A stretch of 64,000 nt of DNA from an uncultured Prochlorococcus sp. (lineage in GTDB: Bacteria; Cyanobacteriota; Cyanobacteriia; PCC-6307; Cyanobiaceae), in assembly GCA_902527105.1 (NCBI GenBank), contig CABZNT010000003.1, positions 1-64,000 of the forward strand, written 5' to 3'. Under the pieces are notes generated by a model. That model had not been told where the DNA came from. It worked only from the letters and a program-made list of their open reading frames with translations, and did not search any database. Shown in pieces: positions 1-64,000 of this stretch (positions within the stretch are counted from its first letter, which is position 1; the number at the start of each line of letters is the position of its first letter). Made by a program: the position numbers and the translations under genes.

Positions 1-959
1 TTTAATAAAAAAATCCATAATCTTTTTGTCAATAGTGGAACAGGTCTACTATTAATAAGATTTACCTTACCTTTATTAAATCTTAAATAATTAACTTTTT
101 CTTTTAACTCCTTATGACTTAAAGAAGACCATTTAATGATTAGATTAAATTTATATTTTTGGCTATAAAGTTCCCTTGCTGCAATTGATGAAAGTTTTAA
201 TACCGCTGGCCCACTAAACCCCCAATGCGTTATTAGTAAATCGCCTCTATTTTGAAAATTCTTATTGTGTAATTTAATTTCTATATCTATGCCCTTTATC
301 GATACCCCACTACATTCATCCAAATTTGGTTCTTTTGTAGAAAAAGTAAAGAGCGATGGTACAGGTTTAACAATGGTGTGTCCAAGATTTTGAGCTAATT
401 TATATCCGCTTGGATTACCTCCAGTTGAAAGAATAATATTTTTTGCAGTTACCTTTGCTTTTTTAAGACTAAAAATATTGAATATATTATCTGGAGTTTT
501 TGAAATTTCTTTTACAAAAAATTTTGTTAATATCTCTACGTTTTTTGATAAAGCACTTTTTCTCAAACAATCAATAACATCTGAAGAAGAATTAGATACT
601 GGAAAAACTCTTAGATCTTCCTCAATTTTTAATTTTAACCCTTTTTTCTCAAACCAATCATATACATCTCCCGCGGCAAAACGATTAAATGATTCCAAGA
701 GCTGAATTCCACCTCTGGGGTAATTCTCAACTAGTTCATTCGGTATCCATGTCGCATTAGTGACGTTACATCTTCCCCCTCCACTAATCCTTACTTTCTC
801 CATAAGTTTTGAAGTGCCTTCAAGAATTATTATTTTTTTTACTCCATTTTCAGCAGCAGTTATTGCTGTCATAAAACCAGCTGCACCGCCTCCAACAACA
901 GCTAAATCAAAAGGTTCCAAAAACTTATCATTCAATATGCTTCTATTTGATAATAGCAA
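1..959 (-). CDS. NAD(P)/FAD-dependent oxidoreductase, HI0933/BaiN-like (3' end outside window)
   Basis: The reverse strand is open from about 959 to the window edge, so the C-terminus is missing. Near the N-terminus it reads VVGGGAAGFMTA, a Rossmann-type FAD-binding GxGxxG-like loop, followed by a KVRISGGGRCNVTNA block. That block is the hallmark of the HI0933/YhiN flavoprotein family (also called aminoacetone-oxidase-like or BaiN-like); a later STGGNPSGYKLA segment also fits. The family binds FAD and probably NAD(P); substrate is unknown. No ATG precedes the FAD motif in frame. TTG codons at 959 and 935 are the candidate starts, and 959 is only a guess. Confidence 0.85.
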   Translation of the reverse strand, partial: MLLSNRSILNDKFLEPFDLAVVGGGAAGFMTAITAAENGVKKIIILEGTSKLMEKVRISGGGRCNVTNATWIPNELVENYPRGGIQLLESFNRFAAGDVYDWFEKKGLKLKIEEDLRVFPVSNSSSDVIDCLRKSALSKNVEILTKFFVKEISKTPDNIFNIFSLKKAKVTAKNIILSTGGNPSGYKLAQNLGHTIVKPVPSLFTFSTKEPNLDECSGVSIKGIDIEIKLHNKNFQNRGDLLITHWGFSGPAVLKLSSIAARELYSQKYKFNLIIKWSSLSHKELKEKVNYLRFNKGKVNLINSRPVPLLTKRLWIFLL

Positions 960-1099
960 GTAGTTATAAAGAAAAATTATTCAAAAAACTATCAAAAAAA
1001 TAAATAAAAAACTTCATAATAAATAGCTGCAATTAACTAATTTTTAAATATCAAAAAAAAATCAACGCAGTCGTTATTTTTATGCTTTAACTTAATTAA

Positions 1100-1336
1100 A
1101 TGAGTCTAATATTTTCTTACGTCAAATATTCTGAGGCCAGTTTTCCCATGACTGGTCAATATACGGCTCTTCTTTTAATAACTTCTATTATTTGGGTTTT
1201 ACTTTGGTTTGGTTACAGACAAAACAAGATAAATGATGAGATCAAGAAAAAAGAAAAAGAAGAAAGAATTAATGCGAAAGTTCAAAGAAGAAAGAAGTTA
1301 GAAAGTTTATACCCTAGTAATAAAAAAACTGTTTAG
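1100..1336 (+). CDS. Small single-pass membrane protein, unknown function
   Basis: Encodes up to 78 residues: a short N-terminal stretch, one hydrophobic helix (about residues 20-37, ending in WFGYR), then a highly charged Lys/Glu tail that looks helical. A second Met at residue 17 (position 1148) sits just before the helix and may be the true start. I do not recognise the family. The architecture, one helix plus a basic cytoplasmic tail, is common among small picocyanobacterial proteins. Confidence 0.6.
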   Translation: MSLIFSYVKYSEASFPMTGQYTALLLITSIIWVLLWFGYRQNKINDEIKKKEKEERINAKVQRRKKLESLYPSNKKTV

Positions 1337-1361
1337 AATAAAAAAATTATTTTAAGTAAAT

Positions 1362-1460
1362 ATGAAAAAAAATAATTTCAAATCACTAATTCAGTACTTA
1401 CCAGGGATTTTGATTCTTATTTATGTATTCTTTTTAGCATTTACTCAATTTATAAAATAA
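1362..1460 (+). CDS. Tiny membrane protein (32 aa), unknown
   Basis: ATG at 1362 to TAA at 1460. Five to six basic and polar residues (MKKNNFK) precede one hydrophobic helix (LPGILILIYVFFLAF). It lies 25 bp after the previous small membrane gene and 21 bp before the EamA permease, on the same strand, so the three may be co-transcribed. No function can be assigned. Confidence 0.5.
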   Translation: MKKNNFKSLIQYLPGILILIYVFFLAFTQFIK

Positions 1461-1481
1461 AATTTCTAAAAATTACTCGTT

Positions 1482-2354
1482 TTGATTGGAATCCTATCTG
1501 CTTTTGGAGCTGCTGCATCATGGACTTATGCCTGCTTTATTTGGCGCTCGCAAACTCAGAAATATAAAACAATAGATATTAATTTAATAAAAAATATAAT
1601 AGCTTTTTTAGTTTTTACACCTGCCTTTATAAATATTAGTTCTACAATTGAATTAAAAGACATCTTTATCCTATTAGTTAGTGGAATAATAGGTATTGGT
1701 TTAGGTGATACTTTCTACCTAAAGTCATTACAAACAATCGGCACAAGAAAAACTTTATCTGTAGAAACTCTTTCTCCGTTAATGGCTGCTTTTTCAGGGG
1801 AAATTTTTATTAATGAAGATTTAACAATTAAATCATGGGTTGGGGTAATCATAGTATCGATTTCGCTATTCATAATTCTCAAAAAAGGAAATAATTTTAA
1901 AGATGAAAACTCACCTTTCTCAGAAAAAAATAATTTTAAGATTTTTGCTTTTCCTTTTTTATCAGTTTTATGTGCTGTTCTTGGAGGCCTTTTTTCAAGG
2001 ATGGTTTTCCTGCAAAGCAATTTATCACCTTTCATTACAACTGAGATAAGGTTATTAGGTGCAATAATTTTTTTAATAACTTTAAAAGGGTTTAAGATCA
2101 ATTTTTTCTTAAAAAACATAGAAAAAAAAGAACAAAAAAGATTTTTGCTTTCAATACTTCTTGGAACGAATATAGGAATATTGCTACAACAAATTGTATT
2201 TAAAACTCTCCCCATAGGAATAGGTTGGGCATTATTAAGCACATCTCCAGTAATTTCTTTATTTTTCGCTAAAAATGAAGAAAGAGAAATTACCAAAAAA
2301 ATAATATTTTTTACTTGTTTTTTATTGTTTGGCTTAACATTAATAACTATTTAA
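1482..2354 (+). CDS. EamA/DMT-superfamily permease
   Basis: 290 residues with about ten hydrophobic helices in two similar halves, the usual EamA (drug/metabolite transporter) layout. The first half contains GIGLGDTFYLKSLQTIGTRK followed by SVETLSPLMAAFSGE; the second half has the equivalent GIGWALLSTSPVISL near the end. Substrate cannot be told from sequence; members move amino acids, nucleotides or metabolites across the inner membrane. The start is TTG at 1482 because no upstream ATG exists; the reading begins directly with the first helix. Confidence 0.85.
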   Translation: MIGILSAFGAAASWTYACFIWRSQTQKYKTIDINLIKNIIAFLVFTPAFINISSTIELKDIFILLVSGIIGIGLGDTFYLKSLQTIGTRKTLSVETLSPLMAAFSGEIFINEDLTIKSWVGVIIVSISLFIILKKGNNFKDENSPFSEKNNFKIFAFPFLSVLCAVLGGLFSRMVFLQSNLSPFITTEIRLLGAIIFLITLKGFKINFFLKNIEKKEQKRFLLSILLGTNIGILLQQIVFKTLPIGIGWALLSTSPVISLFFAKNEEREITKKIIFFTCFLLFGLTLITI

Positions 2355-2431
2355 TCTAAGAGTTAATGTAATAAATACTCATGTTAATAGAAATCAGATT
2401 GAATAAAATTATGATGTAAAAACTTTGAAAA

Positions 2432-2548
2432 ATGAAAATTTTAAAGAAAAAAAGACTTGGAACATTTGAGGTTTATTTTATTTTTTTAAGCTGTATTTAT
2501 GTAGGATTTATAGGTTATAAATCTCTAATAAATATTTTATTTACTTGA
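2432..2548 (+). CDS. Tiny membrane protein (38 aa), unknown
   Basis: ATG at 2432, TGA at 2546-2548. A basic N-terminus (MKILKKKRLG) precedes one long hydrophobic helix of about 22 residues. Its last five codons lie inside the first copy of a 37-bp tandem duplication, and it converges on the small reverse-strand gene at 2588-2722. Confidence 0.5.
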   Translation: MKILKKKRLGTFEVYFIFLSCIYVGFIGYKSLINILFT

Positions 2549-2607
2549 GATTAATTAATTCTTTGGAATGATTTTATTTACTTGAGATTAATTAATTCTT
2601 TGGAATG
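2534..2607. repeat. Perfect 37-bp tandem duplication (two copies)
   Basis: Copy 1 is 2534-2570 and copy 2 is 2571-2607; both read ATTTTATTTACTTGAGATTA onward and the match runs on four bases past copy 2. Copy 1 carries the 3' end and stop of the forward small gene; copy 2 carries the 3' end and stop of the convergent reverse gene. Each copy also holds a relic of the other gene's end. Confidence 0.95.
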
Positions 2608-2722
2608 ATTTAATCAACTTACCTCCATCTTGATCATCATCATCGTTTGACGAGAAAAAAATAAAAAATATCCCAAGAGAAGCTATAGATAATGAAATTG
2701 ACAATACAGAAAGCTCGTCCAT
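2588..2722 (-). CDS. Tiny membrane protein with DxDxDG-like acidic loop (44 aa)
   Basis: ATG at 2722, TAA at 2588-2590. Residues 4-24 are a hydrophobic helix, followed directly by an acidic segment NDDDDQDGG (residues 26-34) containing a DxDxDG pattern (D28, D30, D32, G33), then a basic tail. The same DDQDGGxLI string recurs in the forward gene at 3857-4036, about 1.2 kb away, so the two appear to be related. DxDxDG resembles calcium-binding loops; that role is inference only. Confidence 0.6.
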   Translation of the reverse strand: MDELSVLSISLSIASLGIFFIFFSSNDDDDQDGGKLIKSFQRIN

Positions 2723-2839
2723 AAATTTTAATTTTTTTTATGATAAACCAAAAAAAATAAAAGACAGTAAACAAATACACATTCTTGCAAATATAAATTT
2801 CCTTTATTTGTAAAATGAAAAAAATATTCGAATTATTTC

Positions 2840-3115
2840 GTGAAAGTTATAATCACTTCCCCTTGTAGTGCAAGCACAATAATTCAGTATGGAATAAAAA
2901 GTTGGCCTATTTGGGAATGTGAGCCAAGTAAATTTCAATGGAATTACGATGATAAAGAAATTTGCTTAATTATTGAAGGCCAAGCGAAAATTAGTACGAA
3001 AAACGGTGACATTTATTTTATTAAAGCTGGAGATCTTGTTGAGTTTCCTGCTGGACTTTACTGCGAATGGGAAATAACTAAAAGTATTAAAAAACATTAT
3101 CGATTGGGCAGCTAG
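2840..3115 (+). CDS. Small cupin-domain protein (cupin_3 / DUF861 type)
   Basis: 91 residues, a single minimal cupin barrel. Typical pieces are WPIWECEPSKFQW, EICLIIEGQAKI, and GDLVEFPAGLYCEWEI, matching the DUF861/cupin_3 pattern. Metal-binding histidines of classic cupins are largely absent, as often in this subfamily. Substrate unknown. The start is GTG at 2840; there is no in-frame ATG nearby. Confidence 0.8.
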   Translation: MKVIITSPCSASTIIQYGIKSWPIWECEPSKFQWNYDDKEICLIIEGQAKISTKNGDIYFIKAGDLVEFPAGLYCEWEITKSIKKHYRLGS

Positions 3116-3207
3116 ATTTAAGAAATAAGATTTTTTCTTTCTTTACTGCTAAGTCAATGCAGATAAAATATGGTTAATAAATAATTTTCAAAAGGGGAAC
3201 TAATATT

Positions 3208-3378
3208 ATGCCTTTTACTGATCAAGAATATTTTGAGGTTATTGAAAAAAACGAAATAGTAAAAAAAGCTTTTGAAAATATTAAGCAAATTTGCATAGAT
3301 TTGCAAAAACAAACAAATTGTCCTGAAGAGGATCTAAAAGATTTTCTTGAGTTTATTTCTAAACAATGGAATAAGTAA
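3208..3378 (+). CDS. Small acidic helical protein (56 aa), unknown
   Basis: ATG at 3208 with a good Shine-Dalgarno AAGGGGA about 10 bases upstream, stop TAA at 3376. The product is charged and predicted helical, with two cysteines (C29, C38) about nine residues apart. No recognisable family. Confidence 0.6.
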   Translation: MPFTDQEYFEVIEKNEIVKKAFENIKQICIDLQKQTNCPEEDLKDFLEFISKQWNK

Positions 3379-3443
3379 TAATTAAAAAGCCTTTCAGAAT
3401 ACTAGATTTAAAATCTTTATTTAGTTTTCTCACAGAATCAGCT

Positions 3444-3575
3444 CTAATCTAATTCCTTTTTTGGTTTTGTATTGATACTGGAAGTTCCCTTAGCGGCAGA
3501 AACAAAGAAAAAGAAGCCTACAATTCCTGATATACCAAATATCGCAGCCAAAGGATCAAAAGTGAAAGAAAACAT
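3444..3575 (-). CDS. Tiny membrane protein (43 aa), unknown
   Basis: Starting at ATG 3575 the product begins MFSFTFDPLAAIFGISGIVG, with one hydrophobic helix (about residues 9-27) and a short basic tail ending PKKELD. An in-frame ATG at 3626 would add 17 poorly structured residues; I prefer 3575 because the compact protein begins there. Function unknown. Confidence 0.6.
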   Translation of the reverse strand: MFSFTFDPLAAIFGISGIVGFFFFVSAAKGTSSINTKPKKELD

Positions 3576-3856
3576 AGAATTTATAAAATCAAGATAAATA
3601 ATAGTTTTTGAATCAAAATTGTACAATTATTGTTAAGTATAAAAAATAACAATAACGCGATTCATTATGTCATTATTAGTTTCTTATAAGGTTCAACAAA
3701 ATTATTATTCACATTCATATTGAAGAATAAAAATATCAATAAAAACTAAAGATTTATTCGTGCGACAGAGAAAAGTTTAAAAAATATTTATAAAAATATT
3801 GAATGACACTTTCCGGAGGATCCACAATTGTTGTTTCTTTAGATTAATATCTGACC

Positions 3857-4036
3857 ATGACAGATTTTTTCTCATCATCTTCAGCAGTAAGTCCTTTTAC
3901 AGCAATATTATGGTGTCTTTATCCAATAGCTGTACTTGTAATCATTGAGTTACTTCTAGGGGGTGGATTCGATGATGATAACGATGACCAAGATGGCGGA
4001 ATGCTTATACCTGCTTACTCTAGATCTGACGTTTGA
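3857..4036 (+). CDS. Small membrane protein with acidic DxDxDG-like loop (59 aa)
   Basis: ATG at 3857, TGA at 4034. One hydrophobic helix (about 13-34) is followed by GGGFDDDNDDQDGGMLIP (35-52). The segment NDDQDG fits a calcium-loop-like [DN]xDxDG pattern. It shares DDQDGGxLI with the product of 2588-2722. The hydrophobic helix plus acidic loop suggests a membrane-anchored peptide with a metal-binding or complex-docking tail; function unknown. Confidence 0.7.
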   Translation: MTDFFSSSSAVSPFTAILWCLYPIAVLVIIELLLGGGFDDDNDDQDGGMLIPAYSRSDV

Positions 4037-4081
4037 AATTTCTTAGACTTTAAATTATAATCTCTGAAAAATTTCAGTAAA

Positions 4082-4222
4082 TTGCTTGACAATATTGATA
4101 CAACTCATATTTCCCTAATCACACTTACCATTCTTATCGTTTCCTCTCTATCTTGGCTTGTCTTGAGAACCCTTAAAGAAGGTAGAAAGGCTTTAACAGA
4201 TATAAACAAGGATAAATCGTAA
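4082..4222 (+). CDS. Tiny membrane protein (46 aa), unknown
   Basis: TTG at 4082 to TAA at 4222. One hydrophobic helix (about residues 11-29) is followed by a basic, helical tail (RTLKEGRKALTDINKDKS). There is no ATG in frame, so the start is uncertain, but the helix-plus-charged-tail composition argues for a real gene. Confidence 0.45.
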   Translation: MLDNIDTTHISLITLTILIVSSLSWLVLRTLKEGRKALTDINKDKS

Positions 4223-4335
4223 AAAACTTAAATAAATACTAGAATTTCAAGGATTCCTAAGTTAAACAACTACAAATACATAGTAGTTCCTTTTTGTGAC
4301 GGGGCTCTCCTACTAAATTACTTTAATAAATAAAA

Positions 4336-4431
4336 ATGCATCTAAATTCTTTACTTTATATTTGTTCTATATCTTTATTCATTTATATAATGGCGCTATT
4401 TTGGAGAGACTTGCCAAATCAAAAAAAGTAA
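4336..4431 (+). CDS. Tiny membrane peptide (31 aa), unknown
   Basis: ATG 4336 to TAA 4431. Hydrophobic helix through residues 5-23 and a short polar end (RDLPNQKK). Nothing further can be assigned. Confidence 0.4.
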   Translation: MHLNSLLYICSISLFIYIMALFWRDLPNQKK

Positions 4432-4510
4432 ATAATTAATATTAAATTTATTGCTTATTAAAATCAATTGAGTTATTAATTAAATATTGGATTTAATTTT
4501 TTTTATATAA

Positions 4511-4675
4511 ATGCTGAAAGAATCTTCAAATAACAACAACAAAAGTATATTCTCACAGACTTCTAGTATTGCAAAAGAAAAGATGATTTGCAAAGACGGA
4601 TTCTGTTCATTACCAAATCAAGATGAAACCCCAAAACAAGATTCAAATGATATGAATTTATTTGATCCTATTTAG
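4511..4675 (+). CDS. Small cysteine-pair protein (54 aa), unknown
   Basis: ATG 4511 to TAG 4675. The N-terminal half is Asn/Ser-rich; the centre carries MICKDGFCSLPNQDE with a C-x4-C pair, and the end is acidic. No membrane segment. I believe small proteins with this CKDGFCSLP core occur in other picocyanobacteria, but cannot confirm it here. Confidence 0.55.
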   Translation: MLKESSNNNNKSIFSQTSSIAKEKMICKDGFCSLPNQDETPKQDSNDMNLFDPI

Positions 4676-4743
4676 TAAATAAATAATATTTTGATAAATT
4701 GAAGATTAAATTGATAATGGTAAATTCTTTGAATTTTTAATTT

Positions 4744-5079
4744 ATGCTTAATGACTTTTTAAAAGCATATAAAGAGTTTTGGATCAAAGCTACAGACTTC
4801 AAAGGATTCACGTCTCGATCGGATTGGTGGTTAGTTCAACTAGCGAATCTTATAATTTCTTTCCTAACTATCCCAATATTTTTAAAAACTTTTGGTTTCA
4901 ATGCTTATGGAATGGCTTGTATCATTCCTCAAATAGCTATTGATATAAGAAGAATCAAAGATTTTGGCAAAGATTGGAAATGGATCTTTATTAATTTAAT
5001 ACCTATCTTCGGATGGATCTTATGGTTCATCTGGTTAGGCTTTGGTAAGACTGGTAATGGGAAAAATAAACTTATATAG
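4744..5079 (+). CDS. DUF805-family membrane protein
   Basis: 111 residues with the DUF805 (YhaH-like) layout: an N-terminal FLKAYKEFWIKATDFKGFTSRSDWW-type region (residues 5-29), two hydrophobic segments, then the conserved RRIKDFGKDWKW stretch (about residues 79-90) and a C-terminal membrane helix ending in GKTGNGKN. Family members are small inner-membrane proteins of unknown function. The ATG start at 4744 gives normal family length. Confidence 0.85.
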   Translation: MLNDFLKAYKEFWIKATDFKGFTSRSDWWLVQLANLIISFLTIPIFLKTFGFNAYGMACIIPQIAIDIRRIKDFGKDWKWIFINLIPIFGWILWFIWLGFGKTGNGKNKLI

Positions 5080-5090
5080 AAATTAACTCT

Positions 5091-5408
5091 TTATTTTTTT
5101 CTTTTTTTAAAATCTACAAATCTTACTTTGTTTCTTAACCCTATTTGTTTTTCAAGAATTCTAAACACATGCATCTCGCATTCTGTTAATTTAAGAAACT
5201 GATCTAGTGTATCTTTATCTTCTTCATCAAAATTCTCGAAAACTTCTGAAATAGCAATACTATTACTAGAAATAAAATCCTCTGCAACATCTTTTGGATT
5301 TTTACCTGATTCGAAATCCTGAAAAGCTTCATAAGAATTAAGTTCTCTCGTTAACCATTTAAACCATGGTTCATTTTTATTATGTTTTTTATTTATGATT
5401 TTCTTCAT
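5091..5408 (-). CDS. Conserved-looking hypothetical protein (105 aa)
   Basis: ATG at 5408, stop at 5091, convergent with the DUF805 gene 12 bp away. The product is soluble, acidic in the middle (NFDEEDKDTLDQFLKL) and basic at both ends, with no membrane segment. The helical middle and balanced composition look like a real protein. No family recognised. Confidence 0.6.
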   Translation of the reverse strand: MKKIINKKHNKNEPWFKWLTRELNSYEAFQDFESGKNPKDVAEDFISSNSIAISEVFENFDEEDKDTLDQFLKLTECEMHVFRILEKQIGLRNKVRFVDFKKRKK

Positions 5409-5618
5409 GAAAAATTTTTTACTAGTTTAATCATTATTAGTTATTCATTCTTTGACAGCTGTACAAATACTTATTTTAAAAATTTAATTAAAGATTAACC
5501 TTATTAATTTTTTACAAAATAACTAGCAAAATTACCATACAGCTTCGTAAAGAATAAGTATTTATTACTCATTTTTTTGTTTATGAGATAGCTAGAATTC
5601 AATCTTTAGTAAAGTACA

Positions 5619-5837
5619 TTGTCAATTCCATTTTACGACTTTCCTTCATCTCCAATTTTAATAATTGGTGCTCTTGGCATTGCAGTAGCGATATCAGTTT
5701 TTTTTGTCTCCTACCAAAAATATTTCAATTCTCCTTTGAACAAAGAGCTTGCAGAAAAGAAAAAAGCCTTAATTAAGGAACAAAAAGAATTAAATGAAAG
5801 ATTAGAAAAAATAGAACAAGATTTAAAAAATTTATAA
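5619..5837 (+). CDS. Membrane-anchored coiled-coil protein (72 aa)
   Basis: One hydrophobic helix (about residues 10-30) followed by a Lys/Glu-rich segment (KELAEKKKALIKEQKELNER, residues 41-60, and on to the end) with heptad-like Leu spacing, so a short coiled coil is likely. Start codon is TTG at 5619. Unknown function; could tether or organise a partner at the membrane. Confidence 0.6.
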   Translation: MSIPFYDFPSSPILIIGALGIAVAISVFFVSYQKYFNSPLNKELAEKKKALIKEQKELNERLEKIEQDLKNL

Positions 5838-5923
5838 AAAAAATACTCTTAATAGAGATGAGTTAATGATCTCGAATTCAAGACCTTAATTTTTTAAACA
5901 GGAATTTTGGTCTATAAGGAGTT

Positions 5924-6079
5924 ATGGATAAAGATCATCTTATTGAGTTAATTTCTAATAGTCTTCTTTACGAGAGTAAAAATTCTGACTCTAATAGGAA
6001 TCTCAGTGACTTTAAAAATTACTTAGAAAAATTAAATCTAGATCAATTGAGAACTATGTCTAAAGAATTTATTCTTTAG
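5924..6079 (+). CDS. Small soluble protein (51 aa), unknown
   Basis: ATG at 5924 preceded by an AAGGAG Shine-Dalgarno with 4-base spacing; TAG at 6077. Charged, helical, with LEKLNLDQLRTMSKEFIL at the C-terminus. It precedes the first desaturase by 81 bp on the same strand. Confidence 0.6.
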   Translation: MDKDHLIELISNSLLYESKNSDSNRNLSDFKNYLEKLNLDQLRTMSKEFIL

Positions 6080-6160
6080 TATAATTTTTAAGATTTTTAA
6101 TTGTTTATTAAATAATCAATACTTTTTAAAAATTGTTAATATCAAAAAAATAAGATAAAT

Positions 6161-7267
6161 ATGCTTAAAGTAAATAGAAGTGATTTTTTAATAAAGCCAT
6201 TTTTAAAAAGAAATAATATTAGAGCTTCTTATCAAATTATTTCTACCATCGTCCCAATAATTGCAATTTGGTTAACTATCTATCACATAATAAATCAACC
6301 ATTTTCATTATTGTTTAAAGGATTTCTATTAATACCTTTTATAGTTCTCCTGACACTATTTTCATCTAGAACATTTTCATTAATGCATGATTGCGGCCAT
6401 AATTCTCTTTTTACAAAAAGGAAATTAAACCGCTTCTTTGGATTTTTACTTGGCTTGGTTAATGGTATTCCCCAGAAGTCATGGTCAATTGATCATGCAT
6501 TTCATCACAGAAATAATGGAAATTGGGAAATTTACAAAGGGCCGATTGATGTTTTAAGTCTTGAAGATTATGAATCCCTTACTAAAAGAGAGCAAATATT
6601 TTACAAATTAAGTCGAAACTGGATGATGCTTTTCCCTGGCGGTTTTTTTTACCTAGTTTTAAAACCTAGATTAGGTCTTGTTATTATTATTTTTAATTTA
6701 AGTAAAGATATATTGGAAGAGACTTTTATCAAAATAAAAAACAGAGAAATTTCTCAACTACTTACTATTAAATCTAGAGTCAAACCACCTTTTTCTGATT
6801 ATGGAGATAATTTCAGTGAACTATGTGAATTAATAATCAATAACATAGTAGTAATAATTGGGTGGATTTTTATGTGTAAATGGTTGGGGGTAGTTTTTTT
6901 CTTTTCATTTTATTCCATTGTATTAACCTTTTCAGCAGCAATTTTAATATGCGTTTTTTTCGTACAACATAATTACGAAAATACATATGCTAGAAATACA
7001 AAAAATTGGGATCTCATCGATGGAGCTATTTTAGGTAGTAGTAATTTAGATATCCCTAATTGGCTAAATTGGTTTTTAGCAGACATATCATTTCACAGCA
7101 TTCATCATCTCTCTGAGAGAATACCAAATTACAACTTAAGAGCTTGTCATAAAGCAAACATTCATCTACTCCAACAATCAAAGTTCTTAAAATTGAGCGA
7201 TTTTTCAAACTGCTTCAAATATATTATTTGGGATAATAAAAATGAAAAATTAATTCCTATAAGTTAA
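6161..7267 (+). CDS. Membrane fatty acid desaturase (type-2 family)
   Basis: 368 residues with four to five membrane segments and the three histidine boxes of the di-iron membrane desaturases: HDCGH (76-80), HAFHH (112-116) and HSIHH (312-316), plus an extra HN pair at 270-271. These ligate two irons for O2-dependent introduction of double bonds into acyl lipids, with electrons from ferredoxin in cyanobacteria. The segment after box 2 (NNGNWEIYKGP) sets it apart from the DesA-like gene at 8909. The exact regiospecificity is not predictable. ATG start at 6161. Confidence 0.85.
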   Translation: MLKVNRSDFLIKPFLKRNNIRASYQIISTIVPIIAIWLTIYHIINQPFSLLFKGFLLIPFIVLLTLFSSRTFSLMHDCGHNSLFTKRKLNRFFGFLLGLVNGIPQKSWSIDHAFHHRNNGNWEIYKGPIDVLSLEDYESLTKREQIFYKLSRNWMMLFPGGFFYLVLKPRLGLVIIIFNLSKDILEETFIKIKNREISQLLTIKSRVKPPFSDYGDNFSELCELIINNIVVIIGWIFMCKWLGVVFFFSFYSIVLTFSAAILICVFFVQHNYENTYARNTKNWDLIDGAILGSSNLDIPNWLNWFLADISFHSIHHLSERIPNYNLRACHKANIHLLQQSKFLKLSDFSNCFKYIIWDNKNEKLIPIS

Positions 7268-7270
7268 TAC

Positions 7271-7423
7271 CTAATTCAACCTTCTTCTCAATTTTCTTTT
7301 TATTGGAATACTGCTATAGGAATGAGTACCAATAGATGGAGGCAAGTCATTTTTTAAAGGATGCATAAAAGCATTTGCCATACTCTCTAACATTTTCGAA
7401 AGCCAATTAATTAATGATTTCAT
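7271..7423 (-). CDS. Small hypothetical protein (50 aa)
   Basis: ATG at 7423, stop at 7271, convergent with the desaturase (3-bp gap). The N-terminal half is an amphipathic helix (MKSLINWLSKMLESMANAFM), the middle has Pro-rich NDLPPSIGTHSYSSIP, and the end is strongly basic (KRKLRRRLN). Family not assigned. The amphipathic helix with a basic tail suggests peripheral membrane or nucleic-acid contact, but that is speculation. Confidence 0.6.
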   Translation of the reverse strand: MKSLINWLSKMLESMANAFMHPLKNDLPPSIGTHSYSSIPIKRKLRRRLN

Positions 7424-7475
7424 TTGAAAATCTAAAAGTGTACTTTTTTATCTTCTAACTAAATTACTGAAAAGT

Positions 7476-7501
7476 AAATCAGTCTTTATGCTGATTTTTT
7501 T
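7476..7501 (+). terminator. Intrinsic terminator-like hairpin
   Basis: Stem AAATCAG / CTGATTT (7 bp) with an 8-base loop, followed by T residues. It lies about 210 bp after the desaturase stop; the only gene between is on the other strand, so it would end the desaturase transcript. Confidence 0.45.
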
Positions 7502-7712
7502 GAAAGATTAACTTTTAAAATTAATATTAAATAATCAAAAGTATTTTTTTCTTTTATTTTTTAAAAGGATAATAATACTAATTTTTTAAAGGCAAACTAG
7601 GTTAAATAAAGCTTTAGGAAATAATACTTATTTTTTCTAATTCACTTAATAAATTAAATTATTGAACATAAATTCGTGCTATATCTCTATTCCAAATAAA
7701 TTAGACAATATT

Positions 7713-7871
7713 ATGAATGATTCATTTGCTTCTACCAACCAGAACATAGAAACAGATTCTATTAATTCATATTTTGAGTGTATTACTGAGTGCAGTATTG
7801 TGGATGGTCATCAAGAATGTATTACTCGTTGTTTAGAAGTTCATTTAAAGGGGGGTGAGCAAAATGAATAA
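7713..7871 (+). CDS. Twin CX3C micro-protein (52 aa)
   Basis: From ATG 7713 the product has two CX3C motifs (CITEC and CITRC) separated by eight residues, in an acidic helical context. A TTG at 7662 would add 17 residues. Twin CX3C is the layout of disulphide- or metal-stabilised helical hairpins. A similar twin CX3C protein is encoded on the reverse strand at 24879-25079. The stop overlaps the next start by 8 bp, which points to translational coupling. Confidence 0.6.
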   Translation: MNDSFASTNQNIETDSINSYFECITECSIVDGHQECITRCLEVHLKGGEQNE

Positions 7872-8016
7872 AAAAAATTCACCTCAAAGGAAAACAACTT
7901 TAAAATGGAACTCGAATGGAGAGCTTTCCGAAATTGATATGTTAAGAATTTTAGAAAAGATTTCATCTCATGATCTTAATCAATGTGAATTAACATGCGA
8001 TTCTGATACGAATTAA
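7864..8016 (+). CDS. Small protein with C-x3-C tail (50 aa)
   Basis: ATG at 7864 lies inside the 3' end of the twin CX3C gene, with GGGG of that gene's last codons as a ready Shine-Dalgarno (AAAGGGGGGTGAGC). The product is basic at the N-terminus and ends in NQCELTCDSDTN, another C-x3-C pair. The coupling suggests the two cysteine-pair proteins act together. Confidence 0.6.
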   Translation: MNKKNSPQRKTTLKWNSNGELSEIDMLRILEKISSHDLNQCELTCDSDTN

Positions 8017-8149
8017 GTTGAGTTTTTCAATATATTTACCAATACTGCTGATAAAAAGCAGCTTATGGGATTTTTGTAAGATATCAATTTTAATTAACCA
8101 GATTTCATTCAAGATTTAGAAGATTTTCGAAATATATTAGGTTTTGTTT

Positions 8150-8296
8150 TTAAAAATTAATTTTAGAACTCCTATTTTTTTTTAAGAATGTTTTACTAAT
8201 TTCTTTTTTTGTTAGTTGAATTGGTTTTACAAAACCTGAATCACCATGGGTTGGACAATAATAAGTCATAAGCATCCACTTTTTTTCTTCATCCAT
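8150..8296 (-). CDS. Small hypothetical protein (48 aa)
   Basis: From ATG 8296 the product reads MDEEKKWMLMTYYCPTHGDS and ends with a basic tail. The frame stays open upstream to 8437, but that part is Lys/Phe/Tyr-rich low-complexity sequence, so I take the internal start. C14 and H17 could bind metal only with a partner. Unknown function. Confidence 0.6.
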   Translation of the reverse strand: MDEEKKWMLMTYYCPTHGDSGFVKPIQLTKKEISKTFLKKNRSSKINF

Positions 8297-8485
8297 AACT
8301 AATTTCCTTAATAAATAATGATTAAGTAAATAGGATGAATTATGAAAAAATTGATTTTTTTTAATCTTTTTTTCTTTTTTACTTAATAATTTATAAAATT
8401 TTGAATCTATTCTCACAAAATAGATATAAATACGCATGACTTTAAAAAAAAATCCTGCTATCTATGAATAAATTCAAAATTATTC

Positions 8486-8617
8486 ATGTCTCTAGAATCT
8501 ATATTGATGGTAGTTGCTCCAATCTGTCTTTTTACCGTAGGAGTTATTGTTTTACCTATTTTAGTCAAGCCACGTAAACAATCTGGTTTACCTAAGAGGT
8601 ATATACGCGGTCTTTAA
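8486..8617 (+). CDS. Tiny membrane protein (43 aa), unknown
   Basis: ATG 8486, TAA 8615. One hydrophobic helix (about residues 6-27, VVAPICLFTVGVIVLPILV) and a basic tail ending KRYIRGL. Length and design resemble small photosystem subunits, but I do not recognise a specific one. Confidence 0.6.
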   Translation: MSLESILMVVAPICLFTVGVIVLPILVKPRKQSGLPKRYIRGL

Positions 8618-8775
8618 ATTAATTAAGCTTTAAAGAAGAGCAAAGACAATCAGCATAAAAAAGAAATAAATAAATAATTAATAAGATTGCGATAAAAGAA
8701 TAAAATAAAAAATGTTTAGCGCAAATAGTTTTATTTGAAAATGAAATTAAAATCTAAACCTTTATCGAAAAAATT

Positions 8776-8874
8776 TATAAATTCTTTTCATTATGAGATC
8801 CTGTGATGGATAATGGAATATATAAATTTTTTTCATTATGAGATCCTGTGATGGATAATAGAATATATAAATTC
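8776..8874. repeat. 45-bp tandem duplication upstream of desA-like gene
   Basis: Copy 1 (8776-8820) and copy 2 (8821-8865) begin TATAAATT and share TTTTCATTATGAGATCCTGT and the following GATGGATAAT; they differ at only two visible positions. A third, broken copy starts at 8866 (TATAAATTC). Each unit holds an imperfect inverted repeat CATTAT...ATAATG. The repeat ends about 35 bp before the desaturase start, so it lies in its leader or promoter. Confidence 0.9.
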
Positions 8875-8908
8875 ACTTTTATTAAACAAAATTCTTAACC
8901 ACAAAAAT

Positions 8909-10078
8909 TTGAGTAATATAAATTTTTCAGGTCTTAAAGGCCAAGCGCTTGTAATAGAGGATAAAGATATTCCAAGCATAAAAGAATTTCAGGATGTTAT
9001 CCCAGATCACTACTTTAAGTGCAATACTAAAACTTCATTGAGGTATCTTTTACAATCAGCTTTAATTCAATCATTAGTAGTTGCGATAGGGATATCTATT
9101 CCATTTACCCCCCAAATGATCCCAATTTGGATTATTTACGCATTACTATCAGGAACCACTGCAATGGGATTCTGGGTAATTGCCCATGAATGTGGACATG
9201 GAGCATTCTCTAAAAACAAGACATTGGAATCTATAACTGGTTATTTACTACATTCATTACTTCTAGTGCCTTATTTTTCTTGGCAGCGTTCTCATGCAGT
9301 TCATCATAGATTCACAAATAACATAACCAATGGAGAAACACACGTACCTCTAGTAATCAAAGGGAATGGAGTTACAGAAAAAGTTGGCGGAGAAAAAGAA
9401 TTACATTTTTCAAATTCCTTAGGTAAGAAAAATTATGGAATTCTTCAACTTGTTTTACATCTAATTTTTGGCTGGCCTGCTTATTTACTTACTGGGAGTA
9501 CAGGAGGTGTTAGATATGGAACTTCAAATCATTTTTGGCCAATTAAACCATTTTCCAAAGCATTATGGCCATCAATATGGGCAAAGAAGGTTTGGATATC
9601 AGATATTGGTGTAGGTTTGACATTATTAGGCATTGTTTATTTAGTGCTCAAGTGTGGAATATTTCCAGTAATTGCTCTGTATTTTAGTCCTTTATTAGTG
9701 GTTAATTGTTGGCTAGTAGTTTATACATGGCTTCATCATACAGATTCTGATGTACCTCATCTTTCAAATATGGAATTTTCCTTTATGAGAGGGGCATTTC
9801 TATCTATTGACAGGCCTTACGGAAAAGTCCTTAATTTTCTTCACCATAATATAGGTTCTAGCCATGTCGTTCATCATGTATGTCCAACGATCCCTCATTA
9901 TCATGCAAAAAAGGCAACTGTATTAATCAAAAAAGCCTTTAAAAAAGCATATCTTTTTAATCCTGATCCAATACACAAAGCTCTATGGAATATTGCCTGC
10001 AATTGTGTTGCTGTTAAGTCAGATACCAAGAGAGGAAGATATATATGGCAATCCTCATACGAAATAGTGGATAAATAA
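8909..10078 (+). CDS. desA: Delta-12-type fatty acid desaturase (DesA-like)
   Basis: 389 residues with membrane helices and three histidine boxes in the plant FAD2/cyanobacterial DesA arrangement: HECGH (93-97), HAVHH (129-133) and HVVHH (319-323), plus the HHTD motif at 276-279. Spacing and the HHRFTN and YTWLHHTD signatures are those of delta-12 acyl-lipid desaturases, which turn oleate into linoleate in membrane lipids. Start is TTG at 8909 after an AT-rich leader bearing a 45-bp tandem duplication. Product specificity is inferred from family resemblance. Confidence 0.88.
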   Translation: MSNINFSGLKGQALVIEDKDIPSIKEFQDVIPDHYFKCNTKTSLRYLLQSALIQSLVVAIGISIPFTPQMIPIWIIYALLSGTTAMGFWVIAHECGHGAFSKNKTLESITGYLLHSLLLVPYFSWQRSHAVHHRFTNNITNGETHVPLVIKGNGVTEKVGGEKELHFSNSLGKKNYGILQLVLHLIFGWPAYLLTGSTGGVRYGTSNHFWPIKPFSKALWPSIWAKKVWISDIGVGLTLLGIVYLVLKCGIFPVIALYFSPLLVVNCWLVVYTWLHHTDSDVPHLSNMEFSFMRGAFLSIDRPYGKVLNFLHHNIGSSHVVHHVCPTIPHYHAKKATVLIKKAFKKAYLFNPDPIHKALWNIACNCVAVKSDTKRGRYIWQSSYEIVDK

Positions 10079-10191
10079 TAGAATAAGCATCAATTATTTA
10101 TCACATTAATTTACGCAAATCTGAAAAGAATATAAAAGAATTATCAATAACAAATTTTTCATCTTAGAAAATACCTAATTAAAATAATCCT

Positions 10192-10353
10192 ATGAGTGGT
10201 GACAATTTACATGGTAAGCAACCTATTAAATTTTATTCGGAAAAAATAACACTTACAAAAGTTGAATTACTAGAAAGACAGTTAAGTTTAGGTGATAAAA
10301 TTTCAGATTTAGATCAAAAGCATAAAGAATGGAGCAAAAAACTATCAAGTTGA
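10192..10353 (+). CDS. Small soluble protein (53 aa), unknown
   Basis: ATG 10192, TGA 10351. Charged and helical, with KVELLERQLSLGDKISDLDQ in the middle that could form a short coiled coil. No membrane segment and no known family. Confidence 0.55.
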   Translation: MSGDNLHGKQPIKFYSEKITLTKVELLERQLSLGDKISDLDQKHKEWSKKLSS

Positions 10354-10404
10354 TCATCTATTAGGATGAATTTTAATTACTTTTTGATATTTATATTTGC
10401 CTTA

Positions 10405-11022
10405 TCAAGAAACTTTTCTGTAAATTATTGAAAAATTATTTGCAGGCATACTAATAATATCCTCTTGAAAAAAACCATTTTTCTTACTCTCATCACAAAC
10501 TTCCTCAAGATTTTTAATACCCCAAAGATCATTTTGCATTTTTAATGAATTATCGAAAAAATAATTACTTTCACTTGTATACTTATTACAAATTTTAAAT
10601 GGCCCATACAAAATCAAAAATTGTCCCTTATTGAGTAATTTTCCTGACTCTCTAAAGAGTGCTTCAGTACAAGACCACTCTGCTACATGAATCATATTTA
10701 TAGAGACTATTCCTTGCAAAGAATTAGCTAATATCAATGGAATTTTCCAAGGAATTTTTTCTACATCAATCTCAAGAGGCTGAGGCATTTTCTTAATTAG
10801 GTCTTCATACTCAATCCAAGAACTTATACTTTTTCTATGGACTAACTCTGGGTCACTTGTTTGCCAAATTATTCCAGGAAATCGTTTTTGAAAAAACACT
10901 CCATGTTCACCACTGCCACTCCCAATCTCCAATACTGAACCTTTTTTTATAATTCGGGATAGTACATCACCAATGCAGTCTCTATTTCTTTGAGTTGCAG
11001 AAAAAAAAAGTCTATTATCCAA
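10405..11022 (-). CDS. SAM-dependent methyltransferase, DUF938 family
   Basis: 205 residues. It opens with RLFFSATQRNRDCIGDVL and then the SAM-binding motif I, VLEIGSGSGEHG (30-41), followed by FPGIIWQTSDPE and SIINMIH-like motifs. This order (FSxAxxRN, VLEIGSGxGEH, WQxSD) is diagnostic of DUF938. These are class I methyltransferases of unknown substrate. Start ATG 11022; length is typical. Confidence 0.85.
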   Translation of the reverse strand: MDNRLFFSATQRNRDCIGDVLSRIIKKGSVLEIGSGSGEHGVFFQKRFPGIIWQTSDPELVHRKSISSWIEYEDLIKKMPQPLEIDVEKIPWKIPLILANSLQGIVSINMIHVAEWSCTEALFRESGKLLNKGQFLILYGPFKICNKYTSESNYFFDNSLKMQNDLWGIKNLEEVCDESKKNGFFQEDIISMPANNFSIIYRKVS

Positions 11023-11075
11023 AATTAAAAAAAAATTGGGCGCTTCATTAAAAATAATAATTCTAAAATCTTTAA

Positions 11076-11186
11076 TTATTTAACCTTTCTCAATTTAGGA
11101 GTCTTGAAAAAAATTATTTTAAGGCTAAAGAATAATATTGAAATTGTAAGAGCAGGCAAGATATAAAGTATTAAATCAGTACTCAT
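11076..11186 (-). CDS. Tiny membrane protein (36 aa; 54 aa with upstream start)
   Basis: From ATG 11186 the product is one hydrophobic helix (LILYILPALTISILFFSLKI) plus a basic tail ending TPKLRKVK. A second in-frame ATG at 11240 would give 54 residues. The GGGAGG about 12 bases before 11186 favours the shorter form, though the spacing is long. Function unknown. Confidence 0.5.
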   Translation of the reverse strand: MSTDLILYILPALTISILFFSLKIIFFKTPKLRKVK

Positions 11187-11600
11187 TAGAGAAGGAATCC
11201 TCCCAAAAATTAAATGCATGTAGTATGTTGCTAATGACATAAATTCATATATATCTAATTTATTAATAGCAATTATTTGAATTCTAAAAAATGCTTTTAC
11301 TCAAAAACCAAAAATTCTCAAAAAATGAGTCAGCCTGTATCCCTACTAGCTGACTCTTGTAATATATTAATTTAAATTACCTCTAAATGAGGATATACCT
11401 CTAAAAAAACAAGTTGAAAAGCTCATTTTTTTTTTCAAATTTAAAAAATCAGAACAAAAATTAAAAAATCGATAAGGTATATTTCGACACATATATGTAG
11501 CAGTTTTTAAATTTTCCTGATAACTCGAGGAATAATCCCTGATTTTCTTTACAATATTAAATAATTATGTTATATTTGTTAACAAATTACAAAATACAAA
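11187..11600. other. Spacer upstream of the tandem hli genes
   Basis: 414 bp. It contains a hairpin at 11327-11356 (separate entry), a direct repeat of ACCTCTAAA (about 11380-11406), and on the reverse strand a 19-codon frame reading MSFSTCFFRGISSFRGNLN just before the hairpin. Near the hli start there is a TTATAT sequence at about 11570, a possible -10 box. No larger gene is visible. Confidence 0.5.
11327..11356 (-). terminator. Hairpin, terminator-like on the reverse strand
   Basis: Perfect 8-bp stem GAGTCAGC / GCTGACTC with a 14-base loop. Read on the reverse strand it is followed by ATTTTTTG, the layout of an intrinsic terminator. There is no annotated reverse gene directly upstream, so it could end a small RNA or micro-ORF that starts between 11357 and 11600. 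Confidence 0.5.
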
Positions 11601-11708
11601 ATGACTCCAGAAGCAGAACGTTTTAATGGTTGGGCAGCAATGTTAGGATTCGTTGCAGCAGTTGGTGCATATGTCACAACAGGCCAGATCATTCCAGGTT
11701 GGTTCTAA
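11601..11708 (+). CDS. hli: High-light-inducible protein (35 aa)
   Basis: Single-helix chlorophyll-binding Hli/Scp protein. It reads AERFNGWAAMLGFVAAVGAY then VTTGQIIPGWF: the ExxNGxxAMxGF chlorophyll-binding signature of the light-harvesting-complex superfamily with the TTGQIIPG C-terminus typical of Prochlorococcus Hlis. Such proteins bind chlorophyll and carotenoid in the thylakoid and help dissipate excess light. It is the minimal form with almost no N-terminal extension. Its stop TAA overlaps the next hli start by one base (TAATG). Confidence 0.92.
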   Translation: MTPEAERFNGWAAMLGFVAAVGAYVTTGQIIPGWF

Positions 11709-11848
11709 TGAAAAATAACGAAACAAAAGTAGTTGAAAAAGAAAAAATCGTTGCTGAAAAACTTAATGGTAGATTCGCAATGTTAGGTTTTGTTGCTCTA
11801 GTTGGAGCCTATTTAACCACAGGTCAAATCATTCCTGGTTTTATCTAA
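11708..11848 (+). CDS. hli: High-light-inducible protein (46 aa)
   Basis: Second Hli of the tandem pair, with a charged N-terminus of about 17 residues, then EKLNGRFAMLGFVALVGAYL and TTGQIIPGFI. The start overlaps the previous stop by one base, so the two are translationally coupled and probably form an obligate pair, perhaps as heterodimers, since single-helix LHC-type proteins need two helices to bind pigment. A clear terminator follows. Confidence 0.92.
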   Translation: MKNNETKVVEKEKIVAEKLNGRFAMLGFVALVGAYLTTGQIIPGFI

Positions 11849-11870
11849 TATAAATTTTTAAATTTTCCCA

Positions 11871-11909
11871 AAAAAGTCTAATTTAAAATTAAATTAGGCT
11901 TTTTTTTAT
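11871..11909 (+). terminator. Intrinsic terminator of the hli pair
   Basis: Long AT-rich hairpin with arms GTCTAATTTAA and TTAAATTAGGC (one G-T pair), followed by eight T residues. It begins about 22 bp after the second hli stop. Confidence 0.85.
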
Positions 11910-11979
11910 CGGAATTTTTTTGATAATAAATAGACTTTATAATTAATTTTTTAAATAATCCTATTTGCAAAAAAAATTT

Positions 11980-12096
11980 ATGTTAAAAATCGCTATAAAA
12001 AAACTATCTCATTTCAAAAATAGATTCGAAGTTTTTTTGATTAATTTTATAATCCATATTTGCGAAGAAACAAATCAAATTAAAAGAGTTTATTAG
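11980..12096 (+). CDS. Small basic protein (38 aa), unknown
   Basis: ATG 11980, TAG 12094. The product has a basic N-terminus (MLKIAIKKLSHFKNRF), a hydrophobic middle and the end ICEETNQIKRVY. It may be an amphipathic membrane-associated peptide. Support is limited to the reading frame and composition. Confidence 0.4.
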   Translation: MLKIAIKKLSHFKNRFEVFLINFIIHICEETNQIKRVY

Positions 12097-12274
12097 CAAC
12101 AATATGAAAGAACATAATTTTTCCTCCATGAAAGCTGAAGAAGGAAGATGATTGATTAAAAAAAGATTTTAAAAAGATTTTAAAAAGAAATATTAATTTG
12201 ATTATTTTTCTCCCTTAAAACTTTAATTTATTCTTTAATTGATGCTATCTTTATCGAGATAATTAGAGGATTTA

Positions 12275-12400
12275 ATGAGAGTAAAGCTTGAACCAGAGAC
12301 AGCATTTATTGGCAAAAAGTTTGCTTATATATTTTTAGGAGTAATATTTACCTTGAATGCCATAACTTTTATTTGGTTTTTCTTATTTTCAAATTTATAG
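12275..12400 (+). CDS. Tiny membrane protein (41 aa), unknown
   Basis: ATG 12275 preceded by GAGGA; TAG 12398. A charged N-terminus (MRVKLEPETAFIGKKF) precedes one hydrophobic helix running to the C-terminus. Unknown function. Confidence 0.6.
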   Translation: MRVKLEPETAFIGKKFAYIFLGVIFTLNAITFIWFFLFSNL

Positions 12401-12477
12401 TAAATTTAAATTCTTCTTTTAAAAGTATTAAATAGTAAAGTTTAAACTACAAGTTTATTAAAACAGTTATTTAGAAA

Positions 12478-12684
12478 CTAAAAAATTCCAGGAATTATCT
12501 GTCCAGTCGTTACATAGGCACCTAATAAAGCAACGAAACCAACCATAGCCCATCTGCCGTTTACTTTTTCTGCATTTTGAGGATATCCATCGTAAGACAC
12601 AGTTTCATCTATATAAGGCCTAGTTTCCGATGGGAACATATTTTGCCTTCCGCCTGATTCTGTAGTTACTCCTGATTTTGTCAT
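12478..12684 (-). CDS. hli: High-light-inducible protein (68 aa)
   Basis: Third Hli in this neighbourhood, transcribed towards the tandem pair. It has a 39-residue polar N-terminal extension (with MFPSETRPYIDETVSYDGYP) before the signature EKVNGRWAMVGFVALLGAYV and TTGQIIPGIF. The long extension with conserved aromatic residues is unlike the two short Hlis and suggests a different partner protein or photosystem docking site. ATG start at 12684. Confidence 0.92.
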   Translation of the reverse strand: MTKSGVTTESGGRQNMFPSETRPYIDETVSYDGYPQNAEKVNGRWAMVGFVALLGAYVTTGQIIPGIF

Positions 12685-13139
12685 TAAAAAAATTGTAATT
12701 GTTAACTAAAGTAACACAAATATTAACTTATGTAAACCAAATTCTCCAATCATCTGCCTCTGAGAATTTATGCTATGAATAGATATGTGACATTTCTGTT
12801 TTAAAAAGTAACAAGCAGCATTTAAAAAAATCACTTTTTATTATCAAATTCGTAATCAATCATTATAAATAAGCATTTATACTCACAGTAAGTAATTTTA
12901 CTTAGTAAAATAGTTATAGCATTTAGGAAGTGCTTAGCTGGTTAAGTCAAAAAATCTGAATTAACTAGGTCGTCATGAGCTTGCCGGTGGGATACTTGCA
13001 AGCTCTTTCATTTTTAAAAGCAAGCAAATGTAATAATCATACAGATAGTTATTTGAACTATTGAATAAAATCTTGAAGATTAACAACTTATGCCAAAGAT
13101 TTATTTATTTGCTAAATAAATAATAGGCTGAACAAATGT
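12685..13139. other. Spacer with a candidate small RNA
   Basis: 455 bp with no gene of useful length on either strand. It is AT-rich except for the terminator-ended element at about 12919-13015, described separately. Confidence 0.6.
12919..13015 (+). ncRNA. Candidate small RNA ending in a strong terminator
   Basis: The hairpin GAGCTTGC / GCAAGCTC (12977-13005, 8 bp, 13-base loop) is followed by TTTCATTTTT, a convincing Rho-independent terminator, yet no gene on this strand ends nearby. A TAAAAT at 12906-12911 could be the -10 box, placing a start near 12919. The interval is notably richer in G and C than its surroundings and contains CTAGGTCGTCATGAGC. It resembles small regulatory RNAs (Yfr type) of Prochlorococcus in size and design, but I cannot match it to a named one. 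Confidence 0.5.
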
Positions 13140-13241
13140 ATGTCTCTAGATTTTATTCTCATTCCATCTTGTATTTTGATTATCCTTTTTCTTTTAAATC
13201 GAGAAAATAAGATCTACAAAAAAAATCAAAAGGTTAAATAA
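13140..13241 (+). CDS. Tiny membrane protein (33 aa), unknown
   Basis: ATG 13140, TAA 13239. One hydrophobic helix near the N-terminus (FILIPSCILIILFLL), then a basic tail (NRENKIYKKNQKVK). An overlapping ATG lies four bases earlier in another frame. Unknown function. Confidence 0.45.
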   Translation: MSLDFILIPSCILIILFLLNRENKIYKKNQKVK

Positions 13242-13382
13242 TTTCATTATTCTAAAAAAAGCTAATTACTTAAGATCTAGAATAGAGAAGGTAAAACTTA
13301 TTTTTCCTGAAAAATAATAGATTTAAAAAAAAGTACTTTAATATAATAAATTTTGAAAGCCTTAAAGAATTCAGTAGAGTAA

Positions 13383-13502
13383 CTATACCAACTTTTTTCT
13401 TAAAATTAATTTGTCCCAATATAGTTTTGCATTATTAATTTGATTTAGTTTTTGTTGGCAATGTATGCAATTGCATTCGTATATGAAAGTTTTATTTTTC
13501 AT
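13383..13502 (-). CDS. Small Cys/His protein (39 aa), possible metal binder
   Basis: ATG 13502, TAG at 13383. The product carries ECNCIHCQQKL, a C-x-C-x2-C cluster with an adjacent His, followed by a basic helix ending LRKKLV. Three cysteines and a histidine could bind one zinc or iron. Family unknown. Confidence 0.45.
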   Translation of the reverse strand: MKNKTFIYECNCIHCQQKLNQINNAKLYWDKLILRKKLV

Positions 13503-13678
13503 TCCTAAACCCCTTTCTTTTTAAGAAACCAAATTTTTTGTTTTACTGCAAGTAAAAAACTATTTTTTTGTATATTGGTAAATTAAAAAATTCTTTTCAT
13601 ACAAATTTTATTTTGGTTTATAAAGCATTCATATTTTATAATTCGGGAAGAGACAGTACAAATTAAATAAATTTTCTT

Positions 13679-14884
13679 TTGAAACTTTTAAATCAACTAG
13701 TAATTAAAAAAGCTTTCAATAAAATAATTTCTCCATGGTATTCAATACCTTTAATAGATAGGTGGTTATTAGGTCAAATCATACCTCCTATGATATTTGC
13801 AATTTCTGCATTTACCGTTATTTCATTATCTGTTGGGGTAATGTTCGATCTCATAAGAAAAATTGTTGAATTTGGATTACCTCTATTTTTAGCTTTAAAA
13901 GTTCTTTTTTTTAGTTTGCCTAGCTTTTTAGTATTATCATTCCCGATGGCAGTTTTGCTTTCTACATTATTAGCTTATGGAAAATTATCGAGCAATTCAG
14001 AATTGTTAGCTTTGAAATCTTTAGGGATAAAAACTTCAAGAATTGTTTCTCCAGCCATTGCTCTTTCTATATTTATGACGGGTTTAACTTTCTATTTCAA
14101 TGACAATTTAGTCCCTGCAAGTAACAAGTTGGCAGAGGTAACATTAAGAGCTGGAATTGGCAGTTCATTTAGTAGTGAAACAGGTAAAGATAACATTATG
14201 TTTTCTAGATATGGCTCTCGAATAGATCCTTCGACTAATAAACCAACAAAACATAACAACTATTTAACCCATATATTCTACGCATCATGGTTTGAAAATA
14301 ATATTATGGAGGGAGTTACTGTTTTAGATTTCTCCAGGGAAGATATACAACAAATCTTAAAAGCGGAAAGTGCAACATTTGATAAAAATAATTCTTCCTG
14401 GAATTTTATAAATGGAAGTATGGTAACTATTGATCGAAATGGTCAAACTGGAAATATTCAATTTAAACGATACATATACCCATTCATAGAAGGACCATTG
14501 GAATTAGCACAAGTTCCTAAAGATGCTAATGAAATGACATTAAAGCAGGCTATAAAAGCAGAAAAAATTTACAAAAAAACTGGAAACTTGAAGGAATTAA
14601 GAAGAATTAAAGTACGCATTCAAGAAAAATTTACTCTTCCTTTTGCATGCTTGGTATTTGGTTTGATAGGAAGCAGTTTGGGATCTAAATCTAATTTAAG
14701 ATCTTCAAAAAGTCAGGGATTTGGATTAAGCGTTATTCTTATATTAATTTATTATGTAATGTCATTTATATTTAGTTCATTCGGAGTGAAGGGTATTTTA
14801 ACTCCTTTTTTGGCTGCATGGTTACCTGTCTTAATTTCTTTAGCAGGTGGCATTTATTTATTAAGAAAATCTAGTTCTTTTTAA
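13679..14884 (+). CDS. LptF/LptG-family permease (YjgP/YjgQ)
   Basis: 401 residues with the LptF/G plan: three N-terminal membrane helices (roughly 30-125), a large periplasmic beta-rich domain (about 130-295), and three C-terminal helices. The motif LPSFLVLSFPMAVLLSTLLA and the following GKLSSNSELLALKSLGI are typical. In LPS export, LptF and LptG form the membrane part of the LptB2FG ABC transporter; cyanobacteria often have one such gene acting as both. Start TTG at 13679, as no ATG fits. Stands alone here; the ATPase LptB is not in the window. Confidence 0.88.
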   Translation: MKLLNQLVIKKAFNKIISPWYSIPLIDRWLLGQIIPPMIFAISAFTVISLSVGVMFDLIRKIVEFGLPLFLALKVLFFSLPSFLVLSFPMAVLLSTLLAYGKLSSNSELLALKSLGIKTSRIVSPAIALSIFMTGLTFYFNDNLVPASNKLAEVTLRAGIGSSFSSETGKDNIMFSRYGSRIDPSTNKPTKHNNYLTHIFYASWFENNIMEGVTVLDFSREDIQQILKAESATFDKNNSSWNFINGSMVTIDRNGQTGNIQFKRYIYPFIEGPLELAQVPKDANEMTLKQAIKAEKIYKKTGNLKELRRIKVRIQEKFTLPFACLVFGLIGSSLGSKSNLRSSKSQGFGLSVILILIYYVMSFIFSSFGVKGILTPFLAAWLPVLISLAGGIYLLRKSSSF

Positions 14885-14951
14885 GATTTTAAGAACATTA
14901 ATATTCAATTAATATTAATATATTATTTTCAGGTATAAGATTCTTGGATCT

Positions 14952-15536
14952 CTAAATCACATCAATTCTTTGATAACCATACCAATCAGGATAATTGTTT
15001 TCTTCAATAAAATTATTATCTTGGGTTAATTCTATTTTCCAGTTACCTATGTTTTTTATTAGTTTACAATCATCACAATAAAAAACCATTTCTAGAGAAG
15101 CAATATCATCTTTATGCTTCTTTTTACATCCAATAAGCCATTTAGATTTAGCTATATTTTTTGCCTCTAATTTAGTTGAAGCTGTAACCAATCCAAACTC
15201 ATGCTTTTCCTGCATAGAATTTGGATTATAGCCTCCAATATTGACAAACCATAAATGTTTTTGCGGCTTATTTTTTTTTACTAATTGCTTTTTATCTATC
15301 TTATCTTTTTCAAAGTATATTAAATTAATTTTATAACCATCTATATATTTTATTTTCTTATAGCTATCAATATGTAAACCTTTTGGAGATCCAAACCAAT
15401 CCTTTCTTAAGGTATCGTATGTATCCTCAATTTTAGATCCAACAACCCATCTAACATCATGTAGTTCAATATTGGCTTTTTTTGCTCTTCCCCCAAGCAC
15501 TACCAAGTAAAGAAAAATATGTTCTAATTTTTTCAC
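14952..15536 (-). CDS. DUF1543-family protein
   Basis: 194 residues. The N-terminal half has FLYLVVLGGRAKKANIELHD, then RWVVGSKIEDTY and LRKDWFG, the signature of DUF1543. The C-terminal half repeats the pattern more weakly (HLWFVNIGGYNP, EFGLVTASTKLEAKNIAKSK). It therefore looks like a two-repeat DUF1543 protein. Function of the family is unknown. ATG at 15536. Confidence 0.85.
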   Translation of the reverse strand: MKKLEHIFLYLVVLGGRAKKANIELHDVRWVVGSKIEDTYDTLRKDWFGSPKGLHIDSYKKIKYIDGYKINLIYFEKDKIDKKQLVKKNKPQKHLWFVNIGGYNPNSMQEKHEFGLVTASTKLEAKNIAKSKWLIGCKKKHKDDIASLEMVFYCDDCKLIKNIGNWKIELTQDNNFIEENNYPDWYGYQRIDVI

Positions 15537-15624
15537 TTTTAATAAATAAAGTTTATTACTTAAACTTTAATTTAAAATTCTAATATTTACCCTGCAGATT
15601 ATTATTACCATTTAAGAGATTCAA

Positions 15625-15768
15625 TTAATTGAACCAACCTTTTTTCTTGGTTTTAACTTTTGGTGAAGTTTGAATCTTAGGCTCTTCGTCTACTCTACCT
15701 TTAATAATCATTAAGGGAACTATTGCCCATAGAGCAAAAAATAATATCCAGAATAGGTAAATGTTCAT
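15625..15768 (-). CDS. Small membrane protein (47 aa), unknown
   Basis: ATG 15768, TAA 15625-15627. A hydrophobic N-terminal helix (YLFWILFFALWAIVPLMII) is followed by a polar tail with a basic stretch (PKVKTKKKGWFN). Unknown function. Confidence 0.6.
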   Translation of the reverse strand: MNIYLFWILFFALWAIVPLMIIKGRVDEEPKIQTSPKVKTKKKGWFN

Positions 15769-16112
15769 GCTATTAAAAATCAATAAAATAATAATAAATT
15801 TAATTAAATATGATTCGCGAGTTTCTTTTTAAAGTTCTAATTTAGATGTATAATAAAATGTTGATTTTTAAGAAAAGTCAAATAAAGTGTCTAATAAATT
15901 TATATAAATAACGAGATTACCTAAAAAAATTTAAAAAGGAAAAATTAGAAAATATTTATCAGTTAACTAAAAATAATCGCACTCATCAAAACCACTGCCT
16001 TGCTTCAGGATGTGTAGAGTGCACATCCATGATGACATGATAAACATTTTTTCGTGAATCTATTAAATAAAGATTTTTTTATCTAAAATCTATTAAGTGA
16101 AATTAAACATTC
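15769..16112. other. Spacer with a hairpin and a start-less Cys-rich frame
   Basis: 344 bp. GGATGTG/CACATCC forms a 7-bp hairpin at 16008-16028. The forward frame ending at TGA about 16040 reads NHCLASGCVECTSMMT at its C-terminus, preceded by an AAAAGGA motif but by no ATG, GTG or TTG. This may be a gene using a rare start, a decayed gene, or chance. Confidence 0.4.
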
Positions 16113-16271
16113 TTGAAAAAATGTGATTTATGTAATAAGCCAGATAAAATTCATTACAGAGTTAAATCCATAATTCATAAAAACTGGATTTTTTGTTGTA
16201 AAGAATGTTGGAATATAATTTCTAAGCATAATAATTATTCCTACGGTGGCACAAGAAAGTCAAAAGAATAA
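16113..16271 (+). CDS. Small zinc-ribbon-like protein (52 aa)
   Basis: TTG 16113 to TAA 16271. The product has CDLC near the N-terminus (residues 4-7), then HYRVKS, HKNWIFCCKECW (with C28/C29 and C32) and ends YGGTRKSKE. Two CxxC-type knuckles about 20 residues apart are typical of a one-zinc ribbon. It is conserved in style and very likely real although it has no ATG. Possibly nucleic-acid- or protein-binding. Confidence 0.65.
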   Translation: MKKCDLCNKPDKIHYRVKSIIHKNWIFCCKECWNIISKHNNYSYGGTRKSKE

Positions 16272-16318
16272 ATTTTCTTGCAAACTGATATGCAAAGAAC
16301 AATAAAATAATTAGAAGG

Positions 16319-16540
16319 TTGGAATTCTATAAAATTACTTTAAATAGAAACTTAAAAATTAATTATGACTTAAACATGATTTATGAAATTTACAAACAAA
16401 AATTACTTTACATTTTTTATGCGCAACCGAATTACAAATTTGGAGCCTCTGAAAATAACTTGCGAATAGACATTGATGAGAATAGGGAAGAAATATTTAA
16501 TAATTATTATTTTGAAAACAATTCTGAAAAATATGATTGA
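16319..16540 (+). CDS. Doubtful hypothetical protein (73 aa)
   Basis: Open from TTG 16319 to TGA 16540. The product is rich in Asn, Tyr, Ile and Lys, as expected of AT-rich non-coding sequence, but the central YIFYAQPNYKFGASENNLRI looks somewhat protein-like. No family and no good ribosome site. A start at Met 20 is also possible. Confidence 0.3.
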   Translation: MEFYKITLNRNLKINYDLNMIYEIYKQKLLYIFYAQPNYKFGASENNLRIDIDENREEIFNNYYFENNSEKYD

Positions 16541-16745
16541 TTATCAAATAAAAAATTTCTGTTCTCTGAAAAAATTACCAAAAAAAATTTAAAATTTAAT
16601 ATCAAAAAGAAAGTAATTTATTCTTTATCAATTTTTGAATTTTTTATTATATAGGGATTAATACTATTAATTATTTCACAATCTAAAAAAAATGAATTTA
16701 ATTTAACAAATAAATCAATATTATTAGAAAAAAGATTTTAATTTT

Positions 16746-17222
16746 TTAAAAAAAATCATTAATTTCCTTTTTTATGGATTTATATTCTAAATTAATATCT
16801 TTAATAAATTCATCTACTTCTTTTTTAGTATTCTTATATTCATTTATTTTTTGTTTGGTTTTGTTATAGAAAATCGATTCAAATTTTCCTGGACTTACCT
16901 CCTCAATCCAATATCCTGCTAAACAATAAATTTGGTTTGGGACAAAAGTAATAAAAAATAATTTTTTGGAATTTTTATATTGATCAATTATCTTATTAGC
17001 GAAAGTGCCTTTAGTTTTTTTAGTCCCGAATAGTGTAATATCTTTTGCTAAAGGCTTAAAATTCTTCGATAGATTTTTACTTTTTTCTACTGTATTTCTA
17101 GAAATTATTTTTTCAAAAGAATAACAATACTCGAAAAAATAAGTATTTTCTTTTTTTGAAGGATATATGGTTATGAAAGAAATTAATAGTAAAAAAGAAG
17201 TTAAAAGAAATTTTTTAAACAT
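16746..17222 (-). CDS. Secreted or membrane-anchored hypothetical protein
   Basis: From ATG 17222 the product (158 aa) starts with MFKKFLLTSFLLLISFITIY, a plausible signal peptide or anchor, then a Lys/Glu-rich domain with YCLAGYWIEEVSPGKFESIF. The frame is open to 17267, but the added residues would spoil the signal peptide. C-terminus is a charged helix. No family recognised; likely acts outside the inner membrane. Confidence 0.6.
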   Translation of the reverse strand: MFKKFLLTSFLLLISFITIYPSKKENTYFFEYCYSFEKIISRNTVEKSKNLSKNFKPLAKDITLFGTKKTKGTFANKIIDQYKNSKKLFFITFVPNQIYCLAGYWIEEVSPGKFESIFYNKTKQKINEYKNTKKEVDEFIKDINLEYKSIKKEINDFF

Positions 17223-17418
17223 TTTTATTTTAATTAGATTCATCATTTCATAAATATAAAAAGACAACTCATGAATTTCTATTAATTAACTTATAAAGAT
17301 TCACATTAATTAAAAAGATTTCTATTAATTAAGCTAAACCTCCTTGAGAAACTTTAAAAGTATTGCGTACTAATTAAGTATTTATAAACGCATAAAATTT
17401 TTTTCTTATAATGAAACT

Positions 17419-17799
17419 ATGAAAAATTCTTTTTTGAAAAACAAAAGTATCAAATCTTTTTTAGATTTTTTTTCAAGATTATCAATTTCAGCAATATTTA
17501 TCTCAGCCATTCCTGGCAAAATAAATGATTTTGAAAGAACAGCTGAATATATTTCTTCAAAAGGTATTCCTGAACCAATTTCATCTATTCTTCTAGTAGG
17601 AGCCATTGTATGTCTTATCTTGGGTTCTGGATTTTTTATATTTGGAGAAAATCAAAAAATCGGTTCAGTCTTTTTATTACTATTTCTTATCCCAACAACA
17701 ATTATTTTTCATATATTCCCTTTCCATCAAAGAGCAGTATTTATGAATCTGGCATTAATAGGTGGATTAATTATTGCTGCAATAAGGGAACCAAAATAA
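17419..17799 (+). CDS. DoxX-family membrane protein
   Basis: 126 residues with four hydrophobic helices. The FSRLSISAIFISAIPGKIND start, GSGFFIFGENQKIGS loop and FHIFPFHQRAVFMNLALIGG segment match small DoxX proteins. The family includes quinol-oxidase-like and redox-linked membrane proteins; the reaction of this one is unknown. ATG 17419. Confidence 0.82.
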   Translation: MKNSFLKNKSIKSFLDFFSRLSISAIFISAIPGKINDFERTAEYISSKGIPEPISSILLVGAIVCLILGSGFFIFGENQKIGSVFLLLFLIPTTIIFHIFPFHQRAVFMNLALIGGLIIAAIREPK

Positions 17800-17828
17800 A
17801 AAACTTAATAAAAAATCCTAAATTTTTT

Positions 17829-18023
17829 TTATTTTTTCTCTCTTAATTCTGGGAAGAAATTCGCAATATGAATTAATTCATAAACCTCTTTACTATCATA
17901 TTTTTTATTACGAATTCCGCTTCCTATCTCTATTCCTCTCTCTTTCATCTTCTTTATTATCAATTCTTGTCTTTGCATTCTTGACATAGACTTAAATCTT
18001 TTAGTTCGTTCTTCTTTATTCAC
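17829..18023 (-). CDS. Small basic protein (64 aa), unknown
   Basis: ATG 18023, stop 17829. Strongly basic N-terminal half (MNKEERTKRFKSMSRMQRQE) that should be helical, then IEIGSGIRNKKYDSKEVYEL. No membrane segment. The basic helix might contact nucleic acid. Divergent from the 40-aa gene upstream by strand but in the same direction. Confidence 0.55.
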   Translation of the reverse strand: MNKEERTKRFKSMSRMQRQELIIKKMKERGIEIGSGIRNKKYDSKEVYELIHIANFFPELREKK

Positions 18024-18063
18024 AAGATCTTAATTTAGTTAAACTTGATTTTTAAGATTATAA

Positions 18064-18186
18064 TTAGCGATTTATTAAATAAGTAAGAAAGCCAGTAAAT
18101 GTGAGTAATTTAAATCCAATAAAGAATGGCAAATATTTTTTGACCTTTTTCCCGACGGGCAATAATTTGTTTAATGAATTGATCAT
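18064..18186 (-). CDS. Tiny membrane protein (40 aa), unknown
   Basis: ATG 18186, TAA 18064-18066. A basic stretch (NKLLPVGKKVKKYL) precedes one hydrophobic helix (PFFIGFKLLTFTGFLTYLI). It sits 40 bp upstream of the 64-aa basic gene on the same strand. A short inverted repeat TTAGG/CCTAA with a T-run lies at 18209-18233. Confidence 0.5.
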   Translation of the reverse strand: MINSLNKLLPVGKKVKKYLPFFIGFKLLTFTGFLTYLINR

Positions 18187-18308
18187 GATTTACATTAAAA
18201 CCTAATTCTTAGGATCATCCTAACGAATTTTTTTTTAAATTATCCTATTTAGATTTGTACATTTAAAATAGTAGATCTAAACTAGAAGGGTTACTTACCT
18301 TATTTTTT

Positions 18309-18695
18309 ATGAATGATAAAGAAACAATAATTTCATTATTAAATGATTTTGCTAATCCAAAGAAAATGGCTTCATTTTTTGTTGACAATGCAACTCCAGA
18401 TTTTTTATTCATAAGACCGAGTGGTAATCCTATAGATGCAAAAGGATTCGAACAAATGATTACTGGTGATATAGTTCAAGAAAAGGCAGAAATAACCAAA
18501 ATTCACCGATTAGAATTTTTAAGCGACTATGTAGTAATGTGCATTTTTACGCTAGGTTCAAAATTTACTTATAAAGGGACACCTAATGATGACTTACCAA
18601 CAGTTACTTCAATTTTTAAAAAAGCAAATAATGTCTGGAAAATTCATTGGATGCAAAGATCTACAGGAAATTCTGATTTATCTTTATGGGATTAG
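18309..18695 (+). CDS. NTF2-like (SnoaL-fold) protein
   Basis: 128 residues fitting the cone-shaped NTF2 fold: an N-terminal helix region (LLNDFANPKKMASFF), FLFIRPSGNPIDAKGFEQMI, then beta strands ending VWKIHWMQRSTG. Family members bind or convert small hydrophobic ligands; no catalytic residue set can be called. The 3' end overlaps a tiny membrane gene by ten bases, suggesting coupling. Confidence 0.72.
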   Translation: MNDKETIISLLNDFANPKKMASFFVDNATPDFLFIRPSGNPIDAKGFEQMITGDIVQEKAEITKIHRLEFLSDYVVMCIFTLGSKFTYKGTPNDDLPTVTSIFKKANNVWKIHWMQRSTGNSDLSLWD

Positions 18696-18775
18696 CAAAG
18701 TTAATAGCCCTTTTAATGGTTTTACTACTTCTAGGTAGTTCTTTTATTGGTTTAATTTTTTATTTTATAAAATAA
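18686..18775 (+). CDS. Tiny membrane peptide (29 aa), unknown
   Basis: ATG 18686 lies inside the end of the NTF2-like gene in another frame; TAA at 18773. The product is nearly all one hydrophobic helix (LIALLMVLLLLGSSFIGLIF). The overlap suggests translational coupling with the NTF2-like protein. Confidence 0.5.
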   Translation: MGLAKLIALLMVLLLLGSSFIGLIFYFIK

Positions 18776-19173
18776 ATACATCAAATAAAGAATAACTATT
18801 AACTATTTCTTTTTTAGAAAACAATTCACTCTTTTTTGCTAAAAATTTTGATTTTCAGGTAAAAATAAAAACTTTAGAAAGACTAACACCTATATCTAAA
18901 GCTAATAAAGCAATTAGTAGTTTACTCATTTTTTAGAACTCTCAACTATTTTTTTATAAAGTTCTTCAGAAATAGGTTGCATAACCTTTTAAAAATCTAA
19001 TTACAAGTTAGTTATTTTAAAATTAATTTCTCGTTACTAAATATACGAATATATGAATTTTTAAATAGGCAAAAGATATCTTCACAATAAGTTTTTCTTA
19101 TAATGTATTAATAAATACTTAGTTCAAAAACTTCAATAAATACCTAAACTTTTTAAACAAGAAATTAGAAATC
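18776..19173. other. Spacer, possibly two micro-ORFs on the reverse strand
   Basis: 398 bp, AT-rich. On the reverse strand an 18-codon frame (18982-18926, MQPISEELYKKIVESSKK) with AAAAGG before its ATG overlaps, by ATGA, a 24-codon frame (18929-18855, MSKLLIALLALDIGVSLSKV). They could form a micro-operon, but the frames are too short for confidence. Confidence 0.3.
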
Positions 19174-19275
19174 TCATTTCAAGTAAATAGATCCTCTATA
19201 AGTAAGCCTTATTACCTTTTCTTCTTGTTTTCTACAATATACGAATGACTTTCCATTGAAATACATGTTTACCAT
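19174..19275 (-). CDS. Small DUF4278-like protein (33 aa)
   Basis: ATG 19275 with AGGAG seven bases upstream; TGA at 19174-19176. The product contains a YFNGKSFVYCRKQEEKVIRL segment and ends LTYRGSIYLK; the LxYRGxxY string is the core of DUF4278, a small cyanobacterial family of unknown function. Its leader is an unusually GC-rich, structured stretch (separate entry). Confidence 0.65.
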   Translation of the reverse strand: MVNMYFNGKSFVYCRKQEEKVIRLTYRGSIYLK

Positions 19276-19287
19276 GATGCAGCTCCT

Positions 19288-19378
19288 GAACTTGCTCAAG
19301 TCCCCGTCCTATGGCTTGAGTCGTACTGCGGTCTATCAGATGGTAGATCGGACGATTTTGTAGTATTCACTACAATCT
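19288..19378 (-). ncRNA. Structured, GC-richer leader element (candidate cis RNA)
   Basis: On the reverse strand this lies just upstream of the DUF4278-like gene. It holds two hairpins: GTAGT/ACTAC around 19362-19375, and CTCAAG/CTTGAG around 19297-19320. Composition is clearly richer in G and C than the flanks. A partly similar sequence, sharing a CAxGCxxTAGG...GGACTT core, lies at 19880-19935. No tRNA fold fits. Confidence 0.4.
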
Positions 19379-19411
19379 ATTTATAAAGTATTTATACTTA
19401 GATGTCAACAA

Positions 19412-19558
19412 TTAATAAAAACTCAACTTCAATTTAAAATTAGATTCTGTTCTCACAAACACCCTAAAAAGAATATAGAACATATAACTACGAGTAACCC
19501 CCATAAAAACTGAAAGAAATGCAAGAACTACACAAATAGGGCAATGCGGGAATCCCAT
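19412..19558 (-). CDS. Small membrane protein with CPIC motif (48 aa)
   Basis: ATG 19558, TAA 19412-19414. It begins MGFPHCPICVVLAFLSVFMG: a CxxC pair next to a hydrophobic helix, followed by a basic tail. The start codon shares one base with the stop of the upstream gene (TAATG), so it is translationally coupled. CPIC suggests a redox or metal site near the membrane face; this is inference. Confidence 0.65.
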   Translation of the reverse strand: MGFPHCPICVVLAFLSVFMGVTRSYMFYILFRVFVRTESNFKLKLSFY

Positions 19559-19674
19559 TATTTATTTTCCAATATAAATTTCAATTCAGTCTCTGCATTA
19601 AGAATATCCATTCTTCTCTTGAACAGTTTAAAAAATTTAATTATTTTTTTCAAAATTAAACCCTCTTTAGGCAT
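19558..19674 (-). CDS. Small basic helical protein (38 aa)
   Basis: ATG 19674, TAA 19558-19560. Basic amphipathic region (LKKIIKFFKLFKRRMDIL) then AETELKFILENK. First gene of a two-gene micro-operon with the CPIC protein. Unknown function. Confidence 0.55.
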   Translation of the reverse strand: MPKEGLILKKIIKFFKLFKRRMDILNAETELKFILENK

Positions 19675-20066
19675 CAATAATAATATTATTTAATAATGAA
19701 TATATCAATGAGCAAAAATACTGAAGCCATTGATATTACAAAAGTTTCGTAGAAAATTTATACTATAAACAACACCAACATATGCTCAGATACTCTTACT
19801 CAATTAGCGTATTCAGAGTCAAATAAAAAATTGGTGATCTAGTTACCTTGAAGTGCTATTTTTCTTTTGCTAAAAAAATAGAGCGGACTAAAGTCCAATA
19901 CTACACGAGGATTAAGTCCGTTGCCTAAAGCCTGAGAGTGCAAATTTTTCTTAACTAATATGCAAATATGCTTTATGAGGTAAATATCTTGATTGTGTAA
20001 TAAATTTATTTTGTATATTGCTATTACAAAAATGATGAGTTTATTTAAATTAGTTACTAAATCCTC
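19675..20066. other. Spacer with a degenerate frame and a second structured element
   Basis: 392 bp. A forward frame from ATG 19696 runs 18 codons to TAG 19750 and stays open a further 24 codons; this could be a decayed gene but is within chance. At 19880-19935 a GC-richer stretch has GGACT/AGTCC inverted repeats and, on the reverse strand, resembles part of the element at 19288-19378. Confidence 0.4.
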
Positions 20067-20186
20067 GTGGAGAAAGCTTTAGTAAATTTCTTTTACTGGT
20101 TACTCATAAGATCAGCCGAATCTCATTATGGAGAATCATTTAAATCTGTAGAAGTTCCATCTAATTCAATCAAAAGTTTTTCTTGA
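20067..20186 (+). CDS. Small protein (39 aa), paralogue of 24505-24612
   Basis: GTG 20067, TGA 20184. It shares with the product of 24505 the pattern MEKxxxNFxYWxLxxSAESxYGxS followed by a VP motif. A hydrophobic amphipathic helix with an aromatic core is likely. A second copy 4.4 kb away on the same strand shows this is a real gene family; function unknown. Confidence 0.6.
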   Translation: MEKALVNFFYWLLIRSAESHYGESFKSVEVPSNSIKSFS

Positions 20187-20331
20187 TTTTAGAAAGTTTT
20201 TAATACTTAAATTCATAGCTTTCTAAAAATTGAATAACTAATTTGAGTTAATTTGGTTAATTATCTCTATTGCAAATACAGATAAGGTTGTTAATCTTGC
20301 ACTTAAAGAAGAAACTTAATTTCTTAAACTG

Positions 20332-20541
20332 ATGCAATTTGATCATTTAAATTTCAATGAAGTTGATGGCCTCATGTCCATAGAAGATTTAAGGGCTTTA
20401 CGTCTTCGAAAAAAGAAAATTGAAAGTGATAAAAAATCTAGAAAGTATATTCTGGATATAAATCAAAGATATAGAAAAATGATTACCCGCAAAAGTAATA
20501 ACTTTTTAAGGAATATGAACCCTTTTAAAAAGGCCGCATAA
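20332..20541 (+). CDS. Small basic hypothetical protein (69 aa)
   Basis: ATG 20332, stop 20541. An acidic N-terminus (FNEVDGLMSIEDLRALRL) precedes a strongly basic helical region (RKKKIESDKKSRKY) and an Arg/Lys-rich end. No membrane segment. It is followed by a good terminator, so it is likely a stand-alone transcription unit. Nucleic-acid binding is conceivable but unproven. Confidence 0.6.
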   Translation: MQFDHLNFNEVDGLMSIEDLRALRLRKKKIESDKKSRKYILDINQRYRKMITRKSNNFLRNMNPFKKAA

Positions 20542-20866
20542 ATTGTTAATCTTGATTTTGTTAATTTGTTTAACTTTGCAATTTTCAGAGTAATATTTTA
20601 ATGGTGTTTCTTTGGAAGAGTTTCACCAAGAGGGGTCAATTTTTGGCCCCTTTTTGCGGAGATATTTTTTAATTCAAACTCGTTATAAAATTAAAGTAAT
20701 ACTTCTCTATAAGGCGAAAGTGATGTAAATCTTTTGTTTAAAGTTTTTTATTACCACTTAATGAAAACTCTATATCTTCAACTAAATCCTCTTATTAAAA
20801 AAACAAAAGTTTCACTTTATGGATCATTTCCTTTAATTTATTGAATTTTTTCATTTGCGATTTTTA
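20542..20866. other. Spacer after the 69-aa gene
   Basis: 325 bp containing the terminator at 20631-20655. A 27-codon forward frame (20761-20844, MKTLYLQLNPLIKKTKVSLY) is the only other candidate and is not convincing. Confidence 0.4.
20631..20655 (+). terminator. Intrinsic terminator
   Basis: Stem AGGGGTC / GGCCCCT (7 bp with one G-T pair) around an AATTTTT loop, followed by TTTTT. It is 90 bp downstream of the 69-aa gene. Confidence 0.8.
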
Positions 20867-21070
20867 ATGGCTTCACCTACAAGTTGGGAATTCTATAAAG
20901 AAGTTGAAACTAAAATTCTATAGGTCAATATTTGTACACAAAATTTAGAAGGAGTAGCTATTTCGATCAATAAATGGTGGAAGAAAAGATATCCTTCATA
21001 CACTATCAGAATAGTTTCTAAAAAAGAATTTGAGCTAGTAAAAATGCAAGCAGAGAATAAGGAGCTATAA
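20867..21070 (+). pseudogene. Small gene interrupted by an in-frame TAG
   Basis: From ATG 20867 the frame reads 18 codons (MASPTSWEFYKEVETKIL), hits TAG at 20921-20923, then continues 48 codons to TAA 21070. The downstream part (NLEGVAISINKWWKKRYPSY, then RIVSKKEFELVKMQ) has normal protein composition with tryptophans. The most likely reading is a 67-codon gene broken by one nonsense change. A sequencing error is an alternative. Confidence 0.6.
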
Positions 21071-21146
21071 AATTATTCTTTAGTAAATATTGATGCTGAA
21101 TATTTAATTTTTGAAGCTATTATAAGGTCAATAAATTAAGAAACAA

Positions 21147-21302
21147 ATGAACTCTGCATTTGCAAAAGTCTCAAATTTGAAAGTTAAGAGGACTTCTAAA
21201 ATAGCTATTACTCTCGCATCATCAACTTTCTTTTTGTTTGCCTTGGGTCAAGCACCAATTTTTAAAAATATTATGGCAGGTGCCTTCTCTTGCTCTGGCT
21301 AA
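21147..21302 (+). CDS. Small membrane or exported protein (51 aa)
   Basis: ATG 21147, TAA 21300. A basic N-terminus (KVSNLKVKRTSK) precedes a hydrophobic segment (IAITLASSTFFLFALG) and ends FKNIMAGAFSCSG. It could be a signal peptide with a very short mature tail, or a single-pass protein. Followed by a terminator at 21370. Confidence 0.55.
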   Translation: MNSAFAKVSNLKVKRTSKIAITLASSTFFLFALGQAPIFKNIMAGAFSCSG

Positions 21303-21368
21303 ATAAAATACTATTTTTTAGAAAGCTAAAAAGCAAAAATAGACTATGATTGACAGTCGATCTAAACT

Positions 21369-21393
21369 TAGAGGGATAAACCCCTCTTTTTTA
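21369..21393 (+). terminator. Intrinsic terminator
   Basis: Stem AGAGGG / CCCTCT (6 bp) with a short ATAAAC loop, followed by six T residues. It lies 67 bp after the 51-aa gene and likely ends its transcript. Confidence 0.75.
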
Positions 21394-21452
21394 ATGTTTA
21401 ATAGATTTATTGCTGAAAAGATAATGACTCTTCTTATTTCTCTTTTCAGCTG

Positions 21453-21578
21453 ATGAATATTTCCCCGCACCTATTAATTGATGCTGTGATATTAAGCGCT
21501 GCCCTTACGATAACTCTGGTATTAAGAGCAAAAGGTAATGCTGCCAAAAAAGAAAAAAAAAAAATAAATGATTACTAA
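21453..21578 (+). CDS. Tiny membrane protein (41 aa), micro-operon gene 1
   Basis: ATG 21453, TAA 21576. One hydrophobic helix (LLIDAVILSAALTITLVL) then a basic tail (RAKGNAAKKEKKKINDY). The next gene starts inside its 3' end, with an 11-bp overlap in another frame. Unknown function. Confidence 0.6.
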   Translation: MNISPHLLIDAVILSAALTITLVLRAKGNAAKKEKKKINDY

Positions 21579-21708
21579 AGAAGAAGAAAAAGAATTTAAA
21601 AAACCTAAATTATATAGATTTTGGAACTTTCTTATTTATGGAAGTTCCATAGCTATTGGAGTTTTCTTAGTTTATTTATATTCTGCTTATGTCTTTATAA
21701 ATAAATGA
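21568..21708 (+). CDS. Small membrane protein (46 aa), micro-operon gene 2
   Basis: ATG 21568, TGA 21706. A charged N-terminus (MITKEEEKEFKKPKLYRFWN) precedes one hydrophobic helix (IAIGVFLVYLYSAYVFI). It overlaps gene 1 by 11 bp and gene 3 by ATGA (4 bp), a strong sign of a translationally coupled operon. Confidence 0.65.
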   Translation: MITKEEEKEFKKPKLYRFWNFLIYGSSIAIGVFLVYLYSAYVFINK

Positions 21709-21791
21709 CTAATATCTACGGCATAGCGATTACTTATGGGGTTGTGAGTCTTTTATTACTTGGTGGGTTTGCATACTTTACTTTAAAATGA
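21705..21791 (+). CDS. Tiny membrane peptide (28 aa), micro-operon gene 3
   Basis: ATG 21705 overlaps gene 2 by 4 bp; TGA at 21789. It is almost all one hydrophobic helix (AITYGVVSLLLLGGFAYFTL). The same frame stays open after its TGA for 86 codons (next entry). Confidence 0.6.
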   Translation: MTNIYGIAITYGVVSLLLLGGFAYFTLK

Positions 21792-22052
21792 GACGATAAT
21801 TTTTATATCTTCTTCAATAAAGATTTCTTAGATAAATTTTTAGATTTTTGTAGAGAATATCAACAAGAAATTCCACCTCAAAAGATGACTAAGATTTTAA
21901 GAGAATATACAGATAGATTAGATGCATTATTGATACTAGCAGACCTAAGAAGGTATTTAGAGAATAAAATTTCTAGCAAAATTTATACAAATTTTTTTAA
22001 AGTTGGAATAAATTTTTTGAAGATATTTTCCTTGCAATTATTCATAATTTGA
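21792..22052 (+). pseudogene. Open frame without a clear start, downstream of a TGA
   Basis: In frame with the 28-aa peptide, this stretch is open for 86 codons to TGA 22050. It reads DFCREYQQEIPPQKMTKILR and LDALLILADLRRYLENKISS, convincing helical protein sequence, but the only ATG is at 21885, well inside the conserved-looking part. Options are initiation at 21885 (55 aa), a non-standard start, readthrough of TGA 21789, or a gene that lost its 5' end. Confidence 0.45.
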
Positions 22053-22061
22053 GATTTTTTT

Positions 22062-22319
22062 TTGATCCTTAATCCGTACAATTTTGTTCCTCTAACCGCA
22101 CACATAAAACTTGAAATTTACTATTCAAATGAATTAGAACATAGTTGTAGGCAAGGGTTAAGTCTTATGGCACTAAATGACACATTTACTATCCAAGAAA
22201 TTAATTTGGATAAAAAAGATCTTTCATTTGATAATAAGCTCAAAAAAATTGAAGCTTATTGGAATAATGAATGTACAGAACATCCGAGTAACAACCATTG
22301 CAAGATTTTTTGTGATTAA
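22062..22319 (+). CDS. Small cysteine-containing protein (85 aa), unknown
   Basis: TTG 22062, stop 22319. The C-terminus reads NNECTEHPSNNHCKIFCD, with three cysteines including a C-x3-C pair; another Cys is near residue 29. An internal ATG at codon 36 would give about 50 residues and is a plausible alternative start. The terminal cysteine group places it among the cysteine-pair micro-proteins of this region. Confidence 0.55.
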   Translation: MILNPYNFVPLTAHIKLEIYYSNELEHSCRQGLSLMALNDTFTIQEINLDKKDLSFDNKLKKIEAYWNNECTEHPSNNHCKIFCD

Positions 22320-22405
22320 AAACTTTAACTTTTAGGTATTCTTACGCTTGATTTTTACATAATACCCGTACTAAAGAATAATCAGATAGAAAAGAGGCCA
22401 AGCAA

Positions 22406-22507
22406 ATGACTAATTTAGGTATAGAAATTTTATTTTGGGCAATTTTAATTTCTTATCTAGGATTAAGGTTTTCTCAAACTTGGAATGGATTCAAAAAACA
22501 GTATTAA
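22406..22507 (+). CDS. Tiny membrane protein (33 aa), unknown
   Basis: ATG 22406 with GAGG about 8 bases upstream; TAA 22505. One hydrophobic helix (IEILFWAILISYLGL) then a polar, basic end (RFSQTWNGFKKQY). Followed 15 bp later by another small gene, likely co-transcribed. Confidence 0.6.
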   Translation: MTNLGIEILFWAILISYLGLRFSQTWNGFKKQY

Positions 22508-22522
22508 TTAGGAGAATAGAAA

Positions 22523-22669
22523 ATGAAACTACAAACTCAGTTCACGGTTCCAAACAAAAAATTAAAAGATCTTGATTATGTTAAACAAGTAGATTTTTTA
22601 GAAGAAATTTTAAATAAAGAATGTATAGATTATACAAATCAAGAAGATTACCTGGTTTGTAGCAATTAA
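22523..22669 (+). CDS. Small soluble protein with two cysteines (48 aa)
   Basis: ATG 22523 with AGGAGA upstream; TAA 22667. Acidic and helical (YVKQVDFLEEILNKECIDYT), with a second Cys near the end (LVCSN). Unknown function. Confidence 0.55.
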   Translation: MKLQTQFTVPNKKLKDLDYVKQVDFLEEILNKECIDYTNQEDYLVCSN

Positions 22670-22748
22670 AAATCAAAAAATAGCTGTTTTTTAAAAGTAA
22701 ATAAATTTTTATTAGTATTTATAAATTTTCTAAAAGGGAGTTAGCACT

Positions 22749-23267
22749 ATGGAATTAAGATTCTTCCCAATAAATATTTTTAGAGAGACTCCAAAAGTCA
22801 CTTTCTTCGATGCAGGGATAGATAGTTCTAATGGTTCAGATGTTGTGATCCATTCTGGGGAAGCTATATCTCCTCCAGATGATTTAAAAGATGAGCAATA
22901 TTACGTTCACAATCATCAAATTGACCACAATTTAGTTATCACTGGAGAAAGGACATTTGTTTTAATAAATCCTTCCTGGGATGAACCTCATCATGTGATT
23001 TATTTAAATAGATCTATGGGAGCATTAGAAATTCCTATAGGAACTTATCACAGATCTATCTCAGGGAAAGAAGGTAGTATTGTTTTAAACCAACCCAAAA
23101 GAGATAAATTTTTTGATCCTTCTAAAGAATTTACCCCTCAAAAATTAGACAAAATTAATTTAATTAAGGCAAGAAAAAGTCCGCCTGTTTATTGGATTTA
23201 CGAAAATAACGAAATCAAAAGAGTCCATTTTAATCCTCTAGAAAGAAAAGTTAAAACTTTTGTTTGA
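22749..23267 (+). CDS. Cupin-fold protein (172 aa), unknown substrate
   Basis: The centre reads YYVHNHQIDHNLVITGERTF followed by PHHVIYLNRSMGALEIPIGTYHRS. These are the two cupin motifs: several histidines in the first, and GxxxxIPxGxYHR in the second. The C-terminal third is polar and basic. It has GGGAG before the ATG and ends one base before the LOG-family start, so the two are probably co-translated. A link to nucleotide or hormone-like chemistry of its neighbour is only a guess. Confidence 0.65.
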   Translation: MELRFFPINIFRETPKVTFFDAGIDSSNGSDVVIHSGEAISPPDDLKDEQYYVHNHQIDHNLVITGERTFVLINPSWDEPHHVIYLNRSMGALEIPIGTYHRSISGKEGSIVLNQPKRDKFFDPSKEFTPQKLDKINLIKARKSPPVYWIYENNEIKRVHFNPLERKVKTFV

Positions 23268-23268
23268 A

Positions 23269-24123
23269 ATGAAAAAACATATATCCCCTAATAATAATTT
23301 AAAAAACCTGAATTTAATTATTAATTCTGATACTTATAAATTGGCTCATGAAGATATTGATCTACTTAGCAGAAATGAAATGCGTGGAGTTAGAATGCTC
23401 CTGGAAATTACCAAACCAGATTTAATCCTTGAAGAAAATAAAATTCTTTCAACCATAATTATTTTTGGAGGAGCAAGCATTACAGAAGAATCAAAAACAA
23501 AAAAGAGAATTGAAAATATTGAACAGTTAATTAAAAAAGATCATAAATCGATACTTCTAAAACGAAATTTAAATAGATTAGAAAATTTGCTTCTAATGAG
23601 TCATTACTATAAATCCGCGAGAGAGTTTTCTAAACTTGCTTCAATTAGTAATCAAAATAAAAACTGTAATTCTCACGTTATTGTGACAGGTGGGGGTCCC
23701 GGAATTATGGAAGCTGCTAATAGAGGTGCATTTGAAGCAAATTGTAAATCTATAGGGTTAAATATCAGTCTTCCTAATGAGCAAATCCCTAATTCTTTTA
23801 TAACACCAGGTCTTTGCTTTAAGTTTAATTATTTTGCATTAAGAAAGATCCATTTTGTCATGCGATCAGTGGCTGCTGTATTTTTTCCTGGAGGTTTTGG
23901 AACACTAGATGAATTATTTGAACTATTGACACTTTGTCAAACAGGAATGAAAACCAAAATCCCAATTATTCTTTTTGGTAGAGAGTATTGGAAGAAGATA
24001 ATTAACTTTGAATATCTAGCTGATCTTGGATTAATTGAGGATGAACACCTAAATCTTTTCGAATATGCAGACTCCGCATCAGAAGCTTGGAAAATTATCA
24101 AATCATCAAAAAATTCAGTCTAG
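23269..24123 (+). CDS. LOG-family nucleoside 5'-monophosphate phosphoribohydrolase
   Basis: 284 residues from ATG 23269. It carries the two family signatures: GGGPGIMEA (about 141-149) and PGGFGTLDE (about 207-215), plus the RK pair ALRKIHF between them. LOG proteins hydrolyse the N-glycosidic bond of (cytokinin-type) nucleoside monophosphates; many bacterial members act on ordinary nucleotides such as AMP. It is longer than plant LOG (about 215 aa), with an N-terminal helical extension, as in the larger bacterial group (TIGR00730-related). TTG at 23260 is an alternative start. Confidence 0.85.
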   Translation: MKKHISPNNNLKNLNLIINSDTYKLAHEDIDLLSRNEMRGVRMLLEITKPDLILEENKILSTIIIFGGASITEESKTKKRIENIEQLIKKDHKSILLKRNLNRLENLLLMSHYYKSAREFSKLASISNQNKNCNSHVIVTGGGPGIMEAANRGAFEANCKSIGLNISLPNEQIPNSFITPGLCFKFNYFALRKIHFVMRSVAAVFFPGGFGTLDELFELLTLCQTGMKTKIPIILFGREYWKKIINFEYLADLGLIEDEHLNLFEYADSASEAWKIIKSSKNSV

Positions 24124-24166
24124 AAGGCTTCAAGCTGACTTGATAACAAACTTTAAAGAAGATTGA

Positions 24167-24283
24167 TTAATAAGTATTTGATATTTTGTTTTTCATGCTT
24201 TCAATCTTATTAATTAATTCATCTAACCATTCTGTATTATTTTGCTCTTGTCTTTTATGGCTTTGACTTTTTTGAGTACTCAT
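24167..24283 (-). CDS. Small protein (38 aa), paralogue of 25082-25189
   Basis: ATG 24283, TAA 24167. It starts MSTQKSQSHKRQEQNNTEWL and continues DELINKIESMKNK. The same MST...NTxWLDxLINxxExxK plan recurs at 25082-25189, about 0.9 kb away on the same strand. Short basic N-terminus and a C-terminal helix; unknown function. Confidence 0.6.
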   Translation of the reverse strand: MSTQKSQSHKRQEQNNTEWLDELINKIESMKNKISNTY

Positions 24284-24504
24284 AAATTTATTACTTTTTA
24301 GTTTTTTAAATATATCTAAAGAAATTAAATGAATCAATAAGCAATATTACCAAATCGATTGAGAAGACAAGCTTTAGTAGCATTTCATACAAACCTAACC
24401 ATCACAAATTAACTCAGAAAATCTAAATCTCTTCAGTTAAGTATTTTCTACGATGTTTTTATTTGAAATTCTGATTTGAATTAGAAAAGAGTATAAATGT
24501 TCCT

Positions 24505-24612
24505 ATGGAAAAATCATTTCTGAATTTTATTTATTGGATCCTATTAAAATCAGCTGAAAGTTACTACGGAGATTCATTAAAAACAGAAGTACCATATACA
24601 CCATATTTTTAG
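24505..24612 (+). CDS. Small protein (35 aa), paralogue of 20067-20186
   Basis: ATG 24505, TAG 24610. It reads MEKSFLNFIYWILLKSAESY then YGDSLKTEVPYTPYF. The shared pattern MEKxxxNFxYWxLxxSAESxYGxS with the product of 20067 shows these are duplicates. Likely one amphipathic or membrane-associated helix. Confidence 0.6.
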   Translation: MEKSFLNFIYWILLKSAESYYGDSLKTEVPYTPYF

Positions 24613-24679
24613 TTTTGGTAGACCTTAATTTTTAATATTAGATCGCTAGTTTGAGAGTTATTAGTTAGAAATTAATTTA

Positions 24680-24838
24680 TCAGAAAACACAATATGGGTT
24701 ACTTATAGATTCACTACAAAATAATCTCTTACGTTGAATTTCTTTTACTGCTTGTGAATAAATTTTAGCGGTAAGGATCGCTCCAAAATTTACTAAAACT
24801 ACAGTTAGAAGAAGTAGCTCAATTGCAAGGTTGGTCAT
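24680..24838 (-). CDS. Small membrane protein (52 aa), unknown
   Basis: ATG 24838 with a strong AAGGAGGTT Shine-Dalgarno; TGA 24680-24682. One hydrophobic helix (IELLLLTVVLVNFGAILTA) then a polar tail with two cysteines (LFCSESISNPYC, C-x9-C). Good translation signals suggest it is well expressed. Confidence 0.7.
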   Translation of the reverse strand: MTNLAIELLLLTVVLVNFGAILTAKIYSQAVKEIQRKRLFCSESISNPYCVF

Positions 24839-24878
24839 AAGATTAACCTCCTTAAATTTATATAAAAACCTTATAACG

Positions 24879-25079
24879 TCAGAATAGGTTTTGAATAGAG
24901 TTGAAATTACTATTTTTAGCCTTGAGATTCTTTAACACTGGACTAGGTTCACAATTTTCGACACATTCTTCTAAAGAACTTTCAGAATTACTCTTAATTT
25001 CGCAACTACGAAGACAATCATAAAAAGCATACTTGGGATCTAATTCATTTTTGAATTGTTTATTTCTAAATGTATTCAT
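24879..25079 (-). CDS. Twin CX3C micro-protein (66 aa)
   Basis: From ATG 25079 (GGGAG upstream) the product has CLRSC and CVENC, two CX3C motifs 12 residues apart, in a helical, charged context, then a polar tail. It resembles the forward gene at 7713-7871. A TTG at 25085 is an alternative start. The upstream gene's stop overlaps this leader, so the two are coupled. Confidence 0.65.
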   Translation of the reverse strand: MNTFRNKQFKNELDPKYAFYDCLRSCEIKSNSESSLEECVENCEPSPVLKNLKAKNSNFNSIQNLF

Positions 25080-25081
25080 GA

Positions 25082-25189
25082 TCAAACTCCCTTTGATTTT
25101 TTTTCAAGTTGATTAATTAATTTATCCAACCAAATAGTATTATTGATCTTTTTTGTGTTTTTAAAGTATTTCGTTTTGTAAGTACTCAT
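25082..25189 (-). CDS. Small basic protein (35 aa), paralogue of 24167-24283
   Basis: ATG 25189, TGA 25082-25084. It reads MSTYKTKYFKNTKKINNTIW then LDKLINQLEKKSKGV. First gene of a small reverse-strand operon with the twin CX3C protein: its last codons supply that gene's Shine-Dalgarno. The pairing of this family with a twin CX3C gene may be meaningful. Confidence 0.6.
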   Translation of the reverse strand: MSTYKTKYFKNTKKINNTIWLDKLINQLEKKSKGV

Positions 25190-25379
25190 GAAGTGAAACC
25201 TCCAATCAGTGGATTTAATTTACAGGTGATGATTCAAATTTCCTAGAGCAAAAATACTGATTATGAATTTAGTGAAATATTTTAAAAACGATTAATTTAT
25301 AGTTTGTATTTTAGGTATTTAAACTCTTGATTATTTTGTATTACCAATACTAAGTAACTTCTAAAAAAGGAAGTTAATT

Positions 25380-25550
25380 ATGACTTACGGGAATCTAATT
25401 AAAAATAAAATTCAACATGCATTTGGTCGTTTATTTGATACGTTATCAATTGAGAGAAAATTAACTGATGCTCAAATAGAATGTATGCAATTCGGAATTT
25501 GTGATTATGCTCCAAGACAAGTTGAGGAAGTTCCCTTTTTTCACTATTAA
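25380..25550 (+). CDS. Small protein with C-x4-C (56 aa)
   Basis: ATG 25380 with AGGAAG upstream; TAA 25548. Soluble; the centre is SIERKLTDAQIECMQFGICD with a C-x4-C pair. Ends in an acidic and aromatic tail (VEEVPFFHY). Unknown function. Confidence 0.6.
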   Translation: MTYGNLIKNKIQHAFGRLFDTLSIERKLTDAQIECMQFGICDYAPRQVEEVPFFHY

Positions 25551-25577
25551 TTTGAATTCATTTTAAACGAAGGGTAA

Positions 25578-25886
25578 TTAGGACCTCCTCACCCAATCAG
25601 GAGATCCACTAAACCAATCAGCAAGATCATCATTTTTGGGATCGAAATGATTTTCAGTTTCTAAACCATCAAGGCCAAGATTCTGGATAAGTCCATTTAT
25701 TCCATCTGATTTTTGCTTACCATATCTTCTCAAGCTATTAGCTTTCTTAAGCCATGTCCATATAGTTGAATTATGTTTTGCAAACTTTTCTACATAAATT
25801 CTTTCTTCCAATGCGACAGGTTCATCTAGTGAAATCCTTTTTACAATGTCCTTAATTTTTAAACGAGTCTTGTTGGTTAAAAACAT
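25578..25886 (-). CDS. Hypothetical soluble protein (102 aa)
   Basis: ATG 25886, stop 25578. The N-terminal half is basic and helical; the middle reads NSTIWTWLKKANSLRRYGKQ and the end DDLADWFSGSPDWVRRS, with several tryptophans. The composition is that of a folded, conserved protein, but no family is recognised. Convergent with the 56-aa gene. Confidence 0.65.
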   Translation of the reverse strand: MFLTNKTRLKIKDIVKRISLDEPVALEERIYVEKFAKHNSTIWTWLKKANSLRRYGKQKSDGINGLIQNLGLDGLETENHFDPKNDDLADWFSGSPDWVRRS

Positions 25887-26270
25887 ATTTATAAAAGAAG
25901 TTAATGTTTTATAAAAGTTTTTTTTATGAATGTCTTGTCAATCTTTATTTCAAGAAAAAGTATTTTTTAGAAGCTTTTCAAGGACAAATATATTTATTTA
26001 AAAACAGATATACTGAATTAGTAAAAAAGACTACTTAATTTGATTTATATAACTTATATAAAAACGAGTTCTGTATAAGTTTCTCTACATAATTTAAGAT
26101 TTAATTTATAAAAATAATAAGAAAAAACTTACATTAACAGTCGATTAAAAAAGGGAGCCTTGTTCCTAAACAAAAAATTTTTACAAAAACAAAAAAGTTA
26201 AATCAAGTACTGACAGATATTTAAAAAATAAATACTATAAGTCTAAATAATTTTATAAAATTAAAAATTC
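25887..26270. other. Long AT-rich spacer
   Basis: 384 bp between the divergent 102-aa gene and the secreted cupin. No frame of note on either strand and no hairpin that stands out. It must contain both promoters; none can be called with confidence. Confidence 0.5.
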
Positions 26271-26696
26271 ATGATTAAGAATTTATTCATCGCATTAGCC
26301 TTTGCATTAATGCTTATCCATCCAAGCATTTCTATAGCTGCAGAATCTCCTGTTGATGTACAAGAAATATTCACCTCTTCAGAAAACATTGATGGAGATA
26401 ATTTCAAATATCCAAAAGGAAAAGCTGAAATGCGTTTGATTAGAGTAGAAGTTGAAAATGGAGCAACTATACCAATGCACTCTCATCCTGTACCTTTACT
26501 GGGTCATATTGAAAGTGGTGAATTAACGCTTTCTGAAAAAACAGGTATCAGTAAAACCTTTAAGGAGGGGGATTCATTTGTTCTCTCAGCAAATACTCCT
26601 GCTCATACAATGGCTAATAGTGGTAATTCTTCAGCAGTGATGTGGGTTGCTGTAGCTTCAGCAGAAGGTATACCTACTTTGAATCCTGAAGAATAA
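26271..26696 (+). CDS. Periplasmic cupin (cupin_2) protein
   Basis: 141 residues with a clear signal peptide: MIKN, a hydrophobic core (LFIALAFALMLIHP) and a likely cleavage after SISIAA. The mature part is one cupin: motif 1 ATIPMHSHPVPLLGHIESGE with HxH ligands and a later Glu, motif 2 GDSFVLSANTPAHTMAN with its His. All usual metal ligands seem present. Substrate unknown; acts outside the cytoplasm. Confidence 0.82.
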   Translation: MIKNLFIALAFALMLIHPSISIAAESPVDVQEIFTSSENIDGDNFKYPKGKAEMRLIRVEVENGATIPMHSHPVPLLGHIESGELTLSEKTGISKTFKEGDSFVLSANTPAHTMANSGNSSAVMWVAVASAEGIPTLNPEE

Positions 26697-26761
26697 ATCA
26701 ACCTGTTGACTCTTGCCCTTTATCGATGCTATAAATATTAGTACACTTGTACTATATAGCT

Positions 26762-26989
26762 ATGGAGGATTGGCAGGAATGGGATTATCTAGAGGACGAA
26801 ATATTAGTAAGAAAACGACGGAAGATTTGTATTACTTGCAATCACTTCAGGTACAGCACGACAAGTTCTTGTGTCACCATCCTTACCTGTCCCTTTCATC
26901 AAAAGCTTATTCCTCAAGGAGATCATCTCATTAAAGGATGTAGATATTGGAGAGAAAACAGCAGGATATTTGTTCCAGAAGCGGCTTAA
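26762..26989 (+). CDS. Small cysteine-rich protein, probable zinc site (75 aa)
   Basis: From ATG 26762 the product starts MEDWQEWDYLEDEILVRKRR and then has ICITCNHFRY, CVTILTCPFHQKLI and a final GCRYW: five cysteines with histidines, typical of a zinc-stabilised small domain. An ATG at 26747 would add five residues. Small picocyanobacterial proteins of this design exist; function unknown. Reverse-strand frames here are considered shadows. Confidence 0.75.
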   Translation: MEDWQEWDYLEDEILVRKRRKICITCNHFRYSTTSSCVTILTCPFHQKLIPQGDHLIKGCRYWRENSRIFVPEAA

Positions 26990-27314
26990 AAACATATTGC
27001 TCTCCTTTAGTAAAAGCGAGCAGACCAGTAATCGTCTTCATTTTGCCTGCATGGTGTGAATAGATTTGAAATTTAGTATGAATAAAACTAAATTCAAGTT
27101 TCATAGAAACGAGTCATAGGACTAGTTTCTCGATAAAGATATTCAGATGAGAGTTTATATAAATTTCTTAGTGAGATGATCTGTTACCTTATTCAATTGA
27201 CGTTAATATTTAAATAATTAGGGATTGGATGCGGGCTTTAAGCTGGACGGCAGGTCCCTTATAATACTGAATTTATTCACACTTTATTCACACTATCTAA
27301 TTTTACTGAGATAT
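26990..27314. other. Spacer upstream of the EVE gene, with a likely promoter
   Basis: 325 bp without a credible gene. A GC-richer patch (27221-27258) is bounded by GGGA and TCCC, and is directly followed by a perfect TATAAT at 27260-27265. A weak -35 (CTTTAA) lies about 18 bases earlier. Transcription of the EVE gene probably starts near 27272. Confidence 0.45.
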
Positions 27315-27779
27315 ATGACAGATAAAGAACCGTCTTACTGGCTAATGAAAAGTGAGCCTGATGCTTACAGCATAGATACTTTAAAAAATGACGGTGTAAC
27401 TTTATGGGATGGAATAAGAAATTATCAGGCTCGAAATTTTATGAGAAAAATGAATAAAGGAGATAAAGTTTTTTTCTATCATTCGAATTGTAAACCCCCT
27501 GGTATTGTGGGACTTATGGAGGTAATAGATCTAAATATTATTGATCCAACTCAATTTGATCAAGATTCAAAATATTTTGATCCAAAATCGAAACCTGGTA
27601 ATCCGAGATGGGATTGTGTAAAAGTAGCATATAAATTTAAGTCAGAAAAGATTTTAAGTTTACCTGAGTTAAAGGTTTTGTTTAATGAGGATGAGTTATT
27701 AGTCGTAAAGAAAGGAAATAGGCTATCTATATTGCCTGTCAGAAATGACATTGCAAAAATACTTCTAGAAAAAATATAA
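27315..27779 (+). CDS. EVE-domain protein
   Basis: 154 residues from ATG 27315. It begins YWLMKSEPDAYSIDTL and has LWDGIRNYQARNFMRKM, GDKVFFYHSNCKPPGIVG and NPRWDCVKV: the complete EVE (thymonuclear-protein-1-like, PUA-related) motif set. EVE domains bind modified bases in DNA or RNA. The frame is open upstream to 27225, but that part is not family-like. The protein is EVE-only, like most housekeeping members. Confidence 0.9.
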   Translation: MTDKEPSYWLMKSEPDAYSIDTLKNDGVTLWDGIRNYQARNFMRKMNKGDKVFFYHSNCKPPGIVGLMEVIDLNIIDPTQFDQDSKYFDPKSKPGNPRWDCVKVAYKFKSEKILSLPELKVLFNEDELLVVKKGNRLSILPVRNDIAKILLEKI

Positions 27780-27786
27780 AAAATTC

Positions 27787-28038
27787 TTAATCCTTAAAAT
27801 TCATTGAAAACATATTGCCAATATATAGTCTCGTTAAATCCCTATTTTGGAAACCTTTTTGCATCAAAAAGCCTGCAATAGCTGCTTGTAGTATTCTGTA
27901 TTGATCCCAGTTAGGATGCTCCTCAACGAATTCTTTCATAGCCTTTTGAAGATTTTCTTGAAGTTCACATTTGAAACTTATTACTTCATCTTTATGATTT
28001 GGTACTTTTGAATTTTCGTCATAATTTAACTCTTGCAT
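27787..28038 (-). CDS. DUF2811-family cyanobacterial protein
   Basis: From ATG 28038 the product has 83 residues. It contains ISFKCELQENLQKAMKEFVE, HPNWDQYRILQAAIAGFLMQ and RLYIGNMF, matching DUF2811: a short all-helical cyanobacterial family of unknown role. The upstream frame to 28113 is not family-like. A cluster of DnaA-box-like sequences lies in the spacer upstream. Confidence 0.82.
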   Translation of the reverse strand: MQELNYDENSKVPNHKDEVISFKCELQENLQKAMKEFVEEHPNWDQYRILQAAIAGFLMQKGFQNRDLTRLYIGNMFSMNFKD

Positions 28039-28235
28039 ATTGAAAAAAACTTTTTTGAATTTAAATCTACAAAATGTAGTTTTCTCCAAAATCACAAAAT
28101 CGTCAACAAGCATTATTTTGCAACAGTCTCAAGTCATAGAATAATGAGAATTCAGTCATAAAGAGGGGGGTCATGAAAATTAATTTTGTAAAATAAAAAC
28201 TTACTTAAATATAAAGATTTATATAAAATCAGAGG

Positions 28236-28330
28236 TTTTCCACATGCTTTAGATCATCAGATATTTTTTTAAAAAAAACTGTGGAAAAATTGTGAAAAAT
28301 TTTTCTTGGGAGGGGGAAATATTTTCCAAA
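28236..28330. promoter_or_regulatory. Cluster of DnaA-box-like sequences
   Basis: TTTTCCACA at 28236-28244, its exact reverse complement TGTGGAAAA at 28280-28288, then near matches TGTGAAAAA at 28291-28299 and TTTTCCAAA at 28322-28330. TTTTCCACA is the DnaA box reported for cyanobacteria. The spacer (28039-28351) is also very AT-rich. It could be a DnaA-binding control site or part of a replication-related locus. Confidence 0.5.
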
Positions 28331-28351
28331 ATTTCCAATTTTATTTATCTT

Positions 28352-28723
28352 TTAATCCATTGATTCCCACATTTTTTTTATTTCATAAAATAAAGTTTGT
28401 GCTATTGGTATAGGCCAATACATTTCGAAGGATCTAGTTTGGTCTTGGCTTTCAAAAACAAACCTTAAACTCCATTCATTCTTTTTTCCCTCTAACTGAA
28501 TATACCAAGGAAGTTTTTCTAATTCCAAAGTAATAGATTCTTCATCCATTAGTTGATCCTTAACAACTAATAATTGTTCATTAATTCTTAAAAGTAGAAG
28601 GTAAAGTGAATAGAATTCACTCTTTTGTAACTCGATTGACCAATTATCAACACCAATTAAAAAGCAAAATTTGCCTTTTTTAAAATCTCTAAGTAATCTC
28701 CATCCTTTTTGGTCTTTTACCAA
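28352..28723 (-). CDS. DUF1818-family protein
   Basis: 123 residues matching DUF1818: GWRLLRDFKKGKFCFLIGVD, NWSIELQKSEFYSLYLLL, QLMDEESITLELE and SFEMYWP. The family is cyanobacterial/plastid with no known function. It starts two bases after the rpoZ stop, the usual arrangement, so it is co-transcribed with the RNA polymerase omega gene. Confidence 0.87.
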   Translation of the reverse strand: MVKDQKGWRLLRDFKKGKFCFLIGVDNWSIELQKSEFYSLYLLLLRINEQLLVVKDQLMDEESITLELEKLPWYIQLEGKKNEWSLRFVFESQDQTRSFEMYWPIPIAQTLFYEIKKMWESMD

Positions 28724-28725
28724 AA

Positions 28726-28962
28726 TTAGCCTGGAAGTAAGTCTGGTTGATCTTGTTCATCGCTTAGTTCAATAATTGACCTTTGAACGGGTTTAATAGT
28801 TGACTCCTCTAACAAGCCGTCAAAATCATCAAAACGTCTTTGTTTAGCTCTGAAAGCGATTTTCACTGTAGTTAAATATCTATTAGTTGATTTTCTTATC
28901 AAGCTCTCACCTCTCTTTGCAAGATCATTAGAATCAATTCCTGCATTATTAGATATGTTCAT
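28726..28962 (-). CDS. rpoZ: RNA polymerase omega subunit
   Basis: 78 residues with the cyanobacterial omega pattern [20 protein letters not shown] and the C-terminal [20 protein letters not shown]. Omega helps fold and assemble the beta' subunit. Start ATG 28962; followed directly by DUF1818. Confidence 0.92.
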
Positions 28963-29059
28963 TAAAAAAAATTTTTACTATAGAATGTATTTTACAGTTT
29001 TTTAGACCTTTTCAAAACATAAATTACAAAAAGAACTTAATTGATTTAAATAATTTCAT

Positions 29060-30628
29060 ATGGAAGAAAGTTTATCAGGAACACTTGCTATTGATTTAGG
29101 GAACACTAATACTGTCGTAGCTTTTCAAGATCATAACGATATAAATTCTGTTTTAGTTGAAATACCGAACATTACATCATCTCCAGGAGTTATTCCCTCA
29201 GCAGTTTGGTTCGAGGAACCTTCAAAGATTCCTAAAATTGGTATTAGTGCTCTTAAAATGAGGGATAACTCAAATTCTGATTTATTTTTTCATTCGAACT
29301 TTAAAAGATTAATTGGAAATTCAATTGAAAAAATTAACCAAAAAAATATTTTAACTCCTAATGAATGCGGCGAAAAATTTTTTCAAATATTGTGGTCAAA
29401 CATTCCGCACAAGTATGAGATCAAAAGACTTGTTGTAACTGCTCCTATAGATACATATAAGGGTTACAGAGAATGGTTAGTTAACCTTTGCAAGGAATTA
29501 TCTGTAGATGAAATAGCTCTTGTTGATGAGCCCACTGCGGCAAGTTTAGGAATAAATGTACCATTTGGCTCAAAAATTATGACGTTAGATATTGGTGGAA
29601 GTACAGTCGATATGAATATAGTCAAAATAGAAGGAGGAGAAGGAAAATCTAGTCCAATAGCTGAACTATTAAAATTTAAAGGAAATGATGTAAGCTCAAT
29701 TTCAAAACAAAAAATAAGGTGTGCTGAAATAATTGGAAAAACAGGCTCAAAAATTGGTGGGAAAGATATTGATCAATGGATAGTTGATTATTTTATTCCA
29801 GGTATCAATTATATTAATAATCTTTCAAAGGCAGAAAAAATAAAATGTAAACTCAGCTCATCTGAAATCAAATATGAAAATGAATATCCAATAAAATTAT
29901 TTACTGAACAAGATAAAGAAGGTGAGTTTTACCTAAGTAAAGAAATATTTGAGAAAATACTCATTGACAATAATCTTCTTAATCATCTTAACTCTTTACT
30001 TAAAGATTTATTAAATCAAGCAAGAGGTAAATATTGCACAGTTGACGACTTAAATGCAATTGTATTGGTTGGTGGAGGAACTCAAATACCCTTAATTAAG
30101 GAATGGATAACAAAAAAATTTCCAAAAATTCAAATAAAATCCCCACCCCCTATTGAATCTATAGCTTTGGGAGCTTTAGCAATGACCCCGGGGGTAAAAA
30201 TTAAAGACATATTAAACAAAGGAATATCTATAAGATTATTTAATAAAAGAGAGCAAAAACACTTTTGGCATCCAATTTTTTGTAAAGGTCAAACATGGCC
30301 AACAGAAACACCATTTAAACTTATCCTTCAAGCCAGTAAAAAGAATCAGGAAATATTCGAAATAATAATTGGAGAGACACAAAAAGAAAGAGCCTATGAT
30401 GTTATTTATGAAAATGGTTTACCAAAGTTATCAGAAATTCAAAATGAAGAAGAAATTATAAAATGGAACAAAAAACCACTCAAAATAGTATTAAAAAATA
30501 AATCTAATACTGGAGAAGACACCTTGAAACTTTTTTTTAAAATTACGAAAAATGCTGATTTATTAGTTAAGTGTTTTGATATAAAAGATGAATTTTTTGG
30601 AGAATATAATTTAGGAAATATCTTCTGA
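29060..30628 (+). CDS. Hsp70-family (DnaK-like) protein
   Basis: 522 residues. The ATPase half shows the actin/Hsp70 motifs: phosphate 1 LAIDLGNTNTVVAF (near 9-22), LVDEPTAASLG, phosphate 2 IMTLDIGGSTVDMNI, and adenosine VLVGGGTQIPLIKEWI. The C-terminal half is shorter and diverged from the DnaK peptide-binding domain, and the total is about 110 residues shorter than DnaK. It is therefore an atypical Hsp70, common in cyanobacteria, of unknown client. No dnaJ or grpE nearby. Confidence 0.9.
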   Translation: MEESLSGTLAIDLGNTNTVVAFQDHNDINSVLVEIPNITSSPGVIPSAVWFEEPSKIPKIGISALKMRDNSNSDLFFHSNFKRLIGNSIEKINQKNILTPNECGEKFFQILWSNIPHKYEIKRLVVTAPIDTYKGYREWLVNLCKELSVDEIALVDEPTAASLGINVPFGSKIMTLDIGGSTVDMNIVKIEGGEGKSSPIAELLKFKGNDVSSISKQKIRCAEIIGKTGSKIGGKDIDQWIVDYFIPGINYINNLSKAEKIKCKLSSSEIKYENEYPIKLFTEQDKEGEFYLSKEIFEKILIDNNLLNHLNSLLKDLLNQARGKYCTVDDLNAIVLVGGGTQIPLIKEWITKKFPKIQIKSPPPIESIALGALAMTPGVKIKDILNKGISIRLFNKREQKHFWHPIFCKGQTWPTETPFKLILQASKKNQEIFEIIIGETQKERAYDVIYENGLPKLSEIQNEEEIIKWNKKPLKIVLKNKSNTGEDTLKLFFKITKNADLLVKCFDIKDEFFGEYNLGNIF

Positions 30629-30635
30629 ATGATAG

Positions 30636-31172
30636 CTATTCAAGAAAAACTCCTTCTTCATTATCAACATTATTTAAACGTAAACTAATACTTTCAATTT
30701 TACTAGTTAGCACTTTTTTACCACAAAAATCTGGTTGAATAGGTAATTCTCTATGACCTCTATCTACCATTACTAATAACATCACTCTTTGAGGTCTTCC
30801 CCATGAATATAAAGCATCCATTGCGGCTCTAATTGTTCTACCTGTGTAAATTACATCATCTATTAAAAGAATTTCTTGTTTCTCAATAGGAGTTGGAATA
30901 TCTGCAGCTTGTATTAGGCGAATTCCAACTCTATTTTGGTCATCTCTATAAAAAGTTGGATCAATTGTTCCTTTTCTAACTCTTATACCTGTTCTAGAGA
31001 ATAATTCCTTTTCTAGAACTTCAGTCAGCTCAATTCCTCTAGTCGGGATGCCAACCAATAGAAGGTTATCCAGTTTTTTTACTTTTTCAATAATTTCGCA
31101 AGTTAAACGCGAAATAGTTTTTCTAAGCTCAACATCAGTTAGTATTACGATCTTTTTTGTTTTCTTTGACAT
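30636..31172 (-). CDS. pyrR: PyrR: pyrimidine operon regulator / uracil phosphoribosyltransferase
   Basis: 178 residues of type I phosphoribosyltransferase fold. The PRPP-binding motif is ILLIDDVIYTGRTIRAAMDA (101-120), and LLVGIPTRGIEL is the usual upstream strand. MLLVMVDRGHRELPIQPDF is specific to PyrR. In Bacillus it binds pyr mRNA leaders to attenuate transcription and also makes UMP from uracil; in cyanobacteria the RNA role is not established. Convergent with the Hsp70-like gene. Confidence 0.92.
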   Translation of the reverse strand: MSKKTKKIVILTDVELRKTISRLTCEIIEKVKKLDNLLLVGIPTRGIELTEVLEKELFSRTGIRVRKGTIDPTFYRDDQNRVGIRLIQAADIPTPIEKQEILLIDDVIYTGRTIRAAMDALYSWGRPQRVMLLVMVDRGHRELPIQPDFCGKKVLTSKIESISLRLNNVDNEEGVFLE

Positions 31173-31309
31173 GATTTATCAAGAAATGAAATTAATCTAA
31201 TATTTTCATAAATTAGCAAAAGCTAACTATATTAAATATAAATTGTTAAAGAGTAACGTTTGAAGCTAAATTTAAGGTTGGATCAGTTAAAAATGAATTT
31301 GATCTAAAT

Positions 31310-32932
31310 ATGTCAAAGAATAGCAGCAAAAATATAAAAAGTTTAAGTGTTCCTCAGAGCCCTGTTGTTCTCGCAATACTTGATGGATGGGGATATCGAA
31401 ATGAAAAATCAGATAATGCCATAAAAAGTGCCAGTACACCAATCATGGATTCGTTGTGGCATGCTTACCCCCACACCCTTATAAGTGCTAGTGGATCTGA
31501 TGTAGGCCTCCCAGATGGTCAAATGGGCAATTCAGAGGTGGGTCACCTTACCATTGGTTCGGGAAGAATAATACAACAAGAACTTGTAAGAATTTCAAAT
31601 ATTGTAAAAAATAATCAATTAGGCTTGGTAAATGAGTTAAAAGAGATGGCTGCTTCATTAAAGAAAAATAATTCTACTTTGCATATCACGGGATTATGTT
31701 CCGATGGAGGAGTTCATAGTCATATAGATCATTTATTAGGTCTAATAAAATGGGCATCTGATAATAAACTTAAAAAAGTTGCAATCCATATTATTACTGA
31801 TGGAAGAGACACTCCTGCAAAAAGTGCTTCAAAATATCTAAATCAAATAGAATCATGTATAAAAAAATTTAACGTAGGCGAAATAGCTTCAATATGCGGA
31901 AGATATTGGATAATGGATAGAAATCTTTTATGGGAAAGAACAAAAAAAGCGTATTCTAATTTAACTGATCCAGATATTCAAATAACAAATGTTTCTCCTA
32001 AAGATTATATAGAAAAAAGTTATGACAAAAACATAACCGATGAATTTATAGAGCCTATACGAATGTCTAATAACTATCTTAAAGATGGGGATAGTTTGAT
32101 TTGCTTCAACTTTCGTCCAGACAGAGCAAGACAAATAGTCAAATCCCTTTCTGTCAATAAATTCTCAGACTTTGAAAGAAAAAATTATCCAAATTTAGAT
32201 TTTGTTACTTTTACTCAATATGATCCGAACTTTCCCGTTAAGGTTGCATTTCCTCCTGAATCACTAAATAATTTTATAGGCCAAATAGTTTCAGAAAACG
32301 GACTTAAACAATACAGAACCGCAGAAACTGAAAAATATCCTCACGTAACATACTTTTTCAATGGAGGAGTTGAAATACCTTTACCTGGAGAAGAGAGACA
32401 TTTGATTCCATCTCCAAGAGTCGCAACTTATGATATGGAACCCGAAATGTCTGCGGACGAATTAACCATTAGTTGCTCTAAAGCAATTAAAAGCGGGAAT
32501 TATGCTTTTGTCGTAATCAATTTTGCCAATCCTGATATGGTTGGTCATACAGGCAACATGGATGCAACAATCAAAGCCATAGAAAAAGTAGATAAATGTG
32601 TAGGTCAAATAGTTAATGCTACTGGAGAAATGGGCGGTAGCATGGTTATTACAGCCGATCATGGTAACGCAGAGGTAATGAAAGGATCCGAAGGAGAACC
32701 ATGGACAGCACACACAACAAATAAAGTTCCATTAATTTTGATTGAAGGTGAAAAAAGAAAAATACCAAGTATGGGAAATGAAATTAATTTAAGAGAAAAC
32801 GCAGGCTTAGCAGATATTGCTCCCACTTTATTGCAATTATTAAATCTACCAATACCAAGAGAAATGACAGGCAAATCCCTTATTCAAGAGATTGAATTAA
32901 AGGGGTATAATAAGGTCGTACAACACGTTTAA
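31310..32932 (+). CDS. gpmI: 2,3-bisphosphoglycerate-independent phosphoglycerate mutase
   Basis: 540 residues of the alkaline-phosphatase superfamily. Metal and catalytic sites are clear: ILDGWG (D25) and [10 protein letters not shown] with the phosphorylated serine S75, then [16 protein letters not shown] and ITADHGNAE with H and D ligands. It interconverts 3- and 2-phosphoglycerate in glycolysis using two Mn ions. secG follows after 22 bp, the conserved cyanobacterial pairing. Confidence 0.95.
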
Positions 32933-32954
32933 TATTAATAAGAGTTTTTAAACC

Positions 32955-33182
32955 ATGATTCAAATTATTAGTTGGATTTGGGTATTTTCTGGAGTTTTTC
33001 TAATTCTCTTAGTTTTACTTCATAGTCCCAAAGGTGATGGAATGGGAGGAATAGCCGCCAGCGGAAGCTCTATGTTCAACAGCGCGAGTAGTGCAGAAGC
33101 CTCTCTAAACAAAATAACATGGACTTTTTTAGTGATATTTTTATCTCTCGCAATTATTCTTAGCGCTGGTTGGATTTCATAA
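32955..33182 (+). CDS. secG: Protein translocase subunit SecG
   Basis: 75 residues with two hydrophobic helices around HSPKGDGMGGIAASGSSMFN, the SecG loop signature. It is the third subunit of SecYEG in the plasma and thylakoid membranes and helps SecA-driven export. Ends at a strong bidirectional terminator shared with groEL. Confidence 0.92.
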   Translation: MIQIISWIWVFSGVFLILLVLLHSPKGDGMGGIAASGSSMFNSASSAEASLNKITWTFLVIFLSLAIILSAGWIS

Positions 33183-33189
33183 AAGTTAA

Positions 33190-33221
33190 AAAAAGGGATC
33201 ATTTTGAATGATCCCTTTTAA
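33190..33221. terminator. Bidirectional terminator between secG and groEL
   Basis: Stem AAAAGGGATCATT / AATGATCCCTTTT with a TTG-type loop, flanked by A- and T-runs on both sides. It serves the convergent secG and groEL transcripts. Confidence 0.9.
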
Positions 33222-33245
33222 AAATTATTAAAAACTAGTGTTTAG

Positions 33246-34910
<1,665 letters not shown>

Positions 34911-34934
34911 TTAATAATTTTTGAAACAAATAAT

Positions 34935-35246
34935 TTAGCTTACTACAGCTAAAATATCCTTTTCTGAGAGCAAGACATATTCATCTCCTCCCAATTTAAT
35001 GTCTGTACCAGCATATTTGCTGTACAAAACTTTATCGCCAATACTCACTTCTGGAGTTTGTCGAGAACCATCGTCATTAAGTTTGCCAGGGCCTACCTGA
35101 GCAACTTCTCCAACCTGTGGTTTTTCTTTAGCTGAATCAGGCAAAAGAATGCCCCCAGCAGTTTTTTCCTCAGATGCGGAAACTTTAATAAATATTCTAT
35201 CTCCCAGTGGTTTTACTGTAGAGACTGTAAGTGAAACAGCTGCCAT
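34935..35246 (-). CDS. groS: Co-chaperonin GroES
   Basis: 103 residues: [20 protein letters not shown] then [14 protein letters not shown] (the mobile loop that docks on GroEL) and [15 protein letters not shown]. It caps the GroEL ring as a heptamer. Divergent from atpD with a 216-bp control region between. Confidence 0.96.
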
Positions 35247-35426
35247 AGATTAATGGAGGATCATGATTGAGACGCTTTGCGTCATAAAAGTGGAAAGAGA
35301 AATTCTCTAACCGTATCATCAACAACATAATCTGCAAAGCAGCAATTAAACCATACTTAAACTGTGCGGGTGGCCGAACCCATTTAACGAATCTACCCAT
35401 GAGGTGGTAGTATTTTCGGATTATGA

Positions 35427-36923
<1,497 letters not shown>

Positions 36924-36962
36924 ATATTCAAATATATATTTAACCTTCAATAATTTAAATTA

Positions 36963-37367
36963 ATGGCAATTTCTCTAAAAGTTTTAGCTCCTAATAAAAA
37001 TGTTTATCAAGGCGAAGCTGAAGAAGTAATCCTTCCTAGTACTACTGGGCAACTTGGTATACTACCAGGACACATCTCTTTAGTTACTGCTATAGATATT
37101 GGCGTTTTAAGGCTAAGAATGAATTCCCAGTGGAAATCAATAGCTCTTATGGGAGGCTTCGCTGAAATTGAATCAGATGAAGTTATAGTTTTAGTAAATA
37201 ATGCTGAAATTGGTTCTGAAATTGATGTTCAAAATGCTGAACAAGATCTTAAAGAAGCAAAATTATTAATTAGTAAATTTTCTGAAAATGAAAAAAATCC
37301 AGAGAAAATTAAAGCCTTGAAAGAGGTTTCAAAGGCTGAGGCTAGGATTCAAGCTGCAAAGAACTAA
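36963..37367 (+). CDS. atpC: ATP synthase F1 subunit epsilon
   Basis: 134 residues: N-terminal beta-sandwich ([40 protein letters not shown]) and a C-terminal helical hairpin. It links gamma to the c-ring and inhibits ATP hydrolysis. 39 bp after atpD. Confidence 0.95.
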
Positions 37368-37370
37368 AAA

Positions 37371-37838
37371 TTAAGCGGTTCCACAAAAAGTTACTTCAGG
37401 AAACTTTAATTTGGCTTCTTCTAATTTTTTTGTCTTACCTTCTTCTTGCCAATAATTTATCACTTCAGTAGCTTTATTCAATATCTCTACTCTTTCGTTA
37501 TCTGTTATCCAACCTTTATTTTCAAGTTCACTTTTTAATTTTTCCCAAGCATCATCTCTTGGCCAAAATTGATAGGCAGTAAGAGGACTTGGGCCTCCAC
37601 CTACTATTTGATCCACTGCCAAAGCCACATTATCAGGCAACCACAATACTTTAATTATGAACCTTCCTTCATCAGGTTTAGGGGTATAACCAGTAGGTAC
37701 TCCATCTTCATCAATAGTGGCAGCTGCTAATACAGCTGTGGCACCCATCATTCCTGAATTAGGAGAAGAATTTTTAGAGTTTGGTGCATCAATGTTTTTT
37801 TCTGTTTTATTTTGATTGAACTTATCTGATGAGGTCAT
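37371..37838 (-). CDS. Probable small ribosomal subunit protein PSRP-3 (Ycf65)
   Basis: 155 residues. The C-terminal 100 match the PSRP-3/Ycf65 family: [38 protein letters not shown] and [13 protein letters not shown]. It is a cyanobacterial and plastid-specific 30S ribosomal protein. The first 50 residues are a polar Asn/Ser/Lys-rich extension of low complexity, which suggests it is disordered. Convergent with atpC, only three bases apart. Confidence 0.88.
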
Positions 37839-37944
37839 TCACTTATATATGTTTAATAAATAATTTATCAGTTTATGGTCACATTTTGATTAATTTATTC
37901 AAAATTTCTTGATTTTAGTTATTGAAAACTTTTAAACAGGATTT

Positions 37945-38103
37945 TTATCTATCATGAGGAACTTCATAAAAATCATAAATAGTGGCTTCCAATGAATCCC
38001 AAAGATCTTTGGGAATATCGTTTTCTTCTGCAAACATGCCAAGCTGACTAGCTAAGCCTCTTGCTTGAGAAAGTTTCGAATCATATGAATCGGACTTATT
38101 CAT
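37945..38103 (-). CDS. Small acidic protein (52 aa), unknown
   Basis: ATG 38103, TAA 37945-37947. Acidic and helical: QARGLASQLGMFAEENDIPK then LWDSLEATIYDFYEVPHD. It sits between pepP and PSRP-3 on the same strand. It is conserved-looking in composition; no family assigned. Confidence 0.6.
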   Translation of the reverse strand: MNKSDSYDSKLSQARGLASQLGMFAEENDIPKDLWDSLEATIYDFYEVPHDR

Positions 38104-38157
38104 TTTTGAGCTTTAAACTTAATAAAAAATAAATCTATTAACTTGATAAGTCAAATT

Positions 38158-39483
38158 TCAAAATTCTAAATCAGAAATTTCTTTTAGTGCAGCAATACTT
38201 AAAACTTCTGGGCTTGTATCCGCGACAAGGACATCATCTTCTATTCTTATCCCAATGCCTTTCCATTTGTCAGCTATAGGGGGTTGTCCCTCAGGGACTG
38301 GAATCCTATCACTTATGTAGATCCCAGGCTCCACTGTAAGAATCATTCCATTCTGTAAGGGCACTTCATAGTCCCCCATTCTGTACGCTCCAACATCATG
38401 AACATCTAAGCCGAGCCAATGTCCGGTTCTATGCATGTAAAGATGTTTGTAGGATTGATTCTCTATTATCTCCTCAGTACTGCCAGACAATAAACCAATT
38501 TCTTTTAACCCTTCTACAAGAATTATTAAAGCAACATTATGTACAACACTAGAATTCGATCCCTTTACAGCACTTTTTATTGCATTTTTCTGCGCATTCA
38601 ATACGATTTCATAGATAACTTTTTGTTCATTAGAAAATTTACCACCTATTGGAATAGTTCTTGTTATGTCTCCATTGTAATAATCAATTAGTGAGCAGCC
38701 AGCATCGACCAACAATAAATCTTCTTTCTTCAATGGTGAGTTATTTGAAGTGTAATGCAAAATACAGGCATTATCTCCTGAAGCGACAATAGAGTTATAT
38801 GCAGGTCCTCTAGCTCCTTTTTCCAAAAAGAATCCCTCTAAAATACCCTGAATTTGCCTTTCATTTTTCTTAGATGATATAGATTCTCTTACTAGTTCAT
38901 GAGCTTCTGCTGAAATTTGTACAGCCTCTCTCATTCTATTAATTTCAAATTCACTTTTTATTAATCTCATCTCATTTAAATAAATTTCTGGAGATTTTAT
39001 TGAATTTGCACCAATCCCTGATCTTGATCGATTTTCAAGTTGTTGTGAAAATGTCTCGAGTACTATTTTCTCAATTAAAGGATACTTACCTATTGAAAAA
39101 ACAAGTTCATCAGAACCATTTATATAACTTGGAAGTAAATCTCCTAGTTCGGTTATTGAATGAGCCTTGTCAGCCTTAAACTCTTTTTCTGCGCCTTGTA
39201 AACCCCATCTAAAGCCGTGCCAGACTTCACTTATAACATCTTTGGGAGCGACAAACATAATAAATCTCTCTCCCTTTGGTTTATGCGATAAGAAGAGAGC
39301 AACTGCATCCGGCTCATCGAAACCAGTTAAATACCAAAAATTACTATCTTGTCTAAAAGGGTATTCACAATCGGCATGATGCTTTACAAGATTAGCTCCT
39401 GGGATAATCGCAGCTTTTCCATCTAATTTATTTAGGAAAATTTCCCTTCTTTTTTCAAAAACTTTATGGTCAGGTTCAAACAT
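38158..39483 (-). CDS. pepP: Xaa-Pro aminopeptidase (M24B)
   Basis: 441 residues with an N-terminal AMP_N-type domain (RREIFLNKLDGKAAIIPGAN, FRQDSNFWYLTGFDEPDA) and the C-terminal creatinase fold. The five metal ligands fit D260, D272, H355, E385 and E415 (in LLLVDAGC, YYNGDITRT, HRTGHWLGLD, LTVEPG and GIRIEDD). It removes N-terminal residues ahead of proline with two Mn ions in the cytoplasm. Confidence 0.94.
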   Translation of the reverse strand: MFEPDHKVFEKRREIFLNKLDGKAAIIPGANLVKHHADCEYPFRQDSNFWYLTGFDEPDAVALFLSHKPKGERFIMFVAPKDVISEVWHGFRWGLQGAEKEFKADKAHSITELGDLLPSYINGSDELVFSIGKYPLIEKIVLETFSQQLENRSRSGIGANSIKSPEIYLNEMRLIKSEFEINRMREAVQISAEAHELVRESISSKKNERQIQGILEGFFLEKGARGPAYNSIVASGDNACILHYTSNNSPLKKEDLLLVDAGCSLIDYYNGDITRTIPIGGKFSNEQKVIYEIVLNAQKNAIKSAVKGSNSSVVHNVALIILVEGLKEIGLLSGSTEEIIENQSYKHLYMHRTGHWLGLDVHDVGAYRMGDYEVPLQNGMILTVEPGIYISDRIPVPEGQPPIADKWKGIGIRIEDDVLVADTSPEVLSIAALKEISDLEF

Positions 39484-39557
39484 AAATTGTTTATTGGCGT
39501 GTTTAAAAAAAAAATGGAAGAATGAATTAAAACAGATTTAGTATCTAATCTACTTTA

Positions 39558-40541
39558 ATGGAACCAAGTGTTTACGGTTTGATTCTGCTTATAATTATTA
39601 TTTTAATTGGATCAGCATGTTGTTCGGGAGTAGAAGCAGCTTTTTTAGCTGTAAATTCAATTAGAATTTTAGAAATTGCCTCTAGTCAAAAGCCAAAAAG
39701 TTCTGCGAATCAACTTCTAAAACTTAGAAAACATCTTGGACGGACACTAACTGTAATTACTATTACTAATAATGGATTTAATATAATCGGCAGTCTTATT
39801 TTAGGAGTATACGGAGCATTGGTAATTAATAGTAGTTTTGGTTTAACCGTTTTTTCTATAGCTTTTTACATATTGGTAGTTTTAGTAGGAGAAGTACTAC
39901 CCAAAGCTCTTGGCACAAGATTTTCAGTTCAAATAGCATTATTATCCGTTCCTATCTTGAGAATATTAAATACTTTAATGAGGCCATTCTTAATATTAAT
40001 AGAACAGATATTTCCAGTTATTACAGCAGAAAACGAAATTTCAACTGATGAAGAAGAAATTAGACAAATGGCAAAAATTGGAAGTCAGAAAGGTTTTATA
40101 GAAGCCGATGAGGCAGCAATGATATTTAAGGTTTTTCAATTAAATGATTTAAAAGCTAAAGACTTAATGACCCCTAGGGTATCGGCACCTTGTCTTGATG
40201 GGTCTTCAAATCTTGATGAAATTTCAAAACTCATAATGTCTGATAGCTCTCCATGGTGGGTTATTTTGGGAGATAAAGTTGACAAAATACAAGGGGTAGT
40301 AAAGCGTGAAAAAATGTTGGCAAAATTAATTAATGGGGAAAATAAAAAATTACTATCAGAAATTTGCGAAACTGTGGATTACATTCCCGAAATGATTAAA
40401 GCAGATCAATTATTAACTAAATTTGACAAGAATCATAAAGGAGTGAAAGTAGTAGTAGATGAATTCGGGGGATTCGTGGGAATTATTGATGCAGAAGCTG
40501 TGTTATCTGTTTTAGCCGGTTGGTGGAAAAATAAATCATGA
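39558..40541 (+). CDS. CNNM-domain (DUF21) membrane protein with CBS region
   Basis: 327 residues: a CNNM/DUF21 transmembrane domain (about 1-170, with CSGVEAAFLAVNSIRILEIA and VGEVLPKALGTR), then two CBS motifs (DLMTPRVSAPCLDGSS; KVVVDEFGGFVGIIDAE). Relatives such as CorC/YfjD-type and eukaryotic CNNM proteins export Mg2+ and related ions. The usual C-terminal CorC_HlyC domain is missing, making this about 100 residues shorter than typical. It overlaps the following GTPase gene by 4 bp. Confidence 0.88.
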   Translation: MEPSVYGLILLIIIILIGSACCSGVEAAFLAVNSIRILEIASSQKPKSSANQLLKLRKHLGRTLTVITITNNGFNIIGSLILGVYGALVINSSFGLTVFSIAFYILVVLVGEVLPKALGTRFSVQIALLSVPILRILNTLMRPFLILIEQIFPVITAENEISTDEEEIRQMAKIGSQKGFIEADEAAMIFKVFQLNDLKAKDLMTPRVSAPCLDGSSNLDEISKLIMSDSSPWWVILGDKVDKIQGVVKREKMLAKLINGENKKLLSEICETVDYIPEMIKADQLLTKFDKNHKGVKVVVDEFGGFVGIIDAEAVLSVLAGWWKNKS

Positions 40542-41779
40542 AACAGTTTAAAATTAAAGATAATTATTTACTTTTAAAAAAATGGTGGGAATCTATTGAC
40601 CTTACCAATTATGAAAAAAGTTTTCTTAATAGAGAAATAATTTCTTTTAATCAACAACTTTTAAGACTCAAAGAAAAAAAAATAAGAATTGGCGTATATG
40701 GTAAATCAGGTGTAGGAAAATCTTCTGTTTTAAATTCTTTATTAAAAAAAGACACATTCAAAACAGATATTATAAATGGGACTACAAAAGAAATACAATC
40801 GGAAACTTGGGCTCTTAAAGATAAAACACTCAATAGTTTAGAGTTGCTAGATTCTCCAGGCTTTGATTTCTGCAATATCAAATACCCAGATAGAGTATAT
40901 TCTTGTATAAATCATTCAGACCTTATTTTATTCATAGTTTCGGGGGATTTAAATAGAAATGAGTTAAGCGAAATCAGCTCTTTTATAAAAGATGGAAAAA
41001 AAATTATTGTAATTTTAAACAAAATCGATCTATTTAATAAAAATGAATTAAAAGAAATAATTGAAAATATAAAGTTTAAGCTTCCAAAAGATTTAAATAT
41101 TCCAGTAATTATTAATGATGAAAACAATCTGAAAAATTACATAACAAAATTAATAAATCAATATGGTGAAATACTACTAACACTAAATTCTTTTCAATTA
41201 GCTGACAAATTGTTTCTGCAGATAAAAGAGCAAAGATTGAAAAGAAGGCAGAAATTAGCGCAGTCAACTATTGGGAAATTTTCGACTATAAAGGCATCCG
41301 CAGTAGCTCTTAATCCTTTTATTTTATTTGATGTTGCTGGCTGTTTAGCACTAGATACTGCATTGATTAGCGAATTAAGTAAGATTTATGGCTTAAAGTT
41401 GAAAAGTGAATCTAAAAGAAAAATATTTAAAAATATATCCATCAATAATTTATGCTTGGGAGTCACTCAAATCGGCGTCAATACCTTTTTCAACCTTATT
41501 AAGAAAGTATTTCTATTTACAGCACCTTTTACTAACGGGCTTTCATTATTACCCTATGGACCCATAGCAATTATTCAAGCAGCAATCGCAATCCATTCTA
41601 CAAAAATCCTAGGGAAATTAGCCGCAAAAGAGATATTTATAAGAAGCAAAACTTCTTTTATAGAACCCGCTATTATGGTGCAAAAATTGACTTTTAATGA
41701 CCCAGAGATTTTTAACCACATAAATATTTATTTTTTAAATAGAAATTTAAATAATAATTTTGTTAGCATTCTGCCTTAA
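40538..41779 (+). CDS. Era/dynamin-like GTPase with membrane-type C-terminus
   Basis: 413 residues. The G domain is clear: G1 GKSGVGKS (55-62), G3 DSPG (105-108) and G4 NKID (161-164). The C-terminal 180 residues are hydrophobic with Ala/Gly-rich helices (ALNPFILFDVAGCLALDTAL, then GLSLLPYGPIAIIQAAIAI), resembling DUF697-type domains. It starts within the CNNM gene (ATGA overlap), so the two are co-translated and may act together at the membrane. Function unknown. Confidence 0.85.
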   Translation: MKQFKIKDNYLLLKKWWESIDLTNYEKSFLNREIISFNQQLLRLKEKKIRIGVYGKSGVGKSSVLNSLLKKDTFKTDIINGTTKEIQSETWALKDKTLNSLELLDSPGFDFCNIKYPDRVYSCINHSDLILFIVSGDLNRNELSEISSFIKDGKKIIVILNKIDLFNKNELKEIIENIKFKLPKDLNIPVIINDENNLKNYITKLINQYGEILLTLNSFQLADKLFLQIKEQRLKRRQKLAQSTIGKFSTIKASAVALNPFILFDVAGCLALDTALISELSKIYGLKLKSESKRKIFKNISINNLCLGVTQIGVNTFFNLIKKVFLFTAPFTNGLSLLPYGPIAIIQAAIAIHSTKILGKLAAKEIFIRSKTSFIEPAIMVQKLTFNDPEIFNHINIYFLNRNLNNNFVSILP

Positions 41780-41786
41780 AACTTAA

Positions 41787-42206
41787 ATGGAAAAAAGCAT
41801 TGCATTATTTGGTACAAGTGCAGATCCACCTACCATTGGACATAAAAAGATACTTGAAGAATTATCCAAAATATATTCTTTTACAATTGGTTATGTTAGT
41901 AACAACCCCAACAAAAATCACAAAGAAGATATCTCAATTCGTAGCCATTTATTAAAAACTCTTATTGAAGATTTAGATAATCCTAAAATTTTATTTAATC
42001 AAAGTGTTAGTAGCCAATGGGCATTAGAGTCAATTAAAAAATGTAAAAGAATTTATGAATTAAATAGTCTCGATTTTGTTATTGGGAGCGATTTAATTAA
42101 AGATATTTTCTACTGGAAAAATTTTGATAAAATTACTGATGAGGTTAGTTTTTTAGTAATTTTAAGAGAGGGATATCCTATTGAATCAAGTACTCTAAAA
42201 TGTTAG
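41787..42206 (+). CDS. nadD: Nicotinate-nucleotide adenylyltransferase, N-terminal part (frameshifted)
   Basis: 139 residues. It has the nucleotidyltransferase start IALFGTSADPPTIGHKKIL with the TxGH motif, then SLDFVIGSDLIKDIFYWKNF, the NadD signature. The frame stops early at TAG 42204. The missing C-terminal part lies directly downstream in the -1 frame (42200-42364). Joined at the AAAA run 42197-42200 the two give 192 residues, the normal NadD length. NadD makes deamido-NAD, the substrate of nadE just downstream. Confidence 0.9.
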   Translation: MEKSIALFGTSADPPTIGHKKILEELSKIYSFTIGYVSNNPNKNHKEDISIRSHLLKTLIEDLDNPKILFNQSVSSQWALESIKKCKRIYELNSLDFVIGSDLIKDIFYWKNFDKITDEVSFLVILREGYPIESSTLKC

Positions 42207-42364
42207 AAACTTATAAAGTGAAATTTACGATTTCAACCATAAAAATCCCAAACATTTCAAGTTCTAAGCTCAGGTCAAACTTTAATTATTCTAATTTACC
42301 AACTTCATTAATAGATATTGTTAAAAAGAATAATTTATATGAATCTACTAAATTAGTTGAATGA
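42200..42364 (+). CDS. nadD: NadD C-terminal part in the -1 frame
   Basis: 54 codons from ATG 42200 to TGA 42362. It reads VKFTISTIKIPNISSSKLRS and SLIDIVKKNNLYES, the conserved NadD C-terminus (ISSTxIR motif and terminal xNxLY). The ATG overlaps the end of the N-terminal part and the stop overlaps the nadE start by ATGA. It could be joined by ribosomal -1 slippage on CTA AAA T, made as a separate polypeptide, or reflect a one-base deletion or sequencing error in the A-run. Confidence 0.85.
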   Translation: MLETYKVKFTISTIKIPNISSSKLRSNFNYSNLPTSLIDIVKKNNLYESTKLVE

Positions 42365-44058
42365 AGTTTTTACTTGCTCAAATTAATCCAGTTGTTGGTG
42401 ATTTAGAGGGCAATGCAAAGAAAATACTTTGTACCGCTTCAAAAGCTAGCTCAACTTCTGCTGATTTCGTTCTTACTCCAGAATTATCACTATGGGGATA
42501 TCCAGCAAACGACCTACTTCTAAAAAAAAATTTAATCAAAAATCAATATCAAATTCTTGACCAATTAGCCCTAGATATTAATAAAAAATATGGAAACTTA
42601 AGTATCACAGTAGGGATAGCTGAGATAATAAATGATTCTTTTTTCCCAAATCTTTATAATTCTATTGCATTGCTCGAACGCGGTGAGTGGAAAATAATTG
42701 CTCGTAAAATTATTCTTCCTACCTATGAAGTATTTGATGAGAAAAGATACTTTAGATCAGAAGAAAAAGTTTCCGTATTAACAAAAGAAATTAATAATAA
42801 AACTTGGCGACTTGGCTTTACTATATGTGAGGATTTATGGGTTAACAGAAATATAGAAGGTAGAGGAATTCATAAAAAGAATCCTATTTTTGATTTAAAG
42901 AAAAAAAAAGTTGATATCTTAGTTAACTTATCCGCCTCCCCATATACCTTCAAAAAGTTAGAGCTAAGATCCAAAGTTTCGAGTTATGCTGCACAATATC
43001 TTAAAGTACCGCTGATATATGTTAACCAGATTGGAGCAAATGATAATTTAATTTTTGATGGAAATAGTTTTATTCTTGATAAGAATGGATCTAAAATTAA
43101 GCAATTAAAATCTTTTTCAGAAGACCTCTCCAGTTGGGACATTGAGCAAACAAAACCTCAAAAAAATGAATTTGAAAAATCTGAGATGTCATCAATTTTT
43201 GATGCATTAGTCCTTGGTGTTAGGGATTATGCTCAAAAATGCGGTTTTAAAACAGCTTTAATTGGACTAAGTGGTGGCATTGATTCGGCACTAGTTTCAG
43301 CAATTGCGACAGCTGCTCTTGGCGGTAATAATATTTATTGCATCTCAATGCCCTCTAAGTGGAGCTCATCTCATTCAAAGAGTGATGCGAAAGATTTAGC
43401 GAGAAGATTAAAAATAAATTTTAATAGCATCCCAATTGAAAACCTAATGAATTCTTTTGAAGAATCTTTTATGAAAACCATATCTTTCGAGATGGCTGAA
43501 ATAACAAATCAAAATATTCAATCAAGGATCAGAGGAACACTTCTGATGGCTTTAGCAAATCAAGAAAAGCATTTATTACTTTCAACAGGAAATAAATCAG
43601 AGCTAGCTGTAGGATATTGCACACTTTATGGTGATATGAATGGGGGATTATCTGTAATTGGTGATTTATATAAAACTAATGTTTTTAAATTATGCAATTG
43701 GCTTGATAGTGAAGAATCAATAAATCATAGAAAGTCATATATGTTAGATACTAATGTAAATATAATTGGGGAAAATATCCGCACGAAAGCTCCAAGTGCC
43801 GAATTAGGTCCTGATCAATTAGATACTGATTCTCTCCCGCCTTATTCTATTTTAGATAATATTCTTAAAGGAATTATTGAAGAAAAAAAAGATTTACTAC
43901 AGCTAGAAGAAGATGGTTATAAAAAAGATTTAATTTTAAAAATTATCTCACTCATAAAAAAAGCGGAATTCAAAAGAAAGCAGGCTCCTCCAATCCTAAA
44001 ACTGAGCAGCCAATCATTAGGAAGCGACTGGAGAGTTCCCATAGCAATATCTTATTAA
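42361..44058 (+). CDS. nadE: Glutamine-dependent NAD+ synthetase
   Basis: 565 residues. The N-terminal nitrilase-type glutaminase has the Glu-Lys-Cys triad E41 (TPELSLWGYPA), K116 (RKIILPTYEVF) and C156 (GFTICEDLW). The C-terminal synthetase has the P-loop SGGIDS (304-309), STGNKSELAVGYCTLYGDM and the KAPSAEL segment. It converts deamido-NAD to NAD using ammonia channelled from glutamine. It overlaps nadD by 4 bp and the convergent DUF3326 gene by 4 bp. Confidence 0.95.
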   Translation: MKFLLAQINPVVGDLEGNAKKILCTASKASSTSADFVLTPELSLWGYPANDLLLKKNLIKNQYQILDQLALDINKKYGNLSITVGIAEIINDSFFPNLYNSIALLERGEWKIIARKIILPTYEVFDEKRYFRSEEKVSVLTKEINNKTWRLGFTICEDLWVNRNIEGRGIHKKNPIFDLKKKKVDILVNLSASPYTFKKLELRSKVSSYAAQYLKVPLIYVNQIGANDNLIFDGNSFILDKNGSKIKQLKSFSEDLSSWDIEQTKPQKNEFEKSEMSSIFDALVLGVRDYAQKCGFKTALIGLSGGIDSALVSAIATAALGGNNIYCISMPSKWSSSHSKSDAKDLARRLKINFNSIPIENLMNSFEESFMKTISFEMAEITNQNIQSRIRGTLLMALANQEKHLLLSTGNKSELAVGYCTLYGDMNGGLSVIGDLYKTNVFKLCNWLDSEESINHRKSYMLDTNVNIIGENIRTKAPSAELGPDQLDTDSLPPYSILDNILKGIIEEKKDLLQLEEDGYKKDLILKIISLIKKAEFKRKQAPPILKLSSQSLGSDWRVPIAISY

Positions 44059-45113
44059 TCACCATAAAAACACTGTTGGATTTTTTTTAAAGGCCGTTTA
44101 ACTGAATCAAGATTAATACCTTTTTTGATAGCAAGAATTATGCCTGCAGCTTCTAAATAATTGTCCACTTCAAAAAGATTGGGGTAATCATAAAACTCAT
44201 TTGTCACTTTTAATGTATTTTGATTTTTTACAGAGATAATATTTAAACCTTTTTCAATTCCTGCTAGTACTGCTTCTCCACCTAGTGCTCCATTAGGAAC
44301 AACAATAGATTCAATCTGATCGGGGTGTAGTGAGATTGATTTATTTTTAGCGGGCAATTCAACAATGTCAGGTGCATTACTTAACCCAATCAGTACTGAA
44401 GGTAAAAAGGTGAATCCTATTTCTTCTGCAGCTGCACGAGGATCTAAATTTTCATTCAATTCAATTGGATTTAAAGCAGGTGCGTGAGCACAGGGAACTT
44501 TTAAAAATTTGCTAATTAAATGACTTATAACTGCTTCGACTCCAGAAATAGGATCAACCCCTTTCCCCTCTCGATAGATATTTGTCTCTAAAGAATCTGA
44601 ATCATCTGGAAATTTTGCCACAATTGCTATTGCCGTAACTCCTTTTTCTATTAAACATTTTCCAGCATCAATTAGAGCATCAGGATTTTCAATTGTGCCA
44701 CCACTGATTTTTGAAGAATCAGGATCAATAACTATGTTAAATGGCTTTTTTGTAATCACATAAGAATGAATATTAATACCTAAAGTAGAAACACATGCAT
44801 CAGCAACTTGTAAATGTCTCACTAATATTTCTTTTTCAATGGCTGAGTCAAAAATTATTCCAATTTTCTGTTGCTTTACCCTTTTTAAACCGATTTCTCC
44901 TTTAGCAAGTCGGTCTAAACTATAACCCTCAACATAAAAAATATTTTTATCTTTTTCAGAAAGAGTGCCCCCATTCATAACATTTGGATGAGTAATTAAA
45001 CATCCACTTGCCGATGCTAATAATTTAGCGGTTGGAAGTGCATCCCCAGCAAAACCTCCTACTTCACAACCAATACCAGTTGGAACAATAAATATTGTTG
45101 GTGAATTTTCCAT
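44055..45113 (-). CDS. DUF3326-family protein
   Basis: 352 residues. The start IFIVPTGIGCEVGGFAGDAL, then SGCLITHPNVMNGGTLSE, GVDPISGVEAVISHL and VPNGALGGEAVLAGIEKG match DUF3326. The family is found in cyanobacteria and some plants/algae and has no known function. The Gly-rich loops suggest a nucleotide or phosphate binder. Soluble; full length. Confidence 0.88.
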   Translation of the reverse strand: MENSPTIFIVPTGIGCEVGGFAGDALPTAKLLASASGCLITHPNVMNGGTLSEKDKNIFYVEGYSLDRLAKGEIGLKRVKQQKIGIIFDSAIEKEILVRHLQVADACVSTLGINIHSYVITKKPFNIVIDPDSSKISGGTIENPDALIDAGKCLIEKGVTAIAIVAKFPDDSDSLETNIYREGKGVDPISGVEAVISHLISKFLKVPCAHAPALNPIELNENLDPRAAAEEIGFTFLPSVLIGLSNAPDIVELPAKNKSISLHPDQIESIVVPNGALGGEAVLAGIEKGLNIISVKNQNTLKVTNEFYDYPNLFEVDNYLEAAGIILAIKKGINLDSVKRPLKKIQQCFYGD

Positions 45114-45140
45114 TTTTAAAAATATTTCAATTTATATTTT

Positions 45141-45332
45141 TTAATTAGCTAAGACAGCTTTTATTTTAAGTTTTTTTGTTCCAAAAGAGTCAATAGAATT
45201 TTGAATATCAACAATTGACCATCGAATTAAGTCACCTTTTTTTTCTAAATTTGCAATGATAAATTTCCTTAAATTTTTTAATTTTATTGAAACTGGCCAA
45301 TCTAAATAATAATCAACTGAACTTAATTTCAT
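45141..45332 (-). CDS. Small hypothetical protein (63 aa)
   Basis: ATG 45332, stop 45141. It reads VDYYLDWPVSIKLKNLRKFI, ANLEKKGDLIRWSIVDIQ, then a basic C-terminus. It overlaps the upstream ferredoxin by 4 bp (ATGA), so the two form an operon. This suggests a role tied to that ferredoxin. Family not recognised. Confidence 0.75.
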   Translation of the reverse strand: MKLSSVDYYLDWPVSIKLKNLRKFIIANLEKKGDLIRWSIVDIQNSIDSFGTKKLKIKAVLAN

Positions 45333-45655
45333 TTTTGATATTTACCAAATTGATCATTATATAAATCATCTTCGACATCTTTACCAATAACAATATTCAA
45401 ATCTGACTTAGGATATGCCACACATAAGAGTGCAAAGCCCTTTTCCCTTAAATCATCATTTAATCCCATCGCATCCTCTTGATCTACAGATCCTTCCAAT
45501 ATCATGGATGCACAATCCGTACAAACTCCTGAACAACAACTACTTGGTAAATCTATTCCATTCTTTTTTGCCGCTGAAATAATATCTTGATCATCAGAAC
45601 ATAAAAAACTAAAAGTCTTTTGCTCAAATTGAACTTTGATATTGTATTCAGGCAT
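45329..45655 (-). CDS. 2Fe-2S plant-type ferredoxin
   Basis: 108 residues of the beta-grasp ferredoxin fold. Cluster ligands are C40, C45, C48 and C78 in SSCCSGVCTDCASMILEG and ALLCVA, the C-x4-C-x2-C-x29-C pattern. It carries electrons in the cytoplasm; compared with PetF it has an extra C-terminal segment (DVEDDLYNDQFGKYQK). The extra cysteine C41 next to the first ligand is as in some secondary ferredoxins. It is followed by the 63-aa gene with a 4-bp overlap. Its exact partner is unknown. Confidence 0.93.
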   Translation of the reverse strand: MPEYNIKVQFEQKTFSFLCSDDQDIISAAKKNGIDLPSSCCSGVCTDCASMILEGSVDQEDAMGLNDDLREKGFALLCVAYPKSDLNIVIGKDVEDDLYNDQFGKYQK

Positions 45656-45671
45656 ATCCTAAATCTAATTA

Positions 45672-46622
45672 CTAAACTGCTGAACCTCCTACAACTTCTA
45701 ATATTTCTTGAGTAATTGCTGCTTGTCTAGCTTTGTTATAGGTTAGATTCAAAGTACTTGCTAATTCTTTAGCATTATCACTCGCATTATTCATCGCGGT
45801 CATCCTGCAAGCGAGTTCTGAAGCTGCTGACTCTTGAAGAGCTCTTAGTACCTGATTCTGTAAATATAATGGTAATAACGAATCTAATAGTTGATCAGGA
45901 CTTTGTTCAAAAACAATATCCGATGGTAATTTACCTGAATCACTTTTTTCAATATTAGATTTTTCAACAAGTAACTTACTATCTTTTGTAGTCAACCTAA
46001 AAATTTCATCATTTTCCTCAGCAATTCCTTGAGGGTCAAGTGGCAATAGTGTTTGAACGACAGGTGCGCAGCTAACTAGAGTAATGAATTTCGTGTAGAT
46101 AATTTCCACCCTATCAGAATTTTCTGAAAGAAATTCAGCTAAAATCTCATTTGTAACTCCTTCGGAGTCCTTGACTGTGGGTACCTGTTCTAGTTCTTTG
46201 AAAGTACTTTTAATTACATACCTATCCTTTCTATTTTGAAAATATCCAATAGCTTTCTTCCCTACCAAAATTAAATTTGGCTGAAAACCTTGTTTGACTA
46301 ATTCTGCATATCTTATTTCTACCTTTTTTATAATATTTGTGTTGTAACCACCGCATAAACCTCTATCTGCAGTTATACAAACCAAGGAGATACTCTTTAC
46401 CTCTCTCTTGGATAATAGAGGAGAGTCGACAGCCTCAAATTGTACTCTTGATTGAATATTTTCTAAGACTCGTGCAAGTTTATCTGCAAAAGGTCTACTT
46501 TTAAGAACTTGATCTTGAGCTCTTCTAACTTTTGCAGCTGCAACAAGTCTCATAGCCTCCGTTATTTTTCTTGTATTTTTAACGGAAACGATTCGATCTC
46601 TAATCTCTTTAAGATTTGCCAT
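45672..46622 (-). CDS. atpG: ATP synthase F1 subunit gamma
   Basis: 316 residues: N-terminal helix [38 protein letters not shown], and the C-terminal [20 protein letters not shown] helix that forms the rotor shaft. The region around 195-235 has the extra phototroph insertion typical of cyanobacteria and chloroplasts. Last gene of the atp1-to-atpG operon. Confidence 0.96.
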
Positions 46623-46640
46623 AGTATCTCCTAAATAAAT

Positions 46641-48170
<1,530 letters not shown>

Positions 48171-48188
48171 TTAAGGTTGATTTAAAAG

Positions 48189-48731
48189 TTACTTGGAAAG
48201 AGATAAGCCAAGTTTTCTTATTTGTGAAGCAAGAGAAGCATCAATTACTTTTGATCCTACACTGGCGACGAAACCACCAATAAGAGATGGGTCGATTTTA
48301 GTTACAAGTTCTAATTTTTCTGTTCCAGCAATATTGATGATTTTTTTGGTAATTAAACCTTTCTGTTCATCAGTAAGCTCGACTGCAGAAGTAACAGTTG
48401 CCAAAGCAATATTACTATTTTCTCGGTAAATCTCTAAAAACCTATCAAGAATTGAAGTAATGATTCCAATTCTTTGCCTATCGGCTAATAATTTTAAGAA
48501 ATTCAATAAAGAAGAATTAACCTTATTTGAAAAAATTTCAACGATGATTTTCTTCTTAGCATCTGTTTCTAAAATGGGAGAGGATAGTGCCTTCTCCAAT
48601 TCAGGGGAATCATTTATTAATTCCAAGAGTTGTTTAACCTCAGAAACCATCTCTTCAGTTTGCGAATTTTCATTCACAACTTGAAGTAATGCCTCTGCGT
48701 ATGGTGTAGTAACTGAATTTAAAAGTGGCAT
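48189..48731 (-). CDS. atpH: ATP synthase F1 subunit delta
   Basis: 180 residues: an N-terminal helical bundle (PYAEALLQVVNENSQTEEMV) and the C-terminal LIGGFVASVGSKVIDASLAS signature. It connects F1 with the b/b' stator. Its start shares one base with the atpF stop. Confidence 0.95.
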   Translation of the reverse strand: MPLLNSVTTPYAEALLQVVNENSQTEEMVSEVKQLLELINDSPELEKALSSPILETDAKKKIIVEIFSNKVNSSLLNFLKLLADRQRIGIITSILDRFLEIYRENSNIALATVTSAVELTDEQKGLITKKIINIAGTEKLELVTKIDPSLIGGFVASVGSKVIDASLASQIRKLGLSLSK

Positions 48732-49243
48732 TAGTTCACCTCAATATTGTTAATTGATTGAGTTACCAAATTTTCTTGTGTTGTTTTATCAAGTCGATTT
48801 GGGAGAGAATCTAAAGCTTTCTTAATTGCCAATTCTACAGCTTCTTTTCGAAGTTGAGAAATTGCTCTGGATGCTTCAGAGCTCTCATCAGAGATTGCAC
48901 TTTGTTTAATTCGTGCCATCTCCTCTATCGCTTTTTTCTCACTTTCCATTCTGATTGATTCAGATCTTTTAAGAGAATCTGCTTTTATTTGAGAAGCTTT
49001 TTCTTCTGCTAAAGATAAATCTTTCTTCGCCTTTTCTAAAGCTTGAGTTGCATTAAGGAGTCGATCTTCAGCATCTTTTAATTCAAGAAGGATTCCTTCT
49101 CTCCTTTTTTGAAGCATTTTACCTAGGAAACCAGGCAAAAACTTATAAAGACCGAAAACTACTACAGCCCAATTAAGGATATTAGTTTCGAATAAATTGA
49201 AGTTCAATCCAAAACCTTCTGTAGCTAAAAGAGTTAAATTCAT
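48731..49243 (-). CDS. atpF: ATP synthase FO subunit b
   Basis: 170 residues. One N-terminal membrane segment ([20 protein letters not shown]) and a long Glu/Lys/Ala-rich helix forming the stator stalk. It starts 4 bp inside the b' gene. Cyanobacterial FO has a b and b' heterodimer. Confidence 0.93.
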
Positions 49244-49701
49244 TTTTCTAGAATCAATCTATTAACAATAAGTTCGCTTAGATCATCAGCCTGTTTAGAA
49301 AGTTGATCACGAGCAGCAGACGTCTGACTTTCAATTTCAAGTCTTGCTTTTTCTTTTGAAGCATTTGCTTCATTGTTGGCAAGTTCTAGCGCTTCTTTAT
49401 AGAGCTTGTCAGACTCATTCTCAGCTTCGCTCACAATTTTTTGGGCTTCTGTACGAGCACTTTGAAGCTGAGTTAATAAATCAGCTTCTAATTTTTTAAC
49501 CTCAGAAAGTTTATTTTTGGCCTCAATAATATTATTACTTACAAACTTTTCTCTTTTTTCTACAACATTGCCAACAGGCTTAAAAAAGAGAGAATTTAAT
49601 ATGTAAGTAAGTGCAACTACCTGTATCGCCATTAGTGGCAAAGTGGCATTTATGTCAAATAATCCACCTTCTGTAGCACCAAAAAAATTAAAGGCCAACA
49701 T
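49240..49701 (-). CDS. atpF2: ATP synthase FO subunit b'
   Basis: 153 residues. An N-terminal hydrophobic helix ([20 protein letters not shown]) is followed by [20 protein letters not shown] and a long coiled coil. It is the second stator subunit, diverged copy of b, in the usual order E-b'-b-H. Confidence 0.93.
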
Positions 49702-49769
49702 ATGTTTTAGTTGAAGTTAAAAAATTAAATTTAAATATTGCTAATAAGGATTAGAAGCAATATTAACTT

Positions 49770-50033
<264 letters not shown>

Positions 50034-50093
50034 TTAATACTTTTGATAATCTTTGTTGTCATACACGCTTGGACATCCTTTATTTTAAGAATG

Positions 50094-50162
50094 GGTCTGA
50101 TATTTTCAGACCTACGCGATTAGATATTTTGCCAGATTACAGACCCTTTGTAAAAGCGTCTG
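50094..50162 (-). promoter_or_regulatory. Two hairpins in the atpB-atpE spacer
   Basis: GGTCTGA / TCAGACC (50094-50112, 7 bp, 5-base loop) and CAGAC / GTCTG (50140-50162, 13-base loop). Neither is followed by a T-run on the reverse strand, so they do not look like terminators. They lie in the only long spacer of the operon, upstream of the gene needed in most copies. Confidence 0.5.
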
Positions 50163-50179
50163 AATGTATTGGAAGACAG

Positions 50180-50905
50180 CTAATGATGTTCTTCAACAGC
50201 TTCTCCAATGTAGTAGGCCGCTAGAGTTGCAAAAATCAATGCCTGAATTGCACTAGTAAATAATCCTAGGAACATAACAGGTATTGGAAGAATTAGAGGA
50301 ACTAAAAAGACTAGAACACCAACAACAAGTTCATCAGCCAAAATATTTCCGAAAAGCCTGAAAGAAAGTGATAAAGGTTTCGTAAAGTCCTCTAGAATTT
50401 TGAAAGGAAGCATAATGGGAGTTGGGTGAACATAATATTCGAAGTATCTCCAACCCTTATTGCTTAAACCTGCATAGAAATAAGAAAGTGAAACCAATAA
50501 AGCCAAGGCTATAGTTGTATTAATATCTGCAGTAGGTGCTCCTAATTCTCCACTTGGTAACTTAATCAATCTCCAAGGAATTAAAGCTCCTCCCCAATTA
50601 CTAACAAAGACGAATAAAAATAAAGTACCTATAAATGGCATCCAATCTCTATATACTTTTTCACCTATTTGCGTCCTAGCAAGATCTCTTATGTAATCCC
50701 AGAGGAACTCAAGCAAGTTTTGAAGGCCTTTAGGATCATTTTCCATTTTTTTAGTTCCTAAAGAAATAAAAACTAACAACGCTCCTAATAAAATCCAAGA
50801 TGTTAAAAATACCTGCCCATGAAGTCTGATATTTCCAATTTGCCAATAAAGATGTTGACCAACTTCTAATGCTGCAAAATTTGTTAGCAAGGAATTAAAA
50901 AACAT
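50180..50905 (-). CDS. atpB: ATP synthase FO subunit a
   Basis: 241 residues with five to six membrane helices. The key arginine is R183 in [17 protein letters not shown], facing E61 of subunit c. C-terminus [14 protein letters not shown] is typical of cyanobacteria. Second gene of the operon, 22 bp after atp1. Confidence 0.96.
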
Positions 50906-50927
50906 TTGTTTTGAATAAAAAATTTAC

Positions 50928-51404
50928 TTAAGAACGTGAAAAATAAAGAATGAGTGAAGGCTTATAAATGAAAAAACCTATCATCGCAGGGAAAATATCC
51001 AAAGATCCTAGCTTGCTCGCAAAAATAAAGAGGCAAACTGGAACTAATAGTTGCAATTTTGATACACCTGATGATTCTTTACCAAGTTTCCCTATACTTT
51101 TAGCAAGCAAACGTAGGTAAAAAATGCCGGCAATTGAGCCTATTAAAATACTAAAACCAAAAGTAAAGCCTAGAAAAATTCCAGTTATTGATGCTAATAA
51201 AATAGAAAAAATAAAAGTAATTCCAAAAATTGTTAATTGCAATTTTGTGTATTCATCATTTTGAGAAAGAAAATTATCTATTTGATTGGCAATGCCAGAT
51301 TTACTTTCTTTGATGATCGAATTATTCAGGGATTGAGGAAATTGAACATTCTCATTAGAAGGATGCTCAAGTTTTTTTCTATTTGGGTTCACTGATGTGA
51401 ACAT
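50928..51404 (-). CDS. atp1: ATP synthase protein I (AtpI)
   Basis: 158 residues: a polar N-terminus of about 45 residues and four hydrophobic segments (LTIFGITFIFSILLASITGI; SIGKLGKESSGVSKLQLLVP). AtpI-type proteins help assemble the c-ring and are not part of the finished enzyme. First gene of the operon; the 267-bp region to ftsW holds both promoters. Confidence 0.85.
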   Translation of the reverse strand: MFTSVNPNRKKLEHPSNENVQFPQSLNNSIIKESKSGIANQIDNFLSQNDEYTKLQLTIFGITFIFSILLASITGIFLGFTFGFSILIGSIAGIFYLRLLAKSIGKLGKESSGVSKLQLLVPVCLFIFASKLGSLDIFPAMIGFFIYKPSLILYFSRS

Positions 51405-51671
51405 AGTTTAGAAACCCTCTCTTAATGGATTGAAGTAAGTATATAAACCCACGGAATCTATCACGGAGAGGTGCCATTTAGCTAGTTTTTTTCTATAAAA
51501 AATTAATTCTTAAAATTTATGATGAATCTGTAGACCATTTTTGACTTTATTCTTCAAGAATAAAATTTATGAAAAGTTACCTCTTTTATTGGTTTTACAC
51601 CTTAAAACGTTAATAAAAGACTTGGCAAAATCTCAATTAAACGTCTCAATGGTACATATACATTTAAAAAA

Positions 51672-52904
51672 TTGGAGATAAGCCAAGAAAAAATAAAAAA
51701 TAAAAGAATTTCTAAAAGAAAAAAACCTCCTTTTTCTAATCACAAAAATTTATGCAATTTAACAGAGTCTATATTTCCCTTACCTTGGACGATATGGCCT
51801 TATGAAGCAAAAATCCTCATTGTCCTCATTGGAATTTGGTCAATATTAGGAATATGCATACTAGGATCATCAAGTTGGTGGGTTGCCAGTAGGGAAATGG
51901 GTAATTGGGCTTACTTCTTAAAAAAACAAATCATTTGGACAATTCCAGGAATTGGTCTTTTTTATTTCGTTCTTAATACAAACATTAGAAATCTTTTAAA
52001 GTTTTCAAGAATTATTTTTTTTATTTTATTCTTTTTAATATTATTGACCAATATTAGTGGAATTACAGTTAACGGATCTTCAAGATGGCTAGTACTAGGA
52101 AATTTACGTCTGCAACCATCTGAATTAATTAAACCTTTTCTAATTCTTGAAGCTTCTAATCTTTTCGCACATTGGAATCTAGTAAAGAATGATAAAAAAT
52201 TTATTTCAATAATATCCTTTGGTTTATTAATTTTATTAATACTAAAACAGCCTAATCTAAGTACTGCATCATTAACTGGAATTCTTCTTTGGGTAATGGG
52301 CTTATGTGGAGGAGTAAAACTTAGCTCTCTTTGCTCATTTGCTTCAATAGGGTTCATTACTGGATGCATTAGCATCCTTAATAACGAATATCAAAAACTA
52401 AGAGTTACTTCATTTATAAATCCTTGGAAAGATCAACAGGAAAGTGGATTTCAATTGGTACAGAGTTTATTAGCTATAGGTTCAGGTGGTCTATTTGGCC
52501 AAGGTTTTGGACTTTCAATACAAAAATTACAGTATCTACCGTTCATGTATACAGATTTTATTTTTGCCATTTTTGCGGAAGAATTTGGTTTATTGGGGTG
52601 TACTTTATTCTTAGGCTTTTTAGCAGTATTCTCTTATATAAGCTTGAGAATTAGTCTGAAGTGCAGGAATAACTATACAAAATTAGTTGCTATCGGATGT
52701 GGTGTATTGTTGACAGGTCAATCAATGATGCATATTGCTGTAGCAACAGGTTCAATGCCTACTACAGGCTTACCACTACCTTTCATTAGTTATGGTGGTA
52801 ATTCACTAATAGCGTCTTTTTTTATTGCGGGGATGTTAGTGAGATGTTCATTAGAGTCAACAGGATTCATTGGTATGATAAGTACGCGAAAGACTCTTAA
52901 TTAG
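51672..52904 (+). CDS. ftsW: Cell division protein FtsW (SEDS family)
   Basis: 410 residues, about ten membrane helices. SEDS signatures include NGSSRWLVLGNLRLQPSELI, TDFIFAIFAEEFGLLG and TTGLPLPFISYGGNSLIASF near the end. FtsW polymerises lipid II at the division septum with an SEDS-linked PBP. The N-terminal 35 residues are basic and precede the first helix. The start is TTG at 51672, and no in-frame ATG lies at a better place. RodA is the alternative identity, but FtsW fits slightly better in this neighbourhood. Confidence 0.9.
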   Translation: MEISQEKIKNKRISKRKKPPFSNHKNLCNLTESIFPLPWTIWPYEAKILIVLIGIWSILGICILGSSSWWVASREMGNWAYFLKKQIIWTIPGIGLFYFVLNTNIRNLLKFSRIIFFILFFLILLTNISGITVNGSSRWLVLGNLRLQPSELIKPFLILEASNLFAHWNLVKNDKKFISIISFGLLILLILKQPNLSTASLTGILLWVMGLCGGVKLSSLCSFASIGFITGCISILNNEYQKLRVTSFINPWKDQQESGFQLVQSLLAIGSGGLFGQGFGLSIQKLQYLPFMYTDFIFAIFAEEFGLLGCTLFLGFLAVFSYISLRISLKCRNNYTKLVAIGCGVLLTGQSMMHIAVATGSMPTTGLPLPFISYGGNSLIASFFIAGMLVRCSLESTGFIGMISTRKTLN

Positions 52905-52986
52905 TTAGAATTTAAAAGATTTAATTCAAGCTATCGAATCATTAAATTTAGTTATTTCAGAATTTTCTCAAAAGGGTAATCTGCTT

Positions 52987-53643
52987 ATGCAGAATGGTCT
53001 TAATAATCCTGGCCTATTTACTGTATTTTTAGTTTTTAGCGCAGGACTTTTAACGAGTCTTGGTCCATGCTCTTTATCATTACTACCAATTACTATTGCT
53101 TACATAGGAGGAACAGAAAAAAATAAATTTAAACTTATTAGTTTTTCAGGAGGAGTCGTTTTTTCACTAGTTGCGCTTGGTGCTGCCAGTGGATTCTTAG
53201 GTAGAATATATGGGCAAATCCCTTCTTATTACACTTCGGTCGTTGCCTTAATAGCAATTATTATGGGATTAAATTTACTAGGGGTTCTAAAGTTTCAATT
53301 CCCGAATGGACCTGATATAAAAATAATTGAAGATAAAATACCAACATTTATAGCACCTTTTGCCATAGGTACTACTTTTGGACTAGCTTCTTCACCTTGC
53401 ATTACTCCAGTTTTAGCAACTCTTCTGGCTTGGGTATCGCAAGCCAAGAACCCGACAATATCTATTATTTTTTTATTTTTCTTTGGGATAGGCCAAGTAA
53501 CCCCACTAATAGTTGCAGGAGCTACCACAGAAAACTTAAAACAATTTTTAGCGCTTAGAAAATTTAGTCAAATAATTCCTACTTTAAGTGGGATATTTTT
53601 AGTTTCCCTAGGGTTATTAAATTTATTTTCAAGTTGGTTTTAA
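52987..53643 (+). CDS. ccdA: Thiol-disulphide transporter CcdA
   Basis: 218 residues with six helices. It has the paired cysteines C28 (LTSLGPCSLSLLPI) and C138 (FGLASSPCITPVLATLL). CcdA moves reducing equivalents across the thylakoid membrane to keep apocytochrome c cysteines reduced (System II cytochrome c maturation). It is directly followed by ccs1. Confidence 0.93.
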   Translation: MQNGLNNPGLFTVFLVFSAGLLTSLGPCSLSLLPITIAYIGGTEKNKFKLISFSGGVVFSLVALGAASGFLGRIYGQIPSYYTSVVALIAIIMGLNLLGVLKFQFPNGPDIKIIEDKIPTFIAPFAIGTTFGLASSPCITPVLATLLAWVSQAKNPTISIIFLFFFGIGQVTPLIVAGATTENLKQFLALRKFSQIIPTLSGIFLVSLGLLNLFSSWF

Positions 53644-54930
53644 ATGATTATTTTTAAGAATCTAATTTTAAAAATATCAAGTTTAAGATTCGCCATATCA
53701 CTGATAATTTTCATAGCTATTACAAGTGGCATAGGTACTTTTATACCTCAAGGTAGTAGTAGCCAATTCTATAGTGATAATTTTGATAGTGCTCCCATTT
53801 TTGGATTTTTAGATGGAGAAAAAGTCTTAAAACTTCAATTGGATCACATATATACAAGCTTTTGGTTTTTATTTACATTAATTCTTCTTTGCATTTCGCT
53901 AGCAGCTTGTAGTTTCAGGAGGCAAATCCCTTCATTAAAAGCATCATTAAAATGGATTGAATACAAGAGCGAAAAAAAATTTAGCAAACTTCAACTAAAG
54001 ACAAGTCACCCAATCAATCAAGATGGAGACCATATATCAAAAGTAGATTTATTACTTAAAAAAAGAGGATGGAAAACATACAAATTTAAAAGTCATATTT
54101 CTGCAAGAAGGGGTTTAATTGGAAAAATCGGTCCTTTAGTTGTACATATCGGATTAATAGTCTTACTTATAGGTTCAGCATATGGAAGTTTTACAAGTCA
54201 ATCAAAAGAACAATATCTACTGCCCGGAGAAAGTTTGGATCTAGTTAATGAGAACACAAACTCAAAGGCCAATGTAAAATTAGTCGATTTTTCTATAGAA
54301 CGAGAAAGTGATGGTGTACCCAAACAGTTTATTTCAAAATTAAATTTTTCTTCTGAAGATCAAAATTTAAATGAAATAAAAACCGCCAAAGTTAATCACC
54401 CAATCAGGTTTCAAGGATTAACTATTTATCAAGCTGATTGGGCAATATCAAATGTTGTTTTAGAAATAGATAATATCCTTTATCAATTACAATTAAAGGA
54501 GATTCCCGAAATCGGTAATCAAGTTTGGGGAGTTTTAATTGAATTAGGATCGGAGACTAAAAGAAATTTCCTCTTAACAATAGATAATGAAAATGGTCCA
54601 CTTAAAATTTCAAATATAGAAAATTTTTCCGGGAATAATCTCTATATCAATGACAATCCTTTAGAAGTTAATTCTTCGAAAGTAACTCTAAAAAAAATAA
54701 TTCCTAGCAGTGGATTAATAATTAAAAATGATCCGTCTATACCATTTATTTACTTTTCTTTTATCCTTATAATTTTTGGAACAATAATAAGTCTTATACC
54801 TACTAACCAATTATGGATTCTTGTAAATAAAGAATCACAAAATTTATCTATTGGTGGCCTAAGCAATAAAAATCTAGTTGGTTTTAAAAAAGAATTTTTT
54901 AAATTATCAGAAGAAATAAAAAATTTTTAA
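53644..54930 (+). CDS. ccs1: Cytochrome c biogenesis protein Ccs1 (ResB)
   Basis: 428 residues with three N-terminal membrane helices, a large lumenal domain (about 200-370) and a C-terminal helix. [20 protein letters not shown], then [21 protein letters not shown] and [20 protein letters not shown] are the ResB/Ccs1 signatures. With CcsA it attaches haem to c-type cytochromes. No gap from ccdA. Its last four bases overlap the convergent queF gene. Confidence 0.93.
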
Positions 54931-55337
54931 TTTCTTTTCTGTCCACTAAAAATATCTAACTGCATAGAAACATTCCCTCTGGGGTTAAATGCAGCATTCA
55001 AATGTATCCAGTGAGGTGAACCTTCATTTACTAAATCATCCATAATTATATTCACAACTTCCTCATGTGATATTTTTATATCTCTAAAGTTATTTATATA
55101 AAGCTTTAAAGATTTCAACTCATAGACTCTCAAATTAGGTTGATAAATAATATTTAGCTTTGCAAAATCTGGATAACCAGAAAAGGGACACTTACATGTA
55201 AATTCAGGTAACTGAATAGAAATTTCATAAATTCTTTTCTTGTTTGGATTATCGAAACAAATAATTTTTGATTCTTCAATATTTCTTTCACCATATAGCG
55301 GTCTTTGAGTCGAATCTTCTAATTTAGCTGTACTCAT
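54927..55337 (-). CDS. queF: NADPH-dependent 7-cyano-7-deazaguanine reductase QueF
   Basis: 136 residues, the short (type I, unimodular) form. Catalytic C50 and D57 lie in [16 protein letters not shown]; the QueF motif follows as [15 protein letters not shown]. It reduces preQ0 to preQ1 for queuosine in tRNA. ATG 55337; typical length. Confidence 0.95.
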
Positions 55338-55460
55338 TTTTAGTAGAACTTTTTTACTAAACCTATATAAAAACTATATATAAAGATAAAAATTCGCAAA
55401 AGTATCAACAAATCTAAGTATTACAATTGACTAAGTCAAAAGCTGTTAAATCTTATTTTT

Positions 55461-55503
55461 GTATCGATCGTAACATTCATAATGTCTGTCAAAAGGGTTA
55501 TAT
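55461..55503 (+). promoter_or_regulatory. Probable NtcA-dependent promoter of the glnB unit
   Basis: GTATCGATCGTAAC (55461-55474) matches the NtcA palindrome GTA-N8-TAC with one mismatch in the right arm. TTATAT (55498-55503) follows after 23 bases, the spacing of NtcA-activated promoters. The first gene downstream starts at 55527. NtcA is the cyanobacterial nitrogen-control activator. Confidence 0.55.
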
Positions 55504-55526
55504 GTGTTTAGTTCAATTAAAAATTA

Positions 55527-55772
55527 ATGGACATTTGTCTAATAACTATCGATAACAACTTAAATAAATCCCTTCAACCAAAAAGTGCGATAGGAATGTT
55601 ATGGCTTCAAACACACTTTGATAATGATCAGTGGGAAGCTTTGTCAAATAGTACAGTAATAATTTCTGAAGAAAATTCCCAATTATTAATTGAAGACGCC
55701 ACTAATGCAGGCCTTAATATTAAATGTTTTTCTGATATTTCAATGTTGGATGTTTTCCCAAAAAACAATTAA
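55527..55772 (+). CDS. Small hypothetical protein upstream of glnB (81 aa)
   Basis: ATG 55527. Reads LQPKSAIGMLWLQTHFDNDQ, WEALSNSTVIISEENSQLL, then FSDISMLDVF. Soluble, alpha/beta composition. It lies 24 bp before glnB and downstream of the NtcA-like promoter, so it is probably co-transcribed and nitrogen-regulated. Family not recognised. Confidence 0.75.
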   Translation: MDICLITIDNNLNKSLQPKSAIGMLWLQTHFDNDQWEALSNSTVIISEENSQLLIEDATNAGLNIKCFSDISMLDVFPKNN

Positions 55773-56136
<364 letters not shown>

Positions 56137-56152
<16 letters not shown>

Positions 56153-56949
56153 ACTAAATTTTGAATATATTCACTATTAATTCTTTTATTTGCTTGACTT
56201 CCTAAGGTCATCCAAGCTAGATATTCATGATTTCCAGCAGGACCTACTAGTGGAGAAGCTATTAAATTCTTTATATTCCATTGGAAATTCTTAGCAGCAT
56301 AAATAACAGACTCTATAGCCTCAGTATGGAATTTAGGATTGCGAACAACACCTCCTTTGCTGACTTTATCTTTACCCACCTCAAATTGAGGTTTAATTAA
56401 AAATATTCCCTCAATACAATCACCATCTAACAAATTACTGATGGATTTAAAAACTATTTTTAATGAAATAAAAGACAAATCGGCGACCACAAAATTTGGT
56501 AATTCATTACTTCTAGATAAAAGATCATCAGGTTTTAAATTTCGTATATTTGTTCGTTCAAAAAGTATGACTTTGGGATTTTTTCTGATCTTCCATGCAG
56601 TCTGTCCATACCCAACATCTATCCCATAAACTAATTTTGCACCTTGTTGCAATAAGCAATCAGTAAATCCCCCAGTTGATATTCCTGCATCGATACATAT
56701 TTTATCTTTTACTTTAATTTCAAGTTTTTCAAATGCCTCCAATAATTTTTCGCCTCCCCTTGATACAAACATAGGTTCGGAATCAATACAAAATTCAGAT
56801 CCAATTAATATTTGCTGCCCAGGTTTATCCAGTACTTTTCCATTGATATCTCTAACCTTGCCAGCAAGAATTAAACCTTGGGCTTTTTGACGTGTTTCAC
56901 ATAAACCCTTATTTAGAAGATAAAGGTCTAATCTACTTTTTTTAATCAT
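56137..56949 (-). CDS. tlyA: TlyA-family rRNA methyltransferase
   Basis: 270 residues. An N-terminal S4 RNA-binding domain (RLDLYLLNKGLCETRQKAQG, LILAGKVRDINGKV) is followed by an FtsJ-type SAM domain: CIDAGISTGGFTDCLLQQGA, YGIDVGYGQ, VADLSFISLKIV and LIKPQFEVG. TlyA methylates 16S and 23S rRNA riboses. Formerly annotated haemolysin A. ATG 56949. Confidence 0.92.
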
Positions 56950-57054
56950 CTATTAATCAATAAAAAAAGACTGAATAATGAACTTCTACAAGATTAAGAT
57001 CCAAATTCTTTAATACCTCCCAATTTTAAATAAGAACTAAAAAATTACCCATTA

Positions 57055-57204
57055 TTGACGAAAGGAATAGGTGTAAACATTTTAATATTTGCACTTTCTT
57101 TATTAGGCAGAAAAATGTTACATAAGAAAATAATTATCATTCAAATATGTTCAATGGCAAGTACATCTTTAAGGTATAAGGCAATAATTCGATTTTGGTT
57201 ATAA
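57055..57204 (+). CDS. Doubtful small basic protein (49 aa)
   Basis: TTG 57055 to TAA 57202. A hydrophobic segment (GVNILIFALSLLG) is followed by a basic region (RKMLHKKIIIIQ). It precedes purB by 27 bp on the same strand. No ATG at the start and no family. Confidence 0.3.
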   Translation: MTKGIGVNILIFALSLLGRKMLHKKIIIIQICSMASTSLRYKAIIRFWL

Positions 57205-57231
57205 AGTTTAAATTGATAATTAATAAAAATT

Positions 57232-58527
57232 GTGATCGAGCGTTACACATTACCCGAAATGGGGAAAATCTGGACTGAAAGCGCAAAATTCCAGAGTTGG
57301 CTTAAGGTTGAAATAGCTGCATGTGAAGCAAATTTTTCCCTCGGGAAAATTCCTGAAAATGCCATGAAAGAGATACGTTCAAATGCGAAGTTTGATGAGT
57401 CTAGAATTACAGAAATTGAGAAAGAAGTTAAACATGATGTCATAGCATTTCTTACAAGCGTTAATGAATTTGTAGGAGATTCTGGAAGATACATACATGT
57501 AGGTATGACCAGTAGTGATGTACTTGATACTGGCTTATCTCTTCAGTTAAAAGATTCCTGCGAATTGTTATTAGAAGAAATTGAGAACCTAGAAAATGAA
57601 GTCAGATTATTAGCAAGGAAGCATAAAAATACATTAATGATTGGCAGATCTCATGCAATTCATGGAGAGCCAATTTCCTTCGGTTTTAAACTTGCTGGAT
57701 GGTTAGCAGAAATAATAAGGAATAAAAAAAGATTGTTAACACTGAAAGAATCTGTAGCAATTGGACAAATAAGTGGTGCAATGGGAACTTACGCTAATAC
57801 AAATCCCAAAGTAGAAAAAATGACTTGTGATTTACTCGGTTTAGAACCAGATACAGCAAGTACGCAGGTTATATCAAGAGACAGACATGCAGAATATGTG
57901 CAAACTATTGCACTAGTTGGTGCTTCTCTTGATAGATTCGCAACTGAAATAAGAAATTTACAAAGAACTGATGTTTTAGAAGTTGAGGAGGGCTTTACAA
58001 AAGGGCAAAAAGGAAGTTCTGCCATGCCTCATAAAAGAAATCCTATTCGAAGTGAAAGAGTAAGCGGCTTAGCAAGAATTTTGAGGAGTTACGTCTTAAC
58101 AGCATTAGAAAATGTTCCACTTTGGCACGAAAGAGATATCAGCCATAGTTCAAATGAACGTATCATGTTACCTGATGTATCAATCTGTTTGCATTTTATG
58201 CTCAGGGAAATGAAAGATATAGTAAGCAATTTGGAAGTTTATCCAAAAAATATGCTCAAAAATTTAAATATATATGGTGGTGTAATCTTTAGTCAGAAAG
58301 TTTTACTTTTGCTTGTAGAGAAAGGGTTGTCTAGAGAAAAGGCTTATAGCTTAGTGCAAAAAAATGCGCATCATGCGTGGAATACCGAAAATGGGAATTT
58401 CAAACAAAATATAGAGAGAGATAATGAAATAATGGATTTTATTGATCAAAGTGACTTAGAAGAATGTTTTAATCCTTCAATTCATCTCAATAATTTAAGT
58501 GTAATATGGGAGAAGTTAGGTATCTAG
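57232..58527 (+). CDS. purB: Adenylosuccinate lyase
   Basis: 431 residues of the fumarase/aspartase superfamily. HVGMTSSDVLDTGLSLQL, IGRSHAIHGEPISFGFKLAG and the signature GSSAMPHKRNP are present, with the catalytic Ser in GSSAM. It cleaves SAICAR and adenylosuccinate in purine synthesis. Start is GTG at 57232. fumC, a superfamily relative, follows after 48 bp. Confidence 0.96.
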   Translation: MIERYTLPEMGKIWTESAKFQSWLKVEIAACEANFSLGKIPENAMKEIRSNAKFDESRITEIEKEVKHDVIAFLTSVNEFVGDSGRYIHVGMTSSDVLDTGLSLQLKDSCELLLEEIENLENEVRLLARKHKNTLMIGRSHAIHGEPISFGFKLAGWLAEIIRNKKRLLTLKESVAIGQISGAMGTYANTNPKVEKMTCDLLGLEPDTASTQVISRDRHAEYVQTIALVGASLDRFATEIRNLQRTDVLEVEEGFTKGQKGSSAMPHKRNPIRSERVSGLARILRSYVLTALENVPLWHERDISHSSNERIMLPDVSICLHFMLREMKDIVSNLEVYPKNMLKNLNIYGGVIFSQKVLLLLVEKGLSREKAYSLVQKNAHHAWNTENGNFKQNIERDNEIMDFIDQSDLEECFNPSIHLNNLSVIWEKLGI

Positions 58528-58575
58528 GATTACTGAAAACCTTATCTAAGTTAAACCAGTGTTTTCAGAGGAATA

Positions 58576-59961
58576 ATGACAAAAAACTTTAGGATTGAAA
58601 AAGATAGTATGGGAACAATAGAGGTTCCAAATGAAGCTTTGTGGGGCGCCCAAACACAAAGATCGATAAAAAATTTTTCTATTGGAGAAGAATTAATTCC
58701 AATTGAATTAATTTATTCACTCACCCTAATAAAAAAAGCTGCTTCAATCGCGAATTTCAATTTAGGGTTAATTGATAAAAGGAAAAAAGATTTGATTGTA
58801 GAGGCATGTACAGAAATACTTGATGGACTTCATGATTCACAGTTTCCCTTAAAGGTTTGGCAAACAGGAAGTGGCACGCAAACAAATATGAATGTTAATG
58901 AGGTAATTTCAAATATTGCAGCATTAAAAACAAATTCAGAGCTTGGTAGTCATCAACCAATTCATCCTAATGATGATGTAAATAAATCTCAGTCAACTAA
59001 TGATACTTTTCCTGCTGCTATTCAAATATCAGTTGTAAATGAAATAATCAAAAATTTAGTTCCAACGATACGAGAACTTACTAAGATCCTTGATAAAAAA
59101 AGTGAACAATGGAAAGACCTCATTAAGATAGGAAGAACCCATTTTCAAGATGCAGTGCCCCTTTCTTTTGGGCAAGAAATATCAGGATGGTCAGAGCAAC
59201 TTAAAGATGCTGAGAATGCAATTATTATAAGTCTGAATGAATTATATTTTTTACCTTTGGGAGGAACTGCAGTTGGAACAGGGATTAATTGTCCAAAAGG
59301 ATTTTGTGAAGAGTCTATAAAATCAATTTCCGATGATACTAATCTTATGTTCTATAAATCAAAAAATAATTTTTCTATCATGGCCTCTCATGATCGTCTA
59401 GCTCAAGTAATGAGTCAGATAAAAATATTAGCAGGTGCATTATTTAAAATTTCAAATGATATAAAAATTCTATCTTCTGGTCCAAGATCAGGAATATATG
59501 AACTTATTATTCCTCAAAATGAACCTGGAAGTTCTATCATGCCGGGGAAAGTGAATCCAACTCAATGCGAAGCCTTATCAATGGTTTGCACTCAGATTAT
59601 GGGTCTTGAATATGCAGTCTCAATGGCAAATTCTAGCGGCACTTTACAGATGAATGAATATAAGCCTCTTATTGGATTTAATATTCTCACGAGTTTAAAA
59701 TTACTTAAAAATGTAATAGAAAACTTCAGAATAAATCTAGTTGATGGGATGGAACCTAATCAAAAGAAAATGAAGTTAAATTTAGAAAATTCACTAATGT
59801 TGGTTACAGCAATAGTGCCAAAAGTGGGTTATGAAAAAGCAGCTAAAATTGCAAACCTTGCCTTCAAAGAATCATTAAATTTAAAAGAGGCAACACTTAA
59901 ATTAGGTTATTTAAACGAAGATGAATTTGATGAAGCAATGAATATCAATTCAATGATTTAA
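58576..59961 (+). CDS. fumC: Fumarate hydratase, class II
   Basis: 461 residues. Substrate-site motifs are GSGTQTNMNVNEVISN, IHPNDDVNKSQSTNDTFPAA, IGRTHFQDAVPL and the signature GSSIMPGKVNPTQCE. It hydrates fumarate to malate; purB upstream produces fumarate, a sensible neighbour. Length typical of class II. Confidence 0.95.
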   Translation: MTKNFRIEKDSMGTIEVPNEALWGAQTQRSIKNFSIGEELIPIELIYSLTLIKKAASIANFNLGLIDKRKKDLIVEACTEILDGLHDSQFPLKVWQTGSGTQTNMNVNEVISNIAALKTNSELGSHQPIHPNDDVNKSQSTNDTFPAAIQISVVNEIIKNLVPTIRELTKILDKKSEQWKDLIKIGRTHFQDAVPLSFGQEISGWSEQLKDAENAIIISLNELYFLPLGGTAVGTGINCPKGFCEESIKSISDDTNLMFYKSKNNFSIMASHDRLAQVMSQIKILAGALFKISNDIKILSSGPRSGIYELIIPQNEPGSSIMPGKVNPTQCEALSMVCTQIMGLEYAVSMANSSGTLQMNEYKPLIGFNILTSLKLLKNVIENFRINLVDGMEPNQKKMKLNLENSLMLVTAIVPKVGYEKAAKIANLAFKESLNLKEATLKLGYLNEDEFDEAMNINSMI

Positions 59962-59970
59962 TTAAAAAAT

Positions 59971-62697
59971 TTAAGAATTATTATCAATTCTTTTTGTTGC
60001 AGGATTAATATCTTCAGAGACTTTTATAAGATCATTAGATTCAGAAACAGGAAAACGATTAATAGCTTTTAATGCTAGCTTTGCTTTGCTTTTTAATTTA
60101 TTACTAACACCAATACAGTATTGCACTTGAGAAAGGACATCAATTGATCTTCTAATAATCCTCACTACATCGCCTTCGTCTAATGAAGTATTAAAAACCA
60201 AATCTTTCCATTTTTTTCCTCTTGCCCATTCAGAAATAATTCCAGTCAACTCTGTTTCTAAATAGATAGGAATTTCAATATGAAACTTATTTTGTTGAAA
60301 AGAGACTAATTTTCTTAAACCATCTAATTCATTAAAAACATCTATTACCTTTAAAGAAGGCTTGAAATTACACCAAAGATTAGGCCTCCTTACCTCAACA
60401 CAAATAGCTTGAATAATTGCGGCTAAGTCAGGAGGATCTAAATCGTCTAAATAACCACTAACTAAAACAAGACCAATCCATAATTCATTTTCACTTCTTA
60501 TTGCACTCACTGTTTGTCCAACTTCTGTCAATTCCAAATCATTTAAACAACCAAAATGATTCAAAATTTGTATCAAATCGGTAAAAGTTCTCCAGTTATG
60601 ATTTTCTTTATCCTCAAGAAGTTTTTTTCTAATATTTATTTCTTGTTGAAGATCAAGAATTCTTTTTCTATATTTCTTTAATTTCTTGGAGTCTCCAAAT
60701 CTGTGTGCAGGATGATCAATGACTGTTTCTTCTAAATTATTAATTTGTTGCTGTTGTGCCAAAACTTCCGTTGTCAAATCATATTGTGGAGTTTGTAAAT
60801 CATTTTTTTTAGAAATTTCAAAAATTAGATCCGCATAACACTGCGACTTATCATCTCCTCTAAACACCTCTCCAGAAAAATACATCTTTGGCACTTCAAG
60901 TTCTAAGACATCAATTGCATCCAAATCATTAAAAATACTTACTATGTATGAGGGTTTTATAAGAATAAATAAATTATCAATTGTCAAACACAATAAACTC
61001 TTAATTTTTTGGGATTCATATATTTTCTTACAAATTAATCCTGGAACAATTTTTCTTTTCATTTGTGGAGCTTTGATTGAAATTAAGCTTCCATCTTCAA
61101 TATATGGGAGTGCATTAGTTATCTCTTCTGATAATTTTTCTGCTGATTGTTTTTCTAAAATTTTCAAGAGTCTTCTCTCTTCTTTAAGACGATTTCTTAA
61201 CTTTTCGTATGCATCAAAATCTTTCCATGAAACGTTAGATGTGATTTTTTTTAATTCAATTAAATCCTTATCTAATTTTTCAAGAATTATATTCTCACCT
61301 GATGATTCACCTAAATATAAAAAACTACCAAAACTTCTTTTAATTAATTCTTTAGACTTTTCTAAAGTATAACTTTGTAAAAGATTAAGTACCATTCCAT
61401 AGCTAGGAGTGAATTGACTCTCTAAAGAATTTGGTTTGCTAATAGCCAGTGCACTTGCCTCTTTGGCACCTTCGAATCTTGTTTGTAATGTCACAACATA
61501 TCCCTGGGTATCTTTTCCTCTTCTTCCAGCTCTTCCTGACATTTGCAAAAATTCACTACTAAATAATAATCTATGCCCATCTTCTGTCCTTTTTGATAAG
61601 GAAGAAATAACAGTTGTTCTTGCGGGCATATTTATTCCTGCAGCTAGAGTTTCAGTTGCAAAAACAACTTTTATTAAACCTTGCTGAAATAATTCCTCAA
61701 CCAATTCTTTCCATGCAGGCAATAATCCAGCATGATGGGATGCAATACCGCGTTTTAATGCCTCGTATTGAGATTTATCTTTAATTGCTTCCTGATTATT
61801 TTTAAGATAAGCATCTAATTTTTGGGATATCATACTTGCTTCCGAATAACTTACTAAAGTTAAATCTTTTATATTCTCAATTGCCTTGTCACATCCTCTT
61901 CTACTAAAAATAAAATAAATAGCTGGCAACATATTTCGTTCAGCTAGTTTCGAGATCACAAAGCCGATTGAGGGAGACTTTGGTTGCATTATTCTCACCA
62001 CTTTTCCTCTTATTTTCTGCCCTTTAGGAGCTCTCCAAATCTTACAGTTTGGATGAATCCCATTACCCTTACTATTTAAAAGTGGATGGAGGCCTTTAAC
62101 ACTACAAAAAATAAAATCAAGTGGGACTGGTCTCTTATCACTATTAATTAGTACTGTGGGTCCATGAACTTTTTCTATCCAATTTTGTAATTGATCTGCA
62201 TTGGCTATTGTTGCTGATAAAGCTATTATTTGAGTTCTACTAGGGCAATGGATTATAGTTTCCTCCCAAACTGTGCCTCTTTGGGGGTCATTCATATAAT
62301 GACATTCATCAAGAATTACAGATTCTAAATTTTCTAAGGGATCATCAAATTCATCAAATTCGCCATAAAGCATGTTCCTAAAAATCTCAGTCGTCATGAC
62401 TAAGATAGGTGCTTCTCTATTTATGCTTATATCTCCAGTTAAAAGACCAACTTTATTCTCACCATATTGATTAGCAAAATCTCTAAACTTTTGGTTTGAC
62501 AAGGCCTTTAAAGGGGTTGTATAAAAAACTCTGTTGTCATGAGATAAGCCTCTATATATAGCAAATTCACCTATCAAAGTTTTACCCGAACCTGTTGGTG
62601 CCGTTAAAACAACAGAATTTCCGCTATTAATAGCTCGTATCGCTTCTAATTGAAAATCATCTAGCGGAAAGGGGAAATATTCCTCTAAATTAAGCAA
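59971..62697 (-). CDS. Ski2/Mtr4-like DEAD-box RNA helicase
   Basis: 908 residues. Motif I is APTGSGKT (33-40), motif II DECH (130-133), then the SATIANADQLQNWIEK motif III region, and later ATETLAAGINMPARTTVISS with QMSGRAGRRGKDTQG (motifs V and VI). The C-terminal half has a DSHCT/rRNA-processing-arch-like region (VLAQQQQINNLEETVIDHPA; FGCLNDLELTEVGQTVSAIR). Cyanobacteria and plastids have such Ski2-like helicases (ISE2-type) for RNA processing. Here it probably works in rRNA or mRNA processing; substrate unknown. Convergent with fumC. Confidence 0.92.
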   Translation of the reverse strand: MLNLEEYFPFPLDDFQLEAIRAINSGNSVVLTAPTGSGKTLIGEFAIYRGLSHDNRVFYTTPLKALSNQKFRDFANQYGENKVGLLTGDISINREAPILVMTTEIFRNMLYGEFDEFDDPLENLESVILDECHYMNDPQRGTVWEETIIHCPSRTQIIALSATIANADQLQNWIEKVHGPTVLINSDKRPVPLDFIFCSVKGLHPLLNSKGNGIHPNCKIWRAPKGQKIRGKVVRIMQPKSPSIGFVISKLAERNMLPAIYFIFSRRGCDKAIENIKDLTLVSYSEASMISQKLDAYLKNNQEAIKDKSQYEALKRGIASHHAGLLPAWKELVEELFQQGLIKVVFATETLAAGINMPARTTVISSLSKRTEDGHRLLFSSEFLQMSGRAGRRGKDTQGYVVTLQTRFEGAKEASALAISKPNSLESQFTPSYGMVLNLLQSYTLEKSKELIKRSFGSFLYLGESSGENIILEKLDKDLIELKKITSNVSWKDFDAYEKLRNRLKEERRLLKILEKQSAEKLSEEITNALPYIEDGSLISIKAPQMKRKIVPGLICKKIYESQKIKSLLCLTIDNLFILIKPSYIVSIFNDLDAIDVLELEVPKMYFSGEVFRGDDKSQCYADLIFEISKKNDLQTPQYDLTTEVLAQQQQINNLEETVIDHPAHRFGDSKKLKKYRKRILDLQQEINIRKKLLEDKENHNWRTFTDLIQILNHFGCLNDLELTEVGQTVSAIRSENELWIGLVLVSGYLDDLDPPDLAAIIQAICVEVRRPNLWCNFKPSLKVIDVFNELDGLRKLVSFQQNKFHIEIPIYLETELTGIISEWARGKKWKDLVFNTSLDEGDVVRIIRRSIDVLSQVQYCIGVSNKLKSKAKLALKAINRFPVSESNDLIKVSEDINPATKRIDNNS

Positions 62698-62836
62698 TAA
62701 TTGTGATTGAAGAGAGGATGAGTTAACTTCTTAATATATGATCTATATAGATATTAATAAACAAAAAATACCTTGCAAACTTTAATAGTAAATCTAAATC
62801 TTTTTAATTAAATCCACTAAATTTTATTTTGCCAAA

Positions 62837-63976
62837 ATGAAAAAAGTAAAAATTCCAAAAAATAGAATCCGTAAATTAAAAACATTTTCTTTAGGTAAAA
62901 AATCATTCGAACTTCTAAGTTTAAATTCACAAAATAAAAAACTTATAGACTTATGCAGTAATGATTATTTTGGATTAAGTAGGGACAAGGATTTAATAAA
63001 AGCTGCTTACGAAATAAGCTTACTAGAAGGTATTGGTTCAGGAAGTTCTAGGTTTATTACAGGTTCAAGACCAATACATAAATTATTAGAAACAGAACTT
63101 GCTAAGTGGCTTGATCAACAAAAAGTATTACTTTTCCCAAGCGGATTTCAAGCAAATATAGCCGCTATCCAGGCTTTAGCAAACAGAAATAGTATCGTAA
63201 TTGCAGATAAATTGATCCATAACTCTTTATTGGTTGGAGTCAAAGCTGCTCAAGCAAAACTGGTTCGATTTTCACACAATAATTTAAAAGATTTAGAAGA
63301 TAAAATTATTAAATCTAACCCTAAAAAAAATTCTATTTTAGTTGTTGTTGAATCTCTCTATAGCATGGAGGGATCAATTGCTCCGCTCAGAGAAATAACG
63401 AAAATTTGCAAAAAAAATAGTGTTCAATTATTAGTTGACGAAGCTCATGCAATTGGAATCTTGGGTCCTGAAGGCAGGGGTTTAAGTTTTAATTGTCGTT
63501 CAGATATAACTATGATTACTGGAACGTTTGGGAAAGCATTTGGAAGCGGTGGAGCTTTTATAGCTTCCAATTCAGAAATTGGAGAATATCTTATCCAAAC
63601 AAGTGGTGCATTTAGATATACAACCGCGCTTGCGCCATCTTTAGCTGCTGGGGCGCTAGAAGGTTTAAAAAAAATTTTAGAAAATAAAGAATGGGGTAAT
63701 GATTTATTATCTTCTGCGAAAGTATGGAAAGATGAAATTATTAAAAATCTAAGTTTTACAGTTCAGGGAGATTCCCACATTTTATCAATTATTGTTGGCC
63801 AAGAAGAGAAGGCAATTTATCTACAAAAATATCTCGAAGAAAATGGGTTTTTAGCAATTGCGATAAGACCTCCAACTGTTCCAGTGGGGCAATCAAGAAT
63901 CAGAATAACAATACGAAGAAACTTAGATTTTAATTTACTGAAGAATTTTATTGCAGTATTAAAAGAGTTTAAATGA
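62837..63976 (+). CDS. bioF: 8-amino-7-oxononanoate synthase
   Basis: 379 residues, alpha-oxoamine synthase family. CSNDYFGLSRD, GIGSGSSRFITGS, the DEAH at 201-204 and the PLP lysine K233 in TGTFGKAFGSGGAFI are present. It condenses pimeloyl-ACP and alanine in biotin synthesis. It overlaps the next gene by ATGA (63973-63976). Confidence 0.94.
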   Translation: MKKVKIPKNRIRKLKTFSLGKKSFELLSLNSQNKKLIDLCSNDYFGLSRDKDLIKAAYEISLLEGIGSGSSRFITGSRPIHKLLETELAKWLDQQKVLLFPSGFQANIAAIQALANRNSIVIADKLIHNSLLVGVKAAQAKLVRFSHNNLKDLEDKIIKSNPKKNSILVVVESLYSMEGSIAPLREITKICKKNSVQLLVDEAHAIGILGPEGRGLSFNCRSDITMITGTFGKAFGSGGAFIASNSEIGEYLIQTSGAFRYTTALAPSLAAGALEGLKKILENKEWGNDLLSSAKVWKDEIIKNLSFTVQGDSHILSIIVGQEEKAIYLQKYLEENGFLAIAIRPPTVPVGQSRIRITIRRNLDFNLLKNFIAVLKEFK

Positions 63977-64000
63977 AACAAATTATTACTCAACATGGGT
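63973..64000 (+). CDS. Start of a downstream gene, cut by the window (possible biotin pathway hydrolase)
   Basis: ATG 63973 overlaps the bioF stop by 4 bp, and nine codons are visible (MKQIITQHG). Position after bioF and the HG near the N-terminus suggest an alpha/beta-hydrolase of the BioH/BioG type, but too little is present to be sure. Confidence 0.5.

Follow-up and report, generated by a model that had tools for sequence, protein, structure and literature searches.

A putative single-base deletion splits nadD in one draft Prochlorococcus genome and is probably of technical origin

Results

Organization of the nadD–nadE locus

The stretch of DNA that was analysed (the window) comprises 64,000 nucleotides of a contig from an uncultured Prochlorococcus. 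On its forward strand, two overlapping reading frames are followed directly by nadE. The first frame (41787–42206) encodes 139 residues, starting at the ATG at 41787 and ending at the TAG at 42204–42206. The second (42200–42364) lies in the −1 frame; its 54 codons start at the ATG at 42200, include the motif ISSSKLR and run to a TGA at 42362–42364, which overlaps the nadE start codon at 42361 (ATGA). nadE itself (42361–44058, forward strand), encoding NAD synthase, is intact and yields a protein of 565 aa (NF010588, E 3.3e-190).

A profile search with the NCBIfam nadD model NF000842 identified the two frames as consecutive parts of the model. The upstream frame covers model positions 2–137 (E 9.1e-58, 195 bits) and the downstream frame positions 138–189 of 191 (E 5.9e-12, 45.6 bits), indicating one gene cut in two rather than a chance open reading frame. 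A match to the whole model is obtained only by combining the two frames, and the 578 bases of the window nadD do not hold one continuous frame of about 190 codons, as the TAG at 42204 interrupts it. This agrees with the initial annotation, which had placed the end of the N-terminal NadD frame at that TAG and the C-terminus in the −1 frame from the ATG at 42200. The gene resembles the NadD family in its near end-to-end cover of the model, its T-I-G-H motif and the nadE gene directly downstream, but differs in being split by a missing base. The protein is a predicted nicotinate-nucleotide adenylyltransferase NadD (NF000842, PRK00071.2-1), and judged from the sequence, the split nadD of the assembled window is a single gene broken by one missing base.

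A private deletion at the nadD junction

Named genome contigs yielded 121 relatives, of which the best 80 were compared with the locus. All 80 read through the junction in one frame, with products of 192 aa in 76, 191 aa in one and 188 aa in three; their nadD usually spans 579 bases, or 192 codons (76 of 80). The 192 residues that had been proposed as the normal length of the joined product are thus those of most relatives, and the alignment that had been suggested as a check finds nadD unbroken at the junction in every one of these 80. In a tblastn search, the window nadD was the sole broken copy among 81 loci (window included). A genus-wide search with the 578-base stretch gave matches in 167 of 200 genomes; among the matches listed that cover query positions 1–578, most are 579 bases long.

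The deletion maps to positions 42195–42202 (forward strand), where the window has eight bases (CTAAAATG) and the relatives have nine. Of the 73 readable relatives, 55 have CTTAAAATG at the junction, 4 have CTAAAAATG and 14 have other variants. The remaining 7 of the 80 loci were excluded from this codon count because their anchor motif differs, although their segments are still intact through the junction. The third base of the codon preceding the A run is T in 68 of the 73, which makes a T of the Leu codon a likelier candidate for the base missing from the window than any base of the A run. The earlier proposal that one A was lost therefore holds as to a single lost base but probably not as to its identity. 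Over the locus, the nearest of the 80 relatives is 95.4% identical (L062) and carries the TT form at the junction. A tree did not settle the place of the window within its set of 24 rows.

A search for the 31-base string containing the deletion, with up to 3 mismatches allowed, gave a hit in 1 of 266 genus genomes, and this one is the window's own; a divergent genome that shares the deletion but has more than 3 mismatches would escape this search. As far as these comparisons reach, the deletion is private and single-base, and its confinement to one draft assembly is what a technical indel would show.

A shared hot spot was considered and rejected: of six genus genomes with odd nadD lengths that were inspected, none breaks at the site seen in the window. 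The 3′ end of nadD is variable, as seen in the relatives with 188 aa (3 of 80) and 191 aa (one), and in four other genus genomes (L114, L116, L117 and L118) a base is absent only near the 3′ end, the product still being about 189 aa. The last NadD residues may be dispensable. Another of the six, L115 (G148:C35:467–1244), has an independent one-base deletion in its nadD, at an A run close to codon 42. No close nadD match was found in the phage records searched.

Reading of the junction as a start–stop overlap or a slippery site

The initial annotation had offered two ways in which the locus might still yield a functional enzyme. In one, the two halves of 139 and 54 aa are made separately by termination-reinitiation at the overlapping ATG and TAG (42200–42206) and then assemble. 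An ATG overlapping a stop is a layout that permits reinitiation. In the intact relatives, however, the bases of the overlap ATGTTAG belong to in-frame codons, typically ATG TTA GAA (Met-Leu-Glu), which in the window are read out of register by one base. Both the apparent start and the apparent stop are thus conserved codons shifted by one base, which makes the start–stop layout incidental, and the search of 266 genus genomes turned up no other case of it. We consider a split NadD exceedingly improbable.

The other proposal was that the ribosome slips at CTA AAA T. Programmed or compensatory −1 frameshifting at CTA AAA TGT would restore full-length NadD: AAA is able to re-pair one base back within the A run, the shift yields the L-K-M-L that is usual in relatives, and the C-terminal frame is well conserved. 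A canonical −1 slippery site is an X XXY YYZ heptamer in the zero frame; slippage of one tRNA on A AAA can be envisaged but would be weak. The site in the window, T CTA AAA TGT, is no such heptamer, as CTA cannot re-pair at TCT. The downstream segment 42201–42300 folds with a z-score of 0.02, and 95 of 200 shuffled sequences fold as well or better, in a test that covered pseudoknot-free folding. The layout is also not conserved, since it occurs in 1 of 266 genomes (up to 3 mismatches) and all 80 named relatives read in one frame. Compared with compensatory or programmed −1 frameshifting (PMC5009743), the window shares the −1 continuation behind an A run but lacks the canonical heptamer, a stimulatory structure that could be found, and conservation. 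No literature linking NadD with ribosomal frameshifting was found, as judged by titles and the openings of abstracts. Slippage as the source of NadD appears to us extremely improbable, and even taken together with split halves, such a special mechanism would be a very unlikely explanation.

Isolated frameshifts in this genome and its relatives

The window belongs to a draft genome of 39 contigs with a completeness of 88.18. Its own 147,556-base contig was compared with the relative G170, where 107 of 129 G170 genes were comparable (36,146 codons) and the other 22, having no usable match, were left out. Four genes were flagged, three of them because of in-frame stops that lie either ahead of a likely start or at residue 235 of 237. 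This leaves one confirmed frameshift in the 107 genes, that of nadD, or about one per 108 kb. In the reverse run, 6 of 110 genes of the window's contig were flagged in G170.

General decay of the region was also considered. Over the window and 20 kb downstream, 3 of 55 genes were flagged with G170 as the reference, 1 of 39 with G066, 2 of 37 with G020 and 1 of 37 with G118, and only nadD was flagged with all four, on which grounds this possibility was rejected. The other flags concern a gene at 64073 (G170), which was explained and has no frameshift, a 100-aa open reading frame (G170) and a 115-aa open reading frame at 55427–55769 (G020). Reverse and relative-to-relative comparisons flagged 0–6 genes each (0 of 37 to 6 of 59), with gene lists that may include spurious open reading frames.

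One-base breaks also occur next to nadD in other genomes. Of 79 nadE loci, counting the intact one of the window, 3 are broken, each time in a poly-A run, indicating that one-base breaks form part of the background in these draft genomes. The three belong to named draft relatives: L053 (nadE at 2432–4128), L084 (1957–3653) and L102 (3576–5274). Among the neighbouring genes, one of 413 aa was flagged in 3 of 81 loci, where it ends 11–14 residues short, which we read as end variation, and one of 327 aa in none of 77.

For a single-cell workflow applied to Prochlorococcus and Synechococcus, a published benchmark gives a mean of 3.0 indels per 100 kb over three cultures (PMC6122165). In a second source, P. 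marinus single-cell assemblies tended toward the fewest indels (PMC5519541), so the benchmark value may overstate the rate. The draft state of the genome and its many single-cell relatives suggest that it, too, is of single-cell amplified origin. If it was made by such a workflow, one unexplained indel per approximately 100 kb fits the expectation.

NAD pathway genes and the search for a second NadD

A search of the window's own genome with the PF01467 profile gave three places only: the broken nadD, a 157-aa protein that we take to be CoaD-like, and a 466-aa protein on contig C23, presumably a kinase-cytidylyltransferase fusion of the HldE/RfaE type, both assigned by eye. The TIGR00482 model found no match at its cut-off in the same genome; the best hit was the broken nadD (63 bits), and the other two weak matches both lie within the CoaD-like gene. 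A second NadD copy was therefore rejected as a candidate, with the caveat that the genome is 88% complete. Ten near-complete relatives have only 2–3 PF01467 matches each, which argues against a copy hidden in the missing part.

A third match to this CTP_transf_like family was observed in 3 of these 10 relatives (G170:C4:149240–149608, G082:C2:1092392–1092763 and G015:C1:1167085–1167396), within frames of 517, 457 and a striking 13,676 residues.

nadA, nadC and nadE are kept in the window's genome. With these genes retained, and with the two other PF01467 proteins presumably CoaD-like and a kinase-cytidylyltransferase fusion, loss of the enzyme should be severe. E. coli nadD is reported, and nadE described, as essential in PMC1249556, which also mentions an earlier survey where transposons had inserted into the E. 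coli nadD gene. In the same work, an E. coli NadD mutant with its last ten residues changed had almost no activity, although the authors regard part of this result as inconclusive because of instability. For Synechocystis, a second route to NAD that starts from nicotinamide has been put forward (PMC7133116). We found no literature on the Prochlorococcus nicotinate-nucleotide adenylyltransferase.

Sequence divergence of the two nadD parts

At the protein level, the C-terminal part shares 98% identity with that of G170. Pairwise comparison with 18 relatives gave 1–5 non-synonymous differences in the C-terminal part and 7–15 in the N-terminal part. Substitutions private to the window affect 6 codons, 3 of them non-synonymous and one of these 3 behind the break, which is too few to judge selection.

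Discussion

The missing base of nadD is, in our assessment, probably a technical error of amplification, sequencing or assembly. The living organism would then carry an ordinary 192-codon nadD followed by nadE, and one base would have been dropped at the CTT AAA ATG junction during whole-genome amplification, sequencing or assembly. We infer this cause; the observations themselves are that a single base is deleted, that no other genome searched shares the deletion, that nadD is unbroken in the relatives and that no further NadD turned up in the sequence searched. It corresponds to the third option of the initial annotation, a base lost in the strain or the assembly, which accords with a lesion seen in one draft genome while all 80 named relatives are intact. 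Technical indels of single-cell or draft assemblies offer a parallel in the single-base change, the restriction to one 39-contig draft and a rate compatible with the benchmark. The length of the run is a point against a technical error: the nadE cases sit in long poly-A runs, whereas the window deletion lies in a short one (TT or A), which is less typical than a long homopolymer.

It is also possible, but unlikely, that the deletion is real, recent and confined to the cell that was sampled or to its immediate lineage. In that case NadD would be lost or made only by rare slippage, and the cell would be doomed or would live on residual enzyme. The restriction of the allele to this genome (1 of 266) is consistent with such an event, as is the closeness of both halves to the relatives, including the C-terminal identity to G170. 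Private breaks occur elsewhere too, in nadE (3 of 79 loci) and at the A run of the L115 nadD, and these may themselves be technical. The essentiality reported for E. coli NadD (PMC1249556) speaks against it, as do the retained de novo pathway genes in a genome where no substitute was found. In addition, one would expect a random cell to carry a new lethal indel far less often than technical indels arise at the rate given in PMC6122165. That no second NadD was found also makes a long-lived lesion unlikely; the lesion is either absent from the living genome or very recent. A real deletion, fixed in the lineage and offset by ribosomes that slip back one base in the A run or by two chains that associate into NadD, is highly improbable.

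Our results call for caution: draft Prochlorococcus genomes carry a background of isolated frameshifts in essential genes, and these should be compared with relatives before any special mechanism is invoked. A deletion that proved real and tolerated would mean that translation rescues an essential enzyme in a free-living bacterium, here a cyanobacterium.
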